A stretch of DNA of 64,000 bases from Hymenobacter translucens (GTDB lineage: Bacteria; Bacteroidota; Bacteroidia; Cytophagales; Hymenobacteraceae): positions 434,001 to 498,000 of the forward strand of contig NZ_JAJERB010000001.1 of assembly GCF_020685205.1 (NCBI RefSeq), given 5' to 3'. Under the pieces are notes generated by a model that worked only from the letters and a program-made list of their open reading frames with translations, was not told where the DNA came from and did no database searches. A program made the position numbers and the translations under genes. Numbering within the stretch: the stretch's first letter is position 1; each line of letters starts with the position of its first letter. Below are positions 1-64,000 of the stretch, piece by piece.

Positions 1-988
1 GCGGGAGCACGACGTTGGCGTGGCCGGCCTGAATTACGGAGTTGGGCATGCTGAACACGGCGGCTGAGGCCTGGTTCTGTACGGCCACGGTACCTCCGGC
101 CAGCCGGATGGCTTCGGCCCCAAGTGTACCATCACGGCCCAGACCCGACAAAACGACGCCCAGAGCCTTGCGGCCAAAGCAGCTGGCGGCGGAGCGCATC
201 AGCAGATCCACCGAGGGCTCGTCAGCGGAAGGACTGACTTCGGAAGTAAATTCCGTTTGCCAGGCCAGCCAGGGGCTACCCGTTACCGGCCGCACCACCA
301 TGTTGTATCCTCCGGGGGCCACGATAATCTTGCCGGCTTCGAGCAGCGTGCCGGCCTCGCCCGAAACAACGGGTAAGGATGTGGCCCGCCGCAGCCGGTC
401 AACCAATGAATCAGTGAAGTGACCGGGCAGGTGCACGGCTACCAGTACAGCGCAGGTAAGGGGGGGCCGTAGCTGACGAACCAGCTGCTCTACGGCGGCA
501 GAGCCACCCGTAGAGCCGCCAATGACCACTACGCCGCTGATGGGAGCACCAACTACGGCCGGCATGCGGCGGGAAATCGGCCCTGCCACTTTGGTCAGCA
601 CCCGGCGGCCCGCGCGGATTTTGCGAAGCAGCTCACGGCGCCAGCCGGAAAATAGTGGATGCGTCGGTTGCGGAACACCGTTTACGTGCTCGTACAGGCC
701 CCAGCGGGCCGCCTGTGCTACCTCTTCGCCCCGGGGCGGAACATCCGAGTACAGCAGCACCGGCACGGGATAGTGCTGGGCCAGCTGCTCGAGACGCGCT
801 AACTGGTTTTCCCCCACGATGACCAGATCCGGGCGCAGGCGGCGCGCGGTGCTGGACAGGTCGTTAGCGCCGGCCGCCCCCACTACCCACAGGTCTGACT
901 CGGCGTGAAGCAGCCGGGTCAGCTCCTGCCGGACCTGCAGGGGCAGGTTGCCAAAGAGCACTGTAAGTGGGGAAGACAAATCGTACAC
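1..988 (-). CDS. cheB: CheB-type chemotaxis methylesterase (partial, 3' end outside window)
   Basis: Protein-glutamate methylesterase/deamidase that resets chemoreceptor methylation. The reading frame runs from a GTG at 988 (no in-frame ATG before the upstream stop near 1057) off the left edge, about 329 residues seen. The C-terminal half is a clear CheB esterase domain with all three catalytic residues: Ser159 in IGGSTGGS, His186 in VAVHLPGHF and Asp286 in LSGLGRDG. The N-terminal half, residues ~8-115, has the length and outline of a receiver domain but the acidic pocket reads LFGN and the phosphoacceptor region reads LVIVGENQ, so the usual aspartates are absent. It is the last visible gene of the minus-strand che operon, 77 bases after cheY. 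Family assignment is firm; loss of phosphorylation control is inferred from the missing residues. Confidence 0.9.
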   Translation of the reverse strand, partial: MYDLSSPLTVLFGNLPLQVRQELTRLLHAESDLWVVGAAGANDLSSTARRLRPDLVIVGENQLARLEQLAQHYPVPVLLYSDVPPRGEEVAQAARWGLYEHVNGVPQPTHPLFSGWRRELLRKIRAGRRVLTKVAGPISRRMPAVVGAPISGVVVIGGSTGGSAAVEQLVRQLRPPLTCAVLVAVHLPGHFTDSLVDRLRRATSLPVVSGEAGTLLEAGKIIVAPGGYNMVVRPVTGSPWLAWQTEFTSEVSPSADEPSVDLLMRSAASCFGRKALGVVLSGLGRDGTLGAEAIRLAGGTVAVQNQASAAVFSMPNSVIQAGHANVVLP

Positions 989-1065
989 AGTTAGTGAAAC
1001 GAAACAGCGAAAAGAGGAATGAATCGAAAAACTCAGGCAGCCAACGAGCGGCTGTCAAGGCCGAA

Positions 1066-1449
1066 TCAGGCTTCGGTTGAGCCGCCTTCCTGCAGGGCGC
1101 TGCTCACGATTTCCAAGACTTTCTCTTCCGAGAAGGGCTTTACGATATAGGCGGAGGCGCCGCTTTCCAGGGCTTCGTTGACGATTACCTCCTGGCCCAC
1201 GGCGCTGCACATCACCACCTTCACATCCGGCTGGTCCTGCCGAATACCTTTCAGAACATCCAGACCGGTGTTGTCGGGCAGAATTACGTCGAGGGTAATG
1301 AGGTCGGGACGGGTTGCAGCGGCCATTTCCAGGGCTTGCTGCCCGTTTGCGGCTTCACCTACTACCTCATAGCCGGCGTCGGTAAGCATGTTCTTGAGCA
1401 TCGTGCGCATGTAAAAGGAGTCATCCACGATGAGAATGCGGTTTTTCAT
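1066..1449 (-). CDS. cheY: CheY-like single-domain response regulator
   Basis: A 127-residue stand-alone receiver domain, the usual CheY length. Acid pocket Asp9-Asp10, phosphoacceptor Asp54 (LDVILPD), the switch Ser82 (CSAVG) and Lys104 (IVKPF) are all present, so it should be phosphorylated by a CheA kinase, which is not in the window and may lie further downstream in the operon. It sits between cheW and the cheB-like gene, 53 bases after cheW. Because the neighbouring CheB has lost its own phosphoacceptor, this protein is the only visible phosphate acceptor of the pathway. Whether the output is a flagellar motor, pili or gliding cannot be read from the sequence; flagellar genes are not expected in this group. 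Confidence 0.95.
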   Translation of the reverse strand: MKNRILIVDDSFYMRTMLKNMLTDAGYEVVGEAANGQQALEMAAATRPDLITLDVILPDNTGLDVLKGIRQDQPDVKVVMCSAVGQEVIVNEALESGASAYIVKPFSEEKVLEIVSSALQEGGSTEA

Positions 1450-1502
1450 ACAGGTAGGGTCAGGGTGTCAGGGAAGAGTAAAAAAGGCAGGTCGCAAGCT
1501 GC

Positions 1503-2048
1503 TCAGGCCTTTCTACGCGCCGCTCGGGGTGAAGATGCCGCTTTGGGCTGCAGCTGCATGATTTCCGTGGGGGTAAGCAGCTTGAGCATGTCGAGCACGA
1601 TGATAATGCGGCCTTCCACGCGGGCAATGCCCTCAATGTATTTGTCGTGAATATTCATGTCTTGGATGAACTCCGGCGCTTTGTCGATGGCCGAAACCGG
1701 CACCGAAAGCGGCTGGGGAACCTCCCGCACGATGATACCAATGGTGTAGTCGTTGGCTTCCACAGCCATGGTGAAGCTCAGCTCGGGCAGCGCCCCGCCG
1801 GCTCTACGCAGGCCAAACCGCTCTTCCAGATCGATGACGGCAATGATGTCGCCGCGCAGGTTGGCAATGCCTTTCACGAAGGCGGGGGTTTTCGGCATCC
1901 GGGCTACTTCCGGCGTTACCGTCACTTCCTTTACCTGCTCGATCCGGATGCCATACTCCTCGCTTCCCAGTCGGAAGACGATGAGCTGAATCAGAACTTC
2001 TTGTTTGACAGCTTTTTTCTCGCTGCCAGTCAATTCGTTTTCCGCCAT
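1503..2048 (-). CDS. cheW: CheW-like adaptor protein
   Basis: A 181-residue CheW domain protein that links chemoreceptors to the CheA kinase in the cytoplasmic array. The typical features are visible: the N-terminal strand QLIVFRLGSEEYGIRI, the conserved VPKTP-like stretch read here as MPKTPAFVKGIANLRG, IIAVIDLEERFGL, and a closing IEGIARVEGRIIIVLDM segment. The C-terminal tail is short and basic. It follows the giant receptor gene by 60 bases and precedes cheY by 53, consistent with one transcript. It is a single CheW domain without fused receiver or kinase parts. Confidence 0.93.
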   Translation of the reverse strand: MAENELTGSEKKAVKQEVLIQLIVFRLGSEEYGIRIEQVKEVTVTPEVARMPKTPAFVKGIANLRGDIIAVIDLEERFGLRRAGGALPELSFTMAVEANDYTIGIIVREVPQPLSVPVSAIDKAPEFIQDMNIHDKYIEGIARVEGRIIIVLDMLKLLTPTEIMQLQPKAASSPRAARRKA

Positions 2049-2108
2049 GGATGGATGGGCTCACGCCGCCGGCTGGTAACCGGCGGCGCAGCCGAAAACA
2101 GAAGTGGT

Positions 2109-5100
2109 TTACTTGGATTTTGTTTTGCCGCGGCCTTTGGCGGCTGGCTTCTCCTGCTGAGCGGCCGGCTTGTTCGTATCCGGCGTTTCGGGCTTCTCGG
2201 CTTTGCCGTTGCTGGCCGCTGCGCGACGCGGCGGAGCGGGCTTGGGCGCAGGCGCGGCCGGTTTGGGAGCCGGAGCAGCCCGGCGCGTCGGCATGGTGGC
2301 GCCGTTGCGCGCAGCCGGACGGCTGGCCGCCGGAGCTTCGGCCGGCGCGTTGTTGCGCTGGCTGCGGGCCCGGATGGAAGACGAGGCGGCTTCTACTGCC
2401 CGCGGACGGGCGGCCGCCGCCGCCGCCGGGGTCAGGTTGCGCAGGCCGGCCCGACGGGGCAGCGGCTCGGGCTCGGGCTCGGCGTACTCCATCAGCTGGA
2501 AGGCCGAGAGGCCCACCTGCAGGTCGTCGGCAATGTCGGTCAGGTTCTGGCTCGACGTGGTTAGCTCCTGCATAGAGGTCGACAATTGCTTGGCAGTACC
2601 GGCCACCTGCTGGGTTCCGGAGGCCGTCTGCTCAGCAATGGCTACCACTTCCTCTACGTACTTCACTACGTCACCAATCGAGGTTTTCTGTACCTCGGTA
2701 GCCGTGAGAATGTCGCGGGACGTGCGGAGCGTTTCGCCGGAGCTGGTCGCAATGTTCTTAAAGGCGCTGGAGGCTTCGAAGGTAGCGTTCTTACCCTTCA
2801 GTACTCGCCCTTCCATGGTCGAGATTGCCGTTGCGGCCGAGGTAGTATCTTTCTTTACGTCCTCTACCAGCGTGGCAATTTCGGAGGCCGACTTGCGGGA
2901 CCCTTCGGCCAGCTTGCGAATCTCTTCGGCTACTACCGCGAAGCCTCGGCCGGCTTCCCCGGCGCGGGCTGCTTCGATGGCCGCGTTCAGAGCCAGCAGG
3001 TTGGTCTGGGAGGCAATGTCGGTGATAACACCAAGCGACTTGCTGATTTCCTGGGACCGGGTGCTGAGAACTTCGATGGTGCGCGAGGTCTGGGCGGCAG
3101 CGTTGGAGATTTCCTCCATGTTTTTTACCACTTCAGCCACAGTCTTCAGACCGAGCTGGGAGGTCTGCTCACCCAGGATTGCCGACTTGTTCACGATGTC
3201 GGCCTTGCCCGCCGTTTCCTTCGTGGCCTGCATGATTTCCTCGATCAGCTTAAACGCCTGGTCGGTTTTCAAAGCCTGGTTCTGGGCGCCTTCAGCCATC
3301 TGCTGCATGGCCAAAGCCACGTCGACCGTTACCCGGCTCATCTCCTGCCCTTTCGTGACCATCTCCTCCGACGAGGCTCCCACAATCTGCGAGGAGTCGT
3401 TGATTTCGCCGAGCAGCTCGTTGAGGTTTTCAACGGCGATGTTCAGCGCGTTGGACATGGCCAGGATGTCGCCGGCCGTGGGTACTTCTACTTTCTGGGT
3501 CAGATCACCTTCCGAGATGGCTCGTACCACGCGCGATACTTCGAGTACCGGCGAGGCAATGGATTCGATCAGGTCGTTGAGCGTGTCTACGATGTCTTTC
3601 CAGCTGCCGCTCACGCCCGTTACCGTGGCGCGCTCCGTCAGCTTGCCCTCGACCCCGGCTACGCGGGCTACGCGGCTTACTTCCTGGGCCAGACGGTTAA
3701 GGTCATCCACCATTCGGTTGATGGTTTCGGCCAGGTCGGCCACCTCACCACGGGCTTCCAGCGTCAGCTTCTGGGTAAGGTCACCTTGCGATACCCCCGT
3801 TACTACCTTAACGATACCCCGCACCTGCGTGGTAAGGTTGGCAGCCATTCGGTTTACGTTGTCGGTAAGGTCTTTCCAGACGCCGCTCACGTTGGGCACG
3901 TTGGCCTGGCCGCCGAGGCGGCCTTCGGTACCTACTTCCTGCGCCACCCGGGTTACCTCACCGGCAAAGATGTTCAGCGAGTCCACCATTCGGTTGATGT
4001 TGTCCTTCAGCTCCAGCATTTCGCCGCGCACGTCAACCGATACTTTTTGGCTCAGGTCGCCTTTCGTGATGGCGGTGGTTACGTTGGCAATGTCCCGTAC
4101 CTGAGAAGTCAGGTTCGAGGCCATCGTGTTTACGTTGTCGGTAAGGTCCTTCCAGGTTCCGCGGACGTTCGGCACTTCGGCCTGACCACCCAGCTTTCCT
4201 TCGGTACCTACCTCACGCGCCACGCGGGTTACCTCGTCACCAAATGTGTTCAGCGAGTCCACCATCTGGTTGAGGTTCTCCTTGAGCTGGAGAAGCTCAC
4301 CGCGTACGTTAACCGTGATTTTCTGGCTCAGGTCCCCGCGGGCTACGGCGGTTGCTACGTTAGCAATGTCCCGCACCTGAGAAGTCAGGTTCGAGGCCAT
4401 CGTGTTTACGTTGTCGGTAAGGTCTTTCCAGGTACCCGAAACGCTCGGTACGTTGGCCTGACCGCCCAGAATACCCTCGGTACCTACTTCACGTGCTACC
4501 CGGGTTACCTCGCCGGCGAAGATGTTGAGCGAGTCCACCATCTGATTCAGGATGTTTTTCAGGTCGAGGATTTCGCCCTTCACATCTACTGTCATCTTCT
4601 GGCTCAGGTCACCTTTTGCTACCGCGGTTGCTACGTTGGCAATGTCGCGTACCTGATAGGTCAGGTTGGCGGCCATGGTGTTTACGTTATCCGTCAGCTC
4701 TTTCCAGGTACCACCTACGCGGGGTACGTTGGCCTGGCCACCAAGCTTTCCTTCGGTACCTACTTCACGGGCTACCCGGGTTACTTCGTCACCGAAGATG
4801 TTCAGGGAGTCCACCATCTGGTTCAGAATGTTCTTCAGCTCCAGAATCTCGCCCTTCACGTTTACCGTCATCTTCTGGCTCAGGTCCCCGCGGGCTACGG
4901 CGGTTGCTACGTTGGCAATGTCTCGTACCTGAGAGGTCAGGTTCGAGGCCATGTAGTTTACGTTATCCGTCAGCTCCTTCCATACACCGGCCACGTTGGG
5001 CACTGATGCCTGGCCGCCCAGTTTACCCTCGGTGCCTACCTCGAGTGCCACGCGGGTTACTTCCCCTGCGAACAGGTTCAGGGAGTCCACCATCTGGTTC

Positions 5101-6521
5101 AGGTTCTGCTTGAGCTGCAACAGCTCGCCCTTTACATCAACCGTGATTTTCTGGCTCAGGTCCCCGCGCGCTACGGCGGTTGCTACGTTGGCAATGTCTC
5201 GTACCTGAGAAGTCAGGTTCGAGGCCATCGTGTTTACGTTATCGGTGAGGTCTTTCCAAACGCCGGCCACGTTCGGTACCGACGCCTGGCCGCCGAGGCG
5301 ACCTTCGGTACCTACTTCCTGGGCCACGCGGGTTACCTCGCCGGCAAACAGGTTCAGCGAGTCCACCATCTGGTTGAGGTTCTGCTTGAGCAGGAGCAGC
5401 TCGCCCTTTACATCAACCGTAATCTTCTGCGACAAGTCGCCTTTTGCTACGGCAGTTGCTACGTTGGCAATATCTCGTACCTGAGAGGTCAGGTTCGAGG
5501 CCATGTAGTTTACGTTGTCGGTAAGGTCTTTCCATACACCAGCCACGTTGGGCACTGATGCCTGGCCGCCTAGTTTACCCTCGGTGCCTACCTCGAGTGC
5601 CACGCGGGTTACCTCCCCGGCGAACAGGTTCAGGGAGTCCACCATCTGGTTCAGGTTCTGCTTGAGCTGCAACAGCTCGCCCTTTACATCAACCGTAATC
5701 TTCTGGCTCAGGTCCCCGCGCGCTACGGCGGTTGCTACGTTGGCAATGTCTCGTACCTGAGAGGTCAGGTTCGAGGCCATGTAGTTTACGTTATCCGTCA
5801 GCTCCTTCCAGATACCACCCACGTTTGGTACGCTGGCCTGGCCGCCGAGCTTACCCTCCGTACCTACTTCCTGGGCCACGCGGGTTACCTCACCGGCAAA
5901 CAGGTTCAGGTTGTCGATGGTCTTGTTGATGGTTTCGGCCATGACCTTGAAGTCGCCGGAAACGGGGATCTGGAACGTCTCATCCAGGTTGCCCTTCGAG
6001 ATGTTCTTCAGAACCTTTCCTACTTCCAATACCGGCACGGCGATGGAGTCCACCAGGCCGTTGATATTGTTGATCATGTCGCGCCAGAAGCCGGCGGCAT
6101 TCTCGGCCGAGGCCCGGGCCTTAAGGTTACCCTCTACCCCGGCCACCTTCGAGATGCGCGACACCTCGCCGCCTACCCCGCCGATCATCTCCACCATGGA
6201 GTTGTAGGCTTCGGCGATTTCAGCGAAGATGTCGTCGTTCTGCTTGGTCAGGCGCACCGATACGTCACCTTTCTTAAAGGCGTCGAGGGCGTAGAGCACG
6301 CGGTTCAGCTGCTCGTTGACGTAGCCCGGATCCTGCGAATCGGTGGAGCCCCGGTTAGAGCCCCGCTTCCGCGTCAGATCATTGGTGGTGCGAATTACGT
6401 CCGTCACCATACCCGAGCCGGTGCCAGGGCCCGAGGCAGTGGACAGATTTGCATCGTCGTCCGGAGTGAAGGAAGCCGGATCAACTCCGGATTTTGGTTT
6501 GGTAGTCTTACCTGAAGCCAT
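2109..6521 (-). CDS. Giant cytosolic methyl-accepting chemotaxis protein with poly-HAMP array
   Basis: A 1470-residue chemoreceptor without signal peptide, transmembrane segment or periplasmic sensor. Residues ~75-205 hold diverged HAMP-like units, followed from ~205 to ~945 by eight nearly identical ~92-residue units, each running from [14 protein letters not shown] through [20 protein letters not shown] to [11 protein letters not shown], and a diverged ninth. Residues ~1040-1330 form the coiled-coil signalling domain with the canonical hairpin tip near residue 1170-1200 ([18 protein letters not shown]). The last ~130 residues are rich in Ala, Pro and Lys and show no CheR-docking pentapeptide. 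Poly-HAMP stacks are known from fungal group III histidine kinases and some soluble receptors; here the input is probably intracellular or through partner proteins. First gene of the che operon. Confidence 0.93.
3700..5905 (-). repeat. Eight tandem ~276-bp coding repeats (HAMP units)
   Basis: Within the receptor gene, a unit of about 276 bases (92 codons) recurs eight times. Copies share long stretches at DNA level, for example the words around 'gtctcgtacctgaga' and 'cagggagtccaccatctggtt'. Units alternate in small details (Tyr or Thr before Met-Ala-Ser-Asn; Gln, Leu or Arg before Glu-Val-Gly-Thr-Glu-Gly), a pattern expected from unequal exchange between copies. Unit number may vary between strains and could be collapsed by short-read assembly. 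Confidence 0.9.
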
Positions 6522-6595
6522 ACTGAAGAGTAGGTTGCGAAGCCAAAGGGCGGAGCGGCTAGCAGCCGGGCTAAAACAGCCCGTAGCTAGACTGA

Positions 6596-6630
6596 CAAAG
6601 ATAGCGAATAACCCCGTTCGGGCCTACAAA
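6596..6630 (-). promoter_or_regulatory. Probable promoter of the che operon
   Basis: On the minus strand a perfect TATCTTTG (-7 element of Bacteroidota, consensus TAnnTTTG) lies at 6596-6603, about 75 bases before the receptor start at 6521. A TTTG that could serve as the -33 element lies at 6627-6630, spaced 23 bases, slightly long. Confidence 0.55.
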
Positions 6631-6925
6631 CAAGCAGGACCGGGCCGCAACTAAAAAAGTGATTTTGCTAAGTTAAAGAGTATCAGGCGCTGCAACTGTA
6701 AGCAGCCCCGAAATTGGGCGCTGCCGCTGAGCTCAGAACCGTTCGACTTAGTCGCCGCCCTGCTGCCGAAGGCCGCTTCGACCCGGCGCTGCGGCGGACT
6801 TTGCCAACCCGGAACAAACTACAGGGCAGCTGAGGTTGTTCCCGTACCAGCCGAAAAAACTTCCGACTTCCGGAGCTCGACCGGATAAATGCGGAACCTT
6901 CCGGCGGCGCAACGGATTATTCCGG

Positions 6926-6933
6926 CATCTTTG
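6926..6933 (+). promoter_or_regulatory. Possible topA -7 element
   Basis: CATCTTTG at 6926-6933 differs from TAnnTTTG in the first base only and is followed by GCGG, as in other promoters of the window. It would give a leader of about 75 bases for topA. No good -33 element is seen. Confidence 0.35.
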
Positions 6934-7012
6934 CGGCAAAAATCAACTTTCCGCTTTCGGGTTGCGTTTCCAGCAACACTCCCACCACCAGCTTCCCGTT
7001 GCCACCTCCTGT

Positions 7013-9475
7013 ATGGTAAAAAATTTAGTTATCGTGGAGTCTCCTGCCAAGGCCAAAACCATTGAGGGATACCTCGGCAAGGACTTCATCGTCAAATCCA
7101 GCTTCGGCCACGTCCGCGACCTGCCCAAGGATAACAATGCCATTGACATTGCCAACGGGTTCAAGCCGACCTACGTGGTGTCGCCCGACAAGCGCGAAAT
7201 CATTGCCCAGCTGAAGAAGCTGGCCAAGGAAGCCGAGACGGTGTGGCTGGCGAGTGACGATGACCGCGAAGGGGAAGCCATCAGCTGGCACCTGGCCGAG
7301 ACGCTGAACCTGAACAACGCCAAGACCCGGCGCATCGTGTTCCGCGAAATCACCAAGAACGCCATCCTCAACGCCATCGACAACCCCCGGGAAATCGACC
7401 TGAATCTGGTAAATGCCCAGCAGGCCCGGCGCGTACTCGACCGCCTCGTCGGCTTCGAGCTGAGCCCGGTGCTGTGGAAGAAAGTAAAGGCGGGCCTCTC
7501 GGCCGGCCGGGTGCAGAGCGTGGCCGTTCGCCTCGTCGTGGAGCGGGAACGGGAAATCAGCGGCTTTAAAGTAGCCTCGAGCTACCGCGTGACGGCCCGC
7601 TTCGACGCCGGCGGCGCCGTGCTGGAAGCCGAGCTGCCCAGCCGCTTTAAAACCCAGCAGGAAGCTCAGGAATTTCTGGCCCGCTGCGTGGGCGCCTCCT
7701 ACCGCATCGAAAACCTGGAGAAGAAACCCGGCAAGCGCACCCCGGCCCCGCCCTTCACTACGTCTACGTTGCAACAGGAAGCCTCGCGCAAGCTGGGATT
7801 CTCGGTAGCGCAGACCATGAGCGTAGCCCAGAAGCTGTACGAGGCTGGTAAGATCAGCTACATGCGGACGGACTCGGTGAACCTCTCGCAGGATGCGCTA
7901 GCCGCCGCCCAGGAAGAAATCAGCCGCTCCTACGGTGTGGAGTACGCGCACCGCCGGCAGTTCAAGACCAAATCCGCCTCGGCCCAGGAAGCCCACGAAG
8001 CCATCCGCCCCACCGACTTTGCCCTCGTGAAAGCCGGCTCCGACTCGGCCGAGCAGCGTCTGTACGATTTGATCCGCAAGCGGGCTATGGCCTCGCAGAT
8101 GGCCGACGCTACCATTGAGCGGACGGTCGCCAACATCAGCATCAGCACCCAGCCCGGCGTATTGCTGACGGCGACGGGTGAGGTTATCACCTTTGAAGGC
8201 TTCCTGAAGGCTTATAGCGAGTCGAAGGACGATGAGGACACCGACGGGGAATCGTCGTTTTCGCGTGGTTTGCCGCCGCTGAGCGTGGGTCAGAACCTGC
8301 CCCTGCAGCTTTTGCGGGCCACTGAGCGGTACACCCAGCCCCCGGCCCGCTACACCGAAGCGTCGCTGGTGAAAAAGCTTGAGGAAATGGGTATCGGCCG
8401 CCCGTCGACCTATGCCCCCACCATCTCTACCATTCAGAAGCGCGGCTACGTCGAGAAAGACACCCGCGAAGGCAAGGAGCGCAAGTTTCACGTGCTCACG
8501 CTGGATGGCGCCGAGGTAAAGACCGAAGTAAAAGCCGAAACCGTGGGCGCCGAGAAAGCCAAGCTGTTCCCGACCGATACGGCCATGGTGGTAAACGACT
8601 TTCTGGTGGAGCACTTTCCCATCATCATCGACTACCAGTTCACGGCCAAGGTGGAGGGCGAGTTTGACTTAATTGCCAACGGCCAGGAGCAGTGGGGCAA
8701 GATGCTCGCGGACTTCTACGGTACCTTCCACGAAACCATCGAGCGGGGTCAGGACATTGAGCGCAGCACGCTGGGCTCGACCCGGGAAATCGGCATCCAC
8801 CCCGAAACCGGGCAGAAGCTGACCGCCCGCCTGGGCCGCTACGGCCCGTATGTGCAGATTGAGCCCAAAGAAGGCGCTCCGGAAGGCGAAAAAGCCGTGT
8901 ACGCCAGCCTGCGCAAAGGACAGTTTATCGAGAGCATTACCCTGGAAGAAGCCCTGGACCTGTTTAAGCTGCCCCGCATCGTGGGTCAGTTCGAGGACAA
9001 GGACATGACAGCTTCGCTGGGTCGGTTCGGGCCTTACATCCGCCACGAAGGCAAGTTCTACTCCCTGACCAAGGAGCAGGACCCCCACACCATCACGGCG
9101 CAGGAAGGCGTGGACCTCATCGAAGCCAAGCGCAAGACCGATGCGGAGCGCCTGATCAAGGATTTCCCCGAAAACCCGGACGTGCAGGTGCTCAACGGCC
9201 GCTTTGGTCCCTACATCGTAGCCGGCAAAAAGAACGTGAAGATTCCGAAGGGCGAAGAGCCGGCGGACCTGACCCTGGCCCGCTGCCTGGAGCTGGCCGA
9301 AGCTACGCCCGACAAGCCCGCTAAGGGCGGGCGCTTCGCCAAGAAGGCTGCGCCGGCCGCCGAGGATGCAGCCGACAAGCCGGCCAAGAAGAAGCCGGCG
9401 GCTAAGAAGCCCGCGGCGAAAAAAGCCACCGCCAAAAAGCCCGCCGCCAAGAAAGCCACGGCCAAGGCCAAGTAG
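7013..9475 (+). CDS. topA: DNA topoisomerase I
   Basis: Type IA topoisomerase of 820 residues that relaxes negative supercoils. The start is placed at the ATG at 7013 because the Toprim domain begins immediately (NLVIVESPAKAKTIEGYLG, catalytic Glu9); the open frame extends 59 codons further upstream without family similarity. Metal ligands Asp82-Asp84-Glu86 lie in SDDDREGEAISWH, and the active-site tyrosine is Tyr283 in ISYMRTDS. Instead of zinc fingers the C-terminus has Toprim_C-type repeats recognised by GRYGPYVQ, GRFGPYIRHEGKF and GRFGPYIVAGKK, then a Lys/Ala-rich tail of about 50 residues that probably binds DNA. Divergent from the che operon, followed by a strong terminator. Confidence 0.96.
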   Translation: MVKNLVIVESPAKAKTIEGYLGKDFIVKSSFGHVRDLPKDNNAIDIANGFKPTYVVSPDKREIIAQLKKLAKEAETVWLASDDDREGEAISWHLAETLNLNNAKTRRIVFREITKNAILNAIDNPREIDLNLVNAQQARRVLDRLVGFELSPVLWKKVKAGLSAGRVQSVAVRLVVEREREISGFKVASSYRVTARFDAGGAVLEAELPSRFKTQQEAQEFLARCVGASYRIENLEKKPGKRTPAPPFTTSTLQQEASRKLGFSVAQTMSVAQKLYEAGKISYMRTDSVNLSQDALAAAQEEISRSYGVEYAHRRQFKTKSASAQEAHEAIRPTDFALVKAGSDSAEQRLYDLIRKRAMASQMADATIERTVANISISTQPGVLLTATGEVITFEGFLKAYSESKDDEDTDGESSFSRGLPPLSVGQNLPLQLLRATERYTQPPARYTEASLVKKLEEMGIGRPSTYAPTISTIQKRGYVEKDTREGKERKFHVLTLDGAEVKTEVKAETVGAEKAKLFPTDTAMVVNDFLVEHFPIIIDYQFTAKVEGEFDLIANGQEQWGKMLADFYGTFHETIERGQDIERSTLGSTREIGIHPETGQKLTARLGRYGPYVQIEPKEGAPEGEKAVYASLRKGQFIESITLEEALDLFKLPRIVGQFEDKDMTASLGRFGPYIRHEGKFYSLTKEQDPHTITAQEGVDLIEAKRKTDAERLIKDFPENPDVQVLNGRFGPYIVAGKKNVKIPKGEEPADLTLARCLELAEATPDKPAKGGRFAKKAAPAAEDAADKPAKKKPAAKKPAAKKATAKKPAAKKATAKAK

Positions 9476-9500
9476 CCCGTTGGATAAATTTACAGTGCAA

Positions 9501-9536
9501 AGCCCCGCCGGACTCACAATTCCGGCGGGGCTTTTC
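9501..9536 (+). terminator. Rho-independent terminator of topA
   Basis: Inverted repeat AGCCCCGCCGGA (9501-9512) and TCCGGCGGGGCT (9521-9532) with an 8-base loop, followed by TTTT. It lies 25 bases after the topA stop. Confidence 0.85.
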
Positions 9537-9540
9537 GTTA

Positions 9541-10419
9541 GTGCGGCAGCCCCTGTCTCCTACTGCTGCTGCTGTGCGTACCACTCCTCTTCTCGGTTTA
9601 AGCCTTACCCTGCTCCTGACCCTCGGCTTCCAGCCCGCGACCACGCCTTCGTACCCCTGGCTTTCGCACGCCTATTCTCCACGCCAGACGTTGACGAGCC
9701 GGTTTCCGCCCCCACCGGGCTGCGTGCGGGTAAGTCAGGCGGAGGGCTCGTTCGGACAGTGGCTGCGGGGGCTGCCCCTACTGCCGGCGGGCACGGCCGT
9801 GCGGCTGCATAACGGTAAGCTGAAAACTCCTCAGACTGTGCACGCGGCCGTGCTGGACATCGACACCGGCCCCCGGGACCTGCAACAGTGTGCCGATGCC
9901 GTGATTCGTCTGCGGGCCGAGTACCAGTTCAGCCACAACCCTGACCAGGTGCACTTCCAGCTGACCAGCGGCCACGACATCCGGTACGCTGACTGGTACC
10001 GGGGCAACGGCTTTGTGGTCCAGGGCGAGGAAGTAGTAGCACAGGCCCGACCGGTCGAACAACCCACCCACGCCAGCTTCCGCCGCTACCTCGACCAGAT
10101 TTTCACCTACGCCGGAACCCGGTCCCTGGCCCGGGAGCTAAAGCCCGTTGCCCTGGCTCAGGTGCAGCCCGGCGACGTTTTCATTCACGGGGGCTCCCCC
10201 GGCCATGCCGTTATGGTACTGGACGTAGCCCGCCACACGACCAGCGGACAGCAGTACATCCTGCTGGCCCAGAGCTACATGCCGGCCCAAAACATCCACG
10301 TACTGCGCAACCCTGACACGCGAAGCCTGGGAGCCTGGTTTAAGGTGAAATTGCCGGATAACGGCTTTGCAACGCCAGAATGGCACTTCTTACCCGGGGA
10401 GCTCGGTCGTTTTCAGTAG
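9541..10419 (+). CDS. DUF4846 family exported protein
   Basis: A protein of up to 292 residues with an N-terminal hydrophobic stretch (LLGLSLTLLLTLGF) that looks like a signal peptide. The body matches the DUF4846 family of Bacteroidota: a GDVFIHGGSPGHAVMVLDV segment followed by LLAQSYMPAQNIHVL, with conserved His and Gln residues. The biochemical role is not established. No ATG is available near the 5' end; GTG at 9541 or, better placed for the signal peptide, GTG at 9574 would start it. The first lies only five bases after the topA terminator. The 3' end overlaps the convergent gene at 10413 by seven bases. Confidence 0.8.
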   Translation: MRQPLSPTAAAVRTTPLLGLSLTLLLTLGFQPATTPSYPWLSHAYSPRQTLTSRFPPPPGCVRVSQAEGSFGQWLRGLPLLPAGTAVRLHNGKLKTPQTVHAAVLDIDTGPRDLQQCADAVIRLRAEYQFSHNPDQVHFQLTSGHDIRYADWYRGNGFVVQGEEVVAQARPVEQPTHASFRRYLDQIFTYAGTRSLARELKPVALAQVQPGDVFIHGGSPGHAVMVLDVARHTTSGQQYILLAQSYMPAQNIHVLRNPDTRSLGAWFKVKLPDNGFATPEWHFLPGELGRFQ

Positions 10420-11135
10420 GCAACAGCCACCGGCTGTCCGGCCGCTACCTGCCGGCGAATGCGCCGGTAGTCCTGTCGTTCAGCGAGTGTAAGGCAGGTG
10501 CAGGTCAGCACCTCATCAAGCGCGGCAAGCAGCTGGGCGCGGCTATCCGTATTGGCCGGCGCAACCAGATACGCCTGTCGGGCCTGGCGGTACTTGTACA
10601 GGGCGGGCTCGCACGCCAGGCAGCGGATCCGCTGGCCGAAGCTGCTGCGCTGGTCGTTGGCCATGATGATAAAGTTTTCGGGCAGCCGGGGCAGGTAGCG
10701 CACCGCAAACTTCTCCCCGACCTGAGGCACTGGCGTCGGGTACCAGAAAGGCTCCTGCGCACCATACACAGCAGCTGACTGGTCGTCGAAAGAGGTAAGG
10801 CAAGTGCCGCCGTTGCGCAGTTGAAGGACGGTGCGATACGCCAGCACCCGGCGTTTGTTCAGGCTGACCAGCGTGGGCTCGAAGCTTACAACCTCTCCGC
10901 TCCCCTCCTGCCCGAATTGCAGTACGTAGGCTCGGCTCAGGCTCCGGCCGAAAAAGAAGACGACCAGCATGAGGACCGGAAACAGCCACCGCACTGCCCG
11001 GCGCGCTTTGCCTGTCTTTCCCGGAGGACGGTTAGAGGTTGTGACCAAAACCAGCATCCAAAGCAGCAAGAGGCCCAGACAGGTCAGAACCCGATACTCA
11101 CGGATAAAGTAGAAGAGGTAGTCCAGAACCAGCAT
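10413..11135 (-). CDS. Membrane protein with DUF3592-like domain
   Basis: Predicted 240-residue protein starting at the ATG at 11135 (MLVLDYLFYFIREYR); a longer frame to 11189 exists but adds no membrane or family feature. Two hydrophobic helices (CLGLLLLWMLVLVTT and LFPVLMLVVFFFGRSL) are followed by a soluble part with the pattern of DUF3592 proteins: GSGEVVSFEP, then RTVLQLRNGG and VGEKFAVRYLPRLPENFII. Such domains are found in membrane-anchored proteins of unknown function. The C-terminal ~80 residues contain three cysteines and several basic residues and match nothing I recognise. Divergent from the Sir2 gene, with 77 bases between the starts. Confidence 0.6.
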   Translation of the reverse strand: MLVLDYLFYFIREYRVLTCLGLLLLWMLVLVTTSNRPPGKTGKARRAVRWLFPVLMLVVFFFGRSLSRAYVLQFGQEGSGEVVSFEPTLVSLNKRRVLAYRTVLQLRNGGTCLTSFDDQSAAVYGAQEPFWYPTPVPQVGEKFAVRYLPRLPENFIIMANDQRSSFGQRIRCLACEPALYKYRQARQAYLVAPANTDSRAQLLAALDEVLTCTCLTLAERQDYRRIRRQVAAGQPVAVAY

Positions 11136-11212
11136 AGCTTCACGAACAGCCGATGGACTATATCGGCTTTGCAATAATGCAAAACTCAACGCTGGCTCCG
11201 GTGCGCTTATCT

Positions 11213-11911
11213 ATGAAAAAGAAAATCGTGGTCCTGACCGGGGCCGGAATCAGTGCCGAAAGCGGGCTGGCTACTTTTCGCGGGGCCGACGGGCTCTGGG
11301 AAGGCCACCGGGTCGAAGATGTCGCTTCTCCCGAAGGCTGGGCCCGTGATCCGGCGCTGGTGCTGGAGTTCTACAACCAGCGCCGGGCCGCTGCCCGGGC
11401 CGCCCGGCCCAACGCCGGACATCAGGCCCTGGTCGAGCTCGAAGCTGAATACGAAGTCGTCATCATCACCCAGAACGTGGACGACCTGCACGAGCGGGCC
11501 GGTTCCAGCCGGGTGATTCACCTGCACGGCAAACTGATGGAAGCCCGCAGCACCCGGGATGAGCAGCTGGTGTACCCCCTGACTGGAAACCGGATTGACC
11601 TCGGGGACCAGTGCGAGAAAGGGCATCAGCTCCGGCCCAATATCGTGTGGTTTGGCGAGGCGGTGCCGCTGATGGAGCGGGCAATTGAGGAAACCGCCAC
11701 GGCGGACGCGCTGCTGGTGGTAGGCACTTCCCTGCAGGTGTACCCGGCTGCCAACCTGGTGCACTACACGCCCACCGGCTGTCCCACCTACATCATCGAT
11801 CCGCAGCAGCCACCCTTGTCCCGGCGGCCGAACCTGCACTTCATCACAGCCCCCGCCACCGTGGGGGTTCCGCAGGTAGTAGCCGAGCTGCTGGCCAAGG
11901 CCCGGTCGTAG
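11213..11911 (+). CDS. cobB: Sir2-family NAD-dependent protein deacylase
   Basis: A 232-residue sirtuin, class III (CobB/SIRT5) type. Removes acyl groups from lysines using NAD+. The ATG at 11213 is chosen because KKIVVLTGAGISAESG follows directly. Motifs: GAGISAESGLATFRG (NAD loop), TQNVDDLH, catalytic His105 in VIHLHG, and GTSLQVYPAANL. Tyr54 and Arg57 in FYNQR correspond to the Tyr-x-x-Arg pair that gives CobB/SIRT5 preference for succinyl and malonyl lysine. The small zinc module is reduced: only Cys134 remains in the stretch 110-145 where four zinc cysteines are common in the family. So it should fold without that zinc. Substrates unknown. Confidence 0.92.
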   Translation: MKKKIVVLTGAGISAESGLATFRGADGLWEGHRVEDVASPEGWARDPALVLEFYNQRRAAARAARPNAGHQALVELEAEYEVVIITQNVDDLHERAGSSRVIHLHGKLMEARSTRDEQLVYPLTGNRIDLGDQCEKGHQLRPNIVWFGEAVPLMERAIEETATADALLVVGTSLQVYPAANLVHYTPTGCPTYIIDPQQPPLSRRPNLHFITAPATVGVPQVVAELLAKARS

Positions 11912-11974
11912 GCCGCTAACGTATCAGGCCGGACTTCGCCGCATATACCTCGTTGTACGGACCGAAATCCACAC

Positions 11975-12112
11975 ATAAAATCTTAGCCATTAAATCCACC
12001 AAAGGTGTGCTTACAGATGCCAGTTACAACTACTATTATTTCCTAATAATCAATACAATACCTACACTATTACAAACCGATAATATAATATATTACTTCC
12101 ATTCTTCCGGGC
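11975..12112. other. AT-rich intergenic stretch
   Basis: About 140 bases of markedly AT-rich DNA (for example 'aataatcaatacaatac' and 'gataatataatatatta') inside the 397-base gap between the Sir2 gene and the phosphoesterase-BamA gene. A short open frame crosses it but its Tyr/Ile-rich translation has no recognisable feature. It could be a curved or nucleoid-protein-bound upstream region. The rest of the gap shows nothing definite. Confidence 0.5.
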
Positions 12113-12308
12113 AGCCTGTAAAGCTGATTGCGCCTGATATTGGGTACTACAGTAGCCCGTGCGTTACGATTCCGCCCGAACAATTTTTGCGGTCCATAAA
12201 TCAGAGTGGGGAATCCTAAGATTACCATTCTGCCAGTCCTGGTGGCCGTACCCTGTCGAGGTTTCTTGCGTAAGGAGGCTTATTCATTTATCCACGATTC
12301 GCTTTCCC

Positions 12309-15300
12309 ATGCGAAAACCTTACGGTCTGCTTCTGGCAGCGGTAGTTGCGCTTGTCCCTTTTTCTTTGATTGCCCAATCCTCTCCACCGGCCCACGCGGT
12401 GTACCTGCTCGGCAACACGAGCGGGAAGAACCTGCCGGAACCCCACCTGCAGGCGCTGCGCCGGCAGCTGGAGCAGCAGCCGGGCGCCTTTACCGTGGTG
12501 CACCTGGGCGACATAGCCGCCAATGAGGGCCTGAGCGGCCGCAAAGACTCGTCGCTGACCAGCCAGACCGCGCGTATCGACGCCCTGCTCGGACTGGTAC
12601 AGGGTTTGCCCAACGGCCGGATCTACTTTCTGCCCGGCGACAAGGATTGGGGCAACTCCGGCCCCGACGGTCTGAAGCGGGTGCGGCGGCTGGAAAAGTA
12701 CATCGAGCAGAAGCTGCCGAACCAGAATGCCTTTCTGCCCACCGGCGGCTGCCCCGGCCCGGAGGTAATCGATGTGGCGCCGCTGGTGCGGCTGGTCGCC
12801 ATCAACACGCCCTGGTTTACGCATCCCTTCGACAAGCCCGAGGCGCCGGATACCGACTGCAAGACGATGACGCAGGAAGAATTCCGGGAGCAACTTCAGG
12901 ATCTGCTCGACGACACCAAAGGCACCAACCTACTGCTGGTCGGCCACCACCCGGTGGTCAGTAATGGTATCTACGGGGGCCGGATTCCGCTGGGCCGCCA
13001 CTTGTTTCCGCTCGGCAACGGCATTCCGCTGCCGGTGTTTGGCACGGCCTACGCCGCCTACCGGCAGAACGTGGGTACGCCCCGCGACGTGGCCTATCCC
13101 CGCTACGACGCCTACCGCAAGGAGCTGCTGACCGTGCTCAAGGAAAACCCCGGCGTGGTGTATGCCGCCGCCCACGACTACAGCCTGCAGCTGACCCGCT
13201 TCGAAGACAACTACCACCTGGTAGCCGGTAGCTTTGCTGAAAGTCAGTACGTGGGCGCTAACGCCAGCTCCCAGTTCAATGAGTCGGAAGCAGGCTTTTC
13301 CCGCCTCGACTACTTTGCCGATGGCACCGTGAAGTCTTATTTCTTCACTTTTGGCAAAGCCGAAGATGCCGCCCGGGAAGCCTACACGGCCACGCTGTTT
13401 CAGTCGGCCTGCACCCAGCCCCGGCTGGCAGACGTGCCGGTTAATGCGTTTATACCGGACTGCCCGTCGGCTTTGAAAGGCGCGGCTACGACCAAGCCCG
13501 ATGCCCCGTTGCAGCCGACCGTGACGCTGGCGCCCGGCCCCCAGTACAAAGCCGGCCCGGGCAAGCGCCTGTTTATTGGCCCGCTCTACCGCTCGTCCTG
13601 GACCCAGCCGGTGGAAGTCAAGACTCTGGATCTGGCCACCGAAAAAGGCGGGCTCCGGCCCTTTGGCAAAGGCGGTGGCCGGCAGACGACTTCGCTGAAG
13701 CTGATTGCCGCCGACTCCTCGGAGTACGTTTTCCGCTCGGTTGACAAGGACGTAACCCGAATTCTGCCCCCCGAGCTGCGCCGCTCGATTGCCGCTGACG
13801 TGCTGCGCGACATCACGCCCACGGCCCACCCCTACTCAGCGCTGGTTACCGGCTCCCTGCTCGACCAGACCGACATCCTGCACGCACGCCCGCAGCTGTT
13901 TGTGCTGCCCGATAACAGCCAGCTCGGTGCTTACCGGGAACAGTACGCCGGGCTGCTGGGCACCCTGGAAGACCGCCCCGGCGACCCCAAGCCCAACCTG
14001 CCCGGTTTTGGCAATGCCGACGAGGTCCGCCGCTCGTTCAGCTTTTTCCGCCAGCTTTACAAAGACCACGACAACCGGGTCGACGCCGTAGCGTTTGCCA
14101 AAGCCCGGGCCTTCGACATGCTGGTGGCTGATTTCGGCAAGCACGAAGACAACTGGAAGTGGGCCGGCTACAAGCAGGGCAAGAAAACCATCTACCGTCC
14201 CATCCCGCGCGACCGGGACCAAAGCTTCACGCTGTGGAACGGCCTGCTTACCTACATTGCCAACCGGGAGTGGGCCGTCGGCAGCATCGAAGACTTTCAG
14301 GCTGAGTTCAATGACCTGGAAAGCCTGAACTGGCCGGCCAAAAACCTCGACCGGTTTCTGCTGCAGTCCATGACGCGGGAGCAGTGGCAGGAAGTGGGCC
14401 GCTATATGCAGCAGAAGATTACCCCGGCGGCCATCGACGAAGCCACGGGCCGCCTGCCCAAAGAGGTGCAGCCACTTTCCGGCCAGGACATCAACCGCAA
14501 GCTCAAATCCCGGATTCAGGAGCTGCCCAAGGCGCTGGACGAGTACTACCTGATGCTGGCCAAGCGCGTGGACGTGCTGGGCTCCAACAAAAATGAGGTG
14601 TTTCTGGTCGACCGCCTGCCCGACGGCAACGTGCGGGTGCGGGTGTTCGAGAAAGAGAAAGGAACCGACAAGCCCGAGGGTGAGCCGTATTTCGACCGAA
14701 CCTTTATGCGCAAGGAAACCGATGAAGTCAGCCTTTACGGCTTCGACGGCAAGGACGTGTTTACCGTGACGGGTGCGGCGCCGCACAGCATCCTGGTGCG
14801 CATCATCGGCGGTGCCGATAAGGACCGGATTACCGATGAGTCCCGGGCCGGGGGCCTGCGTACGCTCACCAAGGTTTATGACACCCCGGATACAGACCTC
14901 AAGGCCAGCAAGGAAACTGACAACCATACCTCCGCCCGCATCGGCATCAACCACTACGACCGCGAAGCGTTTGACTACGATGGCTACAACCCCCGGGCCA
15001 CGTTGATCTTCAATCAGAGCGACGGGTTCGGGGCCGGGGCCGGCTTTGATGTGGTGCGGCAGGGCTTCCGCAAGCCTGGCTACAAAAACCTTTATGGCTT
15101 CGACGTGCAGGGCTCGACCAACGGCAACTTCCAGGTGTCGGCCAACATGCGCCACCGCTACGCCATCGGCAAATGGGACATCGGGGCCCGCACCGGGTAC
15201 GGCAACTTCTTTCAGTTCTATAACTTCTTCGGCCTCGGCAACAACACGACCAAGGACGACAACCGGTTTGACAACAACTTCTACAAGGCCCGCTACAAAG

Positions 15301-16055
15301 GCTACACTGCCAGCGTATTTGCCGAGCACGTGTTCTTTACCAAAAGCCTGGTGCGCATTGGTCCGACCTATGAGCAGTACACCTCGAACTTCACGGCCAA
15401 CAGTCTGCTCGGCGAGCTGAACACGGAGCAACCCATCCCCGACGGCAGCCGGCCCAACACCGCCTTTCAGCGCCTGCTGGGCGTGAATGCGCTGCTGGAT
15501 CTGGACCTGCGCGACCGGCCCTCCTTTGCCCGGCGCGGGGTACGGCTGCGGGCCCAGCACGACACCTACCGCCAGCTGAACCGTACCCAGGGCACGTTTG
15601 GCCTCACCCAGGGCTTTGCCGAGTACTACGCCACAGCCCGGATCCTGATTCCGGTGACAGGCGTCGTGAAGCTGGGCGGGGCCAAGAACTACGGTTCGCG
15701 CGACGAAATTCCGTTCTACAAGTACACCACCCTGGGCCAGCGCGAAAACCTGCGCGGCTACGTGCGCAACCGGTTTTCCGGCGACGCCAGCGCTTACCTC
15801 AACACCGAGCTCCGCCTGGCCCTGGGCCGGGTCCAGACCTCCATTCTGCCCTTCTACTACGGCGTGTTTGGCTTCTACGACCAGGGCCGGGTGTATTACA
15901 AAGGCAGCTCGCCCGATGGCTGGCACCGCAGCTACGGCGGGGGCTTCTACATCGCGCCGGTGGCCGAGCAGCTGGCGCTGTCCCTCTCCTACCAGATGTC
16001 GGCTGAAGAAAGCGCCCTGCTGCAGTTCGGCGTAGGCTTCCGCATCGACCAGTAA
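12309..16055 (+). CDS. Phosphoesterase-like / BamA-type outer-membrane barrel fusion
   Basis: A 1248-residue outer-membrane protein. The start at 12309 gives a clean signal peptide (MRKPYGLLLAAVVALVPFS...IAQ). Residues ~30-330 follow the calcineurin-like phosphoesterase fold: VVHLGDIAANEG (GD 67-68), FLPGDKDWG (109-114), GHHPVVSNG (His213-His214). Several metal positions are altered: GNTSG at 35-39 where the first metal aspartate is expected, PGDKDW where PGNHDW is usual, and AHDYS (289-291) for GHxH. Residues ~480-860 form a linker region; the C-terminal ~370 residues are an Omp85/surface-antigen barrel with the VRGY-type motif (LRGYVRNRFSGD near 1149) and an aromatic-rich end. Phosphoesterase-barrel fusions occur in this phylum; function is not established and the enzyme part may be inactive. 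Confidence 0.85.
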   Translation: MRKPYGLLLAAVVALVPFSLIAQSSPPAHAVYLLGNTSGKNLPEPHLQALRRQLEQQPGAFTVVHLGDIAANEGLSGRKDSSLTSQTARIDALLGLVQGLPNGRIYFLPGDKDWGNSGPDGLKRVRRLEKYIEQKLPNQNAFLPTGGCPGPEVIDVAPLVRLVAINTPWFTHPFDKPEAPDTDCKTMTQEEFREQLQDLLDDTKGTNLLLVGHHPVVSNGIYGGRIPLGRHLFPLGNGIPLPVFGTAYAAYRQNVGTPRDVAYPRYDAYRKELLTVLKENPGVVYAAAHDYSLQLTRFEDNYHLVAGSFAESQYVGANASSQFNESEAGFSRLDYFADGTVKSYFFTFGKAEDAAREAYTATLFQSACTQPRLADVPVNAFIPDCPSALKGAATTKPDAPLQPTVTLAPGPQYKAGPGKRLFIGPLYRSSWTQPVEVKTLDLATEKGGLRPFGKGGGRQTTSLKLIAADSSEYVFRSVDKDVTRILPPELRRSIAADVLRDITPTAHPYSALVTGSLLDQTDILHARPQLFVLPDNSQLGAYREQYAGLLGTLEDRPGDPKPNLPGFGNADEVRRSFSFFRQLYKDHDNRVDAVAFAKARAFDMLVADFGKHEDNWKWAGYKQGKKTIYRPIPRDRDQSFTLWNGLLTYIANREWAVGSIEDFQAEFNDLESLNWPAKNLDRFLLQSMTREQWQEVGRYMQQKITPAAIDEATGRLPKEVQPLSGQDINRKLKSRIQELPKALDEYYLMLAKRVDVLGSNKNEVFLVDRLPDGNVRVRVFEKEKGTDKPEGEPYFDRTFMRKETDEVSLYGFDGKDVFTVTGAAPHSILVRIIGGADKDRITDESRAGGLRTLTKVYDTPDTDLKASKETDNHTSARIGINHYDREAFDYDGYNPRATLIFNQSDGFGAGAGFDVVRQGFRKPGYKNLYGFDVQGSTNGNFQVSANMRHRYAIGKWDIGARTGYGNFFQFYNFFGLGNNTTKDDNRFDNNFYKARYKGYTASVFAEHVFFTKSLVRIGPTYEQYTSNFTANSLLGELNTEQPIPDGSRPNTAFQRLLGVNALLDLDLRDRPSFARRGVRLRAQHDTYRQLNRTQGTFGLTQGFAEYYATARILIPVTGVVKLGGAKNYGSRDEIPFYKYTTLGQRENLRGYVRNRFSGDASAYLNTELRLALGRVQTSILPFYYGVFGFYDQGRVYYKGSSPDGWHRSYGGGFYIAPVAEQLALSLSYQMSAEESALLQFGVGFRIDQ

Positions 16056-16081
16056 GCCAGCCGGATGCGGCGGCTGCAATA

Positions 16082-16110
16082 AAGCCCCAGCTGCATGGCC
16101 GGGGCTTTTT
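16082..16110 (+). terminator. Terminator after the BamA fusion gene
   Basis: AAGCCCC (16082-16088) and GGGGCTTTTT (16101-16110) form a hairpin ending in a T run, about 26 bases after the stop. Confidence 0.8.
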
Positions 16111-16192
16111 GGACCCTTTGGGTGAGTCCATCCGTATGAGCAGGCTTTTGCCGGCCAGCAAAAAAGCTGTCCGGCCGACATCCACAAACGCC

Positions 16193-16200
16193 TATCTTTG
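16193..16200 (+). promoter_or_regulatory. Promoter -7 element of ppx
   Basis: Perfect TATCTTTG, followed by GCG, 27 bases before the ppx ATG at 16228. This fits the Bacteroidota primary sigma consensus TAnnTTTG; the -33 region is not clear. Confidence 0.6.
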
Positions 16201-16227
16201 GCGCTGCTTTCGTCCTACTGCTGCTCT

Positions 16228-17217
16228 ATGAATTACCCCCTGCTGAAACTGGCTGCCATCGACATTGGATCCAACGCCGTGCGGTGCCAGATTTCGGCCG
16301 TGCTGCACTTCGGGGACCGGTACCGGCTAAAGCGCGTGGAATACGTGCGCTTTCCCATGCGCCTGGGCGAAGACGTATTTGCCACGGGCGAGATTTCGGA
16401 AGCCAAGCAAGACAAATTCGTCAAGTTTCTGCACTCCCTGCGGCTGCTGATGGAAGTGCACGACGTGGCCCATTTTCTGATCTGTGCCACCTCGGCCATG
16501 CGCAGTGCCAGCAATGGCCCGGAGCTGGTGGAGCGCGTGCGAAAGGAGCTGGGCATGGAGATTCAGGTTATCGACGGGCAGGCTGAAGCGGCGTACATCA
16601 ACAACGTTATCGAGCACCTGCTGGAGGACAACAAACACTACCTGCACATCGACGTGGGAGGGGGCAGCACCGAGTTCAACATCTACCACGACCGGCGCAA
16701 AGTGGCGTCCCAGTCATTCGAGATGGGCTCGATCCGGCGGATGCAGCAGGAAGAGGCGGGCCTGAGCACCGATGCCATGCGCGAAACCTGGCAGCGGATG
16801 GAGGAATGGGTGACAGAAAATGCCCGGCGTTACCGCGTAACGCGGGCTATTGGCACCGGCGGCAACATCAACAAGCTGTACAGCATGTCGCAGACTCCCG
16901 CCGACCAGCCCATTACCCGCCGCCGCATTGCCAGCCTGCTCGATCAGCTCAGCCGCCTGAGTATGGATGAGCGGGTGAACGTGGCCATGCTCAACCCCGA
17001 CCGCGCCGACGTTATCGTGCCTGCCGGGCACATCTACCTCTCGGCCATGAACTGGGCCAAGATCAGCAACATGCTGGTGCCCGACATTGGCCTGAAGGAC
17101 GGGATGCTGCAAACGCTCTTCGAACAGCACTTTGAGGAAATTCGCCCGTACGCTGACCATTCCCACCTCGTGCCGGTACCAGACGTAGAGAACGGCCGCA
17201 ACAACGAAGCGAACTAG
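16228..17217 (+). CDS. ppx: Exopolyphosphatase, Ppx/GppA family
   Basis: A 329-residue member of the ASKHA phosphatase family that removes phosphate from polyphosphate or pppGpp. The ATG at 16228 precedes LAAIDIGSNAVRCQI, the phosphate-1 motif; IDVGGGSTEFNIY is the phosphate-2 motif and IGTGGNINKLY the adenosine-like motif. The short form lacks the C-terminal HD-type domain found in larger Ppx enzymes. It lies convergent to ppk1, 113 bases apart with its own terminator, so synthesis and breakdown of polyphosphate sit side by side. Ppx versus GppA specificity cannot be decided from sequence; the ppk1 neighbour favours polyphosphate. Confidence 0.9.
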   Translation: MNYPLLKLAAIDIGSNAVRCQISAVLHFGDRYRLKRVEYVRFPMRLGEDVFATGEISEAKQDKFVKFLHSLRLLMEVHDVAHFLICATSAMRSASNGPELVERVRKELGMEIQVIDGQAEAAYINNVIEHLLEDNKHYLHIDVGGGSTEFNIYHDRRKVASQSFEMGSIRRMQQEEAGLSTDAMRETWQRMEEWVTENARRYRVTRAIGTGGNINKLYSMSQTPADQPITRRRIASLLDQLSRLSMDERVNVAMLNPDRADVIVPAGHIYLSAMNWAKISNMLVPDIGLKDGMLQTLFEQHFEEIRPYADHSHLVPVPDVENGRNNEAN

Positions 17218-17232
17218 GTTTTTTCGCCCTGT

Positions 17233-17270
17233 AACAGAGAGAGGAGCCTGGTGGGCTCCTCTCTCTGTTT
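17233..17270 (+). terminator. Terminator of ppx
   Basis: Perfect 16-bp stem (17233-17248 with 17254-17269) around a 5-base loop, containing AGAGAGGAGCC and its complement, ending in TTT. Placed 16 bases after the ppx stop; it may also serve ppk1 weakly from the other side. Confidence 0.85.
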
Positions 17271-17330
17271 GCTGGTTAACCCCGCGGGGCAGGTAGCCGA
17301 CGAGTACTTTGCACGGCGTCGGCCTACTTG

Positions 17331-19652
17331 CTACGCTCGGGTACCGGGCAGGCCCGCCGGGTGCCCGCTATTCTCGCTGACGGCCGCCGGTTGAGCGGTT
17401 TCCCCATCCCCTTTGGCGTGGGCGGCATGGCCATTGGCAGCCAGGGCCTCGCCCCCGGCCTCAACGGCGGCCTGCTCTTCACCGACGGGTGCATTTTGCT
17501 GGCTGCGCGCCGCCTGCTGGTACAACAGCTCCAGCATGCCTTCCGGGGTAGCCATGGCCAGCCGCTCCTCGTCGCGGCGGTAGAAGTCGCGGTGCACGTT
17601 TACGATGGGCTCGTCGGCAGCAGGCTGGGAGCGGATATACGCCCCGTCCTCCCGCATGATGTAGGAGTTCTGGTTGTCCAGCATATTGAGCATCAGGATG
17701 CTGATGGCCTCGCGCCGGAGCTGGGGGTTTACAATCAGGAACAGGGCCTCGATGCGGCGGTCAAACGACCGGACCATCAGGTCGGCCGAGCCGGCGTAGA
17801 CGCGGGCCTGGCCGCCGTGGTGAAAGTAAAACAGACGGGAGTGTTCCAGGAACTCGCCCACGATGCTGCGCACCTCGATGTTCTCGCTGAGTCCGGGCCG
17901 GCCCGGCCGCAGGCAGCAGATGCCGCGCACGACGAACCGGATGGGTACCCCGGCCTTGGAAGCGCGGTAGAACTCGTCCATCATCTCCCGGTCCTCCAGG
18001 GAGTTCATCTTCATCACGATGCCGCTGGGCAGGCCCTTCTTGGCGTTGCGTACTTCCTCCCGGATCAGGTGGATAAGCTGCTGGCGCATGTCCTTGGGCG
18101 CCGTTATCAGGTACTCGTAGTCGTCGGGCTGGGAGTGGCCGGTAATAACGTTGAAGAATTCCGACACGTCGTGGCCGTACACGTCGTTGCTGGTGAGCAG
18201 ACTCACGTCGGTGTAGAGGCGGGACGTCTGCTCGTTGTAGTTACCCGAGCCGATGTGCACGTAGCGGGTTACCTTCTCCCCTTCCTTGCGGATCACCATC
18301 AGGAGCTTGGTGTGGGTCTTGTACTTGCTGACCCCGTAAATGACAAAGCAGCCGGCTTTTTCCAGCCGGGCGCCTTCACGGATGTTTTTCTCTTCGTCGA
18401 AGCGGGCCTTCACCTCAAACAGCACCGATACGTGCTTGCCGTTCTCGGCCGCCTTCAGCAGGGCCGCCGATACGCGCGAATCGTCGGCGAGGCGGTAGAT
18501 GGTTTGCTTGATGCCCAGCACGTGCGGGTCTTCGGCCGCCATTTCGAGCAGCCGCACCACCGGCTCAATGCTGTTGTAGGGGTGATGCAGCAGCACGTCG
18601 TGGTGCTTGAGGTACTCAAACAGGTTTTCTTCAGCTCCGTCGGGCAAACTCAGCGGCGTCACCGATGAGGGCGTGCGGGTGCTTTCGGAGCGGAACGTGG
18701 GGTGCTTGATGATCTGAAGCAGTCCTTTCAGGTCAATCAGGGAGGTGATGACGAACACGTTGCCGTTGTCAATCTTCCACCGCTCCTTGAGCACGCTCAT
18801 CAGCAGCGGGGAGGCATCCTTTTCCACCTCCAGGCGCACCACGCGGCCCTTCTTCCGGGTTTTCAGGCCCGACTGAATTTCCTTGATAAAGTCGATGTCG
18901 ATGTCGTCGGACTCTTCCAGGGTGAAGTCCCCGTTGCGGGTGATGCGGAACAGGTCGGCCGACAGGATTTCAACGTTGCGGAACAGCTTGGGCATGTTGG
19001 CCCGCACAATCTCCTCGATGGGCACGAAGATGACCTTGTCCTTGCGCGTGAGTTCGAAAAAGCGCGACAGGTTCTGCGGAATCTGCACGAAGGTGAGGCG
19101 CTCCTGCCCTTTCTCCGACTCATTCTCGGCCCCGGCCCGCGTAACCACGCCGAAGATGAGCATCTGGTTCATCATCAGCGGAAACCCGTGGTAGGAGTCG
19201 TACACCATCGGGGTCAGCAGCGGAAACAGCGTGTTCTTGAAGTAGCCGTCGGCTTTTTTCAGCTCCAGCTCCGTCAGCTCATCCATCTTCAGGATGTTGA
19301 AGCCCTTCTTCTCGAACAGGGGCTTGAGCTCGTTCTGGTACGTGAGCGACTGGTCGTTGATGAAGCGGTGGGCAAAGTCGAGCAGCTTGCGCCGGAACGG
19401 CAGCTCGCGCAGGCCGGAGTAGTCGACCCGCTCTTTGCCGTAGTCGATGTAGTTGTAGAGGGAGCCGACCCGGATCATGAAGAACTCGTCGAGGTTCGAC
19501 GAGGTAATGGCCAGAAACCGCAGGCGGTCGAACAGGGTGCGCGAAGGGTCCTTGGCCTGGTCCAGCACCCGGTAGTTGAAGCGCAGCCAGCTCAGGTCCC
19601 GGCTGATGTACTTGCTTTTGCGGATGAGGTCGGCGGATTTGAAGAGTTTCAT
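17331..19652 (-). CDS. ppk1: Polyphosphate kinase 1
   Basis: A 773-residue PPK1 that makes polyphosphate from ATP. The N-terminal domain starts SKYISRDLSWLRFNYRVL and contains ITSSNLDEFFMIRVG. The phospholipase-D-like catalytic part holds the autophosphorylated His466 in YVHIGSGNYNEQTSRLYTD and the second conserved histidine region FHHGGQARVYAGSADLM. Other marks are HHPYNSI and KQTIYRLADDS. The last ~60 residues are a low-complexity Ala/Gly/Glu tail beyond the usual end near 710. It is read in the same direction as ridA upstream (59 bases) and faces ppx. Confidence 0.96.
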   Translation of the reverse strand: MKLFKSADLIRKSKYISRDLSWLRFNYRVLDQAKDPSRTLFDRLRFLAITSSNLDEFFMIRVGSLYNYIDYGKERVDYSGLRELPFRRKLLDFAHRFINDQSLTYQNELKPLFEKKGFNILKMDELTELELKKADGYFKNTLFPLLTPMVYDSYHGFPLMMNQMLIFGVVTRAGAENESEKGQERLTFVQIPQNLSRFFELTRKDKVIFVPIEEIVRANMPKLFRNVEILSADLFRITRNGDFTLEESDDIDIDFIKEIQSGLKTRKKGRVVRLEVEKDASPLLMSVLKERWKIDNGNVFVITSLIDLKGLLQIIKHPTFRSESTRTPSSVTPLSLPDGAEENLFEYLKHHDVLLHHPYNSIEPVVRLLEMAAEDPHVLGIKQTIYRLADDSRVSAALLKAAENGKHVSVLFEVKARFDEEKNIREGARLEKAGCFVIYGVSKYKTHTKLLMVIRKEGEKVTRYVHIGSGNYNEQTSRLYTDVSLLTSNDVYGHDVSEFFNVITGHSQPDDYEYLITAPKDMRQQLIHLIREEVRNAKKGLPSGIVMKMNSLEDREMMDEFYRASKAGVPIRFVVRGICCLRPGRPGLSENIEVRSIVGEFLEHSRLFYFHHGGQARVYAGSADLMVRSFDRRIEALFLIVNPQLRREAISILMLNMLDNQNSYIMREDGAYIRSQPAADEPIVNVHRDFYRRDEERLAMATPEGMLELLYQQAARSQQNAPVGEEQAAVEAGGEALAANGHAAHAKGDGETAQPAAVSENSGHPAGLPGTRA

Positions 19653-19711
19653 AGCAGGTCGAAAATCGGGGTAAGATACGTAGGACGGCTACGCAATGGC
19701 GTACTTCCGGC

Positions 19712-20089
19712 TCAGGAAATAACGGCCGTAGCCTCTATTTCCACCAGCAGCTCCGGCGCAATCAGGGCCCGAACCTCGACCATGGTGGCCGCGGGCCGGA
19801 TCAGCCGGAAAAACTCGCCGTGCGCCCGGCCAATCTCCGCCCACTGGCTGATGTCGGTAGTGAAGATGCGGGTCCGGACGACGTCGGTGAGCGAAGCACC
19901 GGCTGCGGTCAGGGCTTCCTCAATCTTTTCCAGGGCGCGTCGCGTCTGCTCGTAGACTGTGCGGCCCGTAACAGCGTCGCCGTCCTGGGCTGTAGTGCCG
20001 GCCACTTCCACCACGCTGCCGATGCGTACGGCCCGGGAATAGCCCACTGGCTCCTCCCAGGGTGAGCCCGATGATATGTTCTGCCGCAT
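19712..20089 (-). CDS. RidA family protein
   Basis: A 125-residue RidA/YjgF/UK114 protein; members hydrolyse reactive enamine/imine intermediates. The ATG at 20089 (MRQNISSGSPWEE) is chosen over an upstream ATG because the 26 extra residues are Asn/Thr/Gln-rich and come from the non-coding T-rich leader. The conserved end EVRALIAPELLVEIEATAV carries the arginine that binds the substrate carboxylate in active RidA proteins. It lies between the gyrB terminator and ppk1, and may be cotranscribed with ppk1. The subfamily (RidA versus Rid1-7) is not resolved. Confidence 0.88.
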   Translation of the reverse strand: MRQNISSGSPWEEPVGYSRAVRIGSVVEVAGTTAQDGDAVTGRTVYEQTRRALEKIEEALTAAGASLTDVVRTRIFTTDISQWAEIGRAHGEFFRLIRPAATMVEVRALIAPELLVEIEATAVIS

Positions 20090-20173
20090 GGCTTGGTTGG
20101 TTGTTGAATGCTGATTATTGGTTGTTGATTGATGAATGTTGGTGTCCTTTGTAATAACAATCAGCAATCAACC

Positions 20174-20222
20174 GTACTGCAACAAAAAAGCCCGCATGAA
20201 GCGGGCTTTTTTGTTGCAGTAC
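20174..20222 (-). terminator. Strong terminator of gyrB (perfect 22-bp stem)
   Basis: Arms 20174-20195 and 20201-20222 are perfect reverse complements with a 5-base loop ATGAA. The stem includes GCCCGC/GCGGGC flanked by T6/A6 runs and closed by GTACTGCAACA/TGTTGCAGTAC. It starts 4 bases after the gyrB stop and separates gyrB from ridA. Confidence 0.92.
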
Positions 20223-20226
20223 GTGC

Positions 20227-22251
<2,025 letters not shown>

Positions 22252-22528
22252 TTATTTGGTTTTTACCACAATCCAGGCGGTTTTTGCCCCTTATCACCTG
22301 CTCCCAAAAGTAAAATCCCCGCCGGTGTTCCACCGTTTCCGGAGCCCGGCCGTAAGCGAAGCCCGAAACCCAGGCTACAGGGTGGTTTTCGGGCGGCCAA
22401 AAGCGCTGTGGCCTTCGTAGCTGCACCCTGCCGCACCACCTGCCTGGCCTTCCCGGCAGCCACTCCGGAGCTCAGCTACCTTGTGGAATCCGACCCGGCA
22501 GTCCGCAACTTTCAAACCCGTAAAAATG

Positions 22529-22556
22529 AAAAGCCCCTCCGGCTGGAAGGGCTTTT
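22529..22556 (-). terminator. Terminator of the first T9SS cargo gene
   Basis: AAAAGCCC (22529-22536) and GGGCTTTT (22549-22556) pair around a short loop; read on the minus strand it ends in a T run 15 bases after the stop at 22571. Confidence 0.75.
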
Positions 22557-22570
22557 ACAAACCAAGCGGC

Positions 22571-23893
22571 TCAGCGGATAACGAGCTGCTGCCGGGCCAT
22601 CCCCAGCGAGGTTGGCAGCCGGAGCATATACACCCCGGCCGGCTGCCGGCTCAGGTCGAGCACCGTTGGTCCGGCTCCAGAAACGGTCTGCCGGAAAACC
22701 TCCCGGCCCAGCGCATCCAGAAGAATAGCATCACCAGTGGCTGCGCCGGTTCGCATCCGCAGCGTGAAAACGCCGTCGGTGCTCGGATTAGGAAAGACTT
22801 CCAGCCCTGCGGCCAGGGCAGCCCGGCCAGCGGTGCTCAGGCTACGGCCCGTGTACTTGTACATGCCATTGCCCAGAATGTCGCCACCGGTACTCAGGCT
22901 GACGCCGCCGGACCAGCCCACGGTGGGGCTGACAAAGTCAACCAGGGCGTGGTCCCGGGTACTTTCCAGGGCCGTCCAGGTTTGACCCAGGTCGGTCGAA
23001 ATCGAGGAGCCGGAGCCATTAAAAGAGCCGTCGAAGCCCGTGGAAACAAAGGTTTGGGTGCCGGGTATGGCATCGAGGCCGATGGAATGCAGCGGGCCGC
23101 TGGGGGCCACCGAAGTCCAGGTGGTGCCCCCGTTTGTGGACCGGGCCAGAAGTCCGGCATCATCTAAGGCCAGCCCATTCTGCGCATCAACGAAGGCAAT
23201 GGCCTCCATTGACTGCAGGGGGGTACCGCTCACGGTCCAGGTCAGGCCCCGGTCGGTGGAGCGCCAGACCCGGTTGGAGGCCGTACCAAACCAGATCGTA
23301 TTGCCCAGCTGGAAAACGGCGGTGTTGTACACGAACTCGTTGGGCGCGACACCCGGTAAGCTGGCGACCGGCACCCGCGTCCACGTCGAGCCGCCGTTGA
23401 TGGTCGTGTAGATTTCAAATTTGCCGGTGTTGTCCCGGTCCCCGATTACAACCCCGTCGTTGGCGGTGAAAAAGCGGATAATGGCCGGATAGCTGTTCGG
23501 GTCGGCAAACTGCGTGGCAGTGGTCTGCAACGTCCAGGCTGCTCCGCCGTTCGTGGTTTTCAGCACCTGCCCGCCCCCGTCCGGGTCGATGACCGTTACC
23601 CAAGCCGTGCTGGCGTCCAGGGCATGGATGCTCGTCAGCTCGAAGTCGGGCGGCAGCGCGGGAATCTGCCCTACCGTCCAGGTAGTGCCCCCGTTCACGG
23701 TGCGGCTAAAGAGGGGGCCAGCCCCGGTATCCAGGTCCAGGACCGTCGTCCAGGCGACGTTAGCATCCACGGCCGAGATGATAAAGTTGAACGTGGTGGG
23801 AGCGGGCAGACTTACCGGCTGATTGACCCACTGGGCCCGGGCCGGCAGGCTAAGGACCGCCGCAAGAGCGATTACAAGTACTGGTTTCTTCAT
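22571..23893 (-). CDS. T9SS-secreted YCF48/BNR-repeat protein
   Basis: A 440-residue secreted protein. The ATG at 23893 gives a signal peptide (MKKPVLVIALAAVLSLPARAQ); an upstream in-frame ATG would run through the neighbour's terminator. The body is built of BNR/YCF48-like beta-propeller repeats with recurrent 'STNGGTTWT' type loops, similar to a photosystem-assembly or sialidase-type propeller. The last ~80 residues are a type A T9SS sorting domain, LEVFPNPSTDGVFTLRM to PAGVYMLRLPTS...QQLVIR, which directs export and cell-surface attachment. It is a paralogue of the next gene. Ligand or enzymatic role unknown. Confidence 0.88.
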   Translation of the reverse strand: MKKPVLVIALAAVLSLPARAQWVNQPVSLPAPTTFNFIISAVDANVAWTTVLDLDTGAGPLFSRTVNGGTTWTVGQIPALPPDFELTSIHALDASTAWVTVIDPDGGGQVLKTTNGGAAWTLQTTATQFADPNSYPAIIRFFTANDGVVIGDRDNTGKFEIYTTINGGSTWTRVPVASLPGVAPNEFVYNTAVFQLGNTIWFGTASNRVWRSTDRGLTWTVSGTPLQSMEAIAFVDAQNGLALDDAGLLARSTNGGTTWTSVAPSGPLHSIGLDAIPGTQTFVSTGFDGSFNGSGSSISTDLGQTWTALESTRDHALVDFVSPTVGWSGGVSLSTGGDILGNGMYKYTGRSLSTAGRAALAAGLEVFPNPSTDGVFTLRMRTGAATGDAILLDALGREVFRQTVSGAGPTVLDLSRQPAGVYMLRLPTSLGMARQQLVIR

Positions 23894-23910
23894 AAGGGCA
23901 GAGTAGGAAG

Positions 23911-23918
23911 CCAAGATA
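23911..23918 (-). promoter_or_regulatory. Possible promoter of the first T9SS cargo gene
   Basis: TATCTTGG on the minus strand, 17 bases before the ATG at 23893, matches TAnnTTTG at five of six fixed positions. It lies directly after the upstream gene's terminator. Confidence 0.4.
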
Positions 23919-23943
23919 GGCAGATAGAACGGGCACCAAGAAA

Positions 23944-23977
23944 AAAGAGGCTTCTTCCATCCGGAAGAAGCCTCTTT
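23944..23977 (-). terminator. Terminator of the second T9SS cargo gene
   Basis: Perfect 15-bp stem AAAGAGGCTTCTTCC / GGAAGAAGCCTCTTT with loop ATCC, 22 bases after the stop at 24000. Its presence excludes the upstream start of the gene at 22571-23893. Confidence 0.9.
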
Positions 23978-23999
23978 CAAATCAGGCAGGCGGTAGAAC

Positions 24000-25382
24000 C
24001 TACTGAATAACCACTTTCTGCTGGGCTACCCCTTCGGCGGTGCGCAGCTCAAGAGTGTAGATACCCGACTTTTCGCGGCTCAGGTCAACAGTGGTTTCCA
24101 GGGTCGTAACGGCCGTGGGGTTGAGCTGGCGGTTGTACACCTCGCGGCCTACAGCGTCGATCACCCGAATCTGGGCGTCCGCCTTGATGCCGGAGTTCAG
24201 CTTAACCTGGAATACGCCGGTTGCGCTGGGGTTAGGATATACCCCGAGGGCCTGCTGTACACTGGCGTTCCGGGCAGGCAGAGCCGTGGCGTTCAGCTTA
24301 TACACGCCGCCGGCACCCTGGGCATCGGTCTGGGCACCAGCGTAGCCGGTGGTGCGGTTGATTACGTCAACGGAAGACTTATACTCGCCCCGCTCGAGGT
24401 CGCGCCAGGTCTGGCCGTTGTCGGTGCTGATGGAGCTACCGTAATCCTGACGGGTCGTAACCGTCTGTACCGACGAACCAACGCTGATGTACATGTTGGT
24501 GCCGTCCACTACGTCGAAGTCGAAGTGGTTGAAGTTACCGGTGTAGTTTACGTTCGACCAGGTAGCGCCGCCATCGGTGGTGCGGATCAGGGTCATGCCC
24601 GAGAAAGCCAGGCCGTTGTTCTGGTCAACGAAGGCAAGGCGGCTGATAGCTTCCGAAATGGGAGTCAGAGCCGAAGCCGTCCAGGTCAGGCCGCGGTCCG
24701 TGGACTTCAGCACGCGGGTAGGCAGGCCGTTGCCGGCAGCGTCAAGGTGGGTGGTACCGGCCCAGATGGTGTTACCCAGGGCGTAGTAAGAGCCAACCAG
24801 AGCGTACTCGGTAGCATCCAGGGGTGCCGGCAGGTTACCAGCCGGTACGCGGGTCCAGGTAGTGCCGCCGTTCGAGGTGGTCAGCACTTCAAACGAGCCG
24901 CTGGTCGGGTCGCCCAGCGAAACACCGTTGTTGGCGTCGAAAAAGTAAACCCAGTTTGCAAAGCCGGCCGGTCCGCGGAACTGCGAGGCCGTGGTTACTT
25001 TGGTCCAGGTGTTGCCACCGTTGGTAGTTTTAAGGATTTCGCCACCCCCGGCGGTTTCGCCATACTGGGCTACGAAGGCCGTCTGGGCATCCATGGCGTG
25101 AATACCGGCGGCAGAGTAACCCACCGTACCGTTGATCGAGCCGAACTCCCACAGGGCACCACCGTTGGCAGTACGGGAAAAGGTGAATACGCCGTTACCG
25201 GTGCCGTTGGCATCCTGAAGCAGTTGCCAGGCCACGTTGGCACTTACCGTGTGCATCTGCCGGGAAAAGAACTCCGGCGGCGTCTGGGGGCTAGCGCCGT
25301 TGTTCTGCAGTACCCAGGGAGCCATCTGGGCCGATGCTCCGATGCTGCTGAGCAGAAGAGCTGAGAGTAAGATTTTTTTCAT
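24000..25382 (-). CDS. T9SS-secreted YCF48/BNR-repeat protein (paralogue)
   Basis: A 460-residue secreted protein with signal peptide MKKILLSALLLSSIGASAQ. As in its neighbour, the body is a series of propeller-type repeats with loops such as TTNGGNTWTKV, KSTDRGLTWTAS and RTTDGGATWSNV. The C-terminal type A T9SS sorting domain runs from LGVYPNPSATGVFQVKLNS to SGIYTLELRT...QQKVVIQ. The two genes lie head to tail in the same direction, each with its own terminator, so they are a duplicated pair and not an operon. Function beyond surface exposure is unknown. Confidence 0.88.
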   Translation of the reverse strand: MKKILLSALLLSSIGASAQMAPWVLQNNGASPQTPPEFFSRQMHTVSANVAWQLLQDANGTGNGVFTFSRTANGGALWEFGSINGTVGYSAAGIHAMDAQTAFVAQYGETAGGGEILKTTNGGNTWTKVTTASQFRGPAGFANWVYFFDANNGVSLGDPTSGSFEVLTTSNGGTTWTRVPAGNLPAPLDATEYALVGSYYALGNTIWAGTTHLDAAGNGLPTRVLKSTDRGLTWTASALTPISEAISRLAFVDQNNGLAFSGMTLIRTTDGGATWSNVNYTGNFNHFDFDVVDGTNMYISVGSSVQTVTTRQDYGSSISTDNGQTWRDLERGEYKSSVDVINRTTGYAGAQTDAQGAGGVYKLNATALPARNASVQQALGVYPNPSATGVFQVKLNSGIKADAQIRVIDAVGREVYNRQLNPTAVTTLETTVDLSREKSGIYTLELRTAEGVAQQKVVIQ

Positions 25383-25745
25383 TTAGGGGTAAAGAATTAG
25401 GGTGAAAGGTGTCGAAAACAAGGATAAAAGGGATACTGGGCAGTAAGTCTGCCGGCCTTTGCCGCCCAAGATAAAGACTTTTGTAAAAAAAACCGTTTTT
25501 CGCGCCGCGGACCAGTCAAAATGCCTGACTATCAGTAACGACCGAAGGGCAAACACGGTTGCAGCCGGGGGCGCCCGGGGTGGCTGAAAACCTTAACGAG
25601 CTGGCGGGGCCCGGGTAAAAGACCTACGGGCTACTCATATCACTGCAGCTTCCCGCTTCCGCTTGGCAACTAAAACCCTGCTCTACGCCGGCCGGAGCAA
25701 ACCTTTCTGACCAGACCTACGCGATGGCCAGGCATCTGAAACGAG
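25383..25745. other. Intergenic region upstream of the second T9SS gene
   Basis: No gene is supported. On the minus strand TATCTTGG at 25466-25473 may be the -7 element of the T9SS gene at 25382, giving a leader of about 75 bases. Runs of A and T surround it. Nothing else is recognised. Confidence 0.4.
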
Positions 25746-25778
25746 CAGGCCCGCCGGGCTTATCACCGGGCGGGCCTG
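25746..25778 (-). terminator. Hairpin after tRNA-Arg
   Basis: CAGGCCCGCC (25746-25755) pairs with GGCGGGCCTG (25769-25778) just downstream of the tRNA-Arg on the minus strand. The following T run is weak. Confidence 0.55.
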
Positions 25779-25782
25779 CAGC

Positions 25783-25859
25783 TGGTACCCCGTAAACGAT
25801 TCGAACGTTTGACCGCTCGCTTAGAAGGCGAGTGCTCTATCCAGCTGAGCTAACGGGGC
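25783..25859 (-). tRNA. tRNA-Arg (anticodon TCT)
   Basis: Complete cloverleaf: acceptor GCCCCGT/ACGGGGT, anticodon stem CTCGC/GCGAG with loop CTTCTAA (anticodon TCT, reads AGA/AGG) and TTCGAAT in the T loop. Discriminator A is followed by an encoded CCA at 25783-25785, unlike the two neighbouring tRNAs. Confidence 0.96.
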
Positions 25860-25902
25860 GTAGCGGATGGTCAGCTAACTTAACAAGAAACCAGAGCCTT
25901 TC

Positions 25903-25937
25903 AAAAAAGGCCTCACACCGGTAGTATGAGGCCTTTT
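25903..25937 (-). terminator. Terminator of tRNA-Pro
   Basis: AAAAGGCCTCA (25905-25915) pairs perfectly with TGAGGCCTTTT (25927-25937); on the minus strand the stem is followed by a T6 run. It lies between tRNA-Pro and tRNA-Arg. Confidence 0.85.
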
Positions 25938-25995
25938 GAAGAAGGATACAAGTGCGGGCAGAACTGGCGGCGACGCAGCCATATCCACACTAGCG

Positions 25996-26069
25996 TCGGG
26001 GTGGCAGGATTCGAACCTGCGGCCTCCTGCTCCCAAAGCAGGCGCGATACCGGGCTACGCTACACCCCG
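25996..26069 (-). tRNA. tRNA-Pro (anticodon TGG)
   Basis: Acceptor CGGGGTG/CACCCCG, anticodon stem CCTGC/GCAGG with loop TTTGGGA (anticodon TGG), T loop TTCGAAT. CCA is not encoded. Its 5' end lies one base after the T run of the preceding terminator. Confidence 0.96.
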
Positions 26070-26130
26070 AAAAAAATGTTGAGTTTTAAGTGCCTCAGAA
26101 GAACTGCTGGTCAGCACTTAAAACTCAACA
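26070..26130 (-). terminator. Terminator of tRNA-Ser (perfect 17-bp stem)
   Basis: Arms 26077-26093 and 26114-26130 are exact reverse complements (TGTTGAGTTTTAAGTGC and complement) with a 20-base loop, followed on the minus strand by T6. It fills almost the whole spacer between tRNA-Ser and tRNA-Pro. Confidence 0.85.
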
Positions 26131-26138
26131 ACAAAAAC

Positions 26139-26228
<90 letters not shown>

Positions 26229-26354
26229 TGGTGATGGGCTCTTCCGGTCGAAGAGTGCGCAAATATACGACTACAATGGAAATACAAGCCCTTTTCGAAA
26301 AATTATCTTTCCCCGAAGCCTAGCCGTCTCCCCTGCCGGGCACGCCCGGACTGC

Positions 26355-26362
26355 TATCTTTG
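26355..26362 (+). promoter_or_regulatory. Promoter -7 element of batB-batC
   Basis: Perfect TATCTTTG, 60 bases before the batB start at 26423, followed by a GC-rich hairpin-like stretch (GCCCGGCCCGGC). Confidence 0.55.
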
Positions 26363-26422
26363 AAGCCCGGCCCGGCGCATCGGCCGGGCCTTAGCCGTGA
26401 TTTAGAACCTGTTGCCGACTGC

Positions 26423-27397
26423 ATGACCTGGGCCTACCCTATTTCCTGGCTTGAGCTGACCAGCCTGGTGCTCTTCGTGGCGCTGTACGTGGGCTACGGG
26501 CTGCGGCTGCGGCGACTGGCGGCCTCGCTCGACCAGAACCCCTGGCGCCTGGGCTGGAAGCTGCTGCTGCGGGCGCTGGGCTTTGGCCTGCTGGTGATTT
26601 CGCTGCTGGGCCCGGCTTACGGCGTTACCCAGCGGCCGGTGCGTACGGCCGGCAAGGACGTGTGGCTCTTGGTTGATTTGTCGCGCTCTATGGATGCCCC
26701 TGACGTGGCTCCTACCCGGCTGCAGAAAGCCCGGGCGGAGCTGGCAACGCTTATCACCCGCTTTAAGGCCGACCGGATTGGCCTGATCGTCTTTGCCGCC
26801 GATGCCTTTGTACAGTGCCCCCTTACCTACGACCAGGGTGCGCTGCAGATGTTCCTGACCACCCTGCAAACCAGCCTCGTGCCCGCGGGTCCTACCGATC
26901 TGACCACTGCCCTGGAACTGGCGCTGACGCGGCTTTCGGCCATACCCCGGCAGGCCGGGGCGCCGCCGCGGGCTACGGCCTTCGTGCTGGTGAGCGACGG
27001 GGAAGACTTCGGCGAAAACCTGGAGCCGGCCCTGCGCCAGGTGTCCCGGGCCGGGGCGCGCGTGTACACGATGGGCGTCGGAACGCCGGAAGGCAGCCGC
27101 CTGCCCCAACCCACGGGCGGCTTTGTGCGCGACAGCCGCGGCAGTGAAGCCATTACCCGCCTTGTTCCCACGACCCTGCGGCGCCTGGCCGAGCAGACCG
27201 GGGGGCAATACTTTGAGCTGTCGGACCGCCGCAACGAGTTCCCGCTGCTGGTGAATGCGCTGAACCGGGTGGAAGGCCAGGCCGAGCAGGTCCGGACCGT
27301 ATCCGTGGCCGACAACCGGTACCGCTATACGCTCGCGCTGGCGCTGCTGCTGTTGCTGCTGGATGTCCTGGTCACCGTAAAAGTCATCCGCCCATGA
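26423..27397 (+). CDS. batB: BatB-like VWA-domain membrane protein
   Basis: A 324-residue inner-membrane protein of the Bacteroides aerotolerance type. The start at 26423 (MTWAYPISWLEL) gives two N-terminal transmembrane helices (residues ~10-28 and ~47-65), then a von Willebrand A domain with the MIDAS motif Asp85-Leu-Ser87-Arg-Ser89, GPTDLTTAL and VSDGEDFGE, and a C-terminal helix (YRYTLALALLLLLLDVLV). VWA proteins of this group work with a MoxR-type ATPase in complex assembly or stress tolerance; no moxR or batA is next to it here. The stop overlaps the batC ATG (ATGA), so the two are translationally coupled. Confidence 0.87.
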   Translation: MTWAYPISWLELTSLVLFVALYVGYGLRLRRLAASLDQNPWRLGWKLLLRALGFGLLVISLLGPAYGVTQRPVRTAGKDVWLLVDLSRSMDAPDVAPTRLQKARAELATLITRFKADRIGLIVFAADAFVQCPLTYDQGALQMFLTTLQTSLVPAGPTDLTTALELALTRLSAIPRQAGAPPRATAFVLVSDGEDFGENLEPALRQVSRAGARVYTMGVGTPEGSRLPQPTGGFVRDSRGSEAITRLVPTTLRRLAEQTGGQYFELSDRRNEFPLLVNALNRVEGQAEQVRTVSVADNRYRYTLALALLLLLLDVLVTVKVIRP

Positions 27398-28377
27398 AAA
27401 GCACCCTGCTAGTTGTGCTGCTGACACTCAGCGGCTGGGGAAGTCTGACTCAGGTCCGGGACCGGAACGAAACCGTAACGGCGGCCGCGGCGGCCTATTC
27501 GAAGGGTGATTTTACCACGGCCGCCAGCCTGTACCGCCGGGCCGTAACCACGCTGGGGGCATCCGACGACGCGGTACTGATGAACCTGGCCCATGCCTGC
27601 ATACGGGCCGGTCAGAAGGCTGAAGCCCGCACGTATTACGGACGTCTGCTTACCAGTACCCACCCGGTCCGGCAAAGCACTGCCCGACAGCAGCTGGCGG
27701 TGCTGGCCGCCGAAAAGGGCGAGTATGCCCAGGCGGTAGGGCTGCTGCGGCAGGCGCTGCGGGTGTATCCGGGCAACAAAGCAGCCCGCTACAACTATGA
27801 GCTGCTGAGCCGGTACCTCGCCCGCAATCCGAGAAACCCGGACATCCCGCCCCCTCCGAATCCCGGCCCGGTCGCAGCGCCTAAGCCGAAAAGCGGCACG
27901 GAGCCCCAGCAGGAGCCGTCGGCCCAGCCTCAGCCCCGTCCGGGTGATGGCCACCGGGGCGAAGTAAATGACCCCGACCAGCCCGAGGACCCGAGTCAGC
28001 GCGCTCAGCGGAAAGCCAGCCCCCGGGGATTGGCCGACCCGAACCAGCCGCTACCGAACCCGGGAGCAGGCTCTGCCAACAGCCTGCGGCCAGGGCCCGG
28101 CTCAGAGCAGCGGGTAAACCGCGGCGCGGTACCAGGGTCTACCCAAGGACTGCAGGACACTGATGCCCAGGGAAGCCGTAGTGGCGGCAGCGTGGCGCCG
28201 GCTACGGATGAGGACACCCGCCTACGAACCCAGCGCAACCGCCTGGAACAGATGAATCTCAGCTCCGGCCAGGCCAAGCAGATCCTCGAAGCCCTTAAGG
28301 CCGCTGAGCAGCAGTATCTGCAGCAAGTGCCCCGCCGGAGTGGCCGCAAGCCGGATGCTTCGAAACCCAACTGGTAG
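27394..28377 (+). CDS. batC: BatC-like TPR protein
   Basis: A 327-residue protein with signal peptide (MKSTLLVVLLTLSGWG) and two to three TPR repeats at ~32-145 (AAAAYSKGDFTTAASLYRRA, EKGEYAQAVGLLRQALRVYPGN). Residues ~145-270 are Pro/Gly/Gln-rich and probably disordered. The C-terminus ends with QMNLSSGQAKQILEALKAAEQ, a helical motif typical of BatC, and a basic tail. Overlap with batB by four bases marks the operon. Expected in the periplasm, acting with the VWA protein; evidence for aerotolerance comes from the family in Bacteroides, not from this sequence. Confidence 0.85.
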   Translation: MKSTLLVVLLTLSGWGSLTQVRDRNETVTAAAAAYSKGDFTTAASLYRRAVTTLGASDDAVLMNLAHACIRAGQKAEARTYYGRLLTSTHPVRQSTARQQLAVLAAEKGEYAQAVGLLRQALRVYPGNKAARYNYELLSRYLARNPRNPDIPPPPNPGPVAAPKPKSGTEPQQEPSAQPQPRPGDGHRGEVNDPDQPEDPSQRAQRKASPRGLADPNQPLPNPGAGSANSLRPGPGSEQRVNRGAVPGSTQGLQDTDAQGSRSGGSVAPATDEDTRLRTQRNRLEQMNLSSGQAKQILEALKAAEQQYLQQVPRRSGRKPDASKPNW

Positions 28378-28416
28378 CGCAGCAAGCTACAGGGGCCGAT
28401 AACCAGGCGGTCAGCA

Positions 28417-30459
28417 TTACGGGTGCTGCACCACGATTGGCTCGGCAAACTTAGCCAGCGCCTGGGTGTATAGCTCCCGGAGCGCACCGTATTCCTGGGC
28501 CGAATAGTGCGTTTTAGCCAGCTGCAGGCGCCCGGTTACGGTGAGCGTGCTAGTGGTTGTCCTGGTGATATTGTACAGAAACCGGCCTCCCCCGTTCGGC
28601 AGCGCGACGGTAGCATTGGCTGGCAGCTCAGTGACTGCGTAACCCGGAGGCAAGGTCAGTTCCACCTGGTACTCGAGTCGGGTCGGGCAGGCCATATCCA
28701 CCGGGTACAGCCGTTCGGGACTGATGAATGGATTGGCTGGCAAACCCAACTGCTGCAACGGCCGCAGATACAGCGTAGCAGCCGGATCTTTTCCACCCGG
28801 CAGATGGGCGGTCAGCACCAGGGATACGGCCCGTGTGAGGTCGATGGAGGAAGCCTCGGCCTGCTGCACCTGCCACTCCGGATGGGCCTGCTGCCACTGC
28901 TGACGAAGGGCGGGCAGGGGCTGGCGGTATTCGGGGGCCGAATAGCCGGCGTACTCCTGACTTATTTTTCCCTGCATTCCTCCCTTCGCGTCGAGCATCA
29001 GGTGGGCGCTGGTGTAGTGAAATCGGGCCGCGGGCGCAGTAAGGTTAATCCAGCGGCCACTGAGTCCCAGCACCCGGCCCTTGCCGTTCAGGCAGTCTTC
29101 GGGCAGCAGCTCGGCGGGCAGGGTGGGGTTGGTAGCGTCGAGCAACAGCTGATTGCCGCCAGGCAGGCTGACGTAAGCAGCCACGTAGTTAAACTGGCTT
29201 ATCACGGGAAGGTCGGTTTGCACCTGCCCGTGCGAGCGGGTGCTCAGCAGCAGGGGCTGGGCGTCGAGGCCGGCCTCGCGCAGGGCCCGCACCAGCAGCA
29301 GGTTTACTTCGGCCACGTTGCCCTGGCGCAGCTCCAGAACCATTCCGGGCGGGTTTTGGGTGTAGAGGGAGTTGCCTCGGGTGCAACTCACCGCTCCCAG
29401 CACCAGCTGGCGGACGGCCACCGCCCGGGCGGCCGGATCGGGGATGGAGCGCAGGCCCCCCGCCTCCCGAGCCAGGGCGGAGTTGCGCTTGAGATAGGCG
29501 CCAAAATCTTCCCGGGCCGCCAGCTTTTCCTCGATTTGCTCCCAGGTGCCGATCAAGAACTGCGGCTGACTATCGGCATCAAACTGAATTCGCTGCAACT
29601 CAAAGTCAACCCGGCTGAGGTAGTCGAATTCGGTGGTCAGGTAAGGCTCGGGCCGGAAAGCCGGGATATCCTTTTGCACCCAGCGGCGGGTCAGGGCCTG
29701 GGTGGTAATGGAAAAGGTCCGATTGGATGGAGTCCGGGCGGGCAGTCCCGCGGCCGAGCTGATATAGCTTTCACGGTAGCCGGTGGTGTACGGCACCGCA
29801 CCGCTTTCATTCACAGCAAACGGCCAAAAAGAGCGGGTAATTTCCTTGTACTGGTAGAAAGCAGGAATCTGAACGCGGTACTCGCTCCAGCGCACCGGAA
29901 CTGTCTGCTGAAACTGCCAGTCCTGCAGGTTGAACAGAAACGGGGAACGGATACGGTAAGTGAATTCGAGGATGGAGCCCTCCCGGACGTTAGGCAGCGT
30001 AAAGGCGTATTCGTCGTGCCGTTCGTCGAGCTTGCGGCTGAACACCGCCTCGCTTTTCATCAGGTCCCGGGTAAGCTCCTTGCCATTCAGATTGTAGGTA
30101 ACTGCTTTCAACTGCTGCAGTTGTTCGCGGGTGCCGGCCGGGTCGTGGTAGAGAATAACGCGCACGGTGGCGTGGTCGTAGCCGGAGCGGCGGCGAATCA
30201 GGCGCCGGGAGGTGCGCTCAAACCGCAGCTCAAAGCCATCCTGGGCACCGTTGATAGTAGACTGGCCGAAGTCGCACAGTACTTCCGCGGCCGATGAGTC
30301 AGCGGTGGGCTTAGCCAGTAGGGCGGCTGCCTCTTTGGCGTCGAGCTTGCCGAATCTGATGGGAACTTCCTGGGCGCGGAGGGAGGTGAAACTGAATAGC
30401 AGCAGGGCACTGCCAACCACCCGGTGGGCGGCGGGGCCTGAACAAGCAAACATCAACAT
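28417..30459 (-). CDS. DUF3857 / degenerate transglutaminase-like protein
   Basis: A ~680-residue exported protein. The start is set at the ATG at 30459 (MLMFACSGPAAHRVV), followed by a hydrophobic segment and cleavage-like SLRAQE; a longer frame to 30537 exists. The N-terminal ~250 residues form the DUF3857 domain (KAVTYNLNGKELTR, NVREGSILEFTYRIRSP). A transglutaminase-like core follows, but the catalytic cysteine position reads GNVAEVNLLLVRALREAG and the histidine motif FNYVAAYVSL, so two catalytic residues are missing, while LLLDATNPT keeps the aspartate. The end is a beta-rich DUF3858-like part. It is convergent with batC, 39 bases apart. Role unknown; likely a binding or scaffold protein of the envelope. 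Confidence 0.82.
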   Translation of the reverse strand: MLMFACSGPAAHRVVGSALLLFSFTSLRAQEVPIRFGKLDAKEAAALLAKPTADSSAAEVLCDFGQSTINGAQDGFELRFERTSRRLIRRRSGYDHATVRVILYHDPAGTREQLQQLKAVTYNLNGKELTRDLMKSEAVFSRKLDERHDEYAFTLPNVREGSILEFTYRIRSPFLFNLQDWQFQQTVPVRWSEYRVQIPAFYQYKEITRSFWPFAVNESGAVPYTTGYRESYISSAAGLPARTPSNRTFSITTQALTRRWVQKDIPAFRPEPYLTTEFDYLSRVDFELQRIQFDADSQPQFLIGTWEQIEEKLAAREDFGAYLKRNSALAREAGGLRSIPDPAARAVAVRQLVLGAVSCTRGNSLYTQNPPGMVLELRQGNVAEVNLLLVRALREAGLDAQPLLLSTRSHGQVQTDLPVISQFNYVAAYVSLPGGNQLLLDATNPTLPAELLPEDCLNGKGRVLGLSGRWINLTAPAARFHYTSAHLMLDAKGGMQGKISQEYAGYSAPEYRQPLPALRQQWQQAHPEWQVQQAEASSIDLTRAVSLVLTAHLPGGKDPAATLYLRPLQQLGLPANPFISPERLYPVDMACPTRLEYQVELTLPPGYAVTELPANATVALPNGGGRFLYNITRTTTSTLTVTGRLQLAKTHYSAQEYGALRELYTQALAKFAEPIVVQHP

Positions 30460-30540
30460 AGCGGTAACGGGCAGCGAAACGATAAACCGGACACAATAGA
30501 GGCAGGTAAAGCTATTTAAAAGCGCACCGCCCACCAACTA

Positions 30541-30548
30541 TACATTTG
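30541..30548 (+). promoter_or_regulatory. Promoter -7 element of the thiolase gene
   Basis: TACATTTG fits TAnnTTTG fully; 114 bases before the thiolase ATG at 30662. A leader of about 105 bases would result. Confidence 0.45.
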
Positions 30549-30661
30549 CCCAGCTCGCTCCGACAGCTGCCACCGGCTAAAACCAAACCCGGACTTTCCA
30601 GTACTTTTGAGCACCCAACCCGGTACTTTTCTGTTTCCCTTCCAAACCCACCAAATTTCCC

Positions 30662-31843
30662 ATGCAGATTAAAGAAGTATATATCATTTCCGCCGTGCGC
30701 ACCCCTATCGGCTCGTTTGGCGGCAGCCTGGCCTCCTTGTCGGCTACCGACCTGGGCGGCATTGCCCTGAAGGGCGCCCTGGAAAAAGCCGGCGTCGACC
30801 CCAAGGAGGTAGAGCAGGTGATTATGGGCAACGTGATTTCGGCCAACCTCGGTCAGGCTCCGGCCCGGCAGGCAGCGCTGAAAGCCGGTCTGGGCTTCGA
30901 AGTAGAATGCACCACCGTTAACAAAGTGTGCGCCTCGGGCACCAAGGCCATCATGTTCGCCTCCCAGGCCATCATGCTGGGCCAGGCCGACGTAATTTTG
31001 GCCGGCGGCATGGAAAGCATGTCCAACGTACCCTACTACCTCGACAAGGCCCGCTTTGGCGCCAAGTACGGGCACGGGCAGATGATTGACGGCCTGATGA
31101 AGGACGGCCTCTGGGACCCGCACCACGACTATGCCATGGGCAACGCGGCCGAGAATACGGCCAAGGAGATGGGCATCACCCGCGAAGAGCAGGATGCCTT
31201 TGCCATCGAGAGCTACACCCGCAGCGCCAAGGCCGCTCAGGAAGGCAAGAAGAAAGACGAAATCATTCCCATTTCCATCGAAAGCCGGGGCAAGACCACC
31301 GTTATTTCCGACGATGAGGAATACCTGAAGGTGGACTTCGCCAAAGTTCCCGGTCTGAAGTCGCCCTTCGTGAAGGAAGGCTCGGTTACGGCCGCCAACG
31401 CCTCCACGCTGAACGACGGCGCTGCCGCCATCCTGCTGATGAGCAAGGAGAAGGCCGAAGAGCTGGGCGTGAAGCCCATCGGCAAGATTCGCGGCTTTGC
31501 CGACGCCGAGCAGGAGCCGCAGTGGTTTACCACCTCCCCTTCCCTGGCTATTCCGAAAGCCCTGAAGCACGCCGGCCTACAGGCCAGCGACGTGGACTTC
31601 TACGAAATCAACGAAGCCTTTTCGGTGGTGAGCCTGGCCAACAACAAGCTGCTGAAGCTGGAAGGCACCAAGGTGAACGTGTACGGCGGGGCCGTGAGCC
31701 TGGGCCACCCGCTCGGCGCCTCGGGTGCCCGCATCGTGACCACGCTGATGAGCGTGCTGCAAAACGAAGGCGGCAAGATCGGGGTAACCGGCATCTGCAA
31801 CGGCGGGGGCGGTGCTTCCAGCATTGTCGTTGAAAAGATGTAG
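30662..31843 (+). CDS. Acetyl-CoA C-acetyltransferase (thiolase)
   Basis: A 393-residue thiolase of the biosynthetic acetoacetyl-CoA type, condensing two acetyl-CoA or cleaving 3-ketoacyl-CoA. The nucleophile is Cys90 in NKVCASGTKA; the histidine lies in NEAFSVV...GHPLGASGARI and the second cysteine in CNGGGGAS near the end. The N-terminus reads VYIISAVRTPIGSFGG, typical of the family. Length matches the ~390-residue norm. It stands alone with promoter and terminator, so its pathway (ketogenesis, degradation or polyhydroxybutyrate) cannot be told from context. Confidence 0.93.
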   Translation: MQIKEVYIISAVRTPIGSFGGSLASLSATDLGGIALKGALEKAGVDPKEVEQVIMGNVISANLGQAPARQAALKAGLGFEVECTTVNKVCASGTKAIMFASQAIMLGQADVILAGGMESMSNVPYYLDKARFGAKYGHGQMIDGLMKDGLWDPHHDYAMGNAAENTAKEMGITREEQDAFAIESYTRSAKAAQEGKKKDEIIPISIESRGKTTVISDDEEYLKVDFAKVPGLKSPFVKEGSVTAANASTLNDGAAAILLMSKEKAEELGVKPIGKIRGFADAEQEPQWFTTSPSLAIPKALKHAGLQASDVDFYEINEAFSVVSLANNKLLKLEGTKVNVYGGAVSLGHPLGASGARIVTTLMSVLQNEGGKIGVTGICNGGGGASSIVVEKM

Positions 31844-31876
31844 TACCGGCATTGCTGGCTGTATTTTTGAATTCCG

Positions 31877-31909
31877 AAAGCCCCGTCCATTTTGGTACCG
31901 GGGCTTTTT
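31877..31909 (+). terminator. Terminator of the thiolase gene
   Basis: AAAGCCCCG (31877-31885) pairs with CGGGGCTTT (31899-31907), followed by TT; 33 bases after the stop. Confidence 0.82.
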
Positions 31910-31991
31910 GCTTCTTTTTGCACAACTGACCCGCGCCGTGCCCCCAGCCTTGTCAGACACTTTCTGCCGGCTTCCCGGCGTTCTTGCACCT

Positions 31992-33398
31992 ATGAAACGA
32001 GTTCTCGTCCTGCTTTGCCTGCTGTTGCTGCTCGCGCCCCTGGCGCAGGCCCAGAAGCTGCGCCGCTTCACCACCTACTTCGACTCGACCAACACCCGCA
32101 AGCGGGAAGTGTACATGGCCGTGGTTTCCGGCGACACCGTCATGGAAGGTCCCTACAAGCGGTTTTACCGCTCCGGCCGGGTCGAAGCCGTAACCCGCTA
32201 CGCCGGCGGCAAGCGCGACAGCGCCTACGTGGAGTTCTTCGAGGGTGGGGGGCGGCGGCTGGAAGTCACCTTCCGGCAGGGCGTGCGCCAGGGTCCGTTC
32301 CGCACCTATTATGACTCGGGCAAGCTGGCCCAGGAGGGCAGCTACGAAAACGACCAGCCTACCGGCACGCTGCGCTACTACCACCCCAGCGGAGAAGTTC
32401 GCCTCGAAACGACCCTGGCCAACGGGCAGCCCGCGGGCGTGGTGCGGGAGCTGTACCCTACCGGCAAGCCCCGATCGGAAGTGACGTATGCAAACGGGCA
32501 AACCAACGGGCCGGTAAAAACCTTTTTCCCGAATGGCCAGCTGCAGAGCGAGGGTACGTTCCGAAACGGCCTGCTGGCCGGCCCTTATAAAACGTATTAC
32601 GAAAACGGGCAGGTCGAAACAGAAATCCTGGCCGATAAGAACGGGCGGGGCAACTACCGCAGCTACTATCCCTCGGGCAAGCTGCGCACGGAGGGTACCT
32701 ACGTGGCCGCCCGGCTTCAGGAGCGGGCCATCAAGAATCCGCTGGCCGACGACCTGACCAAGCGCGCAGCCTCCGTGGCGACGGGCACTTCGAACCTCGA
32801 CGGCCCGGCCAAGTCGTACTACGAAAGCGGGACGGTGAAGAGCAAGATGAACTACCGCAACGGGGTGCTGACGGGTACCACACAGAACTTCTTTTCCTCC
32901 GGTAAGCTGGAGCAGGAAATTGAGTACAGCAACCTGGCCCGGGACCGGAAAGTAACCAACTATTTTGAGGCCGGCGGGGTCCGGGAAGAGCAGCAGTTCA
33001 AGAACAACCGGCCGGCCGGTACCTGGCGGCAGTTCTACGCCGGCGGCAAGCAGGTGCAGAGTCAGGAAACCTACGTTAACGGCCGGCTGGGTGGAGAAAA
33101 GCTAACCTACTTCAGCTCGGGCACCGTGGAAAGCCGCATTCCCCACGAAAACGGCAAGCCCGCCGGCCTCGGGCAGACGTTCTATCCTTCGGGCAAGCTG
33201 AAAACCGAAACCACGTACCTGAAAGGTTTGCGCACCGGCCCCTTCCGGCAGCTGCGCGAAGACGGCACCCTGGAAGTGAGCGGTACGTTCCGCAACAACC
33301 GGGAAACCGGCGTGTGGAGCTACTACGGCCCGGATGGCAAGACCGTAGCCTCAAAGAAAACCTTTCGGGGCGGGCAGGAGGTAAAGACCGGAAAATAA
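31992..33398 (+). CDS. Exported YwqK/MORN-type repeat protein
   Basis: A 468-residue protein with a signal peptide (MKRVLVLLCLLLLLAPLAQAQ) and about 15 tandem repeats of ~22-24 residues of the form 'GPYKTYYENGQVETE', 'GTLRYYHPSGEVRLE', 'GPFRQLREDGTLEVS'. This is the MORN-like repeat annotated in databases as the YwqK antitoxin family; the toxin-antitoxin label comes from Bacillus and is not supported here, since the protein is exported and no toxin gene lies nearby. The start at 31992 is preferred because the frame upstream covers the thiolase terminator. Probable surface or periplasmic beta-structure; role unknown. Confidence 0.85.
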   Translation: MKRVLVLLCLLLLLAPLAQAQKLRRFTTYFDSTNTRKREVYMAVVSGDTVMEGPYKRFYRSGRVEAVTRYAGGKRDSAYVEFFEGGGRRLEVTFRQGVRQGPFRTYYDSGKLAQEGSYENDQPTGTLRYYHPSGEVRLETTLANGQPAGVVRELYPTGKPRSEVTYANGQTNGPVKTFFPNGQLQSEGTFRNGLLAGPYKTYYENGQVETEILADKNGRGNYRSYYPSGKLRTEGTYVAARLQERAIKNPLADDLTKRAASVATGTSNLDGPAKSYYESGTVKSKMNYRNGVLTGTTQNFFSSGKLEQEIEYSNLARDRKVTNYFEAGGVREEQQFKNNRPAGTWRQFYAGGKQVQSQETYVNGRLGGEKLTYFSSGTVESRIPHENGKPAGLGQTFYPSGKLKTETTYLKGLRTGPFRQLREDGTLEVSGTFRNNRETGVWSYYGPDGKTVASKKTFRGGQEVKTGK

Positions 33399-33477
33399 GC
33401 AACGCCACGACGATGAGGGCCAGGGGCCGCAGACCATCCGGTCCGCAGCCCTTCTTGTTTTAAGAGGAAAGGAACCT

Positions 33478-33994
33478 GCGTGGACGCCGAGGCGAGCGTG
33501 GGCAACGCAGTGGTTACGCGTACGACCTTCATCAACGCGAGCCACAACACCACCTATGGGCTGGAACTCTCCCTGAACCAGCCTCTGACCAAGTGGTGGC
33601 GCCTGAATGCCTCGGGCGCGGCGTACCGTAACGTCATTGCCGTGAACACCGGCACCGAAGCCGACAACCGCAACTTCGCCTATACCGCCCGGGTCAACAC
33701 GACCCTCACCCCCTGAAAAAGCTCGACGCGCAGCTGACCGGCAACTACCGCTTAGCCAACGTGACGGCCCAGGACCGGGGCTCGATTACGCTGCGGGTAG
33801 CCGACGTGCTCAACACCCAGCAGTTCGTGGTGCACGCGCACGGGAAAGGAGTGGCCTCCGACTTCCGGTTTAAGCGGGAGTCGTGCATCGGCTTCCTGGA
33901 CTTCAGCTATCGGTTCGGCAACGACCAGGCTCCCATCCGCCCCCGCCGTCGCACCGATCAGCCCAGCGGTACTTCGACCGGCTCGGAATTTTAA
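33478..33994 (+). pseudogene. Decayed 3' remnant of a TonB-dependent receptor
   Basis: Two pieces in different frames together resemble the C-terminal barrel of the intact receptor at 35121-37583. The first (33478-33716) contains TTYGLELSLNQPLTKWWRLN and NTGTEADNRNFAYTARVNT, equal to TSYGVEMSLNQPLAKWWRLT and following. A stop (TGA 33714) interrupts; the reading continues two bases shifted with KLDAQLTGNYRLANVTAQDRG, then skips about 25 residues of the parent and resumes as SITLRVADVLNTQQF. It ends with LDFSYRFGNDQAPIRPRRR. No signal peptide, plug domain or start is present, so this is the tail of a lost or recombined receptor copy. Confidence 0.82.
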
Positions 33995-34027
33995 TCAGTT
34001 CGGTCAGGCTCCTGGCCCAGGCTGTCG

Positions 34028-34064
34028 CCGGCCCACTTTCTGCGGAAGTTGGGCCGGTTTTTTT
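34028..34064 (+). terminator. Terminator after the receptor remnant
   Basis: CCGGCCCA (34028-34035) pairs with TGGGCCGG (34050-34057), followed by T7. Probably the original terminator of the lost receptor gene. Confidence 0.85.
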
Positions 34065-34259
34065 ATTGAAATACCGCTCTGGAACGCAGTAGATGCGCAT
34101 TCATCAAAAATTATTGAATTCTCAGGCATCCATTTTCATCAGTCTTTCATCATACTATCAACAGCCCCGGCCGGCGTATCATACCAGGCTACCACCCGCT
34201 GACCCTTCCCCCTTTTACCCGCTCCTTGAAAAGAACAAAAAAATATTTTCACTAGTACC

Positions 34260-34290
34260 TTGCGTCGCATAGTACCTTATCCTACCTTTG
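34260..34290 (+). promoter_or_regulatory. Strong Bacteroidota promoter
   Basis: TTG at 34260-34262 and TACCTTTG at 34283-34290, spaced 20 bases, an ideal -33/-7 pair. It lies 210 bases before the small gene at 34501; the leader between contains no recognised structure. This explains most of the 505-base gap together with the terminator at 34028. Confidence 0.7.
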
Positions 34291-34500
34291 TTCCGTTCCT
34301 TCTGCCTAGCTCAGTTCCGGTGTGATCCGGAAGCCCGCCGCAGAGCCGCCCGGCCGGATGCCTGGAATGAGTCTGACGCCAGCTGATCGAAGCTGCCGCC
34401 TTTGAGTTTGGCCTCCGCCTGTGCTTCAGGATTGAACCGCGGCTTTCCCGCACCGCCCAGGCCCGACTTTCTCCTTCTCACCAATACCATTCTTCTCCTC

Positions 34501-34953
34501 ATGAAAACGTCTTTCACCTCCCGCCTTTTCCTGACCCTGGCCTTCGTATTCTCGGCCGCTGCATCGCTGTTCGCCCAAGCCCCCGCTCAGGGCACCGTAA
34601 CCGGCCGCCTCGTCGATGGCGAAACGCGCGAAGCCATTCCTTACGCCACCGTCGTACTCGTGCCCCGCACCGCTCACCGGCCCCTGCACACCATCCGCAC
34701 CGGCGCCGACGGTACCTTCCGCCTGGGTAAGCTGCCCCTGGGCCAGTACACGCTCCGCACCAACGTCCTGGGTTACCAGAACTTCAACCCCATCCTCGTG
34801 CTGAATGCCCAGCAGGCTTCGCAGTCGCTCGGCACCGTAGCCCTGTTGCCCCGTCAGATGCTGGTCGCCCAAACTCCGGTCCGGACCTTCCGCCCGATTC
34901 AGACGCTGAACCTGAGCAAGCGCATTGCCCGTCTGCAGCCCCGCCGCTCGTAA
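34501..34953 (+). CDS. Stand-alone carboxypeptidase-regulatory-like domain protein
   Basis: A 150-residue exported protein: signal peptide MKTSFTSRLFLTLAFVFS...FAQ, then one CarboxypepD_reg-like beta-sandwich (GTVTGRLVDGETREAIPYA, TGADGTFRLGKLPLGQYTLR, VLGYQNFNP) like the N-terminal domain of TonB-dependent receptors, and a basic C-terminal tail (LNLSKRIARLQPRRS). The start at 34501 is chosen for the signal peptide. The plug and barrel are absent. It sits 167 bases upstream of an intact receptor with the same type of N-terminal domain and may be a partner, or a truncated receptor that kept only its first domain. Confidence 0.75.
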   Translation: MKTSFTSRLFLTLAFVFSAAASLFAQAPAQGTVTGRLVDGETREAIPYATVVLVPRTAHRPLHTIRTGADGTFRLGKLPLGQYTLRTNVLGYQNFNPILVLNAQQASQSLGTVALLPRQMLVAQTPVRTFRPIQTLNLSKRIARLQPRRS

Positions 34954-35054
34954 GCCCTGGCTTATTTTTTTACCTCTGTACTTGGTTTTACCCAGTACCT
35001 TCTACAAGCTCAGCCAGTCCTTGCGCTAGGCTACTGTCACCCGAAAAAAAGTCC

Positions 35055-35078
35055 GCGGCGGGGCCCGCTCCCCGCCGC
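35055..35078 (+). terminator. GC-rich hairpin upstream of the TonB receptor
   Basis: GCGGCGGGG (35055-35063) and CCCCGCCGC (35070-35078), loop CCCGCT, preceded by A7 and without a T run. Lies 42 bases before the receptor ATG; could be a leader structure or weak terminator of the upstream gene. Confidence 0.4.
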
Positions 35079-35120
35079 TGTGGCCTTCACCTTATCCTCT
35101 CCACTTTTCTCTTCTTTCCG

Positions 35121-37583
35121 ATGAACCACTTCTTCTCATTTAGCCGGTCGCTGCGGAGCTTTGGACTTCTGGTGGCCCTTGTAACGCTGGCCGCCTCGGC
35201 CCAGGCCCAGGCGCCCACCACCGGTTCGGTTACCGGCTCCCTGCTCGACCAGTCCAACGGTCAGGCCCTGCCCTTCGCCAACGTGGTGCTGCTCCGGGCC
35301 CAGGACTCCAGCTTTGTCAGCGGAGCCCAGACCGGCGAGAACGGTGCTTTCGTACTGGATAAAGTCAGCCTGGGCACCTACCTGGTGCGGGCCTCGGTGG
35401 TCGGCTACAAGCCCCTGCGCCGGACGGTCTCTCTCACCGCCGCTGCTCCCCAGGTGCAGCTCGGTGCCCTGCGCCTCGGCGCCACAGCCACCCAGCTTAA
35501 GGGCGTAACGGTGCAGGGCGAAAAGGCCGCCATCGTCGACAACCTCGACAAGAAAGTCATCAATGTGGAGAAGGATTTGGGCAGCGTGGGCGGCACGGCC
35601 GTAAACGTGCTGCAGAACGTGCCCTCGGTGACGGTAGATCAGAACGGGGCGGTGAGCATGCGCGGTACCAGCAACATTACCATCCTCATCGACGGCAAGC
35701 CCACCGGCGGCGCCGGCCAGGGCAACCGCCTCGAGCAGATTCCGGCCAGCAGCATCGAGCGGGTGGAAGTGATGACCAACCCCTCGGCCCGCTACGACGC
35801 CCAGGGCGGCGGCGGGGTGCTGAACATCATCCTGAAAAAGCAGAAGAAGGACGGCTGGAACGGCACCGCTATGCTCAACGTGGGCACCCGCGACAAGTAC
35901 AACACCTCCCTGAGTTTGAACCGCCGCGCCGGCAAGCTCAACGTGTCGGGCTCCTACGACGCCGTGAATGACCAGTGGCACAACCGCAGCAACCAGCAGC
36001 AGCAGGCCACGCTGGAAGGCAGCACCCTGGTGACTGACCTGCAGGGCCGCAGCACCAACCACAACAAAAACCACAACGGCCGCCTGGCCCTCGACTACAC
36101 CCTCTCGCCCACCCAGAGCGTGAGCGTATCGGTAGCCCCGAACCTGCACCACGGCGACAACTCTGCCAGCCAGACCACGAGCCTGCGCAAAGACGACCAG
36201 AGCCTGCCCACCCAGACCAGCGCCACAGCCGTGACCGAGGACGTGAACATTCTGAACAGCCGCCTCGACTACCGCCGCACCTGGGAAGGCCAGAAGGGCC
36301 GGGAGCTGTCGGGCAGCATCAACCACACGCTGATTGATGCGGATGTGAACGTGGGCCAGCGCCTGCTGGGCGGCGCCCCGGTGCTGACCGCCTGGCGCCA
36401 GGACTTCGCCGTGCAGGCCAACGTAGTGGACGGCCAGATCGACTACGTGTACCCGCTGGCCGGCAAAGGCCGGGTGGACCTGGGCATAAAAAGCCAGTAC
36501 CAGACCAGCAACGGCACGAACGACTACATGCAGGAAACTGCTGACAAGGCCGGCTACGTGTTCATGCCCGAGCGCTCCTTTGCCTACACCTTTAACGAGT
36601 ACGTACAGGCCGGCTACGGTACCTACCAGCGCGAATTCGGCAAGTGGAGCGTGCAGGGCGGCCTCCGGGCCGAGTACACCCACACCTACGGCGAGGTGCT
36701 GAACCGCCAGGGCAAGTTCGACCGTCAGTACCTGAACCTGTTTCCCTCGACCACGGTGGTGCGCACCCTGCCCGGCGACCAGCGCGTGCAGGTCAGCTAC
36801 GCCCGCCGCATCAACCGCCCCGACTTTATGCAGCTGCTGCCTTTCCCGCTTTACCAGGATGCCCGCAACTACCGCATCGGGGACCCCAACATCCGTCCCG
36901 AGTACGTGAACAGCCTGGAGCTGGGCCACCAGGTGAGCAAGGGCGGCGCCACGCTCAGCACCACGGTGTTCTACCGCCAGATCAACAACGCCATCCAGCG
37001 CTTCCGCGACGTGGACACGGTGGCTACCCGCCAGAACCCCGGCCTCGGCATCGTATCGATGATGTACAACCGCAACCTGGGGCAGAGCACCAGCTACGGC
37101 GTGGAGATGTCGCTGAACCAGCCCCTGGCCAAGTGGTGGCGCCTGACGGCTACCGGTTCGCTGTTCCAGAACAGCATTACGGCCGCCACGGGCACCGAAG
37201 CCAGCCGCCGCAACGTCACCGGTACCGTCCGCCTGCTGAACACCTTCAACCCCACCCCTAAGCTCGACGTGCAGCTGACCGGCAGCTACCGTGCCCCCGT
37301 CCTCACCGTGCAGGGCCGTCTCGAGTCGATCTACGGCGTGGACGTAGCCTTCCGCCAGCGCCTGTTCAACGACAAGGCTGCCCTGACACTGCGGGTAAGC
37401 GACATCTTCAACACCCGCCGCCAGCGCATCTCGGCTTACTCAAATGGCTACCAGACCACCGGCGAGTTTAAAAACGAAACCCAGCTCGCCTACCTCGGCT
37501 TCTCCTACTACTTCGGCTCGAACAAGCCCCCGAAGCGGATTGAGGCTCAGCCCCAGGGCGGTGGCGGCGGCTTCGGCGGCTAA
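35121..37583 (+). CDS. TonB-dependent outer-membrane receptor
   Basis: An 820-residue outer-membrane protein with signal peptide (to ASAQAQ), a CarboxypepD_reg-like domain (residues ~32-120, GSVTGSLLDQSNGQALPFAN), a plug domain (~130-235, LQNVPSVTVDQNGAVSMRG, RVEVMTNPSARYDAQGGGGV) and a ~560-residue beta barrel of the 'outer membrane protein beta-barrel family' type. The barrel ends LAYLGFSYYFGSNKPPKRIE with a Gly-rich tail. Such receptors import or bind large ligands using TonB energy, but this sub-family lacks an obvious SusD partner, and none is encoded nearby. A decayed copy of its C-terminal part lies 1.1 kb upstream. Confidence 0.92.
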   Translation: MNHFFSFSRSLRSFGLLVALVTLAASAQAQAPTTGSVTGSLLDQSNGQALPFANVVLLRAQDSSFVSGAQTGENGAFVLDKVSLGTYLVRASVVGYKPLRRTVSLTAAAPQVQLGALRLGATATQLKGVTVQGEKAAIVDNLDKKVINVEKDLGSVGGTAVNVLQNVPSVTVDQNGAVSMRGTSNITILIDGKPTGGAGQGNRLEQIPASSIERVEVMTNPSARYDAQGGGGVLNIILKKQKKDGWNGTAMLNVGTRDKYNTSLSLNRRAGKLNVSGSYDAVNDQWHNRSNQQQQATLEGSTLVTDLQGRSTNHNKNHNGRLALDYTLSPTQSVSVSVAPNLHHGDNSASQTTSLRKDDQSLPTQTSATAVTEDVNILNSRLDYRRTWEGQKGRELSGSINHTLIDADVNVGQRLLGGAPVLTAWRQDFAVQANVVDGQIDYVYPLAGKGRVDLGIKSQYQTSNGTNDYMQETADKAGYVFMPERSFAYTFNEYVQAGYGTYQREFGKWSVQGGLRAEYTHTYGEVLNRQGKFDRQYLNLFPSTTVVRTLPGDQRVQVSYARRINRPDFMQLLPFPLYQDARNYRIGDPNIRPEYVNSLELGHQVSKGGATLSTTVFYRQINNAIQRFRDVDTVATRQNPGLGIVSMMYNRNLGQSTSYGVEMSLNQPLAKWWRLTATGSLFQNSITAATGTEASRRNVTGTVRLLNTFNPTPKLDVQLTGSYRAPVLTVQGRLESIYGVDVAFRQRLFNDKAALTLRVSDIFNTRRQRISAYSNGYQTTGEFKNETQLAYLGFSYYFGSNKPPKRIEAQPQGGGGGFGG

Positions 37584-37660
37584 GCATTCACAAATCCACC
37601 CAGCACGGCGGTTACTTTCCGAGCTGCCGGGCATGAACAGGACGTTGGGCACCCGGCCCG

Positions 37661-38386
37661 GTGTCCTGTTTTTTGCGTATGCGCCCGAATGGAAGCTCTG
37701 GTAAACGTATTCTTCGCCGCCTGATGCAGGCCGTGGCTGCCCTGCTGCTGTTGCTGCTGACCGGTACGGTGGTGCCGGTAAACCGGGACTTCCGGCCCAC
37801 GCCCGACGGCATCCCGGTTTTTGTGGTCTCAAACGGCTTTCATACCGACCTGGTGCTACCCCTGTGGGAACCGGGCACCGGCACCGGCACCGACTGGCTC
37901 ACCCAGCTAGGGCCCGAGCTTCAGACTCGGTTTGCCACGTACCAGTACGTAGCCTTTGGCTGGGGCAGTGAGCGGTTTTATCTGGAGTCGTACCCTGGTC
38001 ATTTCCCGCGCATCGGCACCATTCTGCGCTCCGCGCTGCCCGGCGCTACGCTGATGCATGTCGATTTCCACCGCTCGGCACCCCGGCCGGGCCCTCGGGT
38101 GGCAGCTTTGCAGATTTCGCCGGCCCAGTACCAGCAGTTGGTGACTACTATTCGCGGCTCGTTTGCACCGGATTCGGCCGGGCGGCCGGTTCTCCGCAAT
38201 GAGGCCGGCTACCGCAGTGAGGACTTCTTTTTCCGGGCCCGGGGCTCCTACCATGCCCTGCGCACCTGCAACGACTGGACCAACCAGGCCCTGAAGCGGG
38301 CCGGCATCCGGGCCGCCCTGAAAGCCCCGCTGGCCGCTTCCGTGCTGTTCCAGGCCCGCCGCGCTGGTAAGCAGGAAGCGGAATGA
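37661..38386 (+). CDS. DUF2459 (TIGR02117) family protein
   Basis: A 241-residue (or 235 from the ATG at 37679) protein with an N-terminal membrane helix (LMQAVAALLLLLLTGTVV). The body matches the TIGR02117/DUF2459 family: VFVVSNGFHTDLVLPL, VAFGWGSERFYLE and RTCNDWTNQALKRAG. The conserved His-Thr and Cys-Asn-Asp residues recall NlpC/P60-like peptidases, and the family is often found near urease or phosphate genes, but no activity is proven. It stands alone between the TonB receptor and hisS and probably is exported or anchored on the outside of the inner membrane. Confidence 0.82.
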   Translation: MSCFLRMRPNGSSGKRILRRLMQAVAALLLLLLTGTVVPVNRDFRPTPDGIPVFVVSNGFHTDLVLPLWEPGTGTGTDWLTQLGPELQTRFATYQYVAFGWGSERFYLESYPGHFPRIGTILRSALPGATLMHVDFHRSAPRPGPRVAALQISPAQYQQLVTTIRGSFAPDSAGRPVLRNEAGYRSEDFFFRARGSYHALRTCNDWTNQALKRAGIRAALKAPLAASVLFQARRAGKQEAE

Positions 38387-38399
38387 AATAATATAGAAC

Positions 38400-38427
38400 G
38401 TCATTCCGAGCGCAGCCGAGGAATGAC
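38400..38427. repeat. REP-like palindromic element
   Basis: GTCATTCC (38400-38407) and GGAATGAC (38420-38427) flank GAGCGCAGCCGA. This kind of short element occurs in many copies in Hymenobacter-type genomes between genes; a related half (GTCATTCCGATGGAG) is seen near 45137. Confidence 0.6.
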
Positions 38428-38484
38428 CGCCTTTTAGAGTATCTGCCATTCAGCTCTGACGGTCTGATTATCTGGCCGGGTACT

Positions 38485-38512
38485 TTTGTTGGGAACTGGC
38501 CCGCTACCTTTG
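38485..38512 (+). promoter_or_regulatory. Promoter of hisS
   Basis: TTTG at 38485-38488 and TACCTTTG at 38505-38512 (spacing 16, a little short), 21 bases before the hisS ATG at 38534, so the leader is very short. Confidence 0.55.
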
Positions 38513-38533
38513 CGGCCCAATCCAGTACCTCCC

Positions 38534-39934
38534 ATGAGCATTCAGAAGCCCAGCATCCCGCAAGGCACCCGCGACTTTGGCCCGGCCGTGGTGGCCCGCC
38601 GCAACTACATCTTCGGCATCATCCGGCGCACGTTCGAGAAGTTCGGCTATGCCCCGCTCGAAACACCCACGCTCGAAAACCTGTCGGTGCTGACCGGCAA
38701 GTACGGCGACGAGGGCGACCAGCTGTTGTTCAAGGTCCTAAACTCGGGTAACTTCCTCAAAAAGCAGAAGGGCGACAAGATTACCGAGTTGGTCACGCCC
38801 GACGACCTGGAGGCCGGCCCCCGGTCCGTGCTGCCCAAGATTGCCGAAAAGGGGCTGCGCTACGACCTGACGGTGCCCTTCGCCCGCTACGTGGTGATGA
38901 ACCGCAACACCCTCACCTTCCCCTTCAAGCGCTACCAGATCCAGCCCGTGTGGCGCGCCGACCGCCCCCAGCGCGGCCGCTACCGGGAGTTCTACCAGTG
39001 CGACGCCGACGTGGTGGGCACCGATTCCCTGCTCTGCGAGGCGGAAATCGTACTGATGATGTGCGAGGTACTGAATGCGCTGGGCCTGACCGACTTTACC
39101 ATTAAGATCAACCACCGGGGCGTGCTCAGCGGCATGTACCAGGCCCTGGGCAGCGACGCCCGGGAAACCGACCTGTTCGTGGCCATCGACAAGCTCGACA
39201 AGATCGGGCAAGACGGCGTTACCAAGGAATTGCTGGAAAAAGGCTTTTCGGACGCGGCCATCGGGCGGCTGTTCAGCCTGCTGGGCGTGGAAGGCGGCTT
39301 TGCCGAAAAGATTGCGCAGCTGCAGGCGGCCTTCGACAACGAGCCCGGTACCCGCGGGCTGGGAGAGCTGAGCACAGTAAGTGAGCTGCTCACGGCCTTT
39401 GGCTTCACCCAGTTTCAAAACCTGGAATTCGACCCGACCCTGGCCCGGGGCCTCTCCTACTACACCGGCTGCATCTTCGAAATCAAGATCAACAACGTGA
39501 ACATGGGCAGCGTGAGCGGGGGCGGCCGCTACGACAACCTCACCGGCGCCTTTGGCCTGCCGGGCGTGTCGGGCGTGGGCTTTTCCTTTGGTGTGGACCG
39601 GCTCTACGACTGCCTGGAAGAGCTCAACCTGTTTCCGGAAGGGGCTGCGGCCATCACCCGCTGCTTGGTGGCCAACTTCGACGAGGCCACCATGCCCCTG
39701 ATGCTGCCCGTGCTGCGCCAGCTGCGCGACGCCGGCATCCCGAGCGAGCTGTACCCCGAAAGCGGCAAGCTGGGCCGGCAGTTCAAGTACGCCGATGCCA
39801 AGGGCATTCCCTACGTGCTGATCCAGGGCCCGGACGAGCGGACGGCGAGTCAGTTTAAGCTGAAAGACCTGCGGACCGGCCAGGAGCAGACGCTGACGCT
39901 GGACCAGGTGCTGACCCAGGTAGCCGCCGGCTAA
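38534..39934 (+). CDS. hisS: Histidyl-tRNA synthetase
   Basis: A 466-residue class II synthetase charging tRNA-His. The start at 38534 is directly followed by QKPSIPQGTRDFGPAVVARR, the usual N-terminus. Motifs: motif 2 region YRPNI-like read as VWRADRPQRGRYREFYQCD, the histidine-binding GLSYYTGCIFE, and SGGRYDNLTGAFG with motif 3 GVGFSFGVDRL. The C-terminal anticodon-binding domain ends LRTGQEQTLTLDQVL. Length and motif order are complete. Housekeeping gene with its own promoter and strong terminator. Confidence 0.96.
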   Translation: MSIQKPSIPQGTRDFGPAVVARRNYIFGIIRRTFEKFGYAPLETPTLENLSVLTGKYGDEGDQLLFKVLNSGNFLKKQKGDKITELVTPDDLEAGPRSVLPKIAEKGLRYDLTVPFARYVVMNRNTLTFPFKRYQIQPVWRADRPQRGRYREFYQCDADVVGTDSLLCEAEIVLMMCEVLNALGLTDFTIKINHRGVLSGMYQALGSDARETDLFVAIDKLDKIGQDGVTKELLEKGFSDAAIGRLFSLLGVEGGFAEKIAQLQAAFDNEPGTRGLGELSTVSELLTAFGFTQFQNLEFDPTLARGLSYYTGCIFEIKINNVNMGSVSGGGRYDNLTGAFGLPGVSGVGFSFGVDRLYDCLEELNLFPEGAAAITRCLVANFDEATMPLMLPVLRQLRDAGIPSELYPESGKLGRQFKYADAKGIPYVLIQGPDERTASQFKLKDLRTGQEQTLTLDQVLTQVAAG

Positions 39935-39950
39935 GCGCCTCATCTTGGAT

Positions 39951-40003
39951 AACGGTCCCGCCGGAGTGATGCCAGCCGACATTACTTCGGCGGGACCGTT
40001 TTT
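39951..40003 (+). terminator. Terminator of hisS
   Basis: A 20-bp stem with two mismatches (39951-39970 with 39981-40000; AACGGTCCCGCCG / CGGCGGGACCGTT) and loop GCCAGCCGAC, followed by TTT; 16 bases after the stop. Confidence 0.85.
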
Positions 40004-40077
40004 ACCAGTACCCAGAATGAAAGAATAACGTCCGGCCTGGACCCAGCCGACTGCCAAAGCAGGTGTTGTCGGGAAAA

Positions 40078-40168
40078 GTAGCGTCGATACAAAAATTTAT
40101 TTTGACGCTACTTTTGGCGGAGCCCACGAATAGTATCGTCAAAAAATAAAAACACGTTGACGCTACTC
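40078..40168. repeat. Two tandem 36-bp inverted repeats with identical geometry
   Basis: Four 11-base half-sites of the type AGTAGCGTCAA are arranged as two inverted pairs. Pair 1: AGTAGCGTCGA 40078-40088 and TTGACGCTACT 40103-40113. Pair 2: AGTATCGTCAA 40133-40143 and TTGACGCTACT 40158-40168. In both pairs the half-sites are separated by exactly 14 AT-rich bases whose sequence is not conserved, and the pairs repeat at 55 bases. This looks like a protein-binding or recombination site rather than a terminator; identity of the protein unknown. Confidence 0.7.
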
Positions 40169-40320
40169 CCAGCACTTCCGCTCAAAAAGCGGCTATTGAG
40201 CTCCGGTAGCCGTGCTGGCGGCCGGTGGGTAGTTGGTACCGCGGCCGTAAAGAGGCCGGTTGGCTCGGTCTGCATCTGTTCGGATTGGCCTTTGAGGTAA
40301 CCAGGGCCTAATGACGCCCT

Positions 40321-40346
40321 GACTTGTATCCGTACGGATACAAGTC
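40321..40346. promoter_or_regulatory. Perfect 26-bp palindrome upstream of hutH
   Basis: Half-site GACTTGTATCCGT at 40321-40333 is followed directly by its exact reverse complement (40334-40346). It lies 108 bases before the hutH ATG. The TGTAT/ATACA arms recall GntR/HutC-type operators with TGTA and TACA halves, so a repressor site for histidine utilisation is a reasonable guess; no regulator gene is adjacent. Confidence 0.6.
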
Positions 40347-40354
40347 GTCCGGCT

Positions 40355-40375
40355 CCCCTCTCCGGCGGAGAGGGG
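40355..40375. repeat. REP-like short palindrome
   Basis: CCCCTCTCC (40355-40363) and GGAGAGGGG (40367-40375) around GGC, followed by CTGGGGAGG. Elements of this shape are a common intergenic repeat in this group of bacteria. The stretch between 40169 and 40320 shows only a small hairpin, CCGCT/AGCGG, at about 40180-40194. Confidence 0.55.
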
Positions 40376-40453
40376 CTGGGGAGGCATTAGCTCGTTCCAA
40401 AAGATTTGAGGAACTTTCAGCCCACCCCGCTTCTCTCCTTTCCGCTCCCACCC

Positions 40454-41950
40454 ATGCCCGACGCGTTCGAACTCACGCCTTCCACCCACCTCGACCTTTC
40501 CACCCTCGAACAGCTCCTGGCCGACAAGCGTCCTGTCACCCTCGGGGCTGAGGCCAGGCAGCGCATCACCGACTGCCACCACTACCTGCGCGACCGGCTG
40601 GCCGAGTCCGACTCGCCTATCTACGGCATCAATACCGGCTTCGGGGCCCTTTGCAACACCAGCATTGCCCCCGAGGAGCGCCAGCAGTTGCAGGTAAACC
40701 TGGTGATGTCGCACGCCTGCGGCACCGGCGACGAAGTGCCCGCCGATCTGGTACGGCTGATGCTGTTGCTGAAAGTGCAGAGCCTGAGCTACGGCAACAG
40801 CGGCGCCCAGCTGCAAACCGTGCAGCGTCTGCTCGACTTCTATAACCGCGACATACTGCCCGTGGTCTACCAGCAGGGCTCGTTGGGCGCCAGCGGGGAC
40901 CTGGCTCCTTTGGCTCACCTCTGCCTGCCCCTGCTCGGCCTGGGCGAAGTAAACTACCAGGGCTACCGCCTGGCCGCCGCCGACGTGCTGCACCTGTTCA
41001 GCTGGGAGCCCATTGCCCTCGAAGCCAAGGAAGGACTGGCCCTGCTCAACGGCACTCAGTTTATGCTGGCCTACGGCGTGCACTGCCTGCTCCGGGCCCG
41101 GCGCGTGGCCCAGGCTGCCGACGTTATCGGGGCCCTTTCGCTCGAAGCCTTTGACGGCCGCACCGAGCCGTTCGACGACCGACTGCACCAGGTACGGCCC
41201 CACGCCGGGCAGCTGACGGTAGCGCGCCGGATGCGGGAGCTGCTGGCTGGCAGCCAGCTGCAGCAGCAGGAAAAGACGGCCGTGCAGGACCCTTACTCGT
41301 TCCGCTGCGTGCCCCAGGTGCACGGCGCCTCCCGCGACGCGCTGGGCTACGTGGCCCAGGTGTTTGAAACCGAGTGCAATGCCGTTACCGACAACCCCAA
41401 CATCTTCCCCGACACCGACGCCATCCTTTCCGGGGGCAACTTTCACGGCCAGCCTCTGGCTTTGGCCCTCGACTTTCTGGCCATTGCCGTGGCCGAGCTG
41501 GGCTCTATCTCGGAGCGGCGCACCTACCAGCTCATCAGCGGGCAGCGGGGCTTGCCGCCCTTCCTGGTGGCCGAGCCGGGCTTGAACTCCGGCTTTATGA
41601 TTCCGCAGTACACCGCTGCCAGCATCGTCAGCCAGAACAAGCAGCTCTGCACGCCGGCGTCGGTCGACAGCATCGTGAGCAGCAACGGGCAGGAAGACCA
41701 CGTGAGCATGGGCTCCAACGGCGCTACCAAGGCCCGGCGGGTGGTCGAGAACGTGGAGCAGGTCCTGGGCATCGAGCTGATGAACGCCGTGCAGGCCCTC
41801 GCCTTCCGCCGCCCGAATCAATCCTCACCCCAGCTGGAAAAGGTGGTCGAAGCGTTCCGTCAAAAAGTAAAGTTCGTGAGCCGGGACCGGGTGCTCTACC
41901 CCGACCTGCACGCCGCCGCTGCCTTTGTCCGCGACTACGACTGGACGTGA
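40454..41950 (+). CDS. hutH: Histidine ammonia-lyase
   Basis: A 498-residue aromatic amino acid lyase converting histidine to urocanate and ammonia, the first step of histidine breakdown. The self-formed MIO group comes from Ala146-Ser147-Gly148 in GSLGASGDLAPLAH. Other family marks are YGINTGFGALCNTSI with the catalytic tyrosine, NGTQFMLAYGV, and QDPYSFRCVPQVHGASRDAL. The start at 40454 begins a normal N-terminus (MPDAFELTPSTHLDLS). The other hut genes (hutU, hutI, hutG) are not in the window. A lyase for another aromatic amino acid is possible but His-type motifs dominate. Confidence 0.9.
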   Translation: MPDAFELTPSTHLDLSTLEQLLADKRPVTLGAEARQRITDCHHYLRDRLAESDSPIYGINTGFGALCNTSIAPEERQQLQVNLVMSHACGTGDEVPADLVRLMLLLKVQSLSYGNSGAQLQTVQRLLDFYNRDILPVVYQQGSLGASGDLAPLAHLCLPLLGLGEVNYQGYRLAAADVLHLFSWEPIALEAKEGLALLNGTQFMLAYGVHCLLRARRVAQAADVIGALSLEAFDGRTEPFDDRLHQVRPHAGQLTVARRMRELLAGSQLQQQEKTAVQDPYSFRCVPQVHGASRDALGYVAQVFETECNAVTDNPNIFPDTDAILSGGNFHGQPLALALDFLAIAVAELGSISERRTYQLISGQRGLPPFLVAEPGLNSGFMIPQYTAASIVSQNKQLCTPASVDSIVSSNGQEDHVSMGSNGATKARRVVENVEQVLGIELMNAVQALAFRRPNQSSPQLEKVVEAFRQKVKFVSRDRVLYPDLHAAAAFVRDYDWT

Positions 41951-42145
41951 GCAAGGCTAGCTAAAGGACGAAGGCTGGATTGCTGGCTTGCTGAGGAGTA
42001 CCCTGCCCGTGACGTGGTTACTTAGACCGACGGGCAGCACTGATGCCGGATTCCACCTCCGGCTGAAATCCATCACTTCTCTATCCTTCATCCCTCATCT
42101 TCTTATCCCCACGACTGCACAACAAAAACGGTCCTGGTGCACGTT

Positions 42146-44098
42146 ATGAGCTTAGTGACTTACTACCGACACCTTCTGCTCATTGTCCTGACCACGCTGG
42201 CGGCAGCCGGTTCGGCCTCGGGTCAGGTTCCGTGCTCGACCTCACCCAACCCGCCGGCCTGCATCTTCCGTGCCTTCGACGTGCAGACCGGGGCGGAGGT
42301 CCAAAGCTTCTGCGTGGGCCGGCAGGTCCGGTTTGAGCCCTGCCCCGGCCGGGTGGGCCTGGGGCTGGTTTTCTACGAAGGCACGCCGGGCTCCACGGTG
42401 GTCTGTGCCTTTCCGAATCGTACCGACCTGTATACTCCCACCCAGGCGGGGCCGGTTACCATCACTGAAAACGCCAATAACGCCCCGAACCCCTCGACCA
42501 TCTACGCCCGCACCTTTAACGTGGTAGCCACACCGGCACCATCCTTTTCCATCGTGCCGTGCACCCCGGGCTCGGTGCAGATCAACATAACCGACGCTAC
42601 CTACGACCAGTACACCGTCCGCATCGGCAGCGGGGCGGCGGCGCCGGCCACACGGGGCGTTGCCTCGTATCCGGCTCCGGCCAGCGGCAGCAGCACGGTT
42701 ACCGTAACGGGCAGCTACGCGGCGGCCGGGCTCTGTACTAATTCGGCCACCCAGAACTTTACCGTGCTGCCCGCCCCGGCTGCCCCACTGGTGCGCAGCC
42801 TCCGGGTGGAAGGCGCCACCACCCAGCTGCAGTTTGATGCCGCCCCGGCCGGCTACCAGTACGTGCTGGAGCAGGCCACGACCGGCGGCTTTGGCCCGGT
42901 ACCCGGCGCTCAGCTGAATACAACCTCGGCCACTCTTCCCAACCCGGCTACCCCCGGCTGCTACCGGCTTCGCCTGACCGACGCCTGCCAGAGTCCCAGC
43001 CTGCCGGCCTCCACCCCGCTCTGCTCCATTGCCCTGACGGCTACCTCAGCCAACGGCCACAATACCATCAACTGGGTTACCGACGGCGGTTTCAGCTCCT
43101 ACACGCTGCGCCGCGACGGGCAGGCCCTGGGGGCAGTTCCGGCCGGCGCTACTTCCTTTACTGACTCGGTGAACGTGGTGTGCGGAGTCCGGTACTGCTA
43201 CCGGCTCGAAGGCAGCTCTGGGGCGGGAGCCACTGCGGTTTCGTCGGTTTCCAATGAGTCCTGCGTTCTGGCGGTGCCACGGCAGGTGCAGCCCGTGCCA
43301 CGCCTGCAGGTCAGCTTCAATGAGCGCAACGTGGTGGTGCTGACCGCTACAGTGCCCGGGCAGGCCGGCAGCGGACAGCTCACGTATGCGCGCACCGGAA
43401 CCGGGGCGCCGGTAGTGCTGGCCACGACCTCCCGCCGCTTGTACCGCGACTCCCTGGTAAACGTCAGCCCTGCTAACCGCAGCTGCTACTCGGCCCGCTA
43501 CCAGGATGTGTGCGGCAACCGGTCGGCCGAAAGCAGCAGCGTCTGTCCGGCCCTGCTCCAGGCTCAGCCCGCCGACGCTGAGGGCAACACCGTGAATCTG
43601 ACCTGGCTTCCGCTGGTGGGCCCGGATCCGTCGGCGCCGGTTTCCTACCGCCTGCTCACCCTGGCGGCCGACGGCGCCATTCTGCAGTCAACGGCCGTGA
43701 CGGGCACCTCCTACCTCGATACGCGCCCCCCCACCGACGTGCAGGTACTCCGCTACCGGCTCGAGGCCACCGGCGGGGGGCAGACGGCCGTCAGCTTTTC
43801 GAATACCGCCAGCGTGACCCGCCGCGTCAAGGTCTTTGTGCCCACGGCTTTCACGCCGAACGGTGACGGGCTCAACGACGTGCTCGAAGTTAAAGGGCGC
43901 TTCCTCAACCAGTTCACCTTCATCGTGCTGGACCGCAACGGGCAGGAAGTTTTCCGCAGCACCAGTCGCAGCAAGGCGTGGGATGGCCGGATCAACAACG
44001 AGCGGCCGGTACTGGGAGCGTACGTCTGGCGGCTGGAAGTAAAAGAGGAAACCGGGCAGACGTCGGTGCAGCATGGCACCGTCACCATAGTCAGGTAA
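42146..44098 (+). CDS. Secreted protein with gliding-motility-associated (T9SS type B) C-terminal domain
   Basis: A 650-residue secreted protein. The ATG at 42146 gives a signal peptide (MSLVTYYRHLLLIVLTTLAAA...ASGQ). The body contains Cys-rich segments and several fibronectin-III-like repeats (SANGHNTINWVTDGGFSSYTL, RYCYRLEGSS). The last ~90 residues are the type B T9SS domain: KVFVPTAFTPNGDGLNDVLE, FIVLDRNGQEVFRS and AYVWRLEVKEETGQT. Such domains send proteins to the surface and, in flavobacteria, include the SprB adhesin class. Adhesion or matrix function is likely; ligand unknown. Confidence 0.87.
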   Translation: MSLVTYYRHLLLIVLTTLAAAGSASGQVPCSTSPNPPACIFRAFDVQTGAEVQSFCVGRQVRFEPCPGRVGLGLVFYEGTPGSTVVCAFPNRTDLYTPTQAGPVTITENANNAPNPSTIYARTFNVVATPAPSFSIVPCTPGSVQINITDATYDQYTVRIGSGAAAPATRGVASYPAPASGSSTVTVTGSYAAAGLCTNSATQNFTVLPAPAAPLVRSLRVEGATTQLQFDAAPAGYQYVLEQATTGGFGPVPGAQLNTTSATLPNPATPGCYRLRLTDACQSPSLPASTPLCSIALTATSANGHNTINWVTDGGFSSYTLRRDGQALGAVPAGATSFTDSVNVVCGVRYCYRLEGSSGAGATAVSSVSNESCVLAVPRQVQPVPRLQVSFNERNVVVLTATVPGQAGSGQLTYARTGTGAPVVLATTSRRLYRDSLVNVSPANRSCYSARYQDVCGNRSAESSSVCPALLQAQPADAEGNTVNLTWLPLVGPDPSAPVSYRLLTLAADGAILQSTAVTGTSYLDTRPPTDVQVLRYRLEATGGGQTAVSFSNTASVTRRVKVFVPTAFTPNGDGLNDVLEVKGRFLNQFTFIVLDRNGQEVFRSTSRSKAWDGRINNERPVLGAYVWRLEVKEETGQTSVQHGTVTIVR

Positions 44099-44108
44099 AA
44101 CCCGCCCG

Positions 44109-45071
44109 TCAGCCGTGCAGGGGGCGCTTTTTGATCATGCCGCCCTTGGTGTCGCGTACACTGTGCATAACCACGAACGCCTGCCGGTCGATCTTGTTGA
44201 TTTCGTCGGTAAGCTGGGTGACTTCCAGGCGGGTAACAACGGTAAAGATGATGTTGAGCTCGTTGAGCTGATGCCCCTGCGTGCCGTAACCCCGCTTGCC
44301 GGAGTACACCGTGGCACCCCGGCCCAGCTTTTCGGTCACCATTACCCGAATGGCCTCACTCCGGGCTGAGACAATGGTGACGCCCGTGTACTCTTCAATC
44401 CCCTCAATGATGAAGTCCATGGTTTTAGCTGCCGACAGATAGGCCAGAATGGAGTACAAGGCGGTTTCAACGGTAAGCAGCCACGCGGCCACCGCGAAAA
44501 TCACGATGTTAATGAGCAGAATGATGTCCCCAACGGAGAGGGGCGTTTTTTTGCTGACGTACACGGCCAGCACCTCCGTGCCGTCCAGCACGGCCCCGCC
44601 CCGCACCGTCAGGCCGATGCCGGCCCCCAGGAAAAAGCCGCCAAACACGGCAATCAGCAGTTTGTCGTGGGTTAAGGTCGGAAAGGAGATAACCAGCAGT
44701 ACCAGGGCCAGCACCAGAATCGTCACCAGCGTCTTGGCCGCGAACTGCCGCCCAAGCTGAAAATAGCCGAGGATGATAAAGGGAATGTTGATGACCACAA
44801 TCAGCAGGGACAGCGAAACCCCGGTGAGCTGACCAAGCAGCAGGGAAATACCCGTCACGCCCCCGTCAATAAAGCCGTTGGGCAGCAGAAACCCTTTAAG
44901 ACCCAGGGCCGCCGAAAAAATACCGGCGCTGAGAAAAAGACCGTCCAGCAAAAGCCGCTGCAGGTTCCAGCGGGGGGAGTTGCGCAGGCGCTGAAATCCC
45001 GACGGACGCAGTCCGGCACCAGTGCCTTTGCGCTTTTGAAGGCGTTGAAGAAACAGTTGTTGAAGCAGCAT
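44109..45071 (-). CDS. YitT family membrane protein (DUF161 + DUF2179)
   Basis: A 320-residue membrane protein with about five transmembrane helices between residues ~45 and ~215 (LDGLFLSAGIFSAALGLKGF, LLIVVINIPFIILGYF, LVTILVLALVLLVISF) and the family marks NGFIDGGVTGISLLLG and RGGAVLDGTEVLAVY. The C-terminal ~95 residues form the cytosolic DUF2179 domain (YTGVTIVSARSEAIRVMVTE, KRGYGTQGHQLNELNIIFTVV). The N-terminus has a basic stretch of ~35 residues. Function unknown in the family; transport is assumed. It ends 10 bases from the convergent gene on the plus strand. Confidence 0.87.
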   Translation of the reverse strand: MLLQQLFLQRLQKRKGTGAGLRPSGFQRLRNSPRWNLQRLLLDGLFLSAGIFSAALGLKGFLLPNGFIDGGVTGISLLLGQLTGVSLSLLIVVINIPFIILGYFQLGRQFAAKTLVTILVLALVLLVISFPTLTHDKLLIAVFGGFFLGAGIGLTVRGGAVLDGTEVLAVYVSKKTPLSVGDIILLINIVIFAVAAWLLTVETALYSILAYLSAAKTMDFIIEGIEEYTGVTIVSARSEAIRVMVTEKLGRGATVYSGKRGYGTQGHQLNELNIIFTVVTRLEVTQLTDEINKIDRQAFVVMHSVRDTKGGMIKKRPLHG

Positions 45072-45226
45072 AAATGCACGCGTTACCTATTGAAAATAAA
45101 GTTAATCAGCCTTGCAGGCATACCGAACCGCCGCCTGTCATTCCGATGGAGAGAAAGGACCGGCACAATCCGGGCACGGCGATAGGTCGGGCTTGCCAGC
45201 CAGCGCCATGCTACTGATATGCTTTA

Positions 45227-45649
45227 TTAGGGAGCGTTGGGGGATACGCTAACCCGCAGCAGCCGGCCGCCGGACCTGCAGAAGCCGGGCGACTCACTTT
45301 CTCCTGCCAGGGCTGTCGGTACGAAGCACCAGATTGCCGCCCGGTAGGCAGGTGGGCAAACGGCGGGAACATCTGCCAGTGGCTCCGTAAGGCCCGGCAG
45401 CCACTCGGCCGGGGGCAGGACGGCCTCCCGGGTCAGTTCCAGCCCCGCCGCCAGCTTTTCCGGAACCGGCTGCAGGGCTGCCGTGGGCGCGATGGATACC
45501 TGCTCGACAGACGCCGCTGCCGGATGGGGAGCCACCAGTCCGGCCACCAGGAGCCATACCCCAAAAAGCCACGACCACGCGCCCCCGGGCCCCACGCACG
45601 GATGCAGAGCAATAGGGTAATTCGGCAGCTTAAGTTGGTTAAATGGCAC
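45227..45649 (-). CDS. Hypothetical small exported protein
   Basis: A 140-residue frame. Residues ~25-45 (WSWLFGVWLLVAGLVAPHPA) are hydrophobic, like a late signal peptide or membrane anchor, and the rest is Pro/Ala-rich with four cysteines and ends RLLRVSVSPNAP. I do not recognise a family. It is isolated between yitT-like and HTH genes, all on the minus strand. Codon use is GC-rich like neighbours, so it may be real, but the evidence is limited to an open frame plus one hydrophobic segment. Confidence 0.4.
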   Translation of the reverse strand: MPFNQLKLPNYPIALHPCVGPGGAWSWLFGVWLLVAGLVAPHPAAASVEQVSIAPTAALQPVPEKLAAGLELTREAVLPPAEWLPGLTEPLADVPAVCPPAYRAAIWCFVPTALAGESESPGFCRSGGRLLRVSVSPNAP

Positions 45650-45811
45650 GCGGCAGCAGTAGCAAAGCGCAGCTAGGGTTACGAACCGGTCAGCCTGCTT
45701 GCCTTAAGAAACGAAGCCGGGCAGCCAGAGTTCGGAAAGAATGCAGAAGCAACCCGATCCGCTACCACCCGGCTCGTATTGGGCCGACTTTCGATGGAAC
45801 TGCCCAGGCGC

Positions 45812-45860
45812 CAAAAGAAAGCTCCTCCGCTACAGCCCGGATGGACAACAGCAGAGGAGC
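45812..45860 (-). terminator. Terminator of the HTH gene
   Basis: GCTCCTCcGCT (45821-45831) pairs with AGCaGAGGAGC (45850-45860) with one mismatch; on the minus strand it is followed by TTTCTTTT. 20 bases after the stop at 45881. Confidence 0.75.
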
Positions 45861-45880
45861 CCGGAAAGAAATAGACGTGG

Positions 45881-46396
45881 TTACGCGGCTTGCTCTTCGG
45901 CTACGCGGCTGCGCTGCACCAGGGTATACGGGGCCCCGGACCGACGCGTCATGGCATCAGGACGGGGCGCCTGCACCTGCTTAAGAGCGCGCTGCAGTGT
46001 TACGGTGCAGATTCGGTCGGTGTACCCGAGCTCCACTACCCGCTGGGCCAGCATATTCAGCGTCAGGCGCTTGCCCTTGTTGGCGGCCTGCTGGGTGAGC
46101 CGGCGCAGCTGGGTTTCCAGCTTGGGCGTGAGCTTGTTGGGGGCGCCGCAGCGCGGCACGTCGTGCAGATAGTCCTTGAAGCCCTGCTGGGAGAAAGCCC
46201 GCCGCATGCTGTACACCCGGTCAATGCTCAGGCCGAGCTGCTCGCCCGACTCCTGAGCCGACAGGTCGGCCAGCCAGTGTAGCAGAACCTGGGCGCGGTT
46301 GCGCTGCTGCCGGGAGATAATATCGGAGCTCACGAAATCCGTGAGGTAGGCCTGCTGCTTGCGGGATAGGCTAAGGGAGAAACGGTGACGACCCAT
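45881..46396 (-). CDS. IS630-like helix-turn-helix protein without DDE domain
   Basis: A 171-residue protein resembling the N-terminal DNA-binding half of IS630/Tc1-type transposases: RQQRNRAQVLLHWLADLSAQ, EQLGLSIDRVYSMRRAFSQQGF (helix-turn-helix) and a second winged-helix part LNMLAQRVVELGYTDRICTVTLQRAL. The catalytic DDE half is missing: the frame ends with a short basic tail and a proper terminator follows. No terminal inverted repeats were found. So it is either a remnant or a domesticated DNA-binding protein. Divergent from the LacI gene, 312 bases apart. The start at 46396 (MGRHRFSLSLS) looks natural. Confidence 0.65.
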   Translation of the reverse strand: MGRHRFSLSLSRKQQAYLTDFVSSDIISRQQRNRAQVLLHWLADLSAQESGEQLGLSIDRVYSMRRAFSQQGFKDYLHDVPRCGAPNKLTPKLETQLRRLTQQAANKGKRLTLNMLAQRVVELGYTDRICTVTLQRALKQVQAPRPDAMTRRSGAPYTLVQRSRVAEEQAA

Positions 46397-46542
46397 CGGA
46401 ACTAAACGGACTAAGGTTGCTGATAGCGCTGACGGTTTCGGGTCTCTGATTAGTGGTGAAGGTGGGCCGCTGCAGATGTATGCCGCCAGCTACCAAACCC
46501 GAAACTGAGTTCAACGGGCCGAATGTAAGAAGGCGTTTTCGT

Positions 46543-46562
46543 TTGTGCAAACGTTTGCACAA
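46543..46562. promoter_or_regulatory. LacI-type operator palindrome
   Basis: Perfect 20-bp palindrome TTGTGCAAACGTTTGCACAA with the central CG typical of LacI/GalR family operators (core GCAAACGTTTGC). It lies 147 bases before the start of the LacI-family gene and between the divergent genes, so autoregulation and possibly control of the HTH gene are likely. The rest of the gap 46397-46708 shows nothing definite. Confidence 0.75.
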
Positions 46563-46708
46563 CTATTGCCAACTTTTCCTATCATTACCCGCCGCAAGGG
46601 ACGGGCTTGGTTTTTAGTTGCGAACTATATTCCCCTTCCCTCCCGTTTCCCAGGCAGCTTTTTTGTTTTTTCCGAACCTGCTTCGGCATTCCCTGTTTAT
46701 CTTTCACC

Positions 46709-47758
46709 GTGGCTATTCATCGCGCTTCCATATCCGACCTCGCGGCTCAGCTGAACCTGTCCGTGTCCACGGTATCGCGGGCACTGAGCGACAACAGCCG
46801 AATCAGCGCCGAAACCAAGAAGCGGGTCTGGGACCTGGCCCGGCAGCTCAACTACCAGCCCAACCAGCTGGCCGCCGCCCTGCGCAACGGCCGCAGCAAC
46901 ACCCTGGGCGTGGTCGTTCCGCACATCGACGGCCATTTTTTCGCGCTGGTACTAAAAGGCATCGAGACCATTGCCAACCAGGCCGGCCTGAACGTGATGA
47001 TCTGCCAGTCGAACGAGGACGTAAACCAGGAAAAGAAAAACATCAAAACCCTGCTCAACGCCCAGGTGGACGGTATTCTGGTGTCGCTGGCTCTCTCGAC
47101 CCGGGACTTCCGCCACCTCGATGAGGTCCGCGACCAGGGCATTCCGCTCGTGTTCTTTGACCGTATTCTGGAAGACCCGGGTGTGAGTGCCGTGGTGCTG
47201 AACGACTACCAGGGTGGGTATGAGGCCACCGTTCACCTTATCGAGCAGGGCTGCCGGCGCGTGGCCCATCTGGGCGGGCCCCAGCACATCAACATCTGTA
47301 AAAACCGTTACCAGGGCTACGCCGACGCCCTGCGCGACCACGGCCTCGTGGCCGACCCCCGGTTGGTGCACTTCAGCGACCTGTCGATGCAGGACGGCTG
47401 CCTGGGTATGGAGTTCCTGCTCGGCCACGACGCACGGGTAGACGGGGTATTTTCCTGCAACGACCTGGCCCTGGTAGGGGCCATGCAGGTGCTCAAGCGC
47501 AGTGGCCGCACCATTCCGCACGACGTGGCACTGGCCGGTTTCAGCAACGAGCTGTTCGCTTCCCTTACCGAGCCCATGCTGACGTCAGTAGACCAGCGCT
47601 GCGAGCTGATGGGCCAGACGGCCGTGCAGATGCTGCTGGAGATGGTTGCCAAGGGAGCCGAGCACGTGCCGGCCCGGCAGGTCGTGCTCCAGCCCGAGCT
47701 GCTGATCCGAGGCTCCTCGAGCCGCACGCCGCGCGAAACGCTGTCGATGGCCGTGTAG
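46709..47758 (+). CDS. LacI-family transcriptional regulator
   Basis: A 349-residue regulator. Start at the GTG at 46709 (VAIHRASISDLAAQLNLSVSTVSRALSDN): residues 1-55 are the LacI helix-turn-helix with hinge helix QLAAALRNGRSNTLGVVVP, the rest a periplasmic-binding-type sugar sensor (ICQSNEDVNQEKKNI, VDGILVSLALS, GGPQHINICKNRYQGY, VDGVFSCNDLALVGAMQVL, DVALAGFSNE). Extension upstream of 46709 reads a Phe/Cys-rich stretch and is not used. Only one palindromic site is seen nearby, in front of the gene itself; no sugar-use genes are adjacent, so its effector and targets are unknown. Confidence 0.92.
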   Translation: MAIHRASISDLAAQLNLSVSTVSRALSDNSRISAETKKRVWDLARQLNYQPNQLAAALRNGRSNTLGVVVPHIDGHFFALVLKGIETIANQAGLNVMICQSNEDVNQEKKNIKTLLNAQVDGILVSLALSTRDFRHLDEVRDQGIPLVFFDRILEDPGVSAVVLNDYQGGYEATVHLIEQGCRRVAHLGGPQHINICKNRYQGYADALRDHGLVADPRLVHFSDLSMQDGCLGMEFLLGHDARVDGVFSCNDLALVGAMQVLKRSGRTIPHDVALAGFSNELFASLTEPMLTSVDQRCELMGQTAVQMLLEMVAKGAEHVPARQVVLQPELLIRGSSSRTPRETLSMAV

Positions 47759-47870
47759 AGCCGGCTGGCTTTCGGAGCTACTTTCTTTTGGGAACGGAGG
47801 ATTGCCCGGGCAAGGCAGGTTAGCCGGAATGTATCTACGGCAACATTATGCCGCCCCTACCCCGGCAGTA

Positions 47871-47913
47871 AGCCTCTACGAAAACGCTGATTAACTCGCG
47901 TAGAGGCTATTTA
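47871..47913 (+). terminator. Terminator after the LacI gene
   Basis: AGCCTCTACG (47871-47880) pairs exactly with CGTAGAGGCT (47899-47908), followed by ATTTAT. It separates lacI from the ars cluster. Confidence 0.7.
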
Positions 47914-47952
47914 TCATTCGAAACGAAAATTTATTTTCTCTATGCAGTATAC

Positions 47953-47973
47953 ATACGTCATACCATGTCGTAT
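47953..47973. promoter_or_regulatory. Probable ArsR operator in the ars promoter
   Basis: Imperfect palindrome ATACGTCAT-ACC-ATGTCGTAT (47953-47973), one mismatch per half, in an AT-rich 60-base stretch just before arsR (ATG 48003). A further half-like CATACTTCATAAC follows. Position and symmetry fit an ArsR/SmtB dimer site. Confidence 0.6.
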
Positions 47974-48002
47974 AATTGCAACATACTTCATAACAGAGTC
48001 GG

Positions 48003-48350
48003 ATGACCTACGCTAAAACCACCGAATTCACCCAGGAGCAGCAGGAACTGGCCCGGGTAGCAAAGGCGCTGGGCCACCCGGCCCGGGTAGCCATTATTCA
48101 GCTGCTGGCGTCCAAGCAAACCTGCATTTCCGGGGACATTGCCGCTGAGCTGCCCCTGAGCCGCACTACGGTCTCCCAGCACCTGCAGGAGCTCAAGGCC
48201 CTGGACCTGATCCGGGGAGAAATCGACGGGCTTACCGTCTGCTACTGCCTGAACACCGAGTTGCTGCGCAAGGTGCACCAGCAGTTCACCGCCTTTTTCG
48301 TGGAGTCGACCGCCACCAGCGCCTGCGCCCCCGGCGGCACCTGCTGCTAA
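48003..48350 (+). CDS. arsR: ArsR-family metalloregulator with Cys-rich tail
   Basis: A 115-residue winged-helix repressor ([54 protein letters not shown]). It should bind the operator just upstream and release it on arsenite binding. Instead of the Cys-Val-Cys pair of the E. coli type, it has Cys41 in the recognition region, Cys80 and Cys82 in the wing/helix 5 boundary, and a C-terminal CAPGGTCC (Cys108, Cys114, Cys115), similar in layout to C-terminal-site ArsRs such as that of Acidithiobacillus. The same tail type recurs in the next gene. First gene of the ars cluster, 29 bases before the DUF6428 gene. Confidence 0.92.
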
Positions 48351-48379
48351 ATTCTTTTTCACCTAACCACTTCCAGACC

Positions 48380-48838
48380 ATGAAAATCTCCGAAATGAAG
48401 CAGTCCCTGGCGGGGCTGGAGGCCGTCAACTTTCGGCTGCCCAACGGTGAGTACCTTCCCTCCCACTTCCACGTGACGGAAGTGGGGCTGGTCAGCAAGC
48501 ACTTTATCGACTGCGGCGGCGTGGAGCGGCAGGAAACCGTGGCCAACTTCCAGCTCTGGGAAGCCGGGGACTACGACCATCGGCTGGCCCCGCAGAAATT
48601 CCTGCATATTCTGACGCTGTCGGAAAAGATTCTGGGCCGCGAGGACCTCGACATCGAAGTCGAGTACCAGCAGCAGACCATCGGCAAGTTTGGGCTCCGC
48701 TTCGATGGCAAAGACTTCGTGCTGACGCAGAAGCAAACCGCCTGTCTGGCCCAGGACGCGTGCGGCGTTCCGGATGCCGGCTTTGCCCTGCCACAGCTGC
48801 CGATTGCCGCCTGCACGCCGGGTGGGGGCTGCTGCTAA
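48380..48838 (+). CDS. DUF6428 family protein with metal-binding-like Cys tail
   Basis: A 152-residue soluble protein of the DUF6428 family, which is frequently found directly after arsR in Bacteroidota. Body: a small alpha/beta fold with SHFHVTEVGLVSKHFIDCGG, VANFQLWEAGDYDHRLAPQK and LDIEVEYQQQTIGKFGLRF; several His and Cys residues could bind metal. The C-terminus ends CTPGGGCC (Cys145, Cys151, Cys152), nearly the same as the ArsR tail CAPGGTCC. An arsenite-binding or handing-over role is inferred from context and tail; no activity is known to me. It is followed after 8 bases by a strong hairpin terminator. Confidence 0.85.
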   Translation: MKISEMKQSLAGLEAVNFRLPNGEYLPSHFHVTEVGLVSKHFIDCGGVERQETVANFQLWEAGDYDHRLAPQKFLHILTLSEKILGREDLDIEVEYQQQTIGKFGLRFDGKDFVLTQKQTACLAQDACGVPDAGFALPQLPIAACTPGGGCC

Positions 48839-48846
48839 GCTTTCCG

Positions 48847-48884
48847 ACGGCGCTACCTTACTAAGGGCGCCGTTTTCCTTTTTT
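48847..48884 (+). terminator. Hairpin terminator inside the ars cluster
   Basis: ACGGCGC (48847-48853) pairs with GCGCCGT (48867-48873), followed by TTTTCCTTTTTTT. It stands between the DUF6428 gene and the metallophosphoesterase gene, which starts only 20 bases later without room for a promoter, so partial read-through (attenuation) is likely. Confidence 0.75.
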
Positions 48885-48904
48885 TCAACCTAGCTCCTGC
48901 CTCC

Positions 48905-49678
48905 ATGACCATTGCCTTTTTCTCGGACGTGCACGGCAACCTGCCGGCCCTTGAGGCCGTGCTGGCCGACCTCGACCAGCGCCGGCCCGATATGGTGTTC
49001 TGTCTCGGCGACCTGGTTGGCTACGCGCCCTGGCCCAACGAGGTCATTGCTGAAATCCGGCGACGGCGCATTCCAACCCTGGCCGGCAACTACGACCAGG
49101 GCATTGGCCTGAACAGCGCCGACTGCGGCTGCGCCTACAAAACCGATGCGGACAAGGCCCTGGGTGCCCAAAGCATTGCGTTTACCAACGGTGTAGTAGG
49201 CGAAGACGAACGGCGCTATCTGCGCCTGCTGCCCAAGCATATGCGCCTGGACTTTCAGGAGGAGCCGGGGCTGCTTAGCCTGCTGATGGTGCACGGCTCC
49301 CCCCGACGCATCAACGAGTACCTGTTTGAGGACCGGCCCGAGGCCAGCTTCCTGCGCATCCTGGAGGAAGCCAATGCCGACATCCTACTCTTCGGCCACA
49401 CCCACAAGCCCTACCACCGCACGTTTGCCTACGAGCACGAAGGGCAGACGCGCTACCGCCACGCGTTGAACATCGGGTCGGTGGGCAAGCCTAAGGACGG
49501 GGACCCGCGCGCGGCCTACCTGCTGCTGCACCTCGGCCCGGAAACCCGGCTGACCGAGCCCGAAAGCCTGCGCAGTGAGCTGGTGCGGGTACCTTATGAC
49601 GTGGAAAAAGCCGCCCGGGCTGTGGAAACCAGCCCCCTTCCCAATGAATATGCGGACATGCTTCGGCGTGCCTACTAA
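48905..49678 (+). CDS. Metallophosphoesterase of the ars cluster
   Basis: A 257-residue soluble calcineurin-like phosphoesterase (Metallophos_2 type). Metal motifs: Asp8-x-His10 in FFSDVHGNLPAL, CLGDLVGYAP, LAGNYDQG (Asn-Tyr-Asp in place of Asn-His-Asp), MVHGSPR and LLFGHTHKPYH. A CGC pair in NSADCGCAYKT, close to the metal site, is unusual and could bind a thiophilic metalloid. It lies 6 bases before the arsN-like gene, so both are cotranscribed. Substrate unknown; a role in breaking arsenate esters or a nucleotide signal is possible but unproven. Confidence 0.85.
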   Translation: MTIAFFSDVHGNLPALEAVLADLDQRRPDMVFCLGDLVGYAPWPNEVIAEIRRRRIPTLAGNYDQGIGLNSADCGCAYKTDADKALGAQSIAFTNGVVGEDERRYLRLLPKHMRLDFQEEPGLLSLLMVHGSPRRINEYLFEDRPEASFLRILEEANADILLFGHTHKPYHRTFAYEHEGQTRYRHALNIGSVGKPKDGDPRAAYLLLHLGPETRLTEPESLRSELVRVPYDVEKAARAVETSPLPNEYADMLRRAY

Positions 49679-49684
49679 CTTCTG

Positions 49685-50221
49685 ATGACCACCGCTATGC
49701 GCATTCAGCCGCTTACCGAAATTCACTGGCCTGCCGTGTGGGCCATCTATGAACAGGGTATTGCCACCGGCAATGCCACCTTTCAGACCTCAGCCCCGGA
49801 GTGGAGCGAGTGGACCGCAAGCCATCTGCCGCACAGCCGCCTCGTGTTTCTCGACGAGCAGGACTGCGTGCTGGGCTGGGCGGCCCTGACTCCCGTTTCC
49901 GGCCGGTGCGTGTACGCCGGCGTGGCCGAAGTCAGCGTGTACGTGGCCGGTCCTGCGCGGGGCCAGGGCATCGGCCGGCAGCTGCTGGCGGAGCTGGTCC
50001 GGGAGTCGGAGCAGCAGGGCATCTGGACCCTGCAGGCCGGCATCTTCCCGGAAAACGCCGCCAGCATCCGGCTGCACGAAGCGTATGGATTCCGGCTGGT
50101 CGGCCGCCGGGAGCGAATCGGTCAGCTGAAAGGCGTGTGGCGCGATACCGTGCTGCTCGAACGCCGGAGCCCAACCGTTGGCGCTGAGCTGACCCCAACT
50201 TCCGTGCATGAGCAGGCATAA
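49685..50221 (+). CDS. arsN: ArsN-like GNAT N-acetyltransferase
   Basis: A 178-residue GNAT protein (174 from the second ATG at 49697). It resembles phosphinothricin acetyltransferase and ArsN1, which acetylate phosphinothricin-like arsenicals: [40 protein letters not shown] (acetyl-CoA loop), [21 protein letters not shown]. The last 14 bases overlap the start of the ACR3 gene, so translation is coupled. Assignment to ArsN instead of a generic Pat-type enzyme rests on the arsenic context. Confidence 0.83.
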
Positions 50222-51308
50222 TCCCGGCCCGGTGCCCGCCTTCGGCGTGGCTTCCAAGAAACTTTCCCGCCTGGACCAGGGCCTCACGCTGTGGATTTTT
50301 TTGGCCATGCTGCTCGGCGTGGGGCTGGGCTACGCCGTGCCGGGCGTCGAGCAGGCCATCAGCTACTTTTCAGTGGGCACCGTGAACGTGCCCATAGCCG
50401 TGGGCCTGGTTTTGATGATGTACCCGCCCCTGGCCAAGGTGAAGTACGAGCGGCTGGGCCGGGTTTTCCGCAATACCCGCATCATCGGCCTTTCCCTGGT
50501 TTTAAACTGGCTAGTAGGTCCGCTGCTGATGTTTGGGCTGGCCATCTGGCTGCTCCCTGACCGGCCCGACTACATGATCGGGCTGATCCTGATTGGCATT
50601 GCCCGGTGCATTGCGATGGTGCTGGTCTGGAACGACCTTGCCGACGGCGACCGGGAATATGCTGCCGGCCTCGTGGCGCTGAACTCAGTGTTTCAGGTGC
50701 TGTTCTACAGCGTGCTGGCCTGGCTGTTCATTACGGTGCTGCCACCCTACTTCGGGCTGAAGGGCTACACCGTAAACATCAGCCTCGGCGCCATTGCCCA
50801 GAGCGTGCTGGTATACCTGGGCATTCCGTTTGCAGCCGGCTTTCTGAGCCGGTACATACTAAGGCGGCTCAAGGGCGACGCGTGGTACGAGCAGACGTTT
50901 ATTCCTGCTGTCAGTCCCGTTACCCTGCTGGCCCTGCTTTTTACCATTGTCGTCATGTTCAGCCTGAAAGGGGAGCTGATTGTGCGAATTCCACTCGATG
51001 TGCTGCGCATCGCCCTGCCGCTGGTTTTGTACTTCGCCATCATGTTCGGGCTGAGCTTTGCGGCCGGCAAATGGCTGGGCGCCGGGTACGCCGAAAATAC
51101 CAGCATTGCCTTTACGGCCACCGGCAACAACTTCGAGCTGGCCATTGCCGTGGCTATCGGCGTGTTCGGGCTGAACTCCGGCCAGGCCTTTGCCGGGGTG
51201 GTGGGCCCGCTGATTGAAGTACCGGCCCTGATTGCCCTGGTGAACGTGGCTTTCTGGTTCCGGCGCCGCTGGTACGGCAAGCCGGAACCAGAAGGCCGGA
51301 GAGAGTAA
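50208..51308 (+). CDS. acr3: ACR3-type arsenite efflux permease
   Basis: A 366-residue membrane protein with about ten transmembrane helices, exporting arsenite in exchange for protons. Family marks: [61 protein letters not shown] with the essential Cys134, and [17 protein letters not shown]...[14 protein letters not shown] with the conserved glutamate. The start at 50208 overlaps arsN by 14 bases. No arsC arsenate reductase or arsM methylase follows; arsenate reduction must be encoded elsewhere. The 226 bases after it to 51534 hold no gene I can support. Confidence 0.95.
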
Positions 51309-51534
51309 TGTGCGAGAGTACGCTCAGCATGATGGCAACTAGAGCAATTCTATCCTTACGGGCACTTTCCCGGCGTCGAAACTGCTATCAGGTAATTCTA
51401 CGCCTTCTGGACGGCCTAACGGCTGTGGCGTTTTGGCCAAGTAGGTATAACAACGCCAGCCCTGCAGTCCCTATCACGAGACCCAGCCTTTTCCCACGCG
51501 TTTTGGGACGTCCATATCGCGCGGGATTGGAATG

Positions 51535-52194
51535 CTATCCACGCCGGGCTTCGTGTAGATAATCTAATCCGGTCTGCTCGTTTGCTTCCGGCTCGGCCGG
51601 GAGGCAGTAGGAGTGAACATTGATAACCCGGCTCGTCAGCAGGGCTAGCAGGGCCCGGGCGTCGAAGCCAGTGTCCAGCCCGCCTGTTACCAGGGCTTCG
51701 GTTGCGAAAATCGTATAGTTCAGCGGGTAGGGCAGCAAATTCCAGGGAATGTACATGGCCTTCGCGTAAGGGCTGCCTTGAATAGCATCCCGCGCCCCGT
51801 TGACGATTTCGGTATAGAAGTTCTGAAGGTCGGGGGTAAGCGGGGAGCGGGAATCCGGTAGCTTCAGCTCGGCGGCTGGAATCCGGGCTAAAATCCGCCG
51901 CCGCTGGCTTCGCAGTTGCGCCTGCAGCTGCGGCTCCAAATCACCGCTCCTGCTCGTCAGCCAGACCTGGACGTGCCGGTCAGCGACACTTTTCAGCCAC
52001 TTCTTTTCAAGCTGCAGAAACTGCCAAAGCTCCGAATCGGCGTGACGCTCCCTTTCCAGGATGCTTTGCATGCGCCTAGGATAGGGCTCGAAGAAGCTCC
52101 GGATGTACCGAAAAAGCGCGAACAGGCCAACCAGGGCCAGAGTCCCATAAACAAGCATTCCAAAAAGCCCGTCTGGTAGAGCGTCCATAAGCAA
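51535..52194 (-). CDS. Hypothetical single-helix membrane protein
   Basis: A 219-residue protein with one N-terminal transmembrane helix (LFGMLVYGTLALVGLFALF), then a charged, mostly helical soluble part (RMQSILERERHADSELWQFL, LQAQLRSQRRRILARIP) and a C-terminal region with aromatic and hydrophobic residues (YIPWNLLPYPLNYTIFATEAL). I do not recognise a family. A second ATG three codons in (52188) is equally possible. It lies convergent to the acr3 gene and divergent from ybaB, without visible partner. Confidence 0.6.
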   Translation of the reverse strand: MLMDALPDGLFGMLVYGTLALVGLFALFRYIRSFFEPYPRRMQSILERERHADSELWQFLQLEKKWLKSVADRHVQVWLTSRSGDLEPQLQAQLRSQRRRILARIPAAELKLPDSRSPLTPDLQNFYTEIVNGARDAIQGSPYAKAMYIPWNLLPYPLNYTIFATEALVTGGLDTGFDARALLALLTSRVINVHSYCLPAEPEANEQTGLDYLHEARRG

Positions 52195-52270
52195 GCGGTA
52201 AGCGCCAACGAGCTACCAAGCTACATTTTGGCCACTACTTTACCGACCACTGTAGCTTTCCTGAAGCTGC

Positions 52271-52278
52271 TACCTTTG
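52271..52278 (+). promoter_or_regulatory. Promoter -7 element upstream of ybaB
   Basis: Perfect TACCTTTG, giving a leader of about 160 bases before ybaB at 52447. No riboswitch or leader peptide is recognised in that leader. Confidence 0.5.
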
Positions 52279-52446
52279 TGCTATTGCTACCCCGCTCCGG
52301 CTTCCTCCGGGTACGCCTTGCGGAGCAGGCAGGCGGTTCAGGTCATTGCGAAAACAAATCTTGATGACTGAACAGATTGTATCGGCAGGGAACCCCGTTA
52401 CAACCCACCACATAAAGCTTATCTAAACGCCCTGAGGGCACTTTTT

Positions 52447-52788
52447 ATGAATCCATTCGACATGATGGGGATGATGGGCAAGGTAAAGGAGCTTCAGGAG
52501 AAGATGAAGCTGGCCCAGGACGAGTTGCAGCACCTTACCGCCACGGCCGAATCCGGCGGCGGGCTGGTCAAGGCAACTGCCAACGGGCAGCGCCGCCTGC
52601 TCAAGCTGGAAATCGACGAGTCGCTGCTCACGCCCCAGGACCGCGACATGCTGGCCGATCTGGTGGTAGCTGCGGTAAACAAGGTGATGGAGGAAGTCAG
52701 CGAAAAGGCCCGCGAAGAGCTTAAAAGCAAGACCTCGGGGCTGCTGCCCAACCTTCCGGGCCTCGACCTCGGCAGCTTTGGCCTCTAG
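52447..52788 (+). CDS. ybaB: YbaB/EbfC nucleoid-associated protein
   Basis: A 113-residue DNA-binding protein of the YbaB/EbfC family: FDMMGMMGKVKELQEKMKLA, a middle sheet ESGGGLVKATANGQRRLLKL and LLTPQDRDMLADLVVAAVNK. Forms dimers that coat DNA; in other bacteria linked to recR-dnaX, which is not the case here. Its stop lies inside the start of the glycosyltransferase gene (11-base overlap), so the two are probably one transcript even though their roles are unrelated. Confidence 0.93.
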   Translation: MNPFDMMGMMGKVKELQEKMKLAQDELQHLTATAESGGGLVKATANGQRRLLKLEIDESLLTPQDRDMLADLVVAAVNKVMEEVSEKAREELKSKTSGLLPNLPGLDLGSFGL

Positions 52789-53902
52789 TCCGGACGCAGC
52801 TGCTGCTTTGGCCGGTAGCTGCGCCGATGTGGCGGTCGTTATTCTGAACTGGAACGGCCGGGAGCTGCTGCGGCAGTTCCTGCCCGGCGTGCTGGCCTAT
52901 GCCGACGGGGCCCACATCGTGGTAGTCGACAATGCGTCTACCGACGACTCGGTGGCCGTGCTGGCCCGGGATTTTCCCACTGTGCAGGTTCTGCAGCATC
53001 CGGAAAATCTGGGCTTCTGCGAAGGCTATAACCAGGCCCTGCGGCAGGTTGAGGCCCGCTACTACGTGCTGCTTAACTCCGACGTGGCCGTGACGCCCGG
53101 CTGGCTGCCGCCTCTGCGGGCCCGCCTGGAAGCCCGGCCCGCTATTGCCGCCTGCCAGCCCAAGCTCCGCTCCTACGCCGAGCCTACTTACTTCGAGTAC
53201 GCCGGGGCCGGCGGGGGCTACCTCGACCGCCTGGGCTACCCTTTCTGCCGGGGACGGCTGTTCGACACCCTCGAAGTCGACCACGGCCAGTACGACGACG
53301 CCCGGCCCGTAGCCTGGGCGACGGGGGCCTGCATGATGGTGCGGGCCTCGGCCTGGCACGCGCTGGACGGACTGGAAAAGGCCTTTTTCGCCCATATGGA
53401 GGAAATCGACCTGTGCTGGCGCCTGTGGAATGCCGGTCAGGAAGTGTGGTACGAAGGTCGCAGCGTGGTGTACCACGTGGGTGGGGGCACCCTGCACAAG
53501 TCGAACCCCCGTAAAACCTACCTCAACTTCCGCAACGGACTGGCCCTGGTGTACAAGAACGTCGCCCGCTCGGAGCTGTACTCGGTTGTGGGTACCCGCC
53601 TTTTTCTGGATTGGGTGGCTGCCCTGCGTTTTCTCACGCAGGGGCAGCTGCCGGATGCGCGGGCCATCCTGCGGGCTCACCGCGACTTTTTCCGCCACCG
53701 GCAGTACTGGAAAATCCGGCGGCGGGCGGCCCGGCCCCGGCTGCGCACGGCCGAGCGCCCGGGCGTGTACGGCGGCAGTCTGGTATGGGCTTACTTTGCC
53801 CGGGGCTGCCGCACCTTTACGGCCCTACAGATCCCAGACGGTGCTGCGCTGCCGGCGCAAAGCCCGGCGCACGTTCATCCAGAAAGCCAGGGCAAAGTAT
53901 AG
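52778..53902 (+). CDS. Family 2 glycosyltransferase
   Basis: A 374-residue GT2 enzyme. GT-A motifs: VVILNWNGREL, IVVVDNASTDDS, VLLNSDVAVTPGW, acceptor-side HMEEIDLCWRLWNAGQEVWY with the acidic pair, and a C-terminal helical part. Such proteins (rhamnosyl/WsaF-like) add sugars in cell-surface polysaccharides. The start used is a TTG at 52778 that overlaps the ybaB end; no ATG lies before the first motif. The last ~26 residues (PDGAALPAQSPAH...) are coded by DNA that on the other strand encodes the end of a PspC protein, suggesting a lost original stop. Confidence 0.85.
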   Translation: MASSPDAAAALAGSCADVAVVILNWNGRELLRQFLPGVLAYADGAHIVVVDNASTDDSVAVLARDFPTVQVLQHPENLGFCEGYNQALRQVEARYYVLLNSDVAVTPGWLPPLRARLEARPAIAACQPKLRSYAEPTYFEYAGAGGGYLDRLGYPFCRGRLFDTLEVDHGQYDDARPVAWATGACMMVRASAWHALDGLEKAFFAHMEEIDLCWRLWNAGQEVWYEGRSVVYHVGGGTLHKSNPRKTYLNFRNGLALVYKNVARSELYSVVGTRLFLDWVAALRFLTQGQLPDARAILRAHRDFFRHRQYWKIRRRAARPRLRTAERPGVYGGSLVWAYFARGCRTFTALQIPDGAALPAQSPAHVHPESQGKV

Positions 53903-54043
53903 CACGATCGGGGAGCCGAACGTGAAAAAGGAAGCATACACGAACGACAGGCGGACGCTGCTGGAGGAAAAGCCCAGCCGCTGCCCCAAGGTGTTGCACA
54001 CTCCAAAGCTCTGTTTCTCGATAAAGTCGGTTAGTCGTTTCAT
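53825..54043 (-). CDS. pspC: PspC-domain small membrane protein
   Basis: A 72-residue protein of the phage-shock PspC family: MKRLTDFIEKQSFGVCNTLG, a cytosolic N-terminal part, then one transmembrane helix (SFVYASFFTFGSPIVLYFAL) and a short basic tail (MNVRRALRRQRST). PspC proteins sit in the inner membrane and respond to envelope stress. The gene overlaps the 3' end of the convergent glycosyltransferase by 78 bases. The 159 bases to the next gene on the plus strand contain its upstream region. Confidence 0.82.
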   Translation of the reverse strand: MKRLTDFIEKQSFGVCNTLGQRLGFSSSSVRLSFVYASFFTFGSPIVLYFALAFWMNVRRALRRQRSTVWDL

Positions 54044-54202
54044 AACGCCGTTGCTAGCCGCCCAGGACTATTGAATGTGGTTCAAAATACGGACAAAAGC
54101 GTCGGAACGCAAACGAACATTTCGAGAAAGCCGCACAATTTCCGACCCTCAGGACCTGTTTTTCCGTTTGTTGTCCTGAATTTTCGCCCCTCTCCCTACT
54201 CT

Positions 54203-56011
54203 ATGATTGTTGATTTGCGCCGGTTCCTCTGCCCCCTTGGCTGGTTTGTCGCCTGCGCGTTGTCTGGTTGTACGCTACCCCGCATGCTCAAGGTTGCGCA
54301 GGAAGGGCAGCAAATTTCGGTGCAACCCGCTGTGCTGGAAAGCAATGGCGAAAACGTCCTGTTCGACGTAGCCGCTTCCGTGCCGGCCAAGCACCTGCGC
54401 AAAGGCAGGGCCTACAGCCTGAACTTAACCTACCGCTACGACAACGGCCTGCGCGAAGACACCCTGGGTCGCCTCAACTTTGTACTGGGTGAGTACGTGT
54501 ACGACGAAGCCCGCAAAGACCAGCTGCTGGCTAAAAAGCAGTTCTCGTTTCCCTATGCGCCCCGCAAGAACCCCGGCGTGCTGGTGGCCCGGCCCGAGGT
54601 GCGCGAGCTGAAGCCCAACGGCAAGCGGCTGAAGGCGCCGGAAATCACCCTGGCCCGGGGCATCGTGACCACGGCCCGGCTCGTGGTGCGCGAAGACACA
54701 GCCATCAGCCTGCTGCCCGAAACCGCCAGCAACATCATGAGCGGCACCCGGGTGCTGCCTTTCTTCTTCGACCAAGGCCAGGCTGCTATCCGCAACTACC
54801 TCGGCACCAACGTGGCCGCGCTGGAAGACTTTATCGACGCCAACCAGCGCACGGAGAAGGTGATGATTGTAGCCGGCCACTCCCCCGACTCCCTCGACGC
54901 CCACGACCCCCGGCTGGCCGAAAAGCGGGTCAAGGCCCTGGAGAAGTACTATAAGGACCGCGTCGATACCTATTCCTACCTCAATAAGGTGGGCCGGATC
55001 GACTTCGAGACGCGGGCGTACCGGCAGCGCTGGGACCTGCTGCTGAGCAAAGTGCAGACCTCGGCCCTGAAGCCCGAGCAGCAGGACTCCATCGTGCAGC
55101 TCATCAACGACACGCCCGGCACCTACGCCCAGAAAGAGAAAAGCCTGCACCGCCTCTCCTACTTCGACTACCTGCAGGACTACATTTACCCGGTGCTGCG
55201 CTTCGGCACCGTGGCCGTGAAGTACACCGCTCCCAAGCGCTACGACTCGGAAATCTACCTGCTGTCGAAGAAGATTGTCGACAAGGAGATGGAGGCCGAC
55301 GCCCTCACGCCCGAGGAGCTGCGCTACTCTGCTACGCTGACGCCTCTGCTGGCCGAAAAGCAGCGCATCTACGAAACTGCCATTGCCACCACCGGCCGCT
55401 GGGAAGCTTACCACAACCTGGCCGTGGTGCTGCTGCAGCGCTCCGAAAAGGAAGTTAGCGAGAAAGTGCGCCGGGCTTACCTGCGCCGGGCGGCCACCAA
55501 CTTCACCCTGGCGGCCCACCGCAACCCCACGGCCGAAATGTTTTACCGCGTTGCCACTGCCTTCCACCGGGCCGGCGACCAGCTCGAAGCCCTGCAGAAC
55601 TACGACTATGCCATCAAGCTGGGCGGCTCCCGGGCCACGCTCGACAAGATCTTTGCGGATAAAGCGGCCCTCGAAATCGAGGTGGGTCAGCTGGGCGACG
55701 CTATCAACAGCCTCAACTACAGCAGCAAAAGCTACCAGAACACGATGAACCGGGCCGTCATCTACCTGCTCAAGCAGAACTACGAGGGCGCCGCGGGCAT
55801 CTACCGCGAGGCCCTGACCATCCGCCCCAACGACCCGCTGGCCTACTATTGCCTGGCCGTGACGGCGGCCCGCGCCAAGCAGGAAGGCGAAGTGGCCCAG
55901 AACCTGCGCCGCGCCATTCAGCTGGACCGCAGCTTTGCCAACCGGGCCGTGGAAGACCTGGAGTTCCGCGAGTATGCCGGCACGAAGATGTTTATTGAGG
56001 TGCTGCGCTAG
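54203..56011 (+). CDS. TPR-repeat lipoprotein with OmpA-like segment
   Basis: A 602-residue lipoprotein. The ATG at 54203 gives a signal peptide ending in the lipobox LSGC (Cys23). Residues ~170-300 resemble an OmpA-type peptidoglycan-binding fold (LPFFFDQGQAAIRNYL, MIVAGHSPDSLDAHDPRLAEKR), and the C-terminal half contains several TPR repeats (RWEAYHNLAVVLLQRSEKEV, AEMFYRVATAFHRAGDQLEA, RAVIYLLKQNYEGAAGIYRE). This layout is like gliding/T9SS-accessory lipoproteins and envelope scaffolds of Bacteroidota, but no known gld or spr symbol can be assigned. Extension to 54071 would run over Asn/Phe-rich leader sequence without features. Confidence 0.8.
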   Translation: MIVDLRRFLCPLGWFVACALSGCTLPRMLKVAQEGQQISVQPAVLESNGENVLFDVAASVPAKHLRKGRAYSLNLTYRYDNGLREDTLGRLNFVLGEYVYDEARKDQLLAKKQFSFPYAPRKNPGVLVARPEVRELKPNGKRLKAPEITLARGIVTTARLVVREDTAISLLPETASNIMSGTRVLPFFFDQGQAAIRNYLGTNVAALEDFIDANQRTEKVMIVAGHSPDSLDAHDPRLAEKRVKALEKYYKDRVDTYSYLNKVGRIDFETRAYRQRWDLLLSKVQTSALKPEQQDSIVQLINDTPGTYAQKEKSLHRLSYFDYLQDYIYPVLRFGTVAVKYTAPKRYDSEIYLLSKKIVDKEMEADALTPEELRYSATLTPLLAEKQRIYETAIATTGRWEAYHNLAVVLLQRSEKEVSEKVRRAYLRRAATNFTLAAHRNPTAEMFYRVATAFHRAGDQLEALQNYDYAIKLGGSRATLDKIFADKAALEIEVGQLGDAINSLNYSSKSYQNTMNRAVIYLLKQNYEGAAGIYREALTIRPNDPLAYYCLAVTAARAKQEGEVAQNLRRAIQLDRSFANRAVEDLEFREYAGTKMFIEVLR

Positions 56012-56087
56012 GTTCTAGCGCCGCTTACCCGCTCCCGCAGGACGTGTAATCCCGTCAAATCACCCGCTTATTTGCTTTAGCGTTGTA

Positions 56088-56119
56088 TTTGCCCGGCCCG
56101 CCTTCTCGTCGTAGCTTTA
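56088..56119 (+). promoter_or_regulatory. Promoter of pdhB
   Basis: TTTG at 56088-56091 and TAGCTTTA at 56112-56119 (last base differs from TAnnTTTG), spacing 20; 60 bases before pdhB. Confidence 0.55.
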
Positions 56120-56179
56120 CACGCCGGTCGAGTGCCGGCTTTTTCTTGCTTTGACCTTTCGAGTTTCTGTCAACCCATA

Positions 56180-57169
<990 letters not shown>

Positions 57170-57185
57170 CGCCCGATAAGTCAAG

Positions 57186-57224
57186 AAAAGCCCCGCCTGG
57201 TTTCGTACCGGGCGGGGCTTTTTT
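57186..57224 (+). terminator. Terminator of pdhB
   Basis: AAAAGCCCCGCC pairs with GGCGGGGCTTTT around TGGTTTCGTACCG, followed by further T; 16 bases after the stop. Confidence 0.88.
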
Positions 57225-57353
57225 GTGCAATATTCTGATGCTCTGCCAAACGGGCCGGCTTTTTGTGCGCGATGGTACCTGCCCGGCGCAACTGTCGGGC
57301 TTCGGCTTTATTCGTACTTTACCCGCCCCACCAAGCTTCCTCCCACCGTTCCT

Positions 57354-57920
57354 ATGAATCACCGCTTACACATCCGCTTTGAGCAGCTCGAACACGCCAC
57401 CTCCCGCCTGCTCCAGACGGCCCGGGAAATGGGGGACCAGTCGCACCTCTCGCCGGGAGCCGGGCAATGGTCGGCCGCCCAGGTGGTCCAGCACCTGCTG
57501 GCAGCGGAGTCCGGCATTCAGGACTACATCGAGAAGAAGGTACTCCAGGCCGAGGGACTGGAAAAGTCCAGTGTCGGCGGGTTTCTGCGCAGCCGCCTGC
57601 TGCGGGTGCTGCTGCGGGTGCCGTTTCTGAAGTTCAAGGCCCCCAAGCGCCTGGCGGAGCTCACCCCGGATACCGTGCCGCCCCTGTCCCAGCTGCAGCA
57701 CGACTGGGACGGCACCCGGCGGCGGCTGGAGCGCCTGCTCAACGAGTTTCCGTCGCAGCTGCTGAACCGCAGTATTTTCCGCCACCCCCGCTCAGGCATG
57801 CTCACCATCTACCAGACCCTGGATTTCATGGTCGACCACGTGCTGCATCACCAGCGCCAGCTCGGCCGGATTCAGCAGGCCCTGAAAAGCCAGCCGGCCG
57901 CCGTGCGCAAGAGTGCTTAG
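57354..57920 (+). CDS. DinB-family metal-dependent protein
   Basis: A 188-residue four-helix-bundle protein of the DinB/YfiT superfamily. Metal histidines are visible at the usual places: QVVQHLLAAE (helix 2) and MVDHVLHHQRQLG (helix 4). ATG at 57354 is preferred (MNHRLHIRFEQLEHA); upstream frame runs through the pdhB terminator. Members include thiol transferases using bacillithiol or mycothiol and proteins of unknown role, and this one cannot be placed further. It is convergent with the thioesterase gene, eight bases away. Confidence 0.85.
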   Translation: MNHRLHIRFEQLEHATSRLLQTAREMGDQSHLSPGAGQWSAAQVVQHLLAAESGIQDYIEKKVLQAEGLEKSSVGGFLRSRLLRVLLRVPFLKFKAPKRLAELTPDTVPPLSQLQHDWDGTRRRLERLLNEFPSQLLNRSIFRHPRSGMLTIYQTLDFMVDHVLHHQRQLGRIQQALKSQPAAVRKSA

Positions 57921-57927
57921 ACAGGTC

Positions 57928-58380
57928 CTACTCCGGCCGCGAAGTGCGCACGATATCGGCGTAGCTTTCGTGGCGCTGCAGCGCGTGCATAGCCTCCACC
58001 GCTTCGGCCGGGGGCACGGTAAGCTTACGGGTGCGCAGATCCAGCCAGGCCCCGTCCACCGTGACAGTGGCCGCAACCCGCCCGTCCTGCTTGTAGATGG
58101 TGTGAATGATGCGCCAGCGGGAGCCGTCCTCGTTGAGGCCGCCCAGCTCCCCGGTCACGCGAATAGCCTCACTGATTCCGATTTCCTTGAGGAAGCGGGT
58201 GTCTTCCCGAAACAGAATCGGCCCCAGTGCCAGCTCGGCCAGGCGCTTCATCGGCAGACCGTGGTCGGCTAGAAACTCCAGCCGCACCTGGGCGGCATAG
58301 TCGGTGTAAGCTGAATGCCGCATGTGCACGTTCGGGTCGAGGTCAGCCCAGCGGACGGTAAAGGTTTTGGAGTATTCCAT
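57928..58380 (-). CDS. Hot-dog fold acyl-CoA thioesterase
   Basis: A 150-residue thioesterase of the 4-hydroxybenzoyl-CoA/YbgC class: FTVRWADLDPNVHMRHSAYTD with the catalytic aspartate, FLADHGLPMKRLAELALGPI, and RVTGELGGLNEDGSRWRI. Hydrolyses acyl-CoA; substrate undefined. Start at 58380 (MEYSKTFTVRW) is at the family N-terminus. It ends eight bases from the convergent DinB-type gene and is followed upstream by a repetitive spacer of ~150 bases. Confidence 0.88.
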   Translation of the reverse strand: MEYSKTFTVRWADLDPNVHMRHSAYTDYAAQVRLEFLADHGLPMKRLAELALGPILFREDTRFLKEIGISEAIRVTGELGGLNEDGSRWRIIHTIYKQDGRVAATVTVDGAWLDLRTRKLTVPPAEAVEAMHALQRHESYADIVRTSRPE

Positions 58381-58534
58381 TTTGGCAGGAGCTAGGAGTT
58401 AGTTCGCAGAAGTCAGGAGGTAGAATAGAGGTCAGTAGAAAAAGGGAAATAGGTGGGTCGCGTAGAACAGAAGGAAAGGTGAGTGGCCTGAGTGATTCTG
58501 CTCGTTTAAACTCCTAACTCCTGCGCAGCAGCTT
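58381..58534. repeat. Spacer with repeated GGAGTTAG motifs
   Basis: Between the thioesterase and methyltransferase genes the words GCAGGAGCTAGGAGTTAG (58385-) and its near-complement CTCCTAACTCCTGC (58510-) occur at the two ends, forming a long imperfect inverted repeat with about 110 bases between. No gene. Could be a degenerate repeat element. Confidence 0.4.
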
Positions 58535-59263
58535 CTAGCTTCTCAAAGTCAGCCGGGCCAGGTACTGCTGCTGCTCGTCTTCGGCCAGGATTTCCATCTC
58601 GTAGCCGGCGGCTTCGGCATAGTCCTGCAGGATGCTCGGGTCGGCAAACAACCAGTTAAAAGGTGGGCCCTGCTCGTCGCCGTACACGAAGCGGTATTCC
58701 ACTTCGCCGTGGTAGGGTGCGTTCAAATCCAGCACCAGGGCACCGTCCTCATCTTCGTAGAGGTAACTGATATCGGAGGAGGTGAGCAGAATCTGTCCGC
58801 CGGGGGCCAGCAGCTGCCGGGCGTGGGGCAGAAAGGCTTCCAGCCCGTCGAGCGTACCCACCAGGCCCAGGCCGTTCATCAGCATCAGCATCGTATCGTA
58901 ATGCTCCCCGGTCGAGGCGGGGTCCATCAAGCGGTGCTGGGCGGCAGCCAGAACGCCCCGTTCCTGCATCACCTGCACGGCCCCGGGCGAGGCGTCGATG
59001 GCCTTTACGTGGAAGCCCCGGCTTTGCAGCTCCAGGGCGTGGCAGCCGGCCCCGGCCCCCACGTCGAGCACCCGGCCCCGGCATTCGTCCAGGGCTACGC
59101 GCTCCAGCTCGGGCATTTCCCAGAGAGAGCGAAAAAAGTAGCTGGCGGCCATGGGCTCATCCTCGGTCACGCTGGACTGCACCACGACGGCAGCCTGCTT
59201 CTGGCCCCGCAGGTAAGCCAGCAGGGCATGACCCAATGGGTCGGGGGCGGTGGTTTGCGACAT
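58535..59263 (-). CDS. Class I SAM-dependent methyltransferase
   Basis: A 242-residue methyltransferase. SAM-binding motif I is VLDVGAGAGCHALELQSRG, motif II region AIDASPGAVQVMQERG, and the motif IV/post region YDTMLMLMNGLGLVG, LLAPGGQILLTSSD. The N-terminus, MSQTTAPDPLGHALLAYL, starts at 59263; a longer frame to 59677 only covers the divergent gene's DNA. The substrate is not predictable: the C-terminal part (FNWLFADPSILQDYAEAAGY) resembles small-molecule methyltransferases. It is divergent from the next small gene by 183 bases. Confidence 0.85.
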   Translation of the reverse strand: MSQTTAPDPLGHALLAYLRGQKQAAVVVQSSVTEDEPMAASYFFRSLWEMPELERVALDECRGRVLDVGAGAGCHALELQSRGFHVKAIDASPGAVQVMQERGVLAAAQHRLMDPASTGEHYDTMLMLMNGLGLVGTLDGLEAFLPHARQLLAPGGQILLTSSDISYLYEDEDGALVLDLNAPYHGEVEYRFVYGDEQGPPFNWLFADPSILQDYAEAAGYEMEILAEDEQQQYLARLTLRS

Positions 59264-59446
59264 GGGGCGAAGGTACTGGGAAGCGTTGAAACCTGCTTCG
59301 GCCAGGCTACACGCAAATGCCGACGGCTGCCAGCAGGGCCCACCCTCCGTACCCGCCGCAGGCCCGAGCCAAATGGGCTCTGAGCTGTTGACGCATCCTT
59401 CTGGTCGTGCTTTGCGTTTTGCAAGCAATCCAACTATTCCTGCCTT

Positions 59447-59839
59447 ATGGCCAGCAACCTCGACTACCTGAACCCTGCCCTGCTTCCGCTGGAAGACAAA
59501 GTGAAAGCCTACCTCGAAGCCGAAGAAGACCTGCGCAAGGCCATCATTGAAGCCCGGAACCTGCAGGTACCTGACCCGGCCGCCATGGAAGCCGAACTCT
59601 CGGCTTTGCAGCGCCCGGCTACCGGCAGCTTCGATCAGCCCATCGACGAAGTCCAGCAGCGCCTGCAGAACATGCACGACGACCTAGCCTACCTGCGCCA
59701 GGAAATCATTGGTATGGTACCGACCCGCAACGAATGGGTAAAGGTGAATCTGGGCTACGGACCGAGCCGGGTTGGGGTATTCAGCGCCCCCGCGCCGGAC
59801 ACCGCAGAGCCACACTACGAGCTGCGGATTGTGCACTAG
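59447..59839 (+). CDS. Conserved-type small hypothetical protein
   Basis: A 130-residue soluble protein, helical in the first ~95 residues with heptad-like spacing (LEDKVKAYLEAEEDLRKAI, EVQQRLQNMHDDLAYLRQEI), then a short beta-rich end (WVKVNLGYGPSRVGVFS) and YELRIVH. No family recognised. ATG at 59447 follows a likely short leader; composition fits neighbouring genes. It stands between two minus-strand genes and shows no operon partner. Confidence 0.6.
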   Translation: MASNLDYLNPALLPLEDKVKAYLEAEEDLRKAIIEARNLQVPDPAAMEAELSALQRPATGSFDQPIDEVQQRLQNMHDDLAYLRQEIIGMVPTRNEWVKVNLGYGPSRVGVFSAPAPDTAEPHYELRIVH

Positions 59840-60049
59840 CCGATTGCCATTCGTGCTTTAGCTGCCCAAGGCTATTCCTCTGATTTGCAAACATAAAAAA
59901 GCGCAGCATCAGCTTTGTCACGCTTCTTTAATTCATCTGTTCGCCCAATGACGCCAACTTGACAAGGCTTCTATCCCGGTAGTTGAGCGGATGGTTTACA
60001 GCTCCTGACTTCGGGGTTGCGGCACCCGGGAACAGTGGGGCTGAATGGC

Positions 60050-60589
60050 CTATTGTTCGTTGATCCGCTGGTACTTCCCTTTGATGAAGTCCAGCATCTG
60101 CTGCATGTTTGGGTCAGGCTTGCTGGCCTGGATTTTCCAGAGGGCTTCCACCAGCAGCAGCAAAAGCCTGGTTTCCTGCTCCGGGTCTTCGTAGCCGAGT
60201 TCGGCAAAGGCCTTCTTGAGCAAGCCGGGCATGGGCTGCATAAACCGGTCGTGCTGCTTGCGCGAGGTTTCTACTTCGGTCAGGCGGGACTGCAGCTTCC
60301 AGAAGTGGGGCTCCTCCTCCACCATCTTGTAGGGCAGCTGAATAATTTCGTGGATAAAGCGCAGCGGGTCCTTCTCTTCCAGCCCGCCCCGGTTTTTGTC
60401 GATAACGCGCTTATAGCCATTCTTGATAATGAAGTCGAGCAGGTGGTCCTTGGAACCAAAGTGCTTAAATATGAGGGCCTCGGATACGCCGGCCTCTTTG
60501 GCAATGAGCTGCGTGGGGGTGTGTTCAAACCCCTTATCCCCAAATAGCTCCATAGCTACCTGAGCAATATGCTGCTTGCGGTTGGTCAT
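60050..60589 (-). CDS. TetR/AcrR-family transcriptional regulator
   Basis: A 179-residue repressor. The TetR helix-turn-helix is clear at residues ~5-50: KQHIAQVAMELFGDKGFEHT, LIAKEAGVSEALIFKHFGSK. The C-terminal ligand domain is helical and ends FIKGKYQRINEQ. The start at 60589 (MTNRKQHIAQ) fits the family; the longer frame upstream passes through a terminator and is not used. No divergently oriented target gene such as an efflux pump is next to it. Upstream lies a candidate small RNA with terminator. Confidence 0.92.
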   Translation of the reverse strand: MTNRKQHIAQVAMELFGDKGFEHTPTQLIAKEAGVSEALIFKHFGSKDHLLDFIIKNGYKRVIDKNRGGLEEKDPLRFIHEIIQLPYKMVEEEPHFWKLQSRLTEVETSRKQHDRFMQPMPGLLKKAFAELGYEDPEQETRLLLLLVEALWKIQASKPDPNMQQMLDFIKGKYQRINEQ

Positions 60590-60718
60590 GTGGATAGGTC
60601 CGGTTTCGTAGCCTCTGACAACGGGCTGTCGAAACGCAAGTAAGCCAGTATGCTGTAAACCCCGGCATGCGACCCGGGAGGAGTCTGCATTTAATTTGCT
60701 TGGTTTTTTAATGGGCAT

Positions 60719-60803
60719 AAAAAAAGGCGGTCCACCAGACCGCCCCTTTTCCACAACCAAAACACCTAAAAAACTATTCTTTCGAGTAGCTTTTTAGCAA
60801 TCT
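60719..60803 (-). ncRNA. Candidate small RNA with own promoter and terminator
   Basis: About 85 nt on the minus strand. Promoter pair TTTG/TAATTTTG lies directly upstream (60810-60842). The predicted RNA forms a first hairpin CTAAAAAGCTA/TAGTTTTTTAG (60766-60797; one G-T pair), then a GC-rich terminator hairpin GGCGGTC/GACCGCC (60726-60744) with T7 run (60719-60725). No open frame of note. Alternative: an attenuated leader of tetR, 130 bases downstream. Confidence 0.5.
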
Positions 60804-60809
60804 TCAGGC

Positions 60810-60842
60810 CAAAATTACAACACAGAAGTTTAGGTATTCAAA
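60810..60842 (-). promoter_or_regulatory. Promoter of the candidate small RNA
   Basis: On the minus strand TTTG (60839-60842) and TAATTTTG (60810-60817), spacing 21, both fit the Bacteroidota consensus. No minus-strand coding gene starts within the next 220 bases. Confidence 0.55.
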
Positions 60843-60917
60843 AAAAATAGCCTGAATCCGAAAAAAATTTCCACAACTAATCCCCGCCCGACGAATACGG
60901 CAGCGCCCATCGGGAAT

Positions 60918-60950
60918 TTTGGGCAAAGCGGAACGGCAGGCGTATCTTGC
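60918..60950 (+). promoter_or_regulatory. Promoter of guaD
   Basis: TTTG at 60918-60921 and TATCTTGC at 60943-60950 (TAnnTTTG with two mismatches), spacing 21; 25 bases before the guaD ATG. Confidence 0.45.
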
Positions 60951-60975
60951 GGTCTTTCCCCTACTTTACCATCCT

Positions 60976-61452
60976 ATGGAAACTCCCAATCCCGACTTTA
61001 TGCGGGCGGCCATCCGGCTGTCCATCGAAAAAATGCAGGCTGGCTTCGGCGGCCCCTTTGGCGCCGTGGTTGTGAAGGACGGGCGCATCATCGCCCAGGG
61101 CTTCAACCAGGTTACCAGCACCAACGACCCCACCTGCCACGCCGAAGTCGACGCCATCCGCAAGGCCTGCCGGGAGCTGGGTACGTTTCAGCTCGACGAC
61201 TGCGACCTGTACACTTCCTGTGAACCCTGCCCCATGTGCCTGGGTGCCATCTACTGGGCCCGGCCCCGCCGCGTGTTCTACGGCAACACCAAGGCCGATG
61301 CCGCCGCCATCGGCTTCGACGACCAGTTCATCTACGACGAAATCGAGAAGCCCCTCCCCGACCGAGGCATTCCCATGCAGCAACTTTTGCGCGATGAGGC
61401 CCTGGCCGGCTTCCGTGCCTGGGAAAGCAAAGAAGGCAAGACAGAGTATTAG
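60976..61452 (+). CDS. guaD: Guanine deaminase (GuaD, cytidine-deaminase fold)
   Basis: A 158-residue deaminase very close in pattern to Bacillus GuaD, converting guanine to xanthine. Zinc site: His and Glu in DPTCHAEVDAIRKAC and the cysteines in TSCEPCPMCLGAIYWARP. GGPFGAVVVKDGRIIAQGFN and GFDDQFIYDEI with the aromatic C-terminus (FRAWESKEGKTEY) agree with GuaD rather than with TadA, whose C-terminal part is different. ATG at 60976 starts at the family N-terminus. The gene is single, with a terminator shared with ffh. Confidence 0.88.
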   Translation: METPNPDFMRAAIRLSIEKMQAGFGGPFGAVVVKDGRIIAQGFNQVTSTNDPTCHAEVDAIRKACRELGTFQLDDCDLYTSCEPCPMCLGAIYWARPRRVFYGNTKADAAAIGFDDQFIYDEIEKPLPDRGIPMQQLLRDEALAGFRAWESKEGKTEY

Positions 61453-61493
61453 GGTCTTAGGGTGCTACTGCCCTGCTGACGTCAGGTTACATG

Positions 61494-61527
61494 AAAAAGA
61501 CCCGCAACCGAAGTTGCGGGCCTTTTT
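61494..61527. terminator. Bidirectional terminator guaD / ffh
   Basis: AAAAAGACCCGCAAC pairs with GTTGCGGGCCTTTTT around CGAA (one mismatch), between the convergent ends of guaD and ffh, with A and T runs on both sides. Confidence 0.85.
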
Positions 61528-61557
61528 CTTATGGGCCTCTGTACTAAGACCTAAGTC

Positions 61558-62904
61558 CTACTTAGCGCCGCGGACGCCCATCATCTTGGCCATCTGCTGC
61601 ATGCCCCCTTTGGTGGAGCTCATTTTGTTCATGGTGCGCATCACTTTGCGCATGTCCTCAAACTGCTTCATCAGCGCGTTCACCTGCTGGATGTCGGTGC
61701 CGCTGCCCTTCGCCAGGCGCTTGCGGCGGGAGCCGTTCAGCAGCTCGGGCTGGGCCCGCTCCTGGGGCGTCATGCTCTTGATGATGGCCTCAATCGGCTT
61801 AAAGGCGTCGTCGTCGATTTCGACATCCTTGATAGCCTTGCTCATACCGGGAATCATGCCCACCAGGTCTTTCAGGTTGCCCATCTTCTTGATCTGCTCC
61901 AGCTGGGAGAGGAAATCGTCGAAGTTGAACTGGTTTTTGCGGATCTTCTGGTTGATGCGCTTGGCTTCCTCCTCGTCGAACTGCTGCTGGGCGCGCTCTA
62001 CCAGGGAGATAACGTCGCCCATGCCCAGGATCCGCTGCGCCATGCGGTCCGGGTAGAACATATCCAGGGCCTCCATCTTCTCACCCGTGGAGATGAACTT
62101 GATGGGCTTCTCGACCACGGCCCGGATGGAAAGGGCCGCGCCGCCGCGGGAGTCGCCGTCGAGCTTGGTGAGCACCACGCCGTCGAAGTTGAGACGATCG
62201 TTGAAGGTCTTGGCGGTGTTCACGGCGTCCTGACCGGTCATGGAGTCAACCACGAACAGCGTTTCGGACGGGTTGATGGCCCGCTTTACGGCTTCAATCT
62301 CGCGCATCATCTCCTCGTCCACGGCCAGGCGGCCGGCGGTGTCGATGATGACGACCTTCTTGTTGTTTTTGCGGGCGTACTCGATGGCGTTCTGCGAAAT
62401 CGACACCGGATTCTTGTTTTCCGGCTCGGCATACACCTCCACGCCAATCTGCTCGCCCAGCACCTGAAGCTGGTTGATAGCCGCCGGGCGGTACACGTCG
62501 CAGGCAACGAGCAGCACGGTGCGGTTCTGCTTTTTGATAAACGACGCCAGCTTGCCGGCAAAGGTCGTTTTACCCGAACCCTGCAGACCCGAGAGCAGAA
62601 CCACGGCCGGGTCGCCCTTGATGATGATGTCCTGCTTTTCGCCGCCCATCAGCTGGGTCAGCTCGTCGTAGACGATTTTGGTCATCAGCTGGCCCGGCGA
62701 CACCGCCAGCAGCACGTCGCGGCCCATGGCCTCGTCCTTGATCTTGTCGGTGACTTCCTTGGCCACCTTGTAGTTGACGTCGGCGTCCACCAGGGCCCGG
62801 CGGATTTCCTTGACGGTAGCCGCAACGTTGATTTCGGAGATGCTGCCCTGGCCCTTGAGGGTTTTAAAGGCTTTATCGAGCTTGGTACTGAGATTATCGA
62901 ACAT
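61558..62904 (-). CDS. ffh: Signal recognition particle protein Ffh
   Basis: A 448-residue SRP54-type GTPase that binds 4.5S RNA and signal sequences on ribosomes. NG domain: LSGLQGSGKTTFAGKLA (P loop), VLLVACDVYRPAAINQLQVL, VVIIDTAGRLAVDE, VLTKLDGDSRGGAALS. The M domain starts near residue 325 and contains IPGMSKAI and SRRKRLAKGSGTDIQQVNAL for RNA binding, ending with a short methionine-rich part (MRTMNKMSSTKGGMQQMAKM). Normal length. The start at 62904 (MFDNLSTKLDKAFKTLKGQG) is at the family N-terminus. The gene lies between guaD and a divergent glycosyltransferase. Confidence 0.96.
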   Translation of the reverse strand: MFDNLSTKLDKAFKTLKGQGSISEINVAATVKEIRRALVDADVNYKVAKEVTDKIKDEAMGRDVLLAVSPGQLMTKIVYDELTQLMGGEKQDIIIKGDPAVVLLSGLQGSGKTTFAGKLASFIKKQNRTVLLVACDVYRPAAINQLQVLGEQIGVEVYAEPENKNPVSISQNAIEYARKNNKKVVIIDTAGRLAVDEEMMREIEAVKRAINPSETLFVVDSMTGQDAVNTAKTFNDRLNFDGVVLTKLDGDSRGGAALSIRAVVEKPIKFISTGEKMEALDMFYPDRMAQRILGMGDVISLVERAQQQFDEEEAKRINQKIRKNQFNFDDFLSQLEQIKKMGNLKDLVGMIPGMSKAIKDVEIDDDAFKPIEAIIKSMTPQERAQPELLNGSRRKRLAKGSGTDIQQVNALMKQFEDMRKVMRTMNKMSSTKGGMQQMAKMMGVRGAK

Positions 62905-63107
62905 CGGTGGATGTGCTGATGAGCTAATGAAAGAAGTGCCGGAACAAGCGGGCAGACGAGCGAAAACGCCGCGCCGGAAAAGTGGGCCCCGGACAAAAAA
63001 CAGGAAACTGCGCCAATTGGCTCCCCAAAATTAGCCAGAAAACCTTAAAACCCGTTCGCTGTGTACCTTCGCCCCTGCCAAACCCGTTCAGATCCTTTTT
63101 CTTCTTC

Positions 63108-64000
63108 ATGCGCCTGCTCGTCATCACCTATTACTGGCCGCCTTCGGGCGGGGCGGGCGTCCAGCGCAGTTTAAAGTTTGTGAAGCACCTGCCCCAGTTT
63201 GGGGTAGAGTGCACCGTCATTACCGTCGACCCCGAGCAGGGCGCGTATCCGGTGCGCGACGAGTCGCTGCTGCGGGAAGTGCCGGCGTCGGTGCGGGTTA
63301 TCCGGACGGGCACGTCGGAGCCGTTTAACTCCTACCAAAAGCTCACGGGCCGGCAGCAGATTCCGTACGGGGGCTTCGCCAACGAAAGCAAAACCAGCCT
63401 GCAGCAGCGGTTTTTCAAGTTTGTGCGCGGCAACATATTTATTCCTGACGCCCGGCGCGGCTGGAACCGCCACGTGCTGCGGGCCTGCGCCGAGCTGATG
63501 GACCGGGGCGAAAAGTTCGACGCGGTGCTGACCAGCAGTCCGCCCCACTCCACGCAGCTGATCGGGCTGGAGCTGCAGAAGCGCTACGGCCTGCGCTGGC
63601 TGGCTGACCTGCGCGACCCCTGGACCGACATCTACTACCACGCCGAGCTCAACCAGACTGCCCCGGCCCGCTGGCTGGACGCCTGGTATGAGCGGCAGGT
63701 GCTGGAGCAGGCCGATGAGGTGCTCGTCACCAGCCCCGACACCAAGCGCCTGCTGCTGGGCAAGTCGGCCCGGCTGACGGCGGCCAAGTTTCACGTGCTG
63801 CCCAACGGCTACGACGAAAGCGACTTTCGGGAGCCTTCCACTCCGCCCACCGACCAGCTGCTGATTACGCACACGGGCACCATCACCGAAACCTACCACA
63901 TCGAGCTGTTCCTGCGGGCCTGCGCCGAGTGCGCTGCCCGCCACCCCGACGTGCCCCTGCGCCTGCGCTTCGTGGGGCAGGTTTCGGAAGGCGTGCGGCG
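63108..64000 (+). CDS. Family 4 glycosyltransferase (partial, 3' end outside window)
   Basis: The reading frame starts at 63108 and is open to the right edge, 297 residues seen. The N-terminus RLLVITYYWPPSGGAGVQR is typical of GT-B glycosyltransferases with a donor site further on; other marks are LADLRDPWTDI, VLVTSPDTKRLL and HVLPNGYDESDF, followed by ITHTGTITETYHIELFLRA. Such enzymes build exopolysaccharide or lipopolysaccharide. Upstream TACCTTCG (63064-63071) is near the -7 consensus. A cluster of surface-polysaccharide genes may continue beyond the window. Confidence 0.85.
   Translation, partial: MRLLVITYYWPPSGGAGVQRSLKFVKHLPQFGVECTVITVDPEQGAYPVRDESLLREVPASVRVIRTGTSEPFNSYQKLTGRQQIPYGGFANESKTSLQQRFFKFVRGNIFIPDARRGWNRHVLRACAELMDRGEKFDAVLTSSPPHSTQLIGLELQKRYGLRWLADLRDPWTDIYYHAELNQTAPARWLDAWYERQVLEQADEVLVTSPDTKRLLLGKSARLTAAKFHVLPNGYDESDFREPSTPPTDQLLITHTGTITETYHIELFLRACAECAARHPDVPLRLRFVGQVSEGVR

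Follow-up and report, generated by a model that had tools for sequence, protein, structure and literature searches.

The stretch of Hymenobacter translucens DNA analyzed here, 64,000 nt in length and referred to below as the window, contains a gap flanked by tetR (60589-60050) and by a nucleoside deaminase gene in divergent orientation (60976-61452). A small RNA (sRNA) gene is predicted on the minus strand of this gap: a promoter-like box is followed by a 13-nt spacer, by the sequence GAAAGAATAGTTTTTTAGGTGTTTTGGTTGTGGAAAAG and by a hairpin ending in a run of seven T residues (Table 1). The start of tetR lies 130 nt downstream of the predicted gene on the same strand. Taken together, the sequence evidence points to a free-standing and well conserved small RNA gene with a predicted transcript. 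A coding reading of this transcript was dropped: it contains no ATG and, by inspection, no reading frame survives because copies differ in length by one base within the conserved part and have unrelated terminator letters. Just upstream of the promoter, bases 60840-60879 of the minus strand give a weak second match to the GTTGTGGAAA part (6 bits, E 0.91), which is possibly due to chance or a decayed remnant. Elsewhere in the window, three consecutive tRNA genes are found on the minus strand (25786-26228).

Table 1. Predicted features of the sRNA gene, with positions in the window
Feature	Position	Strand	Comment
Sigma-54-type promoter TGGCCTGAAGATTGC (-24 TGGC, -12 TTGC)	60797..60811	-	Motif in 57/64 distinct copies
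Predicted small RNA, 65 nt	60719..60783	-	Start predicted at 60785-60783; end is the T run
12-mer AGGTGTTTTGGT within the conserved 5' part (60746-60783)	60756..60767	-	Invariant in 37/37 aligned copies
GGTTGTGGAAAAG, core found in both intact and partial copies, probable crossover region for the integrase	60746..60758	-	Junctions compared by eye
Predicted Rho-independent terminator, 15-bp stem, 3-nt loop	60719..60751	-	Folds and arm covariation

An earlier, sequence-only reading of this DNA had described the candidate RNA as an orphan, but a 161-nt query gave one or more DNA similarity matches in 36 of 37 genomes of the genus, the sole miss being a genome that is 82% complete (G028). The same query matched none of 22 genomes from other genera of the order. 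A sequence-only model (R1), made from 37 copies in 36 genomes, had matches in 125 of 200 genomes of the family, including 115 from the same genus, eight from genus g26 and one each from g24 and g25. The last two matches are weak (E-values: 9.0e-5 and 7.8e-4, respectively) and that in g25 may be due to chance. Of the 75 non-matching genomes in this search, 20 are listed, and among these the one miss from the same genus was again G028. The window copy scores 74.3 bits against R1, the alignment of which includes the window sequence itself, and it is the single copy in its genome by both DNA similarity and R1. When a core pattern with 24 fixed bases was compared with 84,980 species, 85 stretches were found, and the 80 listed are all from Hymenobacteraceae (78 Hymenobacter records, one of Solirubrum puertoriconensis and one Hymenobacteraceae MAG). 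In genus g24, a divergent relative of the sRNA was also seen (L144, at G140:C1:3695966-3696037, L282 and L283); a query with the g24 copy matched three of the 41 genomes of this genus, one of them being the source of the query, and no sigma-54 box stands out in L144 by eye. This relative may be a deeper homologue of the sRNA.

Conservation is concentrated in the predicted transcript. Of 106 copies, 62 have only a sigma-54 box; their mean identity (with one-base shifts uncorrected) rises from 0.36 upstream to 0.61 within the box, drops to 0.46 across the spacer and reaches 0.99 for the first 15 bases of the transcript, a value set in part by the search expression, and 0.85 for the 22 bases that follow. 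The 12-mer AGGTGTTTTGGT is the same in every aligned copy, a tally that is partly circular because exact identity to it was how copies were selected; allowing one mismatch in this 12-mer gave no extra sRNA copy in the same loci. By our reading of a table of genes within 2.5 kb, 31 of the 35 other loci keep at least one neighbor family of the window locus, Ffh, deaminase, methyltransferase and thioesterase among them, so the sRNA loci are mostly one ancestral site.

The box upstream of the conserved block suggests that the gene is read by sigma-54. The pattern TGG-N8-[TC]TG lies 25-30 nt upstream of this block in 57 of 64 distinct intact copies, that of the window included, compared with 5 matches over 13,440 more distant upstream positions. 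Two bases beside the fixed ones are left free by the pattern, the C of TGGC and the T of TTG, and both are the same in all 47 copies that have only this box. A second, ECF-like pattern, [GT]GAAT-N16-[CT]GT, is found 33-37 nt upstream of the block in 17 of the 64; the sigma-54 pattern is absent from seven, and every copy has at least one of the two boxes. Both patterns were chosen after the alignment had been inspected, and the 64 copies (the 37-genome set, the 30 best family loci and the element loci described below) are biased toward good matches. Excluded from the 64, as they contain no GAAAGA, are the partial copy of G023 and the copy of G002 (L051), which has a changed 5' end and a sigma-54 box. 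Among the 80 named records, a set overlapping these 64 copies, 43 have the sigma-54 box only, 24 have both and 13 have the ECF-like box only (with that pattern loosened to GAA[TC]). With -12 at 60797, the start would lie at approximately 60785, and the conserved block begins at 60783 after a poorly conserved spacer; the start given in Table 1 is inferred from this geometry and from the onset of conservation.

The RpoN domain (PF04552) was found in all 37 genus genomes, and the genome of the window has four Sigma54_activat (PF00158) matches above 200 bits; only such strong matches are counted because each of the 14 control genomes has weaker ones. Upstream of the sigma-54 box, no binding site for an activator was identified. 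In an RpoN tree of 36 genus genomes and two outgroups (built quickly, with two of its rows fragmentary), the 14 genomes with an ECF-like box form one clade (SH-aLRT 99), consistent with one change, while the sigma-54 box needs two. As the g26 copies L119, L123 and L125 bear TGGCACGAAGATTG, sigma-54 looks, on sequence, to be the ancestral promoter class of the sRNA. Both promoter kinds occur in the phylum, since an excerpt of a transcriptomic study of Flavobacterium psychrophilum defines a motif of the -24/-12 kind as well as an ECF-type motif with a CGT box (PMC9723704). At seven loci (L208, L217, L221, L230, L242, L250 and L274), a TAnnTTTG box lies directly upstream of the conserved block (at -9) alongside the sigma-54 box and may be a further housekeeping promoter in a sub-group that includes g26.

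The sequence-only reading had proposed a full sRNA transcription unit, and this idea agrees with the conservation, promoter motif and terminator found here, but not in its promoter class, its length of about 85 nt or its 11-bp stem. The letters that it cited are present: TAATTTTG occupies 60817-60810, the stretch 60765-60798 contains an inverted repeat, and a GC hairpin leads into the seven T residues at 60725-60719. Housekeeping transcription from the proposed TTTG/TAATTTTG promoter, whether alone or beside sigma-54, would give a longer RNA containing the stem. TAATTTTG does fit the TAnnTTTG box of Bacteroidota sigma-A as given in the excerpt cited above (PMC9723704), the stem folds well and, among the 80 named records, one (Hymenobacter profundi, at -33) has a TAnnTTTG box near the place that it occupies in the window, seven others having it at -9. 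Within -45 to -8 of the conserved block, however, TAnnTTTG is found in only four of the 64 distinct copies, that of the window at -34 and three of a related genus at -9, leaving none of the 63 other copies with a box at the window position. TAATTTTG also overlaps the -24 element and is not conserved, and the TTTTG of the proposed promoter is the T-rich edge of that element. The predicted RNA is approximately 65 nt long, and the 5' arm of the stem lies upstream of its start, in the poorly conserved spacer that follows the -12 element; the stem, strong as its fold is in the window, is therefore mostly promoter DNA. In folds of this region, 20 of 105 copies can form at least nine pairs across the start, and of the seven listed with energies the window is strongest (-12.1 kcal/mol, the others ranging from -3.2 to -7.0). 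When close relatives were compared for loss of the hairpins, the terminator hairpin was retained and the 11-bp stem was not. Based on these results, we regard a housekeeping transcript of this kind as improbable. The other role suggested for the RNA, as attenuator or leader for tetR (60589-60050), would suit their shared strand and close spacing, but a gene of the tetR family adjoins the sRNA at the window locus and at none of the others (1 of 36 loci), and elsewhere different genes come after the sRNA, often on the opposite strand. A tetR leader is thus ruled out as the conserved role, and we give it next to no credence as an explanation of the window copy.

The 3' hairpin is present in every copy that was folded. 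The 88-nt strand has a predicted fold of -34.2 kcal/mol (z -5.87), and none of 200 shuffles was as good. The hairpin at 60751-60719 was not listed by a simple terminator scan, probably because, as the fold indicates, the T run is paired with a run of A residues. A hairpin is predicted in each of the 105 distinct copies, and its sequence takes 81 different forms. All 37 predicted transcripts fold with a long 3' hairpin and have a 5' part that is unpaired or in a weak A/U-rich hairpin; the latter is firmer in L036, L038 and L043, and in L051, where the 5' end is different. Because hairpin registers differ in the alignment (A1), pairs were counted in loop-centered hairpins instead. The count covered 35 of 36 loci, the omitted locus having no 3-nt loop in its fold, and gave 30 distinct hairpins, in the inner 11 pairs of which 328 of 330 cells are standard pairs, with 113 double changes. 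When arms were shuffled between genomes, the mean was 199 paired cells (highest 232) and 32 double changes (highest 50). Locating the hairpins by folding each copy favors pairing, but we do not think that this explains the size of the difference. The letters of this predicted Rho-independent terminator change between genomes while its pairing is kept.

A second feature of the gene is its association with mobile elements. In 17 genomes, R1 identified a second copy 2-69 kb downstream on the same strand, and in 15 of these the second copy is without the first 14 or more model positions. Outside these 17 genomes, weak second matches were seen at G163:C6, G171:C11, G026:C1:1513147 and G217:C1:3447518. 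The 17 junction loci discussed below include G163:C6 (L145), although it is not among the 17 two-copy genomes, while L146 (G171), L144 and L148 are not junctions and were excluded from the counts. At 14 of the 17 junction loci, a gene for a tyrosine recombinase is located approximately 110-400 nt from the partial copy; no integrase of the queried kinds was found at the other three, nor at the G023 junction (L157), which was viewed apart from the 17. Six of the integrases were scanned, and all six match Phage_int_SAM_5 at E <0.001 (four of them above the curated cut-off), while the catalytic-domain model PF00589 matches one (E 0.001, below its cut-off); endings resembling R..GH..Y are visible by eye. 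Six integrases of the elements are 20-65% identical to one another and yet use one site. By eye, intact and partial copies have GGTTGTGGAAAAG in common, several sharing a few bases more; in G196, both copies are alike across the whole terminator and the integrase is at the other end of the element. Short tandem repeats seen by eye beside the partial copies are probably arm sites. A reading of these repeats as Tn7- or IS21-like ends was dropped, as the elements carry tyrosine integrases.

DNA on the far side of the partial copy matches the flank beyond the sRNA gene of single-copy relatives at 12 of the 17 junction loci, whereas DNA beyond the intact copy matches that of relatives in 0 of 13; right flanks at the remaining five junction loci match no compared genome. 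No inserted element was seen in the window's own genome, where only a single match is present. The simplest reading of these sequences is that the sRNA gene is an attachment site and that its 3' half is replaced by arriving elements. Such a supply of new 3' ends may explain why terminators differ so strongly between genomes. The elements themselves (L149-L156) carry varied cargo consisting mostly of unknown genes, together with some that look resolvase-like by eye.

Based on these results, we think it likely that the locus encodes an ncRNA of approximately 65 nt that has a sigma-54 promoter and a base-pairing 5' part, with the gene doubling as a tyrosine-integrase attachment site. RpoN would transcribe the sRNA from the -24/-12 box once an enhancer-binding activator has been switched on, and transcription would end at the 3' hairpin. 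The working part is most likely the conserved 5' part (GAAAGAAUAG-U6-AGGUGUUUUGGUUGUGG), which is weakly folded at most and most likely pairs with short stretches of mRNA without Hfq. In recombination at GGTTGTGGAAAAG, the promoter and 5' part would stay in place and the RNA would gain the terminator of the element, the old 3' half moving to the far end of the element. Sequence comparison directly shows the conservation, the promoter motif, the pairing of the terminator and the element junctions, whereas transcription, its dependence on sigma-54, action by base pairing and movement of the elements are deduced. If instead the conserved block were only an attachment site, spread and kept by elements and giving no useful RNA, then tyrosine integrases at 14 of 17 junction loci and the apparent carriage of the 3' half by elements would be expected. 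We consider this very improbable, as the 5' part and promoter box, both located chromosomally with respect to the crossover, are conserved in single-copy genomes as well, and as terminators keep their pairing despite sequence change.

No target was found among perfect complements of the 5' part. Perfect complements of the 12-mer outside the sRNA gene and its partial copies number 18 in the 37 genomes, compared with 22 for a reversed control pattern, and a 14-nt perfect complement outside these regions occurs once in the 37 genomes, in G016. A 10-nt complement, TTTCCACAAC, before the divergent deaminase gene (at about 60870) was rejected as a target, since it occurs outside the sRNA gene in 1 of 36 loci. 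Hfq (PF17209) had no match in the window's own genome, making chaperone-assisted pairing of the enteric kind unlikely. A role in which the sRNA mainly binds a protein, as a decoy, rather than pairing with mRNA is consistent with the lack of an excess of perfect 12-nt complements in the 37 genomes and with a long, conserved, U/G-rich 5' part that is unpaired or weakly folded. A count of perfect 12-nt complements does not cover short or imperfect seeds, however, and no candidate protein is known, so that a decoy appears rather unlikely to us. Pairing via short, partly wobble-paired seeds is considered the most likely mode of action, with protein binding as its main rival.

A broader picture can be offered more tentatively. 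The sRNA may be part of the genus core, with an ancestral sigma-54 promoter that moved to ECF control in one clade, and may be built of two modules, a regulatory 5' part that stays fixed and a 3' terminator cassette exchanged again and again through site-specific recombination by divergent integrases; we hold this as a possible rather than a favored account. If the two-module reading is true, mobile elements could adjust the level or stability of the RNA each time that they arrive. To our knowledge, few small RNAs have been characterized in Bacteroidota. A strongly conserved RNA gene with a specialized promoter leaves the signal, activator and targets open to genetic search. Studies on the evolution of small-RNA control could also draw on the natural series of exchanged terminators on this RNA and on the single switch of promoter class in the tree.

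Sigma-54-dependent small RNAs such as Qrr and CrcZ are found in proteobacteria. The proteobacterial GlmY/GlmZ RNAs, which also depend on sigma-54, are, as far as they are described in the source used here, like the Hymenobacter sRNA in being free-standing, short and preceded by a -24/-12 promoter. In contrast to these proteobacterial RNAs, the Hymenobacter sRNA belongs to another phylum, is approximately 65 nt in length, has no Hfq match in the window's genome and has an ECF-like promoter in one clade. At gathering threshold, Rfam contains no family that matches in the gap, the three tRNA genes being the only matches in the window, while a permissive search gave 11 weak matches around the gap (7.9-24.9 bits). 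Among Bacteroides sRNAs, BTnc201 (RF04177) and FopS (RF04319) give weak partial matches of 21.0 and 17.2 bits, respectively; membership in either family was rejected because these scores are far under the gathering scores of 105 and 56. We found no open-access paper combining Hymenobacter, sigma-54 and small RNA, and those naming Hymenobacter together with sRNA are apparently on other subjects. Two F. psychrophilum RNAs, Rfp11 and Rfp18, are likewise sRNAs of Bacteroidota, and the excerpted study lists Rfp11 under the ECF-type motif SM6 and defines SM4 as the sigma-54 motif (PMC9723704). Rfp18 is described there as strongly structured and as pairing through its third stem-loop (PMC9723704); going by that description, it is set apart from the Hymenobacter sRNA, whose predicted fold comprises the terminator hairpin and, in the 5' part, no more than a weak hairpin.

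Small RNA genes also serve as attachment sites in other bacteria, accounting for 17% of prophage integration sites in S. enterica according to Bobay et al. (2013), as cited in PMC5502288. Attachment sites in tRNA, tmRNA and sRNA genes show the same pattern as that seen here, in which insertion of an integrase-bearing element results in an intact copy and a 3' partial copy. The Hymenobacter site is different in that the terminator is apparently supplied by the element and varies between elements. A sigma-54-driven sRNA and an RNA gene used for attachment are each of a known kind, while their combination, together with terminator exchange, is unusual.
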